Source: an uncultured archaeon
GTDB lineage: Archaea > Nanobdellota > Nanobdellia > Woesearchaeales > UBA583
Direction: 5' to 3'
Length of the DNA stretch: 33,390 bases
Assembly: GCA_937138345.1 (NCBI GenBank)
Contig: CAKZOW010000045.1
Coordinates: 1 to 33,390, forward strand
Shown piece by piece: positions 1 to 33,390 of this stretch. The notes under the pieces were generated by a model. That model saw only the letters and a program-made list of their open reading frames with translations, was not told where the DNA came from and ran no database searches. The position numbers and the translations under genes are program-made. The first letter of the stretch is position 1; each line of letters starts with the position of its first letter.

Positions 1-1355
1 TTGTCTTTATCGTATCCTTTTTCTTTATATCCTTCTTTGTAGGTAATTGTTGATTTTTCATCAGTAAATTCCATGATATCTCCAATAGCTGGAAGGAAAA
101 CATTTGTATTAGTTAAATTTTCATGAGCAAATGCACGAGTCGCTCTAAGAGCATCACAATCTCCGTGTTGAAGAATTAAGTTTTTAGGTTTCATTTTAAG
201 AAGCATATCTCTAATTGAAGCTTGACCATAATGAGCTGAAAAATCATATTTCATAACTTGTGCTTTTACGGAATATTTTTTGTGATTTTTGTAAAATACT
301 TTGTTTTCTAATATTTCTCTTCCAGTAGTTCCTTTTGCTTGATATCCTGTTAAGATAATATAATTATCTTTATCGTGACACATTTTTTCAACATATGTTA
401 CAACAGGTCCACCTTGTACCATACCTGAAGTTGATACTATCACAGCTCCTTTTTTGTGAGCTATTTTTTCTCTCTCTGTTGGTTTTGCTACAACGTGACA
501 TTTTTTGAACATTTTTTCAAGAATTTCTTTATTATTAATGTAAGGATCATCAGATTTTACATACATCTCAGTTAATTTTCTTGCCATTCCATCAAGATAA
601 ATAGGAGCATCTATGTTTAATCTATCGAGTAAAATTAAAATTTCTTGTGCTCTTCCAACACTAAATACTGGAATTAATGCAGATCCACCTCCACGCAGAC
701 ATTCTTCAACGGATTCGATGAGTTCTTTTTCACAATCTTCTCTTGGAGGATGAATTCTATCACCGTAAGTATTTTCAGTAATTAAAATATCTATATCTTG
801 AAATTTGTCAACATCTGAGGGAACCATAAGAAGAGTATCTTCATTATTCATATCGGCAGTGTAGAGAAGAGTTTTTCCTTCAACATTCATCAAAATTGAA
901 GCACCTCCAGGGATATGTCCTGAGTTTAGGTATTGGAATTTAACTTTTCCATCTTTTGTTTCATACTCAGTATCATATTTTACATGTTTAACATCTTTTT
1001 CAACTTTTTTAATATCTCTTTCAAGATATGCTGGATGAAGATGTTTTAATTTTTCTAGATGATATGAATCTTGAAGTAACATATTAGTTGTTTTCCAAGT
1101 CATCTTTGTTGTGTAAATAGGACAATTTAGTTGTTTGTGTTCAAGCATTGGAAGTGCACCAGAGTGATCTAGATGTGCGTGGGAGAGAAATACTCCATCG
1201 AGTTGGTGAATTTTATCGAGTTCTTTTGGATATTCGTTACCATAGGAAGTAAATTTAACTCCTGCATCTAGTAGATATCTTTTATCTTTTGTCTGAACTT
1301 CAATACATGATTTTCCAACTTCTCCTGCTGCTCCGTGAAATATTATTTTAACCAT
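1..1355 (-). CDS. beta-CASP metallo-beta-lactamase ribonuclease, aCPSF2/RNase J-like (3' end outside window)
   Basis: The first 451 codons are in the window and the reading frame runs off its left edge without a stop, so the C-terminus is missing. The metallo-beta-lactamase core is visible: HAHLDH at residues 59-64 (zinc-binding HxHxDH), then GHIPGGAS, and TENTYGDR. The beta-CASP part follows: SVGRAQE, STSGMVQGGP, FSAHYGQ and QHGD (beta-CASP motifs B and C). There is no KH domain before the nuclease, since the MBL fold starts at residue 3, so this is the short aCPSF2/RNase J-like type and not aCPSF1/FttA with N-terminal KH domains. Known members are RNA endo/exonucleases in archaeal RNA decay and processing. 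It is divergent from the MgtC-like gene at 1500. Family assignment is firm; the exact subfamily less so. Confidence 0.9.
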   Translation of the reverse strand, partial: MVKIIFHGAAGEVGKSCIEVQTKDKRYLLDAGVKFTSYGNEYPKELDKIHQLDGVFLSHAHLDHSGALPMLEHKQLNCPIYTTKMTWKTTNMLLQDSYHLEKLKHLHPAYLERDIKKVEKDVKHVKYDTEYETKDGKVKFQYLNSGHIPGGASILMNVEGKTLLYTADMNNEDTLLMVPSDVDKFQDIDILITENTYGDRIHPPREDCEKELIESVEECLRGGGSALIPVFSVGRAQEILILLDRLNIDAPIYLDGMARKLTEMYVKSDDPYINNKEILEKMFKKCHVVAKPTEREKIAHKKGAVIVSTSGMVQGGPVVTYVEKMCHDKDNYIILTGYQAKGTTGREILENKVFYKNHKKYSVKAQVMKYDFSAHYGQASIRDMLLKMKPKNLILQHGDCDALRATRAFAHENLTNTNVFLPAIGDIMEFTDEKSTITYKEGYKEKGYDKD

Positions 1356-1499
1356 TTTTAATCATAGTATGTATTTTTGAGTTTATTTTGTAAACAAAGT
1401 AAACTCAATAATTGTACATCTAATACTTTTTGAGATATCTTCTTTATTAATATTTATCACTTTAATTAAAGGATGAAATAACAGCAACATTTTTATCAT
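1356..1499. other. Divergent promoter region
   Basis: These 144 bases separate two divergent genes. On the plus strand, TTTAATTAAA at 1461-1470 lies 30-39 nt before the ATG at 1500 and is a plausible TATA box. On the minus strand an A-rich stretch near 1384-1391 is about 33 nt from the nuclease start. I see no RNA gene or repeat. Confidence 0.4.
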
Positions 1500-2873
1500 A
1501 TGAACTTTTTAGTTAGAATAAACTTTAATAAATATAAAAATAGCATTTTGTCTATGTTAGATTCTTTATTAGTTGGGTTTTTTTTATCTCTTCTTTTAGG
1601 AGCAGTTATTGGTGCTCAGAGAGAGATGACCCTTCAAAAATTTAAAAAACAAGATTTTGCAGGTTTTAGAACTTATACTATTATTACTATGCTTGGGTTT
1701 TTATTAGGATATTTATCATTTGTAAGATTAGATGAGATGTATATTGCTTTAGTAGGAATTTTAGGTATGTTTGCATTTTCTCTTGTTGCATATAAACAGG
1801 TAAGTGTAAGAGGAAAAGATGTTTCAATTATTTCAGAAATTAGTGCAGTTGTGATGTTTATAGTAGGGATTTTAGTAGCACTTCAGGAATATTATTTTTC
1901 AGTTATTGTTACATTTATTTTGACATCTCTTGTTGCAGTTGGAAATCAATTACATGGTTTTGCTAAAAAACTTACAACTAATGAGGTGTTTGCATCCTTA
2001 AAATTTGCATTAATTTCAATTATTGTTTTACCTCTTCTACCAAATAGAAATTATTCTCTCTATGATATGTCTGGAATTAGAGAGATGCTTCTTCATTTTG
2101 GCCTATCTCAAGATTTTTTAATTGCAATGAATGTATTTAATCCTTTTGAAATTTGGCTTATGGTTGTGTTTGTCTCAGCAATTGCTTTTGTAGGTTATAT
2201 ATTAATGAGAACTATTGGCGCTCAAAAAGGTATTTTATATACTGGTTTTTTAGGAGGGCTTATGTCTTCAACAGCACTTACTTCTTCATTTTCAATAGAG
2301 AGTAAAAGAATTCCTTTTGCACTTACTCCTCTAGCCATTGGAGTTATTGTTGCATGTTCAATTATGTTTTATAGAATTATTTTTACAGTATCTATTTTAT
2401 TTCCATCTTTGGTTTCTCTGCTTTTTATTCCTATGGGGATTATGGGGAGTGTTGGTTTGCTGCTTGCCTTTTTTTTATTTAAAAAATCTAAAAAAGATCA
2501 TAAACAAGAATTTAAGGTAGATACTCCTTTTGCATTAAAGCCTGCCTTTTTTTTTGCTGGTTTTTATGTTGGAATAATTTTTTTAGCACAGGCAATGCTT
2601 TATTATTTTGGAGAAAGTGGTGTTTTATTAGTTGCATTTTTATCAGGGATTGCAGATGTTGATGCAATTACTATTTCTTTAGCAAGACTTTCTGCAGATG
2701 GTGTTATTTCTTCTAAATTAGCAGTTCTAGGGATTGTTATTGCTGCGTTTTCAAATACAATTGTTAAGGCTGGAATCGCATATTCTCTTGGGGCAAAGAA
2801 ATTCGCAAAATATATATTTATAGTATTTTCTTTGATAATCTTATCAGGAGTTCTTACATTATTATTTATTTGA
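1500..2873 (+). CDS. MgtC/SapB-DUF4010 family integral membrane protein
   Basis: A 457-residue polytopic membrane protein with a dozen or so hydrophobic segments. Residues about 20-140 match the MgtC/SapB membrane domain (LLLGAVIGAQREM, then FRTYTIITMLGFLLGYLS). The C-terminal half has the hallmarks of DUF4010: GGLMSSTALTSSFS and GIADVDAITISLARLS. Such fusion proteins of 420-460 residues are widespread; their transport or regulatory role is not settled. The start at 1500 leaves 18 polar residues before the first membrane segment; Met19 (1554) is an alternative that begins right at the MgtC domain. Its end overlaps the convergent minus-strand gene by 8 bases. Confidence 0.85.
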   Translation: MNFLVRINFNKYKNSILSMLDSLLVGFFLSLLLGAVIGAQREMTLQKFKKQDFAGFRTYTIITMLGFLLGYLSFVRLDEMYIALVGILGMFAFSLVAYKQVSVRGKDVSIISEISAVVMFIVGILVALQEYYFSVIVTFILTSLVAVGNQLHGFAKKLTTNEVFASLKFALISIIVLPLLPNRNYSLYDMSGIREMLLHFGLSQDFLIAMNVFNPFEIWLMVVFVSAIAFVGYILMRTIGAQKGILYTGFLGGLMSSTALTSSFSIESKRIPFALTPLAIGVIVACSIMFYRIIFTVSILFPSLVSLLFIPMGIMGSVGLLLAFFLFKKSKKDHKQEFKVDTPFALKPAFFFAGFYVGIIFLAQAMLYYFGESGVLLVAFLSGIADVDAITISLARLSADGVISSKLAVLGIVIAAFSNTIVKAGIAYSLGAKKFAKYIFIVFSLIILSGVLTLLFI

Positions 2874-3528
2874 AATGTTTATCGATGATTCCTTTTATTT
2901 TATCATAACATTTTCTTTTCATTACTTCAATTTCATGATCAACATTTTTTTCAAACCACATTTTTGACATAATTTCTTTGAGATATTCTTCAGAAAAAGG
3001 AGTCCATTTTGTTATGTATTGAAGCTTTTTGAACTTTTCTCTAAGAACTACGTTTTTGTATTCCATTTTATTTCTAAGTTCCCAACCTCCATCTTGGAGA
3101 GTAATTTTATTATTTCCATCTAAAATTTCTACATTTCTCATATTACGATTTGATAAATTAAGTTCAAAGGTAACTACAGATTCATCTTTATATAAAGGTC
3201 CTGTTTTTTTAGCTTTCCAGATAATTTCTACATCAAATGCTCCATCTCCTTTATCACACCAAAAGAATTTTTGCTCATACATGTTTTTGTTTCTTTTGAG
3301 TTGTTTAGTGTCTGCGAGTTCTCCTTTTTTTAATTTAGATGTTGCATTTACATTAGAAAAAAATTTAGGGTCTTTATCCCAAGTAATATCATCCCATCCA
3401 GATTCTGTTAGTGTTTTACCTAGTTCTGTGTAAAAATCTCTTAAATTCATTTGTTTACCGTAGGCGTATTTTCCACCGTCCATAAAGGTTGCTGTAAGAG
3501 ATCCATCATCTTGAATTGAATAATCCAT
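2866..3528 (-). CDS. Conserved-looking hypothetical protein, soluble
   Basis: A 220-residue protein with no signal peptide and no membrane segment; I do not recognise the family. It opens with MDYSIQDDGSLTATFMDGG and alternates strand-like stretches (WCDKGDGAFDVEIIWKAKK, SVVTFELNLSNRNM) with a basic, helical C-terminus containing one Cys in KRKCYDKIKGI. The mix of many Lys/Asp and Trp residues suggests a compact soluble alpha/beta protein. It is convergent with the MgtC-like gene (8-base overlap) and divergent from the helicase at 3641. The minus-strand stretch 3550-3562 (AGTTTAAAAATAA) is a plausible TATA box about 26 nt upstream, supporting this start. Confidence 0.7.
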   Translation of the reverse strand: MDYSIQDDGSLTATFMDGGKYAYGKQMNLRDFYTELGKTLTESGWDDITWDKDPKFFSNVNATSKLKKGELADTKQLKRNKNMYEQKFFWCDKGDGAFDVEIIWKAKKTGPLYKDESVVTFELNLSNRNMRNVEILDGNNKITLQDGGWELRNKMEYKNVVLREKFKKLQYITKWTPFSEEYLKEIMSKMWFEKNVDHEIEVMKRKCYDKIKGIIDKHFK

Positions 3529-3640
3529 AAGAATTTCTAAGAAATATTATTTTTAAACTTTTGTTGTATCTTTTTTATATTACTTAATATGTGTTTTTCA
3601 AAATGCTTGTTTTTCTACTTTTTTTATAGCATACTTTTAT

Positions 3641-5362
3641 ATGCATATGAGTACTAATTTTAGTATGGATGAAGTAAAAGTACTAGGTTCTAAATCAATT
3701 ACTGTTGAGAGTAAAGAATCAATTATTAATTTGGTTTTAGATACTTTAGCTATAGAAAAACAACTTCTTATTTTCAATAATTCTAAAAATTCTTCAGAAG
3801 CTACAGCAGAAAAAATTGCAATGGCTCTAAAGAAGAAAAAGACAGTTACTCATCAAAAAGAACTCTCTCAACTCTCAGAGCAAATATTAAAAGTAATGCA
3901 ATCACCTACCAAACAATGTAGAAGACTTGCAAAATGTGTGGAGCAAGGAATTGCATTTCATCACAGTGGTCTTGTTTCAAAACAGAGATATTTAATTGAA
4001 GAGAATTTTAAGAAAGGAATTATTAAAGTGATTTCAAGCACACCAACTCTTGCTGCAGGGCTTAATCTTCCAGCATATAAGGTAATTATTAAAGATTATA
4101 AAAGATATTCTTCTAGAGGATTTAATGATATTCCAGTTTTAGAATTTATGCAAATGGCAGGCCGTGCAGGAAGGCCAGGTCATGAAGATATAGGACACTC
4201 AGTAGTTCATATCAAAGATGATAATGAATTAGAGAGAGTGATTAAGAAATATATTCATGGTAAACCTGAAGAGATTTATTCAAAATTAGCAGTTGAACCT
4301 ACTCTTAAAATGTATGTTTTATCTTTAGTTTCCATGGATATTATTAACACTGAAGATGAGATTAAGGAATTTTTTAAAAATACTTTATACGGAGAACAAT
4401 ACCATGATTTAGAGGGTCTTTATTATAATATTTTTAAAGTTTTGAAAATATTAAAAGAGTATCAATTTGTACGAGAGGATGATAATTATTATGTTGCAAC
4501 AACTCTTGGAAAAAAAGTATCAGAGCTTTATTTAAATCCAGATACTGCTCATTTATTTTTGAGTCATTTTGATACATTTGTAAAAACTTTGGGGTCAAAA
4601 TATGTTTCAAGACAACATGTTTTTAATTTAATTCAATTATTTTCAACAACTATGGAGATGAAACCTCTATTTAGGATGGGTAAAAAAGAGGAAGAACATT
4701 ATATGCAACTCGCAGATGATGTTCAAGAAGAGTTATTTGTTGAATATGATCCTTTTGAACAAGATTTACAGGATTTTATGAATGGGTTAAAGACGGCTGA
4801 GATTATGCAAGATTGGATTGAGGAAGCACCTGAAGAATATATCTCTGAGAAGTATTCAATAACTCCAGGAGAGCTGCATTTTAAAAAAGAAGTTATAGAT
4901 TGGCTTTTATATTGTTTGGAGGAGTTTTCACAACTTAGAAAACAATTTTATCTTAAAAATTATTTTAATAAATTACGACAGAGATTTAAATCAGGAATTA
5001 AGGATGATGTTTTAGTTCTCATTTCTCTTAAGGGAGTTGGAAGAGTAAGGGCTAGGAAACTAAAAAAAGCAGGATTTGGTACTCTCTCAGATTTGCGTTC
5101 TGCAACATTTGAGCAACTCTCAAGAGTAATAGGAGATGCACTTACAATTTCAATTAAAAAAGAATTACATGGAGAAACTTATGAGCAAGATTTTTCTCAT
5201 GAATTAAAGCAAGTTGAAAAATTCTCAAGATCTTCAAAACCTAAGGAAATTAGAGTGAGAGAAGTAACAGAAGTAGAGGTAGATGAATTAGTAGAAGAGA
5301 CACAAAATTTTGAGAAAGAAAAAGAAGAAGCTAAACAAAAAGGTTTATTGCAGTATTTTTGA
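3641..5362 (+). CDS. hel308: Hel308-type helicase, C-terminal half only (RecA2, winged helix, ratchet, HhH)
   Basis: Hel308 (Hjm) is an archaeal SF2 3'-5' helicase acting at stalled replication forks. Here 573 residues begin just before the second RecA domain. Visible motifs are a motif IV-like LLIFNNSKNSSEATAEK (43-58), AFHHSGL (105-111), motif V VISSTPTLAAGLNLPA (130-145) and motif VI QMAGRAGRPG (171-180) with its Arg fingers. Winged-helix and ratchet regions follow, then a helix-hairpin-helix (LKGVGRVRARKLKKAGF, about 470-490). Walker A and the DExH box are absent, and the 112 bases upstream cannot encode them. The last eight residues, QKGLLQYF, form a PCNA-interacting (PIP) box. The frame is long and intact, so a split gene is likelier than decay. 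A TATA-like TTTTTATA at 3619-3628 could equally serve Met3 at 3647. Confidence 0.88.
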   Translation: MHMSTNFSMDEVKVLGSKSITVESKESIINLVLDTLAIEKQLLIFNNSKNSSEATAEKIAMALKKKKTVTHQKELSQLSEQILKVMQSPTKQCRRLAKCVEQGIAFHHSGLVSKQRYLIEENFKKGIIKVISSTPTLAAGLNLPAYKVIIKDYKRYSSRGFNDIPVLEFMQMAGRAGRPGHEDIGHSVVHIKDDNELERVIKKYIHGKPEEIYSKLAVEPTLKMYVLSLVSMDIINTEDEIKEFFKNTLYGEQYHDLEGLYYNIFKVLKILKEYQFVREDDNYYVATTLGKKVSELYLNPDTAHLFLSHFDTFVKTLGSKYVSRQHVFNLIQLFSTTMEMKPLFRMGKKEEEHYMQLADDVQEELFVEYDPFEQDLQDFMNGLKTAEIMQDWIEEAPEEYISEKYSITPGELHFKKEVIDWLLYCLEEFSQLRKQFYLKNYFNKLRQRFKSGIKDDVLVLISLKGVGRVRARKLKKAGFGTLSDLRSATFEQLSRVIGDALTISIKKELHGETYEQDFSHELKQVEKFSRSSKPKEIRVREVTEVEVDELVEETQNFEKEKEEAKQKGLLQYF

Positions 5363-5526
5363 GTTATCTTTTATGTTGTTTAATTGATTTTATTTTCATT
5401 TTAAAGCTATTTTTTTCAATAATAAATATTTTCTTAAGAATATTATTTTATTTAATGAGAAAATCCTTTATTCCAAACCTTTATATAATCATTTTTCTTA
5501 GTTTTTTATAGGTTATTTATTAAAAA
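5363..5526. promoter_or_regulatory. pan operon promoter region
   Basis: TTTATATAAT at 5480-5489 is a near-consensus archaeal TATA box with a purine-rich BRE-like CCAAAC just before it. The expected transcription start is near 5510, giving PAN a leader of roughly 17 nt. Upstream at 5425-5444 there is an imperfect palindrome (AATATT..CTTAAG..AATATT) that could be a helicase-gene terminator or an operator. Nothing else is seen in these 164 bases. Confidence 0.65.
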
Positions 5527-6690
5527 ATGGAAGAAACACAAACAAAACAACCAGGATCTCCTCAAGAAGATCCGCTTTATGCTATTTCTTATGAAAATGC
5601 AAGACTTGAAGAAGAGAATAAAAATCTTAAAAGGACTGTGCAATTTTATCAGGCAGAATTAGAAAAGTTTAGAACTCCTCCATTTATAGTATCAGAAGTT
5701 ATTTCTATTACTGATGAACAAAAAGCAATTGTAAAATTACCAAATCAGAGTAATTTTTTAGTAGAAATCTCAAATACAATGAAAGAAGATTTGAAAGTAG
5801 GGGATACAGTTGTTAATGAACAAAAATCATTAGTTGTAACAGATAAAATTAATTTATCTAAAAATTTTCCAGTTGAGAATTATGTGATTGTAAGCCATGA
5901 TCTTAAAGTGAGTTGGAAAGATATTGGTGGTTTATCTAGAGAAGTTGAGAAGGTAAAAGAAGTTTTAGAGATGCCATTAAAAGATCCAAAAACATTTGAA
6001 GAGATGGGAATTACACCACCAAAAGGAGTTCTGCTTTATGGACCTCCAGGAACTGGAAAAACTATGATTGCTAAGGCTCTTGCAAAAGAGACAAATGCAA
6101 CATTTATTGAACTAGTAGGTTCAGAGTTAGTTCAGAAATTTATTGGAGAAGGAGCAAAGCTTGTTAAGGAATTATTTCAGATGGCAAGAGAAAAAGGACC
6201 AACTATTATTTTTATTGATGAAGTTGATGCTATTGCAGCGAGAAGAGTTGAGAATGGAACTTCAGGAGAGAGAGAAGTTCAAAGAACATTTATGCAGCTT
6301 TTAGGAGAAATTGACGGATTTGACGCATTATCTAATGTAAAAATCATTGCAGCAACAAATAGAATTGATATCTTAGATGAGGCAATCATTAGACCAGGTA
6401 GACTTGAGAGACACATTGAAGTTAAACCACCAGAAGTTGAAGGAAGATTAGAGATTTTAAAAATTCATACAAAATCTATGAAATTAAAAAAACATGTAGA
6501 TTTGCAAGAAATTGCTCAAAAAGCAGATCATTTTTCAGGAGCAGAGTTAAAGGCACTGACAACAGAGGCAGGATATTTAGCAATTAAGAATAAAAAATCA
6601 GAAATTTCGCAAGAGCATCTTTTAGAAGCTATTGAAATTGTTAAAGAAAAAGAAGATGTCTATGAACCTTTAACTCATAGTTATAATTAA
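5527..6690 (+). CDS. pan: Proteasome-activating nucleotidase (PAN), AAA+ ATPase
   Basis: PAN forms a hexameric ring that unfolds substrates and feeds them into the archaeal 20S proteasome. In order: an N-terminal coiled coil (about 20-47), an OB domain (about 50-115), then the AAA+ module with Walker A GPPGTGKT (about 178), Walker B IIFIDEVDA, the second region of homology (AATNRIDILDEAIIRPGR) and a C-terminal helical domain. At 387 residues it is somewhat shorter than typical PAN (about 400-430), mainly at the N-terminus. The protein ends in Ser-Tyr-Asn: the penultimate Tyr of the HbYX docking motif is kept but the hydrophobic residue before it is Ser. It is the first gene of an apparent five-gene operon, with 6 bases to the next ATG. 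No proteasome subunit genes are in the window. Confidence 0.95.
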   Translation: MEETQTKQPGSPQEDPLYAISYENARLEEENKNLKRTVQFYQAELEKFRTPPFIVSEVISITDEQKAIVKLPNQSNFLVEISNTMKEDLKVGDTVVNEQKSLVVTDKINLSKNFPVENYVIVSHDLKVSWKDIGGLSREVEKVKEVLEMPLKDPKTFEEMGITPPKGVLLYGPPGTGKTMIAKALAKETNATFIELVGSELVQKFIGEGAKLVKELFQMAREKGPTIIFIDEVDAIAARRVENGTSGEREVQRTFMQLLGEIDGFDALSNVKIIAATNRIDILDEAIIRPGRLERHIEVKPPEVEGRLEILKIHTKSMKLKKHVDLQEIAQKADHFSGAELKALTTEAGYLAIKNKKSEISQEHLLEAIEIVKEKEDVYEPLTHSYN

Positions 6691-6696
6691 TTTAAA

Positions 6697-7377
6697 ATGA
6701 TTAGTAAGAAGAGAAGAAATTTTTTGTTTTTAGAAGCAGGAATTTTAACTTTTCTTATTTATATCATTGCTTTACTTTTAACTGGATATTTAGATACACA
6801 TAGAATTTCTTTTTTGGAAAATGAACATAAAAAATTTGAAATTATAGAGGAGAGTAGTTTTGCTCAAACTTATTTTTTAGAGGAATTTGAGGAAGAGTAT
6901 TCTTGTTCAGATTTTAAAACTGCAATTTATAATAAAAATATTGAACTTAGAAAAATTGGAGAAGACCTAGGTAATTTTGGTTCATTGTTTTTAGAATCAA
7001 ATGTGAAAAATGGAGAATATTATAAGGAAGTTTATTACTTAAATCAATTAGATGTATATTTTCAAATTAGTGCATATAATGAAAAATGTCAGGAAAATAT
7101 TATTCCAGTATTTTATTTTTTTAGTGAATCTTCATCATTTGATGTTCAAGGAGCATATTTAGAACAGTTTGCATTAAATAATAGAAATGAGACATATGTT
7201 TTTTCATTTGATATTAATTTTAATAATAGTTATGTTATTACTTCATTAAAGGAATCTTTAGAAGTAACATCCTCTCCTTTTGTTAAAGTGGGAAATACTA
7301 CAATTAGTAATGGATGGATTTCCTCATTAAATGAGATATCTATTGAGTTTTTAAGACAAAGAGGTGAGATTCAATGA
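6697..7377 (+). CDS. Membrane-anchored thioredoxin-fold-like protein (paralog of 8675-9334)
   Basis: A 226-residue protein with one N-terminal membrane anchor (about 10-32) and an extracytoplasmic remainder. Its plan matches the 219-residue protein two genes downstream: anchor, helical region with a conserved Cys (C70), a second Cys (C131) just before a strand (IIPVFYFFSES), a QG..L segment where thioredoxins carry CxxC, and a proline (P194, SSPFVKV) where thioredoxins have the cis-Pro. There is no CxxC, so classical redox activity is unlikely; C70 and C131 could form a structural disulfide. The thioredoxin-like fold is inferred from the pattern. It starts 6 bases after PAN and overlaps the glycosyltransferase by 4 bases (ATGA), so it is co-transcribed. 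Confidence 0.75.
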   Translation: MISKKRRNFLFLEAGILTFLIYIIALLLTGYLDTHRISFLENEHKKFEIIEESSFAQTYFLEEFEEEYSCSDFKTAIYNKNIELRKIGEDLGNFGSLFLESNVKNGEYYKEVYYLNQLDVYFQISAYNEKCQENIIPVFYFFSESSSFDVQGAYLEQFALNNRNETYVFSFDINFNNSYVITSLKESLEVTSSPFVKVGNTTISNGWISSLNEISIEFLRQRGEIQ

Positions 7378-8669
7378 TAGAGCTTCCAGTAGTTATTTCC
7401 TTTATTACCCAAATTATTATTTTTATAGGTCTTTACTTTAGTTGTTTTTGGATTTTAGTGTTAATTAATTCAGAAAAAAGATCAAAACCTTCAGATTATT
7501 TTCCACCAATTTCTATTTTAATTCCTGCTTTTAATGAAGAAAAGGGGATTGTTAGGACTCTTGAGAGTTGTTTGAGATTAAATTACAAAGGAGAGTTGAA
7601 AATCTATGTTGTAAATGATGCATCAAGTGATTCTACTTTAGAAGTTGCTAGAGGATATGAAGATAGAGGAGTTATTGTAATTGATAAGAAAAAAAATGCT
7701 GGGAAGGCAGCAGCACTCAATACTGCATTGAAAAAAGTAACTACCGAGTATTTTGCTGTAGTTGATGCAGATTCAACTATTTCAGTTAATTCTTTAATGA
7801 GAGCAGTTCAATTTTTTAAAAGAGATGATTCTCAAAAAGTAGGTGCAGTTATTGCTAAAATGAGGCCTACTAATACATCAAAGAATATGCTTGAGAGGAT
7901 TCAGCTCATTGAATATATGATGGTTGGGCTTATGAGGTTTATGAGTGCAGTAATTTATCTTTTACATCTAACTCCTGGTGTTCTTAGTGTTTATAATACT
8001 AAATTAGTAAAGAAAGTAGGAGGATTTGACTCAGATAATTTAACTGAGGATTTCGAATTAGGAGTTAAAGTTAGAAAAGAAGGATATCTTATTGAATATT
8101 GCGAACAAGCAGAAGTTTATACTGAGACCCCAAATAATTTGTCTATTTTTTTAAAACAAAGAATTAGATGGTCTAGGGGATTTATTCAAACTCATAAAAA
8201 GCACAGAGATATTTTTTTTAATAAAAAGCACGGATTATTTGGTATTTATCAATTTCCAATGAATGTTTTAGGTCCTATTTTTTACTTTCTAGCGATTTTT
8301 GCAATCTCTTATAATGTTTACAAAGCTTTGTATGAATTTTTATTTAAGTTAATTAATACGCCAGATTTACTTCAATTTTGGCAATTTGACTCTTTACAAG
8401 ACATTTTTTTGACTATTGATTTTCAAATTAGTTTTTTAATTTGGATGAGTTTATTCTTCTTTTTTGTCTTTATTTGGGGAATTATTAAGTTTTATGGATA
8501 TAATTTTTTGAGGAAAAACTTTATTAAGAATATGGGAGCAATATTATTATATTTGATGGTTTATAACTATCTCTACATTTATGTGTGGATTGTCTCTTTA
8601 AAAAAAGAATTTTTTGGAGAGAGTTATGATTGGGGAACTAAAAAGGTGAACCATGAGGTTAAAAATTAA
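7374..8669 (+). CDS. Processive family-2 glycosyltransferase, membrane-embedded
   Basis: A 431-residue inverting GT2 enzyme of the cellulose/hyaluronan/poly-GlcNAc synthase kind. A membrane segment (about 5-31) precedes the cytoplasmic GT-A domain: ISILIPAFNEE (46-56), VVNDASSDST (79-88), metal-binding DAD (131-133), catalytic TED (224-226) and QRIRW (262-266), the QxxRW acceptor motif of processive enzymes. Three or so membrane segments follow (from about 288, 353 and 386). It probably polymerises or extends an envelope glycan; the sugar is unknown. GAGGTGAG 5-12 nt before the ATG is one of the few clear Shine-Dalgarno-like sequences here, fitting an internal operon gene with a 4-base overlap. 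It sits between two paralogous thioredoxin-like proteins. Confidence 0.9.
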   Translation: MIELPVVISFITQIIIFIGLYFSCFWILVLINSEKRSKPSDYFPPISILIPAFNEEKGIVRTLESCLRLNYKGELKIYVVNDASSDSTLEVARGYEDRGVIVIDKKKNAGKAAALNTALKKVTTEYFAVVDADSTISVNSLMRAVQFFKRDDSQKVGAVIAKMRPTNTSKNMLERIQLIEYMMVGLMRFMSAVIYLLHLTPGVLSVYNTKLVKKVGGFDSDNLTEDFELGVKVRKEGYLIEYCEQAEVYTETPNNLSIFLKQRIRWSRGFIQTHKKHRDIFFNKKHGLFGIYQFPMNVLGPIFYFLAIFAISYNVYKALYEFLFKLINTPDLLQFWQFDSLQDIFLTIDFQISFLIWMSLFFFFVFIWGIIKFYGYNFLRKNFIKNMGAILLYLMVYNYLYIYVWIVSLKKEFFGESYDWGTKKVNHEVKN

Positions 8670-8674
8670 TAAAA

Positions 8675-9334
8675 ATGAGACAACATAAAAAAGCTGGGGT
8701 TGGTAAAGCTGTAAAAAGCTATTATATTACTGCTGTTTTAATTGTATTTTTTTTAGGATTTCTTCTAGGTTGGTTTTACAATGATTCATCATTAGATGAG
8801 ACAAAGCTTCTTTTAGAAGAGAGTCAGTTAAATATTGATAGTTTTAATTATGCTCTTTTATTTTCAGAAGAATTAAATGTTTCTATGTGTAATTTAGAGA
8901 TGATTGATTATATGGAGGATATTTTATTTAAAACAGGACAGGAATTAATTTCGCTGGAAGAAACATCAAATGATTTCTCAGAAGAATATTCCTTATTAAA
9001 ACAAAAACATAATATTAACCAGGTTTTATTTTACACTTATTATAGAGATTATTATTTTGGTTGTGAGGATTCAGAAGATATGATTTTATTTTTCTTTAAT
9101 AGCTCAGAACTCGATGATTCAAATAATCAAGGTGAAATATTAAATTCTATTGTTGAGCAATATGATGTTAGGGTTCTTGCTATGGATTATGATTATACGG
9201 AGAGGTTAGATTTTTTTTATGATTTCTATGATACTCAGAGTCTTCCAACATTAGTTATTAATTATGATGAAGTGAGGAGTGGTTTTGTTTCTTATGATGA
9301 ACTTGAGACAATTCTTTTAGCATATGATGAATAA
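8675..9334 (+). CDS. Membrane-anchored thioredoxin-fold-like protein (paralog of 6697-7377)
   Basis: 219 residues: a basic N-terminus, one membrane anchor (about 17-36), then an acidic extracytoplasmic region. Cysteines C72 and C130 and proline P191 sit at almost the same spacing as C70, C131 and P194 in the paralog at 6697. The C-terminal 85 residues read as a thioredoxin-like fold: strand MILFFFNSS, a NNQG..L helix start lacking CxxC, strand VRVLAMDYD, then SLPTLVIN with the cis-Pro position, and a closing helix. Redox catalysis is unlikely without CxxC. It lies 5 bases after the glycosyltransferase and overlaps the next gene by 11 bases, so it belongs to the pan operon. A chaperone or scaffold for envelope-polymer enzymes is a guess. 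Confidence 0.75.
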   Translation: MRQHKKAGVGKAVKSYYITAVLIVFFLGFLLGWFYNDSSLDETKLLLEESQLNIDSFNYALLFSEELNVSMCNLEMIDYMEDILFKTGQELISLEETSNDFSEEYSLLKQKHNINQVLFYTYYRDYYFGCEDSEDMILFFFNSSELDDSNNQGEILNSIVEQYDVRVLAMDYDYTERLDFFYDFYDTQSLPTLVINYDEVRSGFVSYDELETILLAYDE

Positions 9335-10907
9335 ATATAGTTTTGAATCTTATCTTGTATTTTTTGTTTTTAATTTTATATTGAGTATCTTTTTCAAATT
9401 ATTTTTTATTGATTCTTTTTCAGCTATTTTTTTGAGTTCATTATTTGAATTTTCTTTTTTATCTTTACTTTTATCTTTTGCTTTTTTAGTACATTTACCA
9501 AAAAAATTTTTTTCATTTTTTGTTTATCTTTCTATATGGATCTTCTATTTACAAAGTTATTTTATGCTTGATTTAATTGAGAGAAAAGATTCTCTTTTTG
9601 CATTAAATCTCGATGTAATGATTTTTTTTTTCATTGAAATTTTACCAATTTCCTTTTTGATTTTATGTATTTTTATTATTATTGCTTTAATTTATTTAAG
9701 AAAAAAATATGTATTTTCTTTTTTACTTAAAAAAAGAGTTAAAGTAACTTTTGCATTAGTTTGTTTTCTTTTATGTTTTTCATTACCTGCAATATTTTCC
9801 CATTCTTTTTCTAATCTTTATGTTAATACAGCATCTTCTCTTAAAAATTCACTATTATATGAAGAGATTACATTTAATTCTTCGATATCTTCTTTCCCTT
9901 ATGAGCAAAACCAAGAGCAGATAATCTCATTTCCTAAAGAGAAAGTTTTTGTTTTTGTAATGGAAGGGGTTGATGTTGAAGACGTTTCTTCTCAGAGATA
10001 TTCGGGAGATATTTTAGATATCTTAGAACCTCACTTACATACATATTCTCAATATTATACTCAAAATCAAGATAGTAGGACTTCTTTGATGAGTTTATTT
10101 TCAGGAACTTTTATTCCTTATGAAGCATATTTGCATAATTATGATTATGTTTATGGTCATGTATTTGATCAATATTCTTTACAGGATTATTTTTTAGAGC
10201 AACAATATTCTACACAGTATTTTATCTCTGCAATGGAGCTTCCAGTTATTGGTGAGAGATATAATTGGAGCTCATCTACTACTTTAGAAGAATTCCCCTC
10301 AAAAGATTTTACTTGTATTCACCAATTAGCATATCAAAGAGCATGTGAAGATGAGGCTTTATTATGGGACGTTCTTAGTTCATTATCTTCAGAAGATAAT
10401 TCATTTATTTTTCAGGAAGGAGTTTATGGCCACGGAACTGATTTTTACAAAATGGAAGGGGTGTCATCTTATTATTATTATAGTGAATATCTTAAAAAAA
10501 TATTTTTTTATTTAGAAGATCATTCTCTTTTAGATGACGTTAGAATTGTTGTTGTATCTGATCATGGAAGTAAAGATAGGTTTTCAATGAAATCTATTGA
10601 AGGATACCATATTCCTCTCTATATTTATGATACTTCGTATACTAAATCAATTATAGATGAGAGATATTCTCATTTGGACTTCTTTGAGTTGCTTTTAGGA
10701 ATTCCTGTAGGGTCAAGAGATGAAATGTTTATTGTTGGAAGTACAATGTCACATATCGTTGCTTATTTTGGAGAGGACGGAGATTCATTTATGAATTATG
10801 GTAGGGTGCCATATATTTTTGATCAAAATATCAATGCTTCATTTTCAGAATTAGAAAATATTTTCTCTTCTTTTAAGAATTATCAAAGAGATTATTTTAG
10901 AGAATAA
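9324..10907 (+). CDS. LtaS-like/sulfatase-superfamily membrane phosphotransferase
   Basis: 527 residues: about five N-terminal membrane segments (10-160), then an extracytoplasmic alkaline-phosphatase-superfamily domain. Metal and nucleophile positions can be matched to lipoteichoic acid synthase: E214 in VFVFVMEG (LtaS also uses Glu here), T253 in QDSRTSLMSLFSG as likely nucleophile, H370 in YGHGTDF, and D413-H414 in VVVSDHGS. Relatives transfer phosphoglycerol or phosphoethanolamine, or cleave sulfate esters, on the outer face of the membrane. With the neighbouring processive glycosyltransferase this suggests synthesis or decoration of an envelope polymer. It is the last gene of the apparent pan operon. 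Start ATGATG at 9324; Met2 at 9327 is equally possible. The donor group is unknown. Confidence 0.8.
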   Translation: MMNKYSFESYLVFFVFNFILSIFFKLFFIDSFSAIFLSSLFEFSFLSLLLSFAFLVHLPKKFFSFFVYLSIWIFYLQSYFMLDLIERKDSLFALNLDVMIFFFIEILPISFLILCIFIIIALIYLRKKYVFSFLLKKRVKVTFALVCFLLCFSLPAIFSHSFSNLYVNTASSLKNSLLYEEITFNSSISSFPYEQNQEQIISFPKEKVFVFVMEGVDVEDVSSQRYSGDILDILEPHLHTYSQYYTQNQDSRTSLMSLFSGTFIPYEAYLHNYDYVYGHVFDQYSLQDYFLEQQYSTQYFISAMELPVIGERYNWSSSTTLEEFPSKDFTCIHQLAYQRACEDEALLWDVLSSLSSEDNSFIFQEGVYGHGTDFYKMEGVSSYYYYSEYLKKIFFYLEDHSLLDDVRIVVVSDHGSKDRFSMKSIEGYHIPLYIYDTSYTKSIIDERYSHLDFFELLLGIPVGSRDEMFIVGSTMSHIVAYFGEDGDSFMNYGRVPYIFDQNINASFSELENIFSSFKNYQRDYFRE

Positions 10908-10965
10908 ACTTGTGAATTTCTATTAACAGTTGCTTTTTTAAATAATAAATCATTGACTCTTTTAG

Positions 10966-11130
10966 TTCAGGTTCAACGGTAACACTTGGAGATATATGAT
11001 CTTGCTAAACCGTAAACGAATCATAATTCCATGTCAATTATTGACCTCTGATATGATTTTCTGTTTCTAATTTATTAACTTTAAGTTTGATTAGCTCCAA
11101 GTACCTGGACATCTAGATGATTATTTTTCT
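10966..11130 (+). ncRNA. Candidate structured RNA upstream of rtcB
   Basis: This stretch looks less AT-rich than its flanks and folds into nested stems. CAGGT (10968-10972) pairs with ACCTG (11103-11107); after an 11-nt bulge ACTTGGAG (10984-10991) pairs perfectly with CTCCAAGT (11095-11102). Inside are TATGAT/ATCATA (10995-11000/11020-11025), GTCAA/TTGAC (11033-11037/11041-11045) and CTAAT/ATTAG (11067-11071/11090-11094), making a multibranch loop. CATCTAGATG (11110-11119) plus a T-run resembles a terminator. A TATA-like TTTTTTAAATAAT (10933-10945) predicts a start near 10966, at the foot of the outer stem. It matches no RNA family I know, and no tRNA arm set fits. Strand is chosen from the TATA and T-run. 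Confidence 0.5.
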
Positions 11131-11168
11131 TTGCAAATATTAATAAGTTTTCAATTATTTGATTTTTT

Positions 11169-12323
11169 ATGAAAAAAGTTACAAATTTTGCTCTTAATTT
11201 AGATGATGAAACTAAGAGACAATTTGATTTATGTTCTTCTCAATCTTATGTAACTTCTGCATCTCTTATGCCTGATGCACATAGTGGTTATGTTGCACCA
11301 ATTGGGTCAGTTTTACAGACTAAAACTACTTTAGTTCCTGCATGGATTGGATATGATATAGGATGTGGTATGATTGCATGTAAATTTTCTCAGAAAGATA
11401 TTATCTCTCATGTAAGAAAACACAGTAAAGAGATCTTTGAAAAAGTAAATTCTATTATTCCTATGGGAAAGGGTTCAATTGGAGTCCATGGGGATGTTTC
11501 TGACGAGATAAAAGGAAAGTTTAGGGATTTAGTTCAACGCTATAAAAAAGTACCACACAATACTTCTCTTTTTAATTTTATTAATACTCAAGCACAAGCA
11601 CATTTAGGTTCTTTAGGCTCAGGAAATCATTTTATTGAATTGGGGATGAGAAAGGATGCTCCAGAAGATGAATTGTGGTTGATTGTCCATTCTGGTTCAA
11701 GAGGAGTTGGACATAAAGTTGCAACAGAGTATATGAAAAAAGCATCGGGAAGTAATGATGACTTTGAAAAAACAGCAGAATTTGACATATCAACTCGAGA
11801 AGGGGAAGAATATTATCATGTTGTAGATTTTGGTCAAGAATTTGCCTTACTTAATAGACTTGAGATGGCAATTCGTGTAAGGGATGTATTGAGGAAGGTT
11901 TTAGGTTTTAAAGATTTATCTTTTGAGTTGTTTTGTAATAAAAATCATAATTTTGTAGAAAAACACGAGGGTTTTTTTGTTCATAGAAAAGGAGCAACTC
12001 CTGCAAAAAAAGGAGAACTAGGAGTTATTCCCGCTAATATGAGAGACGGTTGTTTTTTAGTTAAAGGTCTTGGTAATAAAGATTTTTTAGAGAGTTCATC
12101 TCATGGAGCAGGTAGGATTTTGAGTAGAGGAGAAGCAAAAAAAGTTGTGGCGCTTGAAGAGTTTGAGGAGACCATGAAGGGAATTGTGGGTACAGTATCT
12201 GAGAAAACATTAGATGAGAGTCCTTTTGTGTATAAAAATATCTACGATGTAATGGAAAAGCAAAAAGCATCTGTTGAAGTAATATGTCAGATTGTTCCTT
12301 TAATTAATTGGAAGGGAAATTAA
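11169..12323 (+). CDS. rtcB: RtcB-family RNA ligase, short form
   Basis: RtcB joins 2',3'-cyclic phosphate and 5'-OH RNA ends using GTP and Mn, as in archaeal tRNA splicing. Metal and guanylate ligands are present: D63 and C66 in GYDIGCGM, H154 in GSGNHFIELG, H174 in VHSGSRGVGH, H260 in NKNHNF, and H312 in SSSHGAGR, the GMP-accepting His. At 384 residues it is about the length of E. coli RtcB (408) and well short of typical archaeal RtcB (about 480); N-terminal PDAHSGY replaces the usual PDxHxGxG region. It may therefore be a bacterial-type or RtcB2-like paralog, and whether it does tRNA splicing is open. It follows the candidate RNA at 10966. GGGA/TCCC just after the stop may form a weak hairpin. 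Confidence 0.88.
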   Translation: MKKVTNFALNLDDETKRQFDLCSSQSYVTSASLMPDAHSGYVAPIGSVLQTKTTLVPAWIGYDIGCGMIACKFSQKDIISHVRKHSKEIFEKVNSIIPMGKGSIGVHGDVSDEIKGKFRDLVQRYKKVPHNTSLFNFINTQAQAHLGSLGSGNHFIELGMRKDAPEDELWLIVHSGSRGVGHKVATEYMKKASGSNDDFEKTAEFDISTREGEEYYHVVDFGQEFALLNRLEMAIRVRDVLRKVLGFKDLSFELFCNKNHNFVEKHEGFFVHRKGATPAKKGELGVIPANMRDGCFLVKGLGNKDFLESSSHGAGRILSRGEAKKVVALEEFEETMKGIVGTVSEKTLDESPFVYKNIYDVMEKQKASVEVICQIVPLINWKGN

Positions 12324-12366
12324 GGGAGAATTTTTTATCCCCCTGAAGGTATTATGGAGATAATTA

Positions 12367-12374
12367 TTTAAATT
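12367..12374 (+). promoter_or_regulatory. TATA box of SemiSWEET gene
   Basis: TTTAAATT is centred 24 nt before the ATG at 12394, the spacing expected for a leaderless archaeal mRNA. Confidence 0.55.
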
Positions 12375-12393
12375 GAAACTTTTATGATATATT

Positions 12394-12735
12394 ATGGGTT
12401 TCTTTAGTAAAGCTTTACATCATCAACATGTACGTAAAAGAGTACATAAAAATTTAGAGACATATCCTCATCCTGATAAATTTAAATATTATTTGGATAA
12501 AGTTATTTATATAGTTGGGTTATTAACTCCTATTTTAACACTCCCTCAAGTTTATTCCATTTATGCACATGGTAGTGCGGAAGGAGTTTCTCTTCTTTCT
12601 TGGAGTTATTATTCCATTGCTGCTATAATTTGGATATTATATGGGGTAGTTCATAAAGAGAAACCAATAATACTAACTTATTCTTTTATGTTTATTGTAG
12701 ATATATTAATTGTAATTGGTGTTTTATTATATTAA
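12394..12735 (+). CDS. SemiSWEET/PQ-loop sugar transporter-like protein
   Basis: 113 residues: a basic, His-rich N-terminal tail (about 1-35), then three membrane helices. The first helix carries the PQ-loop signature (TPILTLPQVYSIYAHGSAEG) followed by VSLLSWSYY, the pattern of prokaryotic SemiSWEETs, which dimerise to make one sugar facilitator. SemiSWEETs are usually 85-100 residues, so the tail is extra. The gene has its own TATA box and is convergent with GMP reductase. The stop lies in a short palindrome (ATATTAATAT) and a strong hairpin follows at 12743. Substrate unknown. Confidence 0.85.
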   Translation: MGFFSKALHHQHVRKRVHKNLETYPHPDKFKYYLDKVIYIVGLLTPILTLPQVYSIYAHGSAEGVSLLSWSYYSIAAIIWILYGVVHKEKPIILTYSFMFIVDILIVIGVLLY

Positions 12736-12742
12736 TATGAAA

Positions 12743-12760
12743 AAGGAGATCGTTCTCCTT
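12743..12760. terminator. Hairpin between convergent genes
   Basis: AAGGAGA and TCTCCTT form a perfect 7-bp stem with a TCGT loop, 8 nt after the SemiSWEET stop and ahead of the convergent guaC end. No long T-run follows, so it may mark an mRNA 3' end more than act as a classic intrinsic terminator. Confidence 0.55.
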
Positions 12761-12772
12761 GATCGTACTTAA

Positions 12773-12791
12773 CAATAATTAGTAATTATTG
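12773..12791 (-). terminator. Palindrome spanning the guaC stop codon
   Basis: CAATAATTA and TAATTATTG are a perfect inverted repeat around one central base, and the guaC TAA lies within it. It is one of several hairpins in this window that include the stop codon. Confidence 0.45.
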
Positions 12792-13865
12792 ATTATTTGA
12801 TTCAGTATCAAATCTTTCGTTAGATGTGTTTAGTTGTCTACTTACTCTTACAAATGTTGCTCTTTTTGTGAATTCTTTAATTTTTTTTGCTCCAATATAT
12901 GTTCCTGTTGATCTTAGTGCTCCAAATAAATCTTGAATAAAATCATGAATAGATCCTTTATGTGGCCTTAGTGTGTATCTTCCTTCCGATGCTCTATGTG
13001 AATCTTTTTTCCCATAGAAATCAATCATTGCTTTATTTGAAGATGATCCAAAGTATTCTTTGTATTTTTTACCATTTTTTTCAATAGTTTCTCCTCCTGA
13101 TTCTTCAAAGCCTGAGAACATTGAACCAAACATATTAAAATCAGCACCTGCGCAGTAGGCTTTAGCAACACAGGAGGGATGTACTTGTCCTCCATCTGCA
13201 ATGATGAGGCCACATCCTTGGGCATTTGAAATACCATGAGCTGCATCTGCACATTCAATTACTGCTGAGAGTTGTGGATATCCAACACCTGTCATTCTTC
13301 TAGTTGTACATGCTGAACCAGGTCCAATTCCAACTTTTACGATATCAGCACCATTTAAAATTAGCTCTTCAGTCATTTCATTTGATACTACATTTCCTGC
13401 AATGATGATATGTTCAGGACATTTTTTTCTCACATCTCTTATCGTTTCTGCAAATTTTTCTAGGTATCCATTAGGAACGTCTAAGCAAATAAATGAAAAA
13501 TTATTAATGAGATTTTTTTCAATCATTATATCTAGAAGTTCTAGATCTTTCTCTCTCATTCCAATTGAAAACCCTACATAATCAGGATTATTATATGTTT
13601 TGAAAAACTCTTCATATTGTTCTACTGTATAATATTTATGTAAAATCGTAATTAATTTGTACTCTGAAAGTAATTTAGCTAGTTCAAATGTTCCACAAGT
13701 AGCCATATTTGCAGTCATAATTGGAACTCCTTTCCATTTTTTAGGGGAGTGGTAGAATGTAAACTCTCTTTCTAATTCAACATCTTTTCTTGATACGAGT
13801 GTTGATCTTTTTGGTTTAAGTAAAACATCTTGATAATCTAGTTTAATATCTTCTTCAATTCTCAT
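12786..13865 (-). CDS. guaC: GMP reductase (E. coli GuaC type)
   Basis: GMP reductase converts GMP to IMP with NADPH and ammonia release, a purine salvage step. The 359-residue TIM-barrel protein is collinear with E. coli GuaC from its first residues (MRIEEDIKLDYQDVLLKPKR). The catalytic loop GIGPGSACTTRRMTGVGYPQ has the active-site Cys, followed by LSAVIECADAAHG and FEESGG. It lacks CBS domains, and the TGVGYPQ loop distinguishes it from IMP dehydrogenase. One difference is ANMAT where the E. coli enzyme has ANMDT. Because the type is common in gammaproteobacteria and eukaryotes, acquisition by transfer is plausible. A possible minus-strand TATA (GTTATATT, about 13881-13888) lies about 19 nt upstream; otherwise I see nothing in 13866-14028. 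Confidence 0.93.
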   Translation of the reverse strand: MRIEEDIKLDYQDVLLKPKRSTLVSRKDVELEREFTFYHSPKKWKGVPIMTANMATCGTFELAKLLSEYKLITILHKYYTVEQYEEFFKTYNNPDYVGFSIGMREKDLELLDIMIEKNLINNFSFICLDVPNGYLEKFAETIRDVRKKCPEHIIIAGNVVSNEMTEELILNGADIVKVGIGPGSACTTRRMTGVGYPQLSAVIECADAAHGISNAQGCGLIIADGGQVHPSCVAKAYCAGADFNMFGSMFSGFEESGGETIEKNGKKYKEYFGSSSNKAMIDFYGKKDSHRASEGRYTLRPHKGSIHDFIQDLFGALRSTGTYIGAKKIKEFTKRATFVRVSRQLNTSNERFDTESNNQ

Positions 13866-14028
13866 TTTTCTTTATTGGAATATAACATGAAAGGTTGATT
13901 GTTAGTCACATCCTTCATTTTTTGTCACCTGAAATATGGGTTTTTTAAGATTTATAATAATTTTGGTTATTATTTTAAATTTCGTTTTGAAGAAACTTTT
14001 TCAAGAAATGTATTTACATAATTAGTAT

Positions 14029-14643
14029 TTACTTTGATTTAATCAATGATTCAGGAATTTTAATCTCAACATCACATCTTTGAATAAAACTGAGCTTATC
14101 TATTAGATTTCTACTTTCTTCTGTTGGTGAGATATAACAAATTGATTTACTTTTCAGATCTTTTACAAGTAAAGAGTGAGATACTTCTTTTTTAAATATT
14201 TTTCCAAATAAACTATATTTGGCAATGGAAGGCTCAAATTCATTTCTTTGATATACACTAATATTTTCGTTTTCATACACATTTTCTGCTTGATTTGTAT
14301 GGTTATACCATTGTGTCGGAAGTAAAAATGCACCATAAAACATCAAGGAACCTAATTTTTCAATAGGTTTATATTTTTTCACTCTATCTATATGTCTATA
14401 TTCGGCTTCTTTTAACTTTTTTTTATATTCGCTCGAATTCATGCCTATACTTTCTGATTTTTCAGAACTTTTATTAATCATATAATCGTTATCTTTTTTT
14501 AATCTTTCTATATCATTACTTAAAGTTTTATTTTGAAACTTATTTATAGACTTATATACAACAGTACCTATAATAAATGCAACAGGGTTAAATAGAAATG
14601 CTCCTGAAACCAGAGAATAATATATTTTTTTTTCTAAATCCAT
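14029..14643 (-). CDS. Hypothetical protein with two hydrophobic segments
   Basis: 204 residues from the chosen start; family not recognised. A first hydrophobic stretch (about 8-30, YYSLVSGAFLFNPVAFIIGT) is followed by a long Lys/Glu/Ser-rich probably coiled region, then a second, shorter hydrophobic stretch (LGSLMFYGAFLLP) and a C-terminal domain with predicted strands. An upstream in-frame ATG at 14667 adds eight residues, but the TATA box (TTTATATG on the minus strand, 14665-14672) overlaps that codon and is centred 26 nt before the ATG at 14643, so 14643 is the likely leaderless start. It lies downstream of the secretion ATPase but has its own promoter. Function unknown. Confidence 0.6.
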   Translation of the reverse strand: MDLEKKIYYSLVSGAFLFNPVAFIIGTVVYKSINKFQNKTLSNDIERLKKDNDYMINKSSEKSESIGMNSSEYKKKLKEAEYRHIDRVKKYKPIEKLGSLMFYGAFLLPTQWYNHTNQAENVYENENISVYQRNEFEPSIAKYSLFGKIFKKEVSHSLLVKDLKSKSICYISPTEESRNLIDKLSFIQRCDVEIKIPESLIKSK

Positions 14644-14664
14644 ATATGTAATATTTATTTCGAA

Positions 14665-14672
14665 CATATAAA
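14665..14672 (-). promoter_or_regulatory. TATA box that sets the start of the 14643 gene
   Basis: Minus-strand TTTATATG, centred 26 nt from the ATG at 14643, overlaps the alternative ATG at 14667 and argues against it. Confidence 0.55.
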
Positions 14673-14718
14673 CTTTAGGGTAGTAATTTTATTTTTGCTT
14701 TTTAGAATATTTTTTACA

Positions 14719-14742
14719 CCAAAAATTCAAATGAATTTTTGG
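14719..14742 (-). terminator. Strong hairpin after the tandem 3'-end copies
   Basis: CCAAAAATTCA and TGAATTTTTGG form a perfect 11-bp inverted repeat around two central bases. It lies beyond the last decayed copy of the ATPase 3' end and ahead of the next minus-strand promoter, so it may be the final terminator of that transcript. Confidence 0.55.
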
Positions 14743-14757
14743 TCGAGATTTATAGAG

Positions 14758-14961
14758 TTACTTTTTCTGTTCGAAAAAGTCTCTACTATAATTCTCATAC
14801 ATAACAATTTTGTTCCAAAATTCTTAGTCGACTCTTATTCTTAATTTTTTTCTTCGAAAAAATTCCTAGAATAAGATTCATATTCAACAATCAGAGATTC
14901 TTGATCGAAATTTATGCTTCATTATTTTTCTTCGAAAAATTGCTTTGCATAACTTTCATAC
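14758..14961 (-). repeat. Three tandem copies of the secretion-ATPase 3' end (about 82-bp period)
   Basis: The gene's own end reads Y-E-S-Y-A-K-Q-F-F-E-E-K-stop (stop 14922-14924). Downstream on the minus strand are two decayed copies in the intergenic DNA: Y-E-S-Y-S-R-N-F-F-E-E-K-N-stop (stop 14841-14843) and Y-E-N-Y-S-R-D-F-F-E-Q-K-K-stop (stop 14758-14760). Stops are 81 and 83 bases apart. Similarity continues past each stop (TCGATCAAGAATC, TCGACTAAGAATT, TCGACCAAAAATT). Each copy keeps a hairpin around TTTTTCGAA: stems ATTTTTC/GAAAAAT, ATTTTTTC/GAAAAAA.T and ACTTTTTC/GAAAAAGT, with a compensating T-A to C-G change in the last. Confidence 0.7.
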
Positions 14962-17201
14962 CACTCTTTGAATTTGAAGTAAATAGATTCAGGATTTAGT
15001 GATCCTTCTTCTTCATTTACTTTTTCAGCTATTTTGTGAAACATGTCATTTGCATGAATCACAGGGGCTGCTTCTAGAATTGATTCATCATTATATTTGA
15101 TAGATATGTCAACTTGGAGTTGTTTTATTTTACCTCTTAGAGTAATGTTTTGCCAAATGGCATCCCAATTACCAGCCCACTGCTTTACATTTGAACCTAT
15201 TGCTTTTAAGATATCGGATTCTCCATTGATTAAGTCATCTGTTAATTCTAATCTATCTGTTTGTGGATCATATTTGAAGAGGTCCATGAAACCACCTTCT
15301 AGTTCTGGATCATTTTCCCAACTTTTTCTCACTTCGGTAATTGATGTTATTCTTCTATTTCTGTGGAGTCCATCTGAGGACTTTACAGGATTTGCAACAA
15401 TTACTAAATCAGTTGCTTTAAATGATGTTTTTGGAACTCCCAAATCGTTTACTAGACGATCATATACACCATAGGGAGAGTCTCCGTGAATTGTTCCTGC
15501 TACTACATTTGCAAGTGCACCTACACGCATTGCTTCATAAAGTGCGAGAGCTTCTGTTGATCTTACTTCTCCAACAATTAGACAAGAATCACCGAGACGA
15601 AGTGTTGATCTAATACCCATATCTGCGGAGAATCCTTCTTTTGAAGTTGATAGTGCGGATTTTACAGACATTGGTTGTATGTTAAAACCCAAATCTGCAA
15701 GTTGAAGTGTAGGCAATTCTAAGGTATCTTCTACAGTAATCATTCTATATTTTCTCATGATTTCAACAATTACTGCAGTTAAAAATGATGATTTTCCTGA
15801 ACCCCGAGTCCCTGCTATGAGCATTGTTCTTGCACCATCAATAATAAATGATAATACTCCTGAAGCTTCAGAGGTTATCATGTCTTTTTTAATTAATAGA
15901 GGTAATGTCCAAGGTTTATCTCTGTGACGTCTAAATGAAAACCCGTATCCGTATGGGTTGAGAGGTTTACCAATGGTTGATACTCTAGCTCTTGCATGAG
16001 GTGTTTCAATTTCTGTATCTAAAATAGGATTTGAAGCATCTAGTGGTTTTCCTGAAATCATTCTAAGTCTAGATGCCCATCCTTCCACTTCGTCTTCTTC
16101 AGGAATAATATTTGTTTTACAATCTTCAAATTCAGAGTGGGTTAAAAAAATAGGGGTCTTATTTGCAGGGGAATTAATTGAGATATCTTGTACATTTTCA
16201 TCCTCGAGAAGAGTTTCAATTAATCCAAATCCAACAGTATACCTAATTAAAATATTTGATAGATCAGTTACATCTTTTTGAGATAATTTAACTCCTTTAA
16301 ATTCAGCAATTTCTTCAATTAAATCTTTAGCAATATTGAAAAATACTTCTCTTAGTCTATGGGGGTCTATGAAATCATTTGATTCTGGTTTATGTTCTGA
16401 GATTACTTCTTTTGCTAGATTTAAAATATTATATTTGTCTTCATTTAACGTGAACTCTAGGGGCATTACGTGATAGAGGTTATTTGCTTCATTATCTAAC
16501 TCAAATATTGTAATGTTAGCAGAGCTAAGTGCATAAGAATCTAGTTCTTTTGCTTCAAGAGGAATTCTTTTGAGAAGGGAGGTATATATGAAATTTGGCT
16601 TAATATTTGCATCAAAGAACTGCTTGTAGAGCTTTCTTGATCCAACCTGATGTCCAGAGAGTTTATCTTTTACTCCTTTAATAATTTGGAGTCCTTCCAT
16701 TTTATGAAGAATATACTGAATTGCTTTGTCGTATTTGTTATCAACTTCAATGCATTTATTATTTGAGTATGTTGTTTCAAATTTATAATCCCGAAGTTTT
16801 CTTTTTAACTTAACAAATGTACCGATAGGATCTGCAGGCAAATCTTTAATAATTGTATTTTGTAAAAATGCATACCTTGAGAAAAATAATTTTGTACACT
16901 CGGGATCTGAACTAGATATTTGACCTGCAGAAAATAGTTCTTTTTGTCTAGATAAAAGAGAGTATAAATCTCCGATTTCTTTTAAAATTGCTACATGTTC
17001 AAAACCATATTCGTAGTTTTTGTTATGTGTGAAAATGACTTTAGTAACGGAAGCGTTAGAGATAATTTTTTTAATTGTCTCCCTCATAACAATAGGAGAA
17101 TCTTCGATGGATGGAAAGTGTTCTTTTCCTAAATAATTTATTTTAAGAATTGTTTCAACACCGTGTTTTACAACTTCAAAATCTTTTTCTCCTGAGAACA
17201 T
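14922..17201 (-). CDS. Type II/IV secretion (archaeal pilus) ATPase, PilT/ArlI/TadA-like
   Basis: 759 residues. The C-terminal half is a secretion ATPase of the superfamily that powers archaeal pili, archaella and type IV secretion: Walker A GTRGSGKS (464-471), Asp box VEDTLELP (490-497), Walker B CLIVGEVRSTEA (540-551) and His box GTIHGDSP (569-576), preceded by the N2-like region (DENVQDISINSP). About 290 N-terminal residues have no motif I recognise and make it longer than typical ArlI (about 550). No TadC/PilC-like membrane partner or pilin cluster is adjacent, so the system is unidentified. Its leader carries an inverted repeat (17214-17238). The 3' end is repeated downstream. The start has no other ATG nearby to compete. 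Confidence 0.88.
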   Translation of the reverse strand: MFSGEKDFEVVKHGVETILKINYLGKEHFPSIEDSPIVMRETIKKIISNASVTKVIFTHNKNYEYGFEHVAILKEIGDLYSLLSRQKELFSAGQISSSDPECTKLFFSRYAFLQNTIIKDLPADPIGTFVKLKRKLRDYKFETTYSNNKCIEVDNKYDKAIQYILHKMEGLQIIKGVKDKLSGHQVGSRKLYKQFFDANIKPNFIYTSLLKRIPLEAKELDSYALSSANITIFELDNEANNLYHVMPLEFTLNEDKYNILNLAKEVISEHKPESNDFIDPHRLREVFFNIAKDLIEEIAEFKGVKLSQKDVTDLSNILIRYTVGFGLIETLLEDENVQDISINSPANKTPIFLTHSEFEDCKTNIIPEEDEVEGWASRLRMISGKPLDASNPILDTEIETPHARARVSTIGKPLNPYGYGFSFRRHRDKPWTLPLLIKKDMITSEASGVLSFIIDGARTMLIAGTRGSGKSSFLTAVIVEIMRKYRMITVEDTLELPTLQLADLGFNIQPMSVKSALSTSKEGFSADMGIRSTLRLGDSCLIVGEVRSTEALALYEAMRVGALANVVAGTIHGDSPYGVYDRLVNDLGVPKTSFKATDLVIVANPVKSSDGLHRNRRITSITEVRKSWENDPELEGGFMDLFKYDPQTDRLELTDDLINGESDILKAIGSNVKQWAGNWDAIWQNITLRGKIKQLQVDISIKYNDESILEAAPVIHANDMFHKIAEKVNEEEGSLNPESIYFKFKEWYESYAKQFFEEK

Positions 17202-17389
17202 TTTTTATATATTATGAAGTGCATCTTGTGTACTTCATCTACTCTAGTAGTGTTTTGCTTTCTTTTTTTATATATTAGTTTCTCTACTTTTTAGTTACTA
17301 TTTTTGGTTTCTTTAAATTTCTAGTTGTTATGTCTTGTTTCTAGTCATTTACAAAAAGGTTTATAAATGGTTTCCACCTATAATTACTA
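17202..17389. promoter_or_regulatory. Promoters and inverted repeat upstream of the secretion ATPase
   Basis: For the minus-strand ATPase, AATATATAAAAA near 17265-17277 predicts a start near 17245 and a leader of about 44 nt. A second TATA-like run at 17205-17213 is too close to the ATG. Between them ATGAAGT (17214-17220) and ACTTCAT (17232-17238) form a perfect 7-bp inverted repeat, extendable past one mismatch; it could be an operator or leader hairpin. On the plus strand TTTATAAAT (17360-17368) is placed to start the candidate RNA near 17390. The rest is T-rich with nothing visible. Confidence 0.5.
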
Positions 17390-17525
17390 CAACGAGTAAA
17401 TCAAAACTACTTGTTTCAAGCAACTTACAACTTACAAACAACTGTCCTTAAGCAGACAGTTGTTATCTTTGTTTGAAGTAATATTCTCTCAAAGATTTTA
17501 ATGATTGCGTCCTTTTTGGACGAAG
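17390..17525 (+). ncRNA. Candidate structured RNA between the secretion ATPase and ASCH genes
   Basis: The main stem is perfect: AACAACTGTC (17437-17446) with GACAGTTGTT (17455-17464), 10 bp around an 8-nt loop. Also present are CTTG/CAAG (17410-17413/17417-17420), CTTT G/C AAAG (17468-17472/17490-17494) and CGTCC/GGACG with a TTTTT loop (17508-17512/17518-17522). Bases next to the main stem can extend it past an internal loop (AACTT 17429-17433 area with AAGT 17476-17479). The TATA box TTTATAAAT at 17360-17368 is centred 26 nt before 17390. No coding frame with its own start fits. The 3' boundary is a guess. Confidence 0.45.
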
Positions 17526-17552
17526 GCATTATTTCATTCTTAATTACTAAAT

Positions 17553-17563
17553 TATTTAAATAT
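17553..17563 (+). promoter_or_regulatory. TATA box of the ASCH-domain gene
   Basis: ATTTAAATAT is centred about 25 nt before the ATG at 17582, supporting that ATG over the ATG at 17501, which would add a hydrophobic, poorly matching 27-residue extension. Confidence 0.55.
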
Positions 17564-17581
17564 GTAATTTTATTATATTCT

Positions 17582-17905
17582 ATGAAAACATTAAAATTTG
17601 CAGAGCCTTTACCAAGTTTAATTTTAAATAAAGAGAAAAATACAACTTGGAGAATAGAAGATGAAAAATATCTCTCTGTAAATGATGTTGTTTCTTGTCT
17701 TAGAAAAAAAGATTTGTCAGAATTTGCGAAAATAAAAATCATCTCAGTTAAAGAAACTACGTTTGAATATTTATCCTTTGAAGATAAAGATGGTCATGAA
17801 ACATTTTCATCTGATGATGAGATGTATGAAACATATTCTAAATATTATTCTATGGAGGTTAAACCAGAAACAGAACTGAAAGTAGTTAAATTTGAGTTAC
17901 TTTAA
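17582..17905 (+). CDS. ASCH-domain (PUA-like) protein
   Basis: 107 residues matching small ASCH proteins: MKTLKFAEPLPSLILN and TTWRIEDEKYLSVNDVVSC at the start, EFAKIKIISVKETTFEYL in the middle, then GHETFSSDDEMYETYSKYY and a closing VKVVKFELL-like strand. ASCH domains are PUA-related beta barrels thought to bind RNA or modified nucleotides, and some are N4-acetylcytidine amidohydrolases; which applies here cannot be told. Start from the TATA spacing. A weak AAATT/AATTT pairing surrounds the stop. It is followed by the CARF regulator after 63 bases, with a separate TATA. Confidence 0.8.
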   Translation: MKTLKFAEPLPSLILNKEKNTTWRIEDEKYLSVNDVVSCLRKKDLSEFAKIKIISVKETTFEYLSFEDKDGHETFSSDDEMYETYSKYYSMEVKPETELKVVKFELL

Positions 17906-17968
17906 TTTCTTCCTTAAAGATTTTATTTATAAACTTAAAGATTATATTTAATACTATCTTAGAAGAAA

Positions 17969-18658
17969 ATGAAAAAAAATTTAATTGTGGCAATTATTGG
18001 AGAAGATACTGATGCAGGTGATGTTTTATTTAAAGGTTTTAAAGAATTTCTAGCACAAAAAGTTGTTCTTTTAGTTAAAGAAGGTTATGAGGATCGATTA
18101 GAAGCAATTGTAAAAGATTTAGAAAAATTTTCAATAGAATATGAAATTAAATATTGTTCTTTTTCTCCACAAATGGAAGAAGTATTTTTAGATGTTAAGA
18201 GTATATCGGAATTATATTCAAAAGAGTATAGTATTGTAATTAATGTAGATACTGATTATTATACTTCTTGTCTAGCGCTTTCTGCAGCATTTGTAAATGG
18301 GATTGTTGCAATAGGAATTTTAAAAGAAGAGCTTATTGTATATCCAGTTATGAAATTTTCTTATTATCATGCATTAAATAAGAAGAAAATGGAATTACTT
18401 GAAATAATTAACAGGGAAAAAAATATTGAAAGCATGGAAAAACTATCTAAGTTAGCAGGAATTAGTTTACCTCTTATTGCATATCATTTGAAAGGGAATA
18501 GGGATTCACAAGGTTTAGTTGAAATGAATTTAGTTGAAACTTCTAGAGTGGGAGGATCAGTATCTTTGAAATTAACTGCTTTGGGTAAATTGATTGTAAA
18601 GGGAGGTATTGAATCTCGTGAATGCCAAAGCGAGGGCAAGAGACGTAAACAGTCTTGA
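17969..18658 (+). CDS. CARF-wHTH transcriptional regulator (Csa3-like)
   Basis: 229 residues. The N-terminal 125 residues read as a Rossmann-like CARF domain: strand LIVAIIGEDTDAGDVLFKGF, then INVDTDYYTSCLALSAAF at the position of the ligand-binding motif of strand 4. Residues about 140-205 form a winged helix (KMELLEIINREKNIESMEKL, SKLAGISLPLIAYHLKG, then LTALGKLIVKGG). CARF domains bind cyclic oligoadenylates in type III CRISPR immunity or related nucleotides; Csa3-type proteins are transcription factors. No CRISPR array or cas gene is in the window, so its ligand and targets are open. TATA-like TTTATAAA (17927-17934) precedes it. The basic tail ESRECQSEGKRRKQS is odd. The stop sits in the loop of an AGTC/GACT hairpin followed by a T-run. 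Confidence 0.7.
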   Translation: MKKNLIVAIIGEDTDAGDVLFKGFKEFLAQKVVLLVKEGYEDRLEAIVKDLEKFSIEYEIKYCSFSPQMEEVFLDVKSISELYSKEYSIVINVDTDYYTSCLALSAAFVNGIVAIGILKEELIVYPVMKFSYYHALNKKKMELLEIINREKNIESMEKLSKLAGISLPLIAYHLKGNRDSQGLVEMNLVETSRVGGSVSLKLTALGKLIVKGGIESRECQSEGKRRKQS

Positions 18659-18662
18659 GACT
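18651..18662 (+). terminator. Stop-codon hairpin of the CARF-wHTH gene
   Basis: AGTC-TTGA-GACT places the TGA stop in the loop; AAATTTTTG follows, so it resembles a short intrinsic terminator. Confidence 0.45.
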
Positions 18663-18740
18663 AAATTTTTGTTATTAATTTTGATTTTTCACCTGTTTTA
18701 GGATAACTTTTCTAGTTTTTCTACCAATTTCAGTAGAAGT

Positions 18741-18750
18741 ATTTATAAAT
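18741..18750 (+). promoter_or_regulatory. Palindromic TATA box for the candidate RNA at 18771
   Basis: ATTTATAAAT is identical to the box shared by uppS and the membrane regulator at 31794-31803. Its centre is 26 nt before 18771, where a G-rich start (TAGGGTTTAAAGCC) begins. It is too far from radA, which has its own TATA. Confidence 0.5.
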
Positions 18751-18770
18751 ATAAAATGTGTATTTTTTCT

Positions 18771-18897
18771 TAGGGTTTAAAGCCTCAATCAGGTTTTTCC
18801 AGTTTTGTGTTCAGACACCTTGAATCGTTTAGTATTCTTGCCGAAAAACTGGCTAAATTGGCTTAGAAATAAGAAGTAAATGGCAAAATATTTTGTG
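18771..18897 (+). ncRNA. Candidate structured RNA between CARF-wHTH and radA
   Basis: AAGCC (18780-18784) pairs with GGCTT (18860-18864) and AAT (18887-like bases 18787-18789) with ATT (18857-18859). Inside, CCAGTTTT (18799-18806) pairs perfectly with AAAACTGG (18845-18852) and encloses two small hairpins: GTGT-TCAG-ACAC (18807-18818) and GAAT/ATTC (18822-18825/18834-18837), a three-way junction. CTTA-GAAA-TAAG (18862-18873) gives an alternative GAAA-tetraloop hairpin, and CAAAATATTTTG (18884-18895) with T-rich DNA after it may end the transcript. It has its own TATA at -26 and no plausible ORF. Family unknown; it could alternatively be an upstream leader affecting radA. Confidence 0.5.
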
Positions 18898-18907
18898 ATT
18901 TTACTAT

Positions 18908-18916
18908 TTTTTATAT
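18908..18916 (+). promoter_or_regulatory. radA TATA box
   Basis: TTTTTATAT is centred about 33 nt before the radA ATG at 18945, implying a leader of roughly 8 nt. A second AAATATATA at 18919-18927 is too close to be used with this start. Confidence 0.5.
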
Positions 18917-18944
18917 GAAAATATATACTCGAAAATAACTAAAA

Positions 18945-19901
18945 ATGACTAAAGAAAAGGAACTTACAGTTCAAGATTTACCAGGAGTTGGACCAACAAC
19001 TGCAGAGAAATTGGCTGCAGCAGGAATTGACACATTACTTGCAGTTGCAGTATCTTCAATTGGAGTATTAACAGAAGAAGCAGGAGTATCAGACTCAGTT
19101 GCTAGAAAGATGATTCAAGCAGCAAGAGATATGATGGAGATGGGGTTTGAAACCGCAGATACAATTTTAGACAAGAGGGCAGAAGTGATCAAGATTAAGA
19201 CCGGATCTGAAGGATTCGATGAAGTTATGGGAGGAGGATTTGAGACAGGAGCAATTACTGAGTGTTATGGAGAATTTGGTTCTGGAAAAACGCAAGTTGG
19301 ACACCAACTAGCAGTAAATGTTCAAATTCCAAAAGATCAAGGTGGAAATGAATCAAAAGTAATTTATATTGATACTGAAAATACTTTTAGGCCTGAGAGA
19401 ATTTTACAAATGGCTGAAAAAGCAGGTTTAGATCCTGATACTGTACTTAAAAATATTAAAATTGCTCGTGCTTACAACTCAGACCATCAGATGTTGTTAG
19501 CAGAAAAATCAGAAGAATTACTTAAGACAGGAGAGTACAAACTTTTAATTGTAGACTCCCTAACAGCTCATTTTAGAGCAGAATTTATAGGAAGAGGTAC
19601 ATTATCTGAGAGACAACAAAAATTAAACAAACACATGCATACATTGCTTAAATTAGCGGATATGTATAATTGTTGTGTGTTAGTTACTAATCAAGTTATG
19701 TCAAAACCAAATGTGATGTTTGGAGACCCTACTCAAGCAATTGGAGGACACGTTGTTGGTCACTCATCAACTTTTAGAATTTACTTGAGAAAAGGAAAGA
19801 AAGGATCAAGAGTTGCTAAGTTAGTTGACAGTCCTAACTTACCTGAGAATGAATGTATGTTTTTTGTAAATACATCCGGGCTCAACGACAAGGAAGAGTA
19901 A
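18945..19901 (+). CDS. radA: RadA recombinase
   Basis: RadA is the archaeal Rad51/RecA homolog that forms the filament for homologous recombination. The 318-residue protein is full length: N-terminal helix-hairpin-helix ([17 protein letters not shown], about 13-29), linker, then the ATPase core with Walker [10 protein letters not shown] (about 110-118), [13 protein letters not shown], Walker [16 protein letters not shown] and [15 protein letters not shown], ending with [12 protein letters not shown]. Codon choice looks less AT-biased than its neighbours, as expected for an abundant protein. It has its own promoter and is followed by a stop-codon hairpin with a T-run. Confidence 0.97.
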
Positions 19902-19915
19902 GGATATTTATTCTT
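19894..19915 (+). terminator. Stop-codon hairpin/terminator of radA
   Basis: AAGAGTAA pairs with TTATTCTT (8 bp with one G-T wobble) around a 6-nt loop; the TAA stop is in the 5' arm and a run of five Ts closes the structure. Confidence 0.55.
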
Positions 19916-19980
19916 TTTGAAATTTATTTTTTAATTCTTTATATTTAAGTAGTAACATTTATAATATTCTTTTGTTTATC

Positions 19981-20418
19981 ATGTTTATGAATGGATATTT
20001 AACTTTCCTTGATGTTTCAAATCCAACTCCTTTAGAAAAAAATTCTATTACTTTGACTTCTGGAAGGTTTGCAATATTGAGAAAATATGAATTTAATTTT
20101 GAAGATTCGGAATTTGTTTTTGCTTATCTAGACGAACAGCATTTAAATAAAAACGATAAAACTCTTATCTCTTCGGCTCTTAAGTATATGCATCTAGGGA
20201 CAAATTTATCTAGAAATAAAGAGTTTAGAATCAAAGGTGATGATTATGAAATTTGTTGTATTGGCTCTTTTAGGAGTAATGTTCGAGAAATTTATGTTTC
20301 TCCTGAAGAAAATCTTTTTCAAGATACTTCATTACAAGATTTTTCAGTATTAGAAAAATTAATTCTTATTGGGAGTGGAGAGCAGACAATAAAAAAAGAA
20401 GAAAAAGTTTTTCCATAA
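19981..20418 (+). CDS. Small hypothetical protein
   Basis: 145 residues, soluble, not recognised. It begins with a short hydrophobic FMNGYLTFLDV that could be a first strand, then NSITLTSGRFAILRKYEFNF, DEQHLNKNDKTLISSALKYMHL, a pair of adjacent cysteines (YEICCIGSF) and a C-terminal helix followed by a Lys/Glu-rich tail. TATA-like TTTATAAT at 19958-19965 is centred 26 nt before the second ATG at 19987, so the real start may be 19987 (two residues shorter). It lies between radA and the convergent surface-protein gene. Function unknown. Confidence 0.6.
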   Translation: MFMNGYLTFLDVSNPTPLEKNSITLTSGRFAILRKYEFNFEDSEFVFAYLDEQHLNKNDKTLISSALKYMHLGTNLSRNKEFRIKGDDYEICCIGSFRSNVREIYVSPEENLFQDTSLQDFSVLEKLILIGSGEQTIKKEEKVFP

Positions 20419-20492
20419 TGTATTTGCAAATGTTGATATGAGTTCTTATTTGAACCCATTATTAGATAGCAGTATATTTTTATTAGAGTTTA

Positions 20493-23400
20493 TTATTTAA
20501 ATTCTATGTCTTCATCGAGAAATAAATCATCTTCTCCTTCAAAGCCTTGACTTTCATTTTCTTGTTCTAAATTCATTTGATTGTATCTTCTCACAACAAC
20601 TAATGATAATCCAATAATTATAATACCTACTATTATCCAAACCCATGGTAATGAATTTTCTTGTGTTGGTTCTTCAGGCGTAACATAAATAGATATTTCT
20701 TTTTGATAGTCTCCAGAACTTAAAACAATACTTCCAGTAAGAGGGGTTGATCTATTGAGAAGTTCTTCTTTGTTCATTAGGGAGAAATATATTTCCCTTG
20801 TTTCATTAAATGCAAGTATTTTACTTTCTTCTGTAGCATTGATATATTCAACATAATCTCCAGTAACTAAAACATCTACTGTTTGTTTGTCATCTGCACT
20901 ATTTGTAATTGATAATGAGAATTCTTCTTCTACATTATACATGTTAATATTTTCAGTTTCTACAGTAAATGTTTTTGGGATTAATGTTAGTGAGAATGTT
21001 TCTTCTTTCTCAAATGTTTTTCCACCTTCACTCTCGCATGTGAAAGTAATTGTAAATTCTCCTGTTTTTTGGAGTAAGTTTGAGAGTTGAATGAACTCAG
21101 TGTCTTGAGTGATTGTTGATTGCTCGTTTCTATTTTCAAAAGGATTTGTAATAGTACAGATATTTGAAAATGATTCCAATGGTGATGTAATAGGTAATTT
21201 TGTGAAAATGTCTCCTTCAATTACTGTTACTTCATTTGATTCTAATGAGAATGGGAATGGAGCACTCAGCGAGATAGGAATTGTTATGAATTCGATTTCT
21301 TTTTTATTATTGAATCCAGTTATTATTAATTCTCCGGATTCTAATCCTGAAACACCTCCAAGTAGAGTAATATTTATTTCTTCTTGTTCTCCTTGATTTA
21401 ATTCTTCGATTGTTTGTTTAAATGCTAGTTTCTCATTTAGACTATTTCCAAAGGTTATTTCAATATTTTTAATAGAGAAAATAGTGGGGTTTTCAATTGT
21501 TAGAATGATTGAATCTTCTAATGTATTGATTGTTGAAATTTTAAGGTATGGTTTAATTTGTTCTTCAATTGTTAAATATGCTAAAGTGTTTTTTTCTATT
21601 GAACCCCATCCTGTGTTAGGCTCATTAAAATAAACCCATTTTCTAGCATCTTCTAAATATTCACTTTTATCATCTCTTTGTGAGAGTCCAAGTGATGCCC
21701 AAGAAGTTTCAAGAATTTTTTCAGTATTGCTTTTATCTCCCCATGAACCATCATTATTTTGAACGAATTTTAGAGAATCTTCAACTTCTTCATTTTGGAA
21801 GTAATAGAGATATTTTCCTGAAAATTCAATTTCTTTATTTGTTTGATCAACAAACATTAATTCATCTGAGTCTTCTTTGATATATGATTTTAGAAAATTT
21901 TCAATTTCATTTTTGTTTTCAGAACTTGATTCTAAAATATTGTTTGCAAATAATGTCGTTTCAAAATCACAATTGTTATTATTTGAGATACAAGAATATG
22001 TTGAGAAATCATTTGGTACGGAGTATGATTTAGATGCTATATCTTCATCTTCATCAGATATTTGTTCTCTTCCAAATTTATCAAATAATGAATATTTAAG
22101 AGTTTCAATTTTTTTATCACAGGAAATTGATATTGAATTTGAAACAGAGTATTTATCGATTATAATTAGGTTGTTTTCTAAATCATCTTCATCAAATGTT
22201 TGTGTTCTTTTTGAATCATCTGTTGTTATATCACAAGTTAGAATTTCTTCATCATTGTCGAATTCATAGGATAATTCGAAGAGCACTTCAAATGTATCGT
22301 CGTTATTAGAATCAATTTCAAATTCGATTTCTGGTGTGTCTTCACTTTCTTCACTTGTGTATTCTCCAGCATAGATGATGTAGAATACTTCGTCTAATTC
22401 TTCATCACAATCAAGATCAAATTCTTCATCAATATTTTGATTAATTCTAAATTCTTCGATTGCTGAGTCTTCATCAAATGTATAATCTGTAGTGTCTCCG
22501 TCAATTTCTAAACTACATTCAATTTCTTCATTTGCAGAGAATTCATGTTTGATGGAGAGTTCTAAGATAAATTCTGAATAGTCATCTTTATCAGATTCAC
22601 TTAGTTCGTGACTTAGTCTATCTTCGTTTGAACTAAAATCTTCAGAAATTGTTTCTTCAAATGTTGTAATTCTTAGAAAATCAACATCTTCGTCACAGTT
22701 AAAATCTATATTCTCTTCTGCACTTTTGTATATTCTTAATTCTTCTAAATCTGAATCTTCGTCAAAGAGATATGATCTTTCTTCATCACCAAAATCTAAA
22801 TTTAGATCACATTCAATTTCTTCATTATTTCCAAATTCATGCTCTAAAAATATTTCTACTTCGTATGAATCAAGACTATCAGTTTGGGATGTGTATTCAA
22901 TTTCTTCGTCTTCTAGAATTTTATTTTCAAAAAATATTTTACCATCTTCTAAAAGTCTGGAGTCTTCAGAATATTGTGCTAAATTGATATTATTGAGAAT
23001 CTTTGCTGTAGTTAGCAAATCACAATTATTTTGAGGCCAACATTTTTCATCATTGTTTCTATCGTTTTTTAATTTTTCATATGCATCTATTGTTTCTTGA
23101 GTTAATTGGTCTTGAATTTTATTTAATGTTAGAAGATAATAACTTAGATCAAGAGAATTTAATGTTGTATAATCTTTTTCTAAGATGTAGTTAAGTAATT
23201 TTGATTCTTTTTCTTCTTCAAATTTTCTTGTTAATGTTCTTTCTTTTTCATCTTGGATGTATGATGTGTGTAATGTGAAATCAGAACAAGATATTTCATT
23301 AAAATTTTTATTTGCATAATAACAAGATTGTTCATTTTCATAGAGTTCTATTTCTATTTCTTCTCCAGAACTACAAACTACTTTGCTTGAGATTTCTACT

Positions 23401-23591
23401 TTGTCTTTTGGACATACTTCAAAAGAGAGAAGTTCATTTTCTAGGTAATGGATACTTTCAAAAATATTATTCTGCTCTCCAAAGTAGGTTGGATGGTGAA
23501 TTGTTAGTTGGTCTTGAAATGAGAATATCATCGGGATACAACTAAAGGAAATAATAAGTACCAATATTACTTTTTTTAGGGCATAATTCAT
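20493..23591 (-). CDS. Large surface-anchored protein: alpha/alpha-toroid repeats split by acidic Cys repeats
   Basis: 1032 residues: signal peptide (about 6-25), a long exterior region and one C-terminal membrane anchor (about 982-1003) with an acidic cytoplasmic tail. Toroid-like repeats of the prenyltransferase/squalene-cyclase kind appear at about 183-205 (KCWPQNNCDLLTTAKIL), 534-552 (CISNNNNCDFETTLFANNIL), 611-637 (NNDGSWGD, ETSWASLGL) and 658-675 (NTGWGSIEKNT). Between the first two are three tandem repeats of about 96 residues (about 242-310, 338-408, 433-505), each with a motif like DNDEEIxC, then FDED, then C-D; paired Cys are C261/C299, C359/C395, C453/C491. The C-terminal part (about 680-970) looks like Ig-type beta domains. 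No catalytic residues recognised; a cell-surface or adhesion role is likely. Confidence 0.75.
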   Translation of the reverse strand: MNYALKKVILVLIISFSCIPMIFSFQDQLTIHHPTYFGEQNNIFESIHYLENELLSFEVCPKDKVEISSKVVCSSGEEIEIELYENEQSCYYANKNFNEISCSDFTLHTSYIQDEKERTLTRKFEEEKESKLLNYILEKDYTTLNSLDLSYYLLTLNKIQDQLTQETIDAYEKLKNDRNNDEKCWPQNNCDLLTTAKILNNINLAQYSEDSRLLEDGKIFFENKILEDEEIEYTSQTDSLDSYEVEIFLEHEFGNNEEIECDLNLDFGDEERSYLFDEDSDLEELRIYKSAEENIDFNCDEDVDFLRITTFEETISEDFSSNEDRLSHELSESDKDDYSEFILELSIKHEFSANEEIECSLEIDGDTTDYTFDEDSAIEEFRINQNIDEEFDLDCDEELDEVFYIIYAGEYTSEESEDTPEIEFEIDSNNDDTFEVLFELSYEFDNDEEILTCDITTDDSKRTQTFDEDDLENNLIIIDKYSVSNSISISCDKKIETLKYSLFDKFGREQISDEDEDIASKSYSVPNDFSTYSCISNNNNCDFETTLFANNILESSSENKNEIENFLKSYIKEDSDELMFVDQTNKEIEFSGKYLYYFQNEEVEDSLKFVQNNDGSWGDKSNTEKILETSWASLGLSQRDDKSEYLEDARKWVYFNEPNTGWGSIEKNTLAYLTIEEQIKPYLKISTINTLEDSIILTIENPTIFSIKNIEITFGNSLNEKLAFKQTIEELNQGEQEEINITLLGGVSGLESGELIITGFNNKKEIEFITIPISLSAPFPFSLESNEVTVIEGDIFTKLPITSPLESFSNICTITNPFENRNEQSTITQDTEFIQLSNLLQKTGEFTITFTCESEGGKTFEKEETFSLTLIPKTFTVETENINMYNVEEEFSLSITNSADDKQTVDVLVTGDYVEYINATEESKILAFNETREIYFSLMNKEELLNRSTPLTGSIVLSSGDYQKEISIYVTPEEPTQENSLPWVWIIVGIIIIGLSLVVVRRYNQMNLEQENESQGFEGEDDLFLDEDIEFK

Positions 23592-23708
23592 AGTTATTTT
23601 TTCAAATCTAAGTTTAATTGTTTTTAGTATTACTTTAAAGAGATGAGAAAGATTCTAGACTTTATAATCACTACGTTTTACTAACTTATTTGCTATTTTT
23701 TACCAAAG

Positions 23709-23718
23709 TTTAAAAAAA
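23709..23718 (+). promoter_or_regulatory. gatE TATA box
   Basis: TTTAAAAAAA, preceded by BRE-like CCAAAG, is centred about 26 nt before the gatE ATG; leaderless mRNA expected. The rest of 23592-23738 shows only a possible minus-strand TATA (AATTAAACT near 23613-23621) for the surface protein. Confidence 0.55.
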
Positions 23719-23738
23719 CCTTTTTCTTAGAATATTTT

Positions 23739-25664
23739 ATGAGCAAATTATTATTTTTAGATTCCTTAAAAAATATTAATCCAGAAGAATTTGGATTAAA
23801 ATGTGGACTTGAAATTCACCAACAATTAAATTGTGGAAAATTATTTTCAAAAAGACCTTGTATGATTGTACCAAATGATGAATTAGATAAGCAAGTAGAG
23901 AGATATTTAAGATTTTCATTATCAGAATCAGGAGAATCAGATAAAGCTGCAAAAGCTGAATTTAAAACACAAAAAAAACAAATCTATAAATACAATGATG
24001 ATATTGCATCACTTGTTGATTTAGATGAGGAACCTCCAGGAATTCCAAATCCTAGTGCGATGAGTGTTGGTTTTAGAATCTCAGAGATGCTTGGAGTAAA
24101 AGTGTTTAGTAAAATTCAATTTATGAGAAAAATAATTGTAGATGGTTCAGTAACTTCAGGTTTTCAAAGAACTGCAATGCTAGGACTTGGAGGTTCACTT
24201 AAGACTTCCTTTGGAGAAGTTTCAATTGATGGTATTAATGTTGAAGAAGATTCATGTAGGGCTGTTGAGAGAGGAGATGATTATAATATCTTTGCATTAG
24301 ATAGGCAAGGTATTCCATTGATTGAATTAACTACAGGACCTCAAATTAAAACTCCTAAACAAGCACAGGAATGTGCACAACAATTAGGAAATATTTTAAG
24401 ATCTTTTTCAGAAACAAGAAGAGGTTTAGGAACTATTCGTCAAGATTTAAATGTGTCTATTTTAAACGGATCTAGAGTTGAGATTAAAGGAGCTCAAAAT
24501 TTAAAATTAATCCCAGAAGTTATTGAAGCAGAAATTAAACGTCAAGCAATTCACCTCTCAATTATTGAAGAGTTAAAAGGTAGAGGTGTTACTTCTCAAA
24601 ATTGTAGTAGTTCTAATATTTATGATATTTCATCAGTTTTTAAAGCTACAGAATCATCTGTTATTCTCTCAAATTTAGAAGGAGAAAATAAAGGAGTTCT
24701 TGGGATTAAATTACCTTTTTTTAAGGGTATCTTGGGCCATGAATTACATGATAATTATAGATTTGCTACAGAGATTTCAAATAAAAATAAATTAAGATTT
24801 CCAAAAATTAAAGGTCTTTTTCATTCAGATGAATTGCCAAAGTATGGAATTACTCAAGAAGAAGTAGATTCTGTTAGAAAAGAGTTATCTTGTGGTGAAG
24901 ATGATGGATTTATTTTAGTTGCACATGAAAAAGAATATGCAAAAGAGAGTTTAGAATATATTTTAGAAATTATTTCTGAATTACTTGAAGGAGTTCCTGA
25001 AGAAGTTAGACAAGTAGATCCAAAAGGAACACTCACTAAATTTATTAGACCAATGCCAGGTGCTGCTAGAATGTACCCAGAAACAGATGTTTCTGAGATT
25101 GAGGTAACTGAAAAATTATTAGCTGATGAGGGAAAGAGAATTCCAGAATTGTATTCAGATAAGCTTGAGAGATTATCTAATGAGTGGGATTGTTCACAAA
25201 AAGAAGTAGAAGAATTTTTAGAGATTTTCTCAGAAGAACATATTACTTCACTTATCAAACTTTCAGAAAAAGGAGCTCAAGGTTTATACCAATTATTATT
25301 TGATATTCCAAAAGATATTAAAAAAAGAGAGAAAGTTGAACCTATTTCACTTTCTGTTTCTTTGTATGAAGATTTACTAACTTCTTCACAAAAACATGAC
25401 ATGAATCAAAAAATTTTACGTGATGTTTTATTATCATTGTATAGAGATAATTTAGAGCAGGTTGCAAATTTAGAACATTACTTAAAAGAAAAAGAACTTT
25501 TAGCTGAACCAGTTGATGAGGGCGCTGTTGAAGCTAAACTTAAAGAGATTGTTGAAGCAAACAAAGGAGCTCCATTTGGTGCTTTAATGGGTAAGTCAAT
25601 GGGTGCATTTAATGGAAAAGTAGATGGAAAATTAATTTCTAAAATTTTAAAGAAATTACTTTAA
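23739..25664 (+). CDS. gatE: Glu-tRNA(Gln) amidotransferase subunit E
   Basis: GatE with GatD makes the archaea-specific amidotransferase that converts Glu-tRNA(Gln) to Gln-tRNA(Gln). The 641-residue protein is full length: the GatB/E kinase-like core starts with FGLKCGLEIHQQLNCGKLF, with DEEPPGIPNPSAMSVGF, LIELTTGPQIKTPKQAQECA, RRGLGTIRQDLNVSI and VEIKGAQNLKLIPE. An AspRS-like insertion follows (about 300-420), then TDVSEIEVTE, a helical domain and a C-terminal YqeY-like tail (PFGALMGKSMGAFNGKVDG). GatE marks an archaeal genome and implies glutaminylation by the indirect route. GatD is not in the window. The stop codon lies in the loop of a hairpin. Confidence 0.97.
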   Translation: MSKLLFLDSLKNINPEEFGLKCGLEIHQQLNCGKLFSKRPCMIVPNDELDKQVERYLRFSLSESGESDKAAKAEFKTQKKQIYKYNDDIASLVDLDEEPPGIPNPSAMSVGFRISEMLGVKVFSKIQFMRKIIVDGSVTSGFQRTAMLGLGGSLKTSFGEVSIDGINVEEDSCRAVERGDDYNIFALDRQGIPLIELTTGPQIKTPKQAQECAQQLGNILRSFSETRRGLGTIRQDLNVSILNGSRVEIKGAQNLKLIPEVIEAEIKRQAIHLSIIEELKGRGVTSQNCSSSNIYDISSVFKATESSVILSNLEGENKGVLGIKLPFFKGILGHELHDNYRFATEISNKNKLRFPKIKGLFHSDELPKYGITQEEVDSVRKELSCGEDDGFILVAHEKEYAKESLEYILEIISELLEGVPEEVRQVDPKGTLTKFIRPMPGAARMYPETDVSEIEVTEKLLADEGKRIPELYSDKLERLSNEWDCSQKEVEEFLEIFSEEHITSLIKLSEKGAQGLYQLLFDIPKDIKKREKVEPISLSVSLYEDLLTSSQKHDMNQKILRDVLLSLYRDNLEQVANLEHYLKEKELLAEPVDEGAVEAKLKEIVEANKGAPFGALMGKSMGAFNGKVDGKLISKILKKLL

Positions 25665-25673
25665 TTTAAGTAA
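25656..25673 (+). terminator. Stop-codon hairpin of gatE
   Basis: TTACTT and AAGTAA form a 6-bp stem with the TAA in the 6-nt loop, followed by CTTTTTAC. Confidence 0.45.
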
Positions 25674-25694
25674 CTTTTTACAATTATTACAATA

Positions 25695-25703
25695 CTTTAT
25701 ATA
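25695..25703 (+). promoter_or_regulatory. TATA box of the pilin-like gene
   Basis: CTTTATATA is centred 26 nt before the ATG at 25725. Confidence 0.55.
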
Positions 25704-25724
25704 TTTATTTTTTTTATTTTTCTT

Positions 25725-26474
25725 ATGCGTATATCAAAAAAAGGTATTGAAATGGAATTTATCATGTTTGCAATTGTTGGTTTCATTGTTCTTATTTTAT
25801 TAGTTACTTATTTTTCATCCATGCTTTCAAATTCGGAATCTTCAGCAGATTCAAGAGCATGTTCTTTATTATTGTCTCAGGTATCGGGTGGCACTACTTT
25901 TTATAATAATGAGTTAGATGATTTTAGTGAGAGATTTTATCAGTTTGTTGAACAGAGATGTCCCTCTTTTAAAAAAACACTTGAACCTAAATCTGAAAAA
26001 ATAATAGCCCAAGATATTCTTTCATGCTATGAGATGTTTGGTTCAGGAGAAGAGATTTTACCTCCAAAGATGTTTGGTTCAGGAGTTTGCTTTTATTGTG
26101 GGGAGTTAAAGATTGATGATTCTTCAAATTTTGATATTTTGGAAGAATATTTTAGTGAAGAAGGTAACACGAAATTAGATATAACTTCTTTAAGAGATCA
26201 AAAAGAAGTAGGGGTATTTTTTTATCAATATAGAGAAGGCATTTCTGGATTAGATAGTGTGGGAAATTATATTGATACTAGTTTAAATGCTAATGTTGCT
26301 TTTTTTAGAGAATTTGTAGATATTTCTAATCCGGATGTTTCTTTAGTGACAGGTATTTCTTTTGCGGAAATTACTTCGGAGAATATTGATGGTGAGGATG
26401 TTCGAAAATTCTATAGTTCAGGAAAACCATTTAATGAACAGATGAAATGTTTTACAATTGTTCCCACCCAATAA
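25725..26474 (+). CDS. Secreted pilin-like protein with CxxC
   Basis: 249 residues. The N-terminus RISKKG-IEMEFIMFAIVGFI has a basic stretch ending in Gly followed by an acidic residue and a hydrophobic helix, like archaeal class III (pilin) signal peptides, though the Glu positions (+2, +4) are not the textbook +5. The exterior part resembles a type seen in DPANN genomes as I recall it: a helix with a Cys (ADSRACSLLL), a Cys followed by an aromatic and FGSGE (LSCYEMFGSGE), then CFYCGEL. Five or six cysteines suggest disulfides. Leaderless start at the TATA spacing. It may be a minor pilin or a membrane-anchored exterior protein; no pilus assembly genes are adjacent. Confidence 0.65.
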   Translation: MRISKKGIEMEFIMFAIVGFIVLILLVTYFSSMLSNSESSADSRACSLLLSQVSGGTTFYNNELDDFSERFYQFVEQRCPSFKKTLEPKSEKIIAQDILSCYEMFGSGEEILPPKMFGSGVCFYCGELKIDDSSNFDILEEYFSEEGNTKLDITSLRDQKEVGVFFYQYREGISGLDSVGNYIDTSLNANVAFFREFVDISNPDVSLVTGISFAEITSENIDGEDVRKFYSSGKPFNEQMKCFTIVPTQ

Positions 26475-26512
26475 TTAGTTTAGTTGTAGGAATTATAGAA
26501 ATACCAGACACT

Positions 26513-26529
26513 CGAAGAGAACTTCTTCG
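26513..26529. terminator. Hairpin between convergent genes
   Basis: CGAAGA and TCTTCG form a perfect 6-bp stem with a GAACT loop, followed on the plus strand by TTCTTGTACTTT. It lies 39 nt after the pilin-like gene. Confidence 0.5.
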
Positions 26530-26542
26530 TTCTTGTACTTTA

Positions 26543-26564
26543 ACAACTCAGTGATATGAGTTGT
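26543..26564 (-). terminator. Stop-codon hairpin of the 26548 gene
   Basis: ACAACTCA and TGAGTTGT form a perfect 8-bp stem around 6 nt; the minus-strand TGA stop is in the stem. Confidence 0.5.
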
Positions 26565-27054
26565 AAAAGTTTTTCTTTTCTCTTTTAAGTGTTAATGTTT
26601 TGTAGAGCATATTTAGCTCTTGTTGCATTAGAGGTACTGCTAGGAAAAAAGCAAGTGATATTATAATAAATGCTGTATTAAATAATGTCAAATAAAGTCC
26701 TAATACTCCTGTTGTGAATAAAGTAAAATAAATAAAAAAGTGGGTTTTTGTTAGCTGTGAGTAAAATTCACAAAAATCAAAAAGATATTTGAGTACTAAT
26801 ACCAAAATAATTGCAAACCCTACTATAGCAATACTTTTTGGCATGATTTGTGAGATAAACAACCACAGTAGAGGCAACACAAAAAGTAAAATAATTCCTC
26901 TTGCTGAGTGTGGGGCTTCTTCTTCACAGAGTGTTTCAAATTCTCTATTTTTGAGATATATCCAAAATGGAAGAAATAATCCAACAGTAACTAAAGAGAG
27001 TCCAAGTACAAGGGCAGGATTCATAGGGTCAATAGAGACTGCTTTTATTTTCAT
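26548..27054 (-). CDS. Small polytopic membrane protein, possibly DUF4234-like
   Basis: 168 residues with about five hydrophobic segments. The first, LVLGLSLVTVGLFLPFWIYLKNREFETL, recalls DUF4234 proteins (hydrophobic helix, then a FxxxWIY-like motif and a basic/acidic loop), but I cannot confirm the family. A Cys in the first loop (TLCEEEAPHS) and one in FDFCEFYSQL are the only ones. The C-terminus is basic (LTLKREKKN). It is convergent with the pilin-like gene and its stop codon is inside a perfect hairpin. Function unknown. Confidence 0.65.
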   Translation of the reverse strand: MKIKAVSIDPMNPALVLGLSLVTVGLFLPFWIYLKNREFETLCEEEAPHSARGIILLFVLPLLWLFISQIMPKSIAIVGFAIILVLVLKYLFDFCEFYSQLTKTHFFIYFTLFTTGVLGLYLTLFNTAFIIISLAFFLAVPLMQQELNMLYKTLTLKREKKNFYNSYH

Positions 27055-27165
27055 AGTTATAGTAGAATTATTTTAGTTTATTAATTTATGCTAGTATTGA
27101 GAGTGTAGAATGATTTTATTTGTTATTTTAATATGTTTGTGTGAGAACTATTTTATTTAAAAGAG

Positions 27166-27240
27166 GACCACGCTCGGGATTTGAACCCGAACTAGTTGGA
27201 CCACAACCAACTGTGCTAACCAGGTTACACCAACGCAGTC
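27166..27240 (-). tRNA. tRNA-His (GTG anticodon)
   Basis: A complete cloverleaf on the minus strand: acceptor ACTGCGT/GCGTGGT, D-stem GTGT/GCAC with GG in the loop, anticodon stem GTTGG/CCAAC with loop TTGTGGT (anticodon GTG), and T-stem TCGGG/CCCGA with loop TTCAAAT. An extra G at -1 (27240) faces discriminator C73 (27166), the identity element for HisRS, here encoded in the gene. Three of seven acceptor pairs are G-T wobbles (3:70, 4:69, 7:66). No intron and no encoded CCA, so CCA must be added. Nothing else is seen in 27055-27165 or 27241-27350. Confidence 0.96.
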
Positions 27241-27359
27241 ATGAGAATATTTGAGTTATACTCGTAGTATAAAATAACTTGATTTGATTTATAAATATTT
27301 TCTCTATTTTCTTTTTTCTTTTATTTTGTTTTAAAGAAACTATACTGGAGTAAAATATA

Positions 27360-27367
27360 TTTATATA
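27360..27367 (+). promoter_or_regulatory. TATA box of the phosphohexomutase gene
   Basis: TTTATATA is centred 25.5 nt before the ATG at 27389, supporting that ATG over the in-frame TTG at 27383. Confidence 0.6.
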
Positions 27368-27388
27368 GTAAAAATTAGGTTTTTGAAT

Positions 27389-28780
27389 ATGGATATAGTT
27401 AAAGCATATGATGTAAGAGGAGTGTATAATGATTCTCTTACTGAGAAAGAAGCGTTTTTACTTGGATATTATAGTATGAAGTTTTTACATGTTGAAGAAT
27501 TTAAAGTTGCTCATGACTTAAGATTATCTCATGAGCAATTGACAAAGTTTTTTTTAAGAGGAGTTATTCAAGCAGGTTCAAGGCCTATTTATTTAGGAGC
27601 ATTATCAACACCTAATTTTTATTATGGGCTTTTTGATGGTGTTGCCTCAGGTGTTGTTATTACTGCATCTCATAATGGCCCAGAGTATAATGGATTCAAG
27701 TTTATGCATGATTTAAAAAGTTTGGATTCTAGAAATGGTCTTAATGATATTGGTGCTTTGGTGGAAGAAGATGCAGATCATATGGGGGTTTTATTTAATG
27801 AATTAAAACATGATCTTTTGTCAATGCCATTATCTTCATTTTTAGATGAATTTTCAGTTGAGTTTGAAGATGTTAAAGAATCTTATCTATCATACTTGAA
27901 GAGTGTAGCACATTCGTTATTTACCCAGCATGAAAAAGAACTTTTATCTCGGAGGAGATTTGCCTATAATTTTAGCTCAGGTATGTCCTCGCAGATCATG
28001 GTTCCTCTTTTGGAGAGCTTAGAGTTTAATGCGAATTTATTTTTAGAGACCCCAGATGGTAATTTTCCAGAGTATGAACCAAACCCCTCAAATGCTCAAG
28101 AGTATACGTATGGACATATTGAGGGTGTAGAGGGTACTTTTTGTTATGATGGTGATGGGGACCGAGTGATGTTTTTTGATGAAGAGCAGAGATTAGTTTT
28201 AGAAGATTATTTCATAGGTATGTATTTGAATTATTTTAGAAAAGAAGGATCTTCTTTTGTTGTTGATTTAAGGGCATCAAAATCTCTTTTTGAGCTAGCA
28301 AAAAAACATGGGTTTTCTTTAGAAAAAATGAAAGTTGGAAGGGCATTTTATCAAGATTATATGCAGAAGAACGAGTGTATTTTTGGGGCTGAACTATCAG
28401 GCCATTTATTTTTTAGAGAATTTAATTACCTAGATAATCCTGATTTAGCAACTTTATTTGCTTTGAAAATTTTTGCTCAAAAGTTTTTACATAATTCTTC
28501 ATTTAGGGTTTCAGAAGAATTTCAAAAATATATGCATTACTACAAATTACAAGACACTAATTTAAGAGTTTCAAATTGTAAAGAATCTATTTCTCAAATT
28601 AAGGAAAAATATCAAAAAAATCTTGTTTCAGAACAAGACGGAGCAAGCTTTAATCTAGATTCTACTTGGTTTAATGTTAGAGCATCAAATACGGAGCCAG
28701 TACTGAGATTAACTATTGAAGGGACTTCAAAAATTTCTTGCGATCAACTTTTAGAAGAACTCACATATTTGTTGAAATAA
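27389..28780 (+). CDS. Phosphomannomutase/phosphoglucomutase family enzyme
   Basis: 463 residues of the alpha-D-phosphohexomutase family, interconverting hexose 1- and 6-phosphates for nucleotide-sugar synthesis. All four signature regions are present: the phosphoserine loop ITASHNGPEYNGFKF (Ser nucleophile; the usual ASHNP is ASHNG), the metal loop YDGDGDRVMFF, the sugar-binding loop GAELSGHLFF and the phosphate-binding loop VRASNTEPVLRLTIEG. The start fits TATA spacing. Whether mannose, glucose or glucosamine phosphate is preferred cannot be told. It could supply precursors for envelope glycans such as those of the 7374 glycosyltransferase. A hairpin spans the stop codon. Confidence 0.92.
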   Translation: MDIVKAYDVRGVYNDSLTEKEAFLLGYYSMKFLHVEEFKVAHDLRLSHEQLTKFFLRGVIQAGSRPIYLGALSTPNFYYGLFDGVASGVVITASHNGPEYNGFKFMHDLKSLDSRNGLNDIGALVEEDADHMGVLFNELKHDLLSMPLSSFLDEFSVEFEDVKESYLSYLKSVAHSLFTQHEKELLSRRRFAYNFSSGMSSQIMVPLLESLEFNANLFLETPDGNFPEYEPNPSNAQEYTYGHIEGVEGTFCYDGDGDRVMFFDEEQRLVLEDYFIGMYLNYFRKEGSSFVVDLRASKSLFELAKKHGFSLEKMKVGRAFYQDYMQKNECIFGAELSGHLFFREFNYLDNPDLATLFALKIFAQKFLHNSSFRVSEEFQKYMHYYKLQDTNLRVSNCKESISQIKEKYQKNLVSEQDGASFNLDSTWFNVRASNTEPVLRLTIEGTSKISCDQLLEELTYLLK

Positions 28781-28791
28781 TTTTTTATTTC
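28774..28791 (+). terminator. Stop-codon hairpin of the phosphohexomutase gene
   Basis: GAAATAA and TTATTTC form a perfect 7-bp stem with a TTTT loop; the TAA stop is in the 5' arm. Confidence 0.45.
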
Positions 28792-28947
28792 TTTGGTCTC
28801 TTTGTAATGCTCAATTTTCTTTAAATAATATCTTTTATGAGATACTGTTATGAGAGAAAATTCGAATCAATGAGGTTTTGTTTTTTCCATAATTTGTATC
28901 TATGCAAATTTAAATAAAAATAGAAAAAAGTAATAAAATTAATAAAA
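28792..28947. promoter_or_regulatory. gap upstream region
   Basis: ATTTAAATA near 28908-28915 is a TATA candidate for gap, with a predicted leader of about 11 nt. A second TATA-like TTTAAATAA at 28820-28828 is centred 26 nt before an ATG at 28850 that opens only a 7-codon frame (M-R-E-N-S-N-Q), which could be a leader peptide or coincidence. Confidence 0.4.
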
Positions 28948-29988
28948 ATGACAGAAGATATGTTAGATGATATTAAGACAGAGTTATCTGATCAAAAGAA
29001 AGTAAGAGTTGCAATTAATGGTTTTGGTAGAATTGGTAGGATGGTTTTTAGAGCTTCTTTTTCTAATCCAAATGTTGAAATTGTTGCAATTAATGATTTA
29101 GGTTCAATTGAGAGTGCAAAATATTTTTTAGAACATGATAGTGCGCAAGGACATTTCGGAAAAGAAGTTGAAATTGATGGGAACTACTTAGTTGTAGGGG
29201 ATTCAAGAGTAAGAGTTTGTGCAGAAAGAGACCCTCATAATTTGCCTTGGGCAGAAGTAGGTGTTGATGTTGTAGCAGAATGTACAGGCGTCTTCCGTAC
29301 AACGGAAGAGGCCAGGGTCCATTTAGACCAGGGAGCTAAGAAAGTTCTTATTTCAGCCCCGGGGAAAGGGGATTGCTTCTATTTAGTTAGAGGAGTTAAT
29401 GATGAGGAATATAATGGAGAAGAAATTGTGTCAAATGGTTCTTGTACTACAAATTCTATGAGTGCTATTGTTGATAGAATTCACAAAAAATTCGGAATTG
29501 AGCAAGGGATGTTCTCAACAGTTCATTCTGTAACAGGTGACCAGAGAATATTAGATGCTGGACATAGTGATTTTAGAAGAGGAAGGGCAGCACCATTTAA
29601 TATTGTACCAACAACAACAGGTGCGGCAAAAGCAGTAATTAGATTAGTTCCAGAATTAGAAGGAAAACTCCATGGTATTGCATATAGGGTTCCTACTATG
29701 ACTGGATCAGTGACTGATTTAAATGTTGTATTAAAACAAGGAACTACAAAAGAAGAAGTAAATGCGTTTTTAAAAGAGCTCTCAAATGATGATCTACATG
29801 GTATTGTAGAATATTCAGAAGATGAATTAGTTAGCTCAGATATTGTAGGAAACCCACATTCAGGTATTGTTGATGCTTTATCCACTGAAGTAGTTAATGG
29901 AAATATGCTTAAACTAGTTATTTGGTATGATAATGAATGGGGATTCTCAAATAGAATGGTTGAAGTAATGGCTTACATTTGTAAGTAA
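28948..29988 (+). CDS. gap: Glyceraldehyde-3-phosphate dehydrogenase, bacterial (class I) type
   Basis: GAPDH oxidises glyceraldehyde 3-phosphate with NAD(P) and phosphate in glycolysis. The 346-residue protein has class I signatures: NGFGRIGRMVFRA, AINDLGS with Asp after the second strand (favouring NAD), catalytic Cys in SNGSCTTNSM, TVHSVTGDQRILD, RRGRAAPFNIVPTTTGAAKA and IWYDNEWGFSNRM. Most archaea carry the unrelated-looking class II enzyme, so this gene type points to DPANN or to transfer from bacteria. It has an extra N-terminus of about 18 residues before KVRVAING; Met5 is an alternative start. Substrate flow from its neighbour phosphohexomutase is plausible, but the two have separate promoters. 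Confidence 0.95.
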   Translation: MTEDMLDDIKTELSDQKKVRVAINGFGRIGRMVFRASFSNPNVEIVAINDLGSIESAKYFLEHDSAQGHFGKEVEIDGNYLVVGDSRVRVCAERDPHNLPWAEVGVDVVAECTGVFRTTEEARVHLDQGAKKVLISAPGKGDCFYLVRGVNDEEYNGEEIVSNGSCTTNSMSAIVDRIHKKFGIEQGMFSTVHSVTGDQRILDAGHSDFRRGRAAPFNIVPTTTGAAKAVIRLVPELEGKLHGIAYRVPTMTGSVTDLNVVLKQGTTKEEVNAFLKELSNDDLHGIVEYSEDELVSSDIVGNPHSGIVDALSTEVVNGNMLKLVIWYDNEWGFSNRMVEVMAYICK

Positions 29989-30009
29989 TTTTTTATTTTT
30001 TCTAGTTAT

Positions 30010-30038
30010 TCACAGTGTCGTTGTGACTTATATTTAAA
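30010..30038 (+). promoter_or_regulatory. Inverted repeat and TATA box before the 30062 gene
   Basis: TCACA and TGTGA (30010-30014, 30022-30026) form an inverted repeat that could end the gap transcript or act as an operator. TATATTTAAA (30029-30038) is centred about 27 nt before the ATG at 30062. Confidence 0.45.
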
Positions 30039-30061
30039 AGCATCCATTTTATAAAATCATT

Positions 30062-30427
30062 ATGGTAGAAATAAGTTTATGGCCACTTAACACGACACAG
30101 ATTATTGGTTTAGTTCTAATATTAGTTATAGTTCCTCTTGGTATTTGGAATATGAAAAGAATGCAGAGGAAAAAATTAGAAGAAGAAGACCAATTTGCAT
30201 CCATGGGTTCTACAGAAATACAAGCTCCAACAGAGACTGTCGAAGGAGCAGGTTCTGGTGCAGTTCCTCAGACTGGAGGTGTTGAGACTCCTGAGGCAGA
30301 AATACCTCTAAAAACATATATTGAACAATATAAAAGTCAATATTCTAAAGAGGCACTAAGAAGTGCATTACTTAATAATGGATATGATTCAACATTAGTT
30401 GATACTTGTTTAGAAAAATATTTTTAA
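30062..30427 (+). CDS. Small membrane protein with UBA-like C-terminal domain
   Basis: 121 residues: one N-terminal membrane helix (about 11-29, IIGLVLILVIVPLGIW), a short basic stop, a Gly/Glu/Thr-rich linker (about 45-85), and a C-terminal three-helix-like module (YIEQYKSQYSKEALRSALLN, then NGYDSTLVDTCLEKYF). The Y-S-x-E-A-x-x-x-x-L-x-x-x-G-Y pattern recalls UBA/CUE-like folds that, as I recall, cap many DPANN membrane proteins. Function unknown. It has its own TATA and is convergent with the PH-like gene, 8 bases apart. Confidence 0.7.
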   Translation: MVEISLWPLNTTQIIGLVLILVIVPLGIWNMKRMQRKKLEEEDQFASMGSTEIQAPTETVEGAGSGAVPQTGGVETPEAEIPLKTYIEQYKSQYSKEALRSALLNNGYDSTLVDTCLEKYF

Positions 30428-30435
30428 TTTTAATT

Positions 30436-31008
30436 TTATTCTGACTTTTTATCATGTATTGTTGTATAAGCAAATTCAAGCATATTTTCTGCTATTTTGG
30501 CATAGTCGCTAGTTTCATTAAAAAATTCTTGATAATTTAGGTTCTTTAATTCTTGATATAATTCATTGAAATCTAGTGATTTTGTTCTTAACAGATATGA
30601 ATTATCATTTTTTAATATAAATATAATATTTTTAATTTTAGGATCTTTTGTAAGAAATAAATATTTAGGTCGAGAAATAAAAATTTCTTTTATATCTTCT
30701 TTTAAAATAGTCACTTCTCTTTTTTTCATGACTTCTTTTGGAATATTGATTTTATTCTCGTCTATTTCTAAGAATATATTCTTATAGTATTTTAATTTTT
30801 TGTATGATAGTATTATTAAGAATATATATGCAAATACTCTAATGATCATCCAAAATACTGGATCTTGAATAGTAAAAACTCTTATGGAGTACATAATACT
30901 TTCAAAAACAAAAGGGATTAAAAAAAGTAATGCTGGAATTGCTACAGAGTTTGGGCTGTTGTGTGGACACCTAGCAAGAGAAATTCTTTGTACTTTGACT
31001 TTTTTCAT
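30436..31008 (-). CDS. Membrane protein with two helices and a PH-like domain
   Basis: 190 residues. A short N-terminus with RCPHNSPNS precedes two membrane helices (about 22-42 and 50-70). The following 100 residues are strand-rich (IFLEIDENKINIPKE, REVTILKEDIKEIFISR, KNIIFILKNDNSYLLRT) and resemble bacterial PH-like domains attached to paired membrane helices, then a C-terminal helix. Family not confirmed. The palindromic TATTTAAATA at 31029-31038 is centred about 25.5 nt before the ATG, so the mRNA is probably leaderless; it lies just after the uppS stop-codon hairpin. Confidence 0.65.
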   Translation of the reverse strand: MKKVKVQRISLARCPHNSPNSVAIPALLFLIPFVFESIMYSIRVFTIQDPVFWMIIRVFAYIFLIILSYKKLKYYKNIFLEIDENKINIPKEVMKKREVTILKEDIKEIFISRPKYLFLTKDPKIKNIIFILKNDNSYLLRTKSLDFNELYQELKNLNYQEFFNETSDYAKIAENMLEFAYTTIHDKKSE

Positions 31009-31028
31009 TTCTATTATATTATCTTCTC

Positions 31029-31038
31029 TATTTAAATA
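31029..31038 (-). promoter_or_regulatory. TATA box of the PH-like membrane protein gene
   Basis: Palindromic TATTTAAATA centred 25.5 nt from the minus-strand ATG at 31008, directly after the uppS 3' hairpin. Confidence 0.55.
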
Positions 31039-31039
31039 A

Positions 31040-31060
31040 CTTTGGAACTATACTCCAAAG
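31040..31060 (-). terminator. Stop-codon hairpin of uppS
   Basis: CTTTGGA and TCCAAAG form a perfect 7-bp stem; the uppS TAG stop is in the 7-nt loop. The next minus-strand TATA begins two bases away. Confidence 0.55.
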
Positions 31061-31773
31061 TTTCTTTTTTGGTTGGAATACCAATTAAGTATTTCTTTGA
31101 AGTCATCTTGATTTAGCTCAGGCCATAATTTTTTAGTTAGGTAAATCTCTGAGTATTTTGAATCAAAAAGTAAGTACCCTGAGAGTCTAGGGGCGTCTCC
31201 TGGCCTAACGATTATCTCTGGTGCTTTTACATTGTTAAAAAAAGAGTATCTCTTAATGAGATCAGGCGTGATTTCATCTATTGTATGTCCTTGTTCAATA
31301 ATTTTTTTTGTAGCATGAACAAGTTCTTCATGCCCATCATAATTTAGTGCAATGTGTGTAAAATATGTGGGTTTGGGAGTTTTTTGATTAATTTCATCAA
31401 ATTTTTGCTTAAGAGTTCCTAAAAATTCTTTTTCTTCTTTTTTGAGAAAAGATTCTTTTTTTTCAATTTCTTCATAGTCACCTCTAATTGATAAGTTGAA
31501 TTTGTTTTGAGTAAGAAAAGTAATTATTTCTTCATCTTCAAAGAATTTTTTGATTAAGTCAACAATAGGTTTTAACTCATTTTGAGATCTTTTTTTATAA
31601 TTATCACAACTAAGAGCAAAGAAGGACATATTAGGAATATTTTCCTTTATTTGAAATTTTAGTATATTTAGAAATTGCAGCATTCCAGCTTCGTATCCTT
31701 CTTTTAAGGACATATTGTTTTTTTTTGCATAACGTCTGTTTCCATCCATTATCCAACCAATGTGGTTAACCAT
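31048..31773 (-). CDS. uppS: Isoprenyl (undecaprenyl-type) diphosphate synthase
   Basis: A cis-prenyltransferase that condenses isopentenyl diphosphate to make the polyprenyl carrier for glycan export. The 241-residue protein has the catalytic MDGNRRYAKK (8-17), FFALSCDNYKKRS (family FAFSTENWKR), HIALNYDGHEEL (family LNYGGRxE) and IVRPGDAPRLSGYLLFDSKY followed by SEIYLTKKLWPEL. The changes in the second and third motifs (S-C-D-N-Y for S-T-E-N-W, D-G-H for G-G-R) are conservative but unusual. The lipid carrier may serve the envelope-glycan genes at 7374-10907. It is divergent from the membrane regulator and shares its palindromic TATA box. Confidence 0.92.
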   Translation of the reverse strand: MVNHIGWIMDGNRRYAKKNNMSLKEGYEAGMLQFLNILKFQIKENIPNMSFFALSCDNYKKRSQNELKPIVDLIKKFFEDEEIITFLTQNKFNLSIRGDYEEIEKKESFLKKEEKEFLGTLKQKFDEINQKTPKPTYFTHIALNYDGHEELVHATKKIIEQGHTIDEITPDLIKRYSFFNNVKAPEIIVRPGDAPRLSGYLLFDSKYSEIYLTKKLWPELNQDDFKEILNWYSNQKRNFGV

Positions 31774-31793
31774 AATTAGTTATTCTTAAAAAG

Positions 31794-31803
31794 ATTTATA
31801 AAT
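31794..31803. promoter_or_regulatory. Palindromic TATA box shared by two divergent leaderless genes
   Basis: ATTTATAAAT is a perfect palindrome whose centre is 25.5 nt from the uppS ATG on the minus strand and 26.5 nt from the regulator ATG on the plus strand. The 51-bp spacer has no second good TATA, so one box may serve both. Confidence 0.55.
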
Positions 31804-31824
31804 ATTGTTTTGCAATTATTATTT

Positions 31825-32904
31825 ATGTCAAGATTATTGTGGTTTCTTATGGTTTCCACGTTATTGGTAATGCCATCCTTTGCTTCAGAGGTTGATGTTA
31901 CTGTTGAATTTAATGAAAATAAAGCACTATTCTCTTATTTCTTTGTATTTGATGAAGGAGATAGCTATAATTCTTTTTCTTTTGAAAAACCAAGAGACGC
32001 ACTATTACTTTTTGCCAAAAATACTCAAGGGGAGTTCATTAGAACATCTGTTGCTGGAGATTATTTCATTGTTTACCCAGAAATTACTTCAAATCAAACA
32101 TTTGAAATTGCTTTTGAATCGCCACTCACTTATGAGTTAATTGGAGAGGAGAATTCTTTTTCAACATATTTTAGTTTTAATTATGAAGTTGATTTACTAA
32201 CAATTGAAACGGATTTTTCAGAGATTCAAAGAGATATTTCAACAATCACTCCAAGAGATTATAGTGTTATTGGGGAGAATAAGTATTCATTTGAATTTAG
32301 AGATGTTGAGAGAGAAACATTTTTACAAGTCATATTTGATTCGGATGAAATTGTGGTAGAGGATGAAGATTCAACATATCTGTATGTAATACTGAGTTTT
32401 TTAATACTATTATTGGTTTTTTTAGCATTTTTCATGAGAACTTACCTTAAGGGTTTACTTCCTAAGAAGAGGACATCTAGTGATGTTGTATTATCAAATG
32501 AGAGCGAGGTTCAATCTCAAGAAATTGATGTTTTAGTTTCAACAAATAGGGATGAATCATCATCGAATGTGGATGTTGTTGTATCTGATGAATCTGTTGA
32601 GAGCGTAGATGATGTTGAAGAAGATGTAGAGCCTACAAAAGAAGAACAATTTTATGCATTCTTAGATAAGTTTTTAACAGAAAATGAAAGAGAGGTAGTT
32701 TTAGTTGTAAAGGAGAAACCAGGGATAGCACAAAATGAAATATTACATCACCTACCTTCACTTACAAAATCAAATTTAAGTAAAATTATTACTAAGTTAC
32801 ATGGAAAACAGATTTTATCAAGAATTAGAGTAGGTAAAATTAATAAAATTCATTTAGGAGAAAAACTTCTTTTTGAAAATAATGCTTCAGAAGATAACAC
32901 GTAG
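31825..32904 (+). CDS. Membrane-bound winged-helix regulator (DUF7345/DUF7343-like)
   Basis: 359 residues: signal peptide (about 1-20), an exterior beta-rich domain (about 21-180, VDVTVEFNENKALFSYFFVF), one membrane helix (about 188-208), an acidic Ser/Asp/Val-rich cytoplasmic linker (about 220-270), and a C-terminal winged helix (TENEREVVLVVKEKPGIAQN, then KSNLSKIITKLHGKQIL and a KINKIHL wing). This is the layout of archaeal one-component regulators that sense an exterior or membrane signal and bind DNA without a kinase. The ATG at 31825 fits the TATA at -26; an in-frame TTG at 31810 does not. It is divergent from uppS, which may be a target. Confidence 0.8.
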   Translation: MSRLLWFLMVSTLLVMPSFASEVDVTVEFNENKALFSYFFVFDEGDSYNSFSFEKPRDALLLFAKNTQGEFIRTSVAGDYFIVYPEITSNQTFEIAFESPLTYELIGEENSFSTYFSFNYEVDLLTIETDFSEIQRDISTITPRDYSVIGENKYSFEFRDVERETFLQVIFDSDEIVVEDEDSTYLYVILSFLILLLVFLAFFMRTYLKGLLPKKRTSSDVVLSNESEVQSQEIDVLVSTNRDESSSNVDVVVSDESVESVDDVEEDVEPTKEEQFYAFLDKFLTENEREVVLVVKEKPGIAQNEILHHLPSLTKSNLSKIITKLHGKQILSRIRVGKINKIHLGEKLLFENNASEDNT

Positions 32905-33022
32905 ATTTATATAGTTTTAACTACTAGTATTTCTAATTTCTCATAGAGGAAAATAATTACGTTTGTTAATTATTTGATATTAAATTCAGTAATATTGCTT
33001 TATGACAACACATTAAAATACA
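32905..33022. other. map upstream region
   Basis: ATTTATATA at 32905-32914 is a TATA candidate predicting a long leader (about 85 nt). AATTA/TAATT (near 32954-32970) is a weak inverted repeat. No closer good TATA is evident, so the methionine aminopeptidase mRNA may have an unusual leader for this genome. Confidence 0.35.
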
Positions 33023-33390
33023 ATGAATACTTTTGATATGAATATTTTAAAAGAACTAGGATCATTGACTAGAGAAATAAGAAAAGAAGTTTCTTCAATG
33101 ATTGGTACAGGAGTTGATATTAAATCACTTATTGATTTTATAGAGAAAAAGATTTTTGAGACAGGAAACTTTCCTTCTTTTCCTGCTATGGTTAGTGTCA
33201 ATGATATGGCAGCTCACTATACTGTTTATAATGAAGGATATATTTTGCAAAAAGGAGATGTTATCAAAGTTGATTTTGGTATTTCAAGGAATGGTTTTAT
33301 TACAGACAATGCCTTTACTGTTGAAGTTGATTCAAATGAACATGAAGAACTTCTTACTTGTGCAAAAGCATGTTTAGATGCTGCTATGGA
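33023..33390 (+). CDS. map: Methionine aminopeptidase, type 2-like (3' end outside window)
   Basis: The first 122 codons are present and the frame runs off the window. The enzyme removes N-terminal Met with a two-metal pita-bread fold. Visible are the N-terminal helix (LGSLTREIRKEVSSMIGTG), PSFPAMVSVNDMAAHYT with the substrate-binding His, DVIKVDFGISRNGFITDNAF with the first two metal-binding Asp residues (VDFG and TDNAF), and TVEVD. FPAxxSVNxxAAHYT marks the archaeal/eukaryotic type 2 form. Upstream of the ATG at 33023 there is no in-frame alternative with better context; Met6 is a second choice. Confidence 0.9.
   Translation, partial: MNTFDMNILKELGSLTREIRKEVSSMIGTGVDIKSLIDFIEKKIFETGNFPSFPAMVSVNDMAAHYTVYNEGYILQKGDVIKVDFGISRNGFITDNAFTVEVDSNEHEELLTCAKACLDAAM

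Follow-up and report, generated by a model that had tools for sequence, protein, structure and literature searches.

Tiny two-hairpin units that appear to replace the ends of housekeeping genes in a Woesearchaeota-type archaeon

Introduction

Mobile elements that enter a conserved gene and restore its end are known in several forms. In the mobile ORFs (mORFs) of fungal mitochondria (Allomyces atp6; Glomus atp6, atp9, cox2 and nad3; PMC3630166) an insertion inside the 3' part of the gene carries a homing endonuclease gene (about 1 kb) and brings a foreign, synonymously different C-terminus, while the native C-terminus remains downstream; in atp6 the inserted and native ends differ far more in DNA (63.5% identity) than in protein (91%). 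Prophage e14 in Escherichia coli icd, and similar gene-end attachment sites, follow the same logic, with the element supplying the 3' end of the gene and leaving the displaced end as a duplicate (163 bp; PMC6379469), although e14 is a large element with its own integrase and one target. Structure-defined, sequence-variable hairpin sites that are recombined as folded single strands are described for integron attC sites and CTXphi attP(+) (PMC9668308, PMC3089051); integron cassettes form arrays joined at a shared core, and integrons occur in archaea. REPINs/REP sequences, Rickettsia palindromic elements (RPEs) and MITEs are small dispersed non-coding hairpin elements, and RPEs lie inside genes, but they do not bring a matching host gene end. 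The byps, translational bypassing elements of Magnusiomyces mitochondria (PMC8211752), are very short hairpin inserts in genes which act on translation. They are regarded as mobile.

Here we analyse a repeated gene end in a stretch of 33,390 nucleotides (the window) from an uncultured archaeon (GTDB Woesearchaeales, UBA583; contig CAKZOW010000045.1). The repeat is one of about two dozen copies in this genome of a tiny non-coding insert of two hairpins, roughly 50-130 bases long, which sits inside the ends of housekeeping genes and brings its own replacement gene end, apparently allowing it to spread without breaking the gene. Like the mORFs and e14 these units leave the gene complete, but they carry no gene of their own, they share one hairpin across more than 20 targets, and they also occur at 5' ends and at tRNA genes. 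We found no description of such units in the open-access literature searched, which does not exclude one elsewhere.

Results

Anatomy of the array behind the secretion ATPase gene

The gene for a type II/IV secretion-type ATPase ends YESYAKQFFEEK (ending ...WYESYAKQFFEEK) before its stop codon, and is followed by two more copies of this end, YESYSRNFFEEKN and YENYSRDFFEQKK, each with its own stop codon. The stop codons end at 14922, 14841 and 14758, i.e. 81 and 83 bp apart. Copy 2 matches copies 1 and 3 at 34 and 37 of 51 positions, whereas the best match in 200 dinucleotide shuffles was 31, and the stop-codon hairpin TTTTTCGAAGAAAAA is present in all three. The sequence-only reading that first noted three copies of the gene end at these spacings is thus confirmed in its observation. 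It placed the feature at 14758 to 14961, however, and missed the larger anatomy, in which each copy is enclosed in an outer stem (hp1) and followed by a second hairpin (hp2), so that the feature runs from 14719 to 14962. Each of the three two-hairpin units folds better than all 200 shuffles (z -3.7, -5.6 and -7.5). The parts, all on the minus strand of the window, are as follows, X denoting a copy of the gene end.

14922..17201 (minus): host gene, type II/IV secretion-type ATPase of 759 aa (PF00437, E 7.9e-16), with 69-78% identical homologues in five congeneric genomes
14957..14962 (minus): core GGTATG in the gene (consensus RRWATG, the junction following the G), left boundary of unit 1
14908..14956 (minus): X1, the gene end in use (codons to the stop at 14922-14924), folded as hp1 with arms 14947-14956 and 14908-14917
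14879..14907 (minus): hp2 of unit 1, CGATCAAGAATCTCTGATTGTTGAATATG, identical to positions 13229-13257 of contig C75 of the same genome, behind dphB
14831..14878 (minus): X2, the second copy of the gene end (stop 14841-14843), folded as hp1 with arms 14868-14878 and 14831-14841
14796..14830 (minus): hp2 of unit 2, CGACTAAGAATTTTGGAACAAAATTGTTATGTATG, scoring 41.1 bits with covariance model R1
14746..14795 (minus): X3, the third copy of the gene end (stop 14758-14760), folded as hp1 with arms 14786-14795 and 14746-14755
14719..14745 (minus): degenerate third hp2, CGACCAAAAATTCATTTGAATTTTTGG, without the TATG core; no native gene end follows

As even the third copy has an arm and a coreless hp2, the native end at this locus is probably lost. 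A 212-aa ORF without a Pfam match (14029-14667, minus) lies between the array and an IMP dehydrogenase/GMP reductase-like gene, while in congener G001 an IMPDH-like gene follows the ATPase directly; a 1032-aa ORF (20493-23591, minus) is also without any Pfam match. The five congeneric homologues of the ATPase gene lack the array, so that the refuting condition stated with the sequence-only reading, that relatives lack copies beside the homologue, is fulfilled for this gene, but this does not decide the matter because relatives carry the same units at other genes.

A dispersed family sharing one hairpin

The genome (G000), which was searched and sampled in stretches (L numbers denote stretches of this and of other genomes), was compared with the congeneric genomes G001 to G005, of which G001, G003 and G005 correspond to the MAGs SKGP01 (CSBr16_154), JABSQY01 (DT_72) and DAXK01 (UBA583), and with others including G030 (NYYS01). 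A DNA search of the genome with the spacer before copy 2 gave a 29/29 match on contig C75, downstream of dphB (diphthine synthase by sequence; TP_methylase, PF00590), an unrelated gene whose flanks and hp1 arms differ from those of the ATPase. The dphB 3' end, MEENYLSQFQISKFKSYQE with its stop codon, is also present three times, almost only synonymously changed and with the same kind of spacer. About 1.4 kb upstream the same hairpin abuts a copied tRNA-Ser 5' end, and on the other side of the same tRNA gene (L037, 5440-5560) a partial copy of the tRNA-Ser 3' end lies beside sequence resembling the long-type element described below. The spacer element, CGAYYAAnAATnn-loop-nnATTnTTGARTATG, has a 10-bp stem which on 22 sequences keeps 96.8% of cells paired (at most 51% when slid), with changes on both sides at four pairs.

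A pattern scan gave 12 hits in this genome, 0 in the reversed control and 1 in the 144 other genomes sampled from the order. A covariance model found 26 hits in G000 at E<=0.05 (18 of them at 39 bits or more) and further hits in the congeners G001, G002, G003 and G005, but none in G004. A strict-pattern scan of 84,980 species genomes gave cases with flanking copies only in Woesearchaeota/Nanoarchaeota-type MAGs; its bacterial hits show no flanking repeat and were taken as chance. The strict hp2 pattern has 0 hits in 2.9 million viral contigs, while looser patterns gave hits, of which only the first set was checked for stems and showed nothing convincing. No Rfam family reached its threshold.

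Structure and coding constraint of the units

The anatomy was examined in 33 curated units, assembled by eye from model and pattern hits. The gene junction presents the core RRWATG (W 33/33, A 29/33, TG 33/33), which resembles the unit's own end GARTATG; TG was required when units were collected, whereas W and A were not. The bases just before hp2 pair with the first bases after the core of the preceding gene end at 8.03 of 10 positions in exact register, against 3.4-4.5 in all other registers and at most 5.08 in 2000 permutations across units. This stem, hp1, usually encloses the stop codon, or the start codon or tRNA 5' end. The partner position was chosen by pairing, which inflates the score, but it coincides with the position given independently by homology to the next copy (first-10 identity 0.81 against 0.33 permuted). 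The arm pairs better with its own gene end (8.03) than with the next one (6.82), and the last copy usually has no arm (16 of 18 no better than shuffles). Thus gene end, arm and hp2 travel together, and the last copy looks like the former native end; in G003 and G005 it is followed by orthologous flank, although all genomes compared are assembled from metagenomes or similar and include no same-species strain without units.

Between neighbouring copies 82 changed codons are synonymous and 49 are not (63%; neutral simulation mean 10%, maximum 19%), and identity drops from 0.75 within the gene part to 0.44 beyond the gene boundary. In dphB of G003 and G005 the distal copies differ at 9 of 33 positions (counted by eye), all synonymous and including AGA/CGT and TCT/AGT, although the distal copy is outside the gene. 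Hence the copies were working gene ends until recently. In dphB, uvrC, ftsJ and an HTH gene X1 is closer to X3 (48/57, 54/56, 26/27 and 14/16) than to X2, whereas in the ATPase it is not (22/35); we infer that this A-B-A order fits exchange of units between two co-occurring gene-end types.

Positions of the units

Sense units have the gene's stop codon 5-87 nt after the core, while antisense units lie over gene starts, which are close to the core, or over tRNA 5' ends. The targets identified are the secretion ATPase, dphB, UvrC, SMC, a two-domain ABC ATPase that looks like ABCE1/RLI (named from its N-terminal sequence), eIF6, the PolD large subunit, FtsJ, tRNase Z (RNase Z), AlaRS, a radical SAM protein (RlmN-like), L34e, TRM5/TYW2, ferredoxin, pseudouridine synthase, an AI-2E transporter, cyclophilin (hairpin next to its start, without a clear partner copy) and tRNAs. 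By inspection, the uvrA 5' end in G001 is a further target, where a tandem array of three CGACAAAAAATTGTCTGGAAGAAATTTTTCCGTATG hairpins at 69-bp spacing (L225, about 3855-4030; contig C36) presents a distinct hp2 subfamily. The same target position is used in several species for dphB (G000, G003, G005), L34e (G003, G005) and RNase Z (G002, G005). At L230 (about 3190-3225, minus), L227 (3029-3064) and L193, hp2 lies directly before a start codon, its loop reading as a Shine-Dalgarno sequence (GGAGG) and its TATG as the start codon; here hp1 is kept but X1 is not a copy of X2.

Some loci carry longer versions. The ftsJ and HTH-gene 3' ends on contigs C94 and C134 of G000 (L305 and L218, about 14900) share about 85 extra bases (CGACAAGAAATCTTGAGAATGAAATGAACAAGACAC...GTGTCTAGTATG). 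The PolD large subunit 3' end (L219, about 3300-3560, minus) has a unit with about 130 extra bases after hp2, and its gene end ...EKQKSLSSFFGK, which resembles a PCNA-binding motif, is duplicated with two synonymous differences. An intergenic long-type element of about 100 bp before uvrA (L222, about 2850-3010, minus; contig C46 of G000) is flanked by a perfect 25-bp direct repeat. G058, a genome from another family, has dispersed structured elements of about 190 bp (L235-L248, e.g. L243 at about 2690-2905) with terminal inverted arms that differ between loci but stay complementary, 8-12 bp flanking repeats at several copies, and an internal hp1-hp2 module like the one in the window. We infer that the mini-units may derive from such elements.

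Enzyme families searched

Units of about 50-140 bp have no room for a gene. Profile searches gave no Y1 HUH transposase (PF01797) in G000, G001, G002, G003 or G005, no TnpB-type match (PF07282) in G000, G001 or G003, and no reverse transcriptase match (RVT_1, PF00078) in G000, G001, G003, G004, G005 or G030, while the IS110 recombinase (PF02371) was absent in G000, G001 and G005 but present in G002 and G003. Absence of a family from a 95%-complete assembly is, however, not proof of absence. The generic tyrosine recombinase profile PF00589 gave 4 matches in G000. Tyrosine recombinases besides the one strong Xer-like match per genome occur in four of five unit-bearing congeners (G000, G002, G003 and G005, but not found in G001, which is only 71% complete) and not in G004, a correlation which is suggestive but weak. 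Non-Xer tyrosine recombinases in G000 include those at C53, 11783-12331, and C58, 32804-33310. Two such genes about 6 kb apart (C53, 11783-18894, G000) perhaps mark an integrated element, but the integrase neighbourhoods in G000 and G003 hold no unit next to the integrase that would link the two.

Discussion

The interpretation offered with the sequence-only reading is partly supported. Its suggestions of remnants of integration at a gene end and of C-terminal cassettes were close, as the same unit recurs at many unrelated gene ends, nearly always with a substitute gene end, whereas use of the distal copies as spare C-termini was not shown and tandem duplication of a terminator is not supported. 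What the analysis itself establishes is a family of repeated two-hairpin units with a shared core, gene-end replacement, synonymous displaced ends and a patchy distribution; mobility, horizontal exchange and the identity of the displaced copy with the former native end are inferences from these. In the view we favour, the unit is a miniature mobile cassette that enters a conserved gene just after an RRWATG core near the gene's end, and its own copy of the remaining codons (or start codon, or tRNA 5' end) takes over, so that the host pays little; the displaced native end would stay behind hp2 as the last copy, and repeated entries would give arrays. We consider a family of gene-end-restoring mobile cassettes very likely, although no unit-free allele of the same species, no excised form and no enzyme was seen among the genomes examined.

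How such units would move is more tentative, and leaves the explanation as a whole evenly balanced. We propose that a single strand of the unit folds so that hp1 (the core plus the first about 10 bp) reproduces the double-stranded target site, and that a trans-acting enzyme recognizing hp2 exchanges strands at the shared core, by analogy with integron integrases acting on attC and XerCD on CTXphi attP (PMC3089051). The conserved fold with variable sequence at the core is in keeping with a folded single-strand attachment site. However, the core is RRWATG and hp2 reads CGACCAA-hairpin-TTGARTATG, in contrast to the R box and GTTRRRY insertion point (after the G) of attC; the cargo is a gene end and not a gene, and there is no common attI. 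The proposal gives a unit no means of choosing its cognate gene other than hp1/X homology and selection, and as hp1 is variable the enzyme would have to read structure.

The main rival, which we regard as unlikely, is RNA-guided homing, with hp2 as the scaffold of a guide RNA and the adjoining gene-end sequence as the guide; a nuclease in trans would cut unit-free alleles, repair would copy the unit in, and the synonymously different gene end would protect the inserted allele, as in a natural gene drive. This would account for one conserved hairpin with many target-specific neighbours, for the conserved target genes and for the synonymous recoding in dphB and uvrC. In the eIF6, L34e, AlaRS and tRNA units, however, the presumed guide equals the gene end in use over 14-26 nt, and in the ftsJ array X1 is nearly identical to X3, so that the unit would target itself; moreover no TnpB-type nuclease was matched in the three genomes searched, and hp1 has no role.

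SINE-like retroposition, in which a structured RNA is reverse-transcribed into the target with target-site duplications of variable length, is also unlikely. The elements are structured, non-coding and dispersed, and variable flanking duplications are seen for the long types at L222 and in G058, but in the mini-units the duplication ends at the gene boundary, even in young-looking copies (eIF6, PolD), which random duplication ends would not give; no reverse transcriptase was found in the genomes listed above, and arms complementary to the target are not explained. Equally improbable is a host-process origin, with fold-back and template-switch replication errors or plain homologous exchange creating and spreading the arrays without a dedicated enzyme and hp2 carried along. 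Arms complementary to the neighbouring sequence and a short shared core are typical of template switching, and exchange between species explains synonymous copies, but hp2 is conserved in sequence and structure with pair changes on both sides across genera, and hits are confined to a few lineages. Slightly less likely still, the units could be resident functional elements, both copies being used, for example by reversible excision or as mRNA/processing signals. Distal dphB copies keep their peptide in G003 and G005, and the L34e hp1 shows stem changes on both sides; against this stand the patchy presence among congeners at the same gene, the antisense and tRNA locations and the decay of distal copies in some tRNA loci (L056, G021). 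Simple tandem duplication of a terminator with neutral decay, despite three diverged tandem copies that congeners lack beside this gene, is contradicted by a spacer hairpin shared with other genes, by the recurrence of the architecture at more than 20 loci and by units lying antisense over gene starts and tRNA 5' ends.

Other identities were also rejected. A viral carrier is not supported, the strict hp2 pattern having no hits in the viral contigs scanned. A diversity-generating retroelement is at odds with the mostly synonymous changes and the lack of a reverse transcriptase match; IS200/IS605 or REP/RAYT, TnpB/OMEGA and IS110 bridge-RNA elements lack their enzyme families in G000; and RNA-level splicing and ribosome bypass are incompatible with the antisense and tRNA loci, the gene in addition already reading to its own stop inside hp1 and not being interrupted as by a byp.

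A further reading, possible but tentative, is that of a categorically new retargetable mobile system, in which the common hairpin hp2 and a variable stem hp1 copying the target in double-stranded form guide a shared, still unknown enzyme to many different conserved gene ends, so that units under 150 bp home between species while rebuilding each gene they enter. If the cassette interpretation is right, gene-end-restoring mobile elements can be as small as two hairpins and still hit many essential genes in one archaeal lineage. That would be an unrecorded class of selfish DNA in Woesearchaeota/DPANN genomes, a source of exchanged C-termini and 5' regions in core genes, and a lead, through the hp2 motif, to an unknown hairpin-recognizing enzyme that can be retargeted through a short stem.
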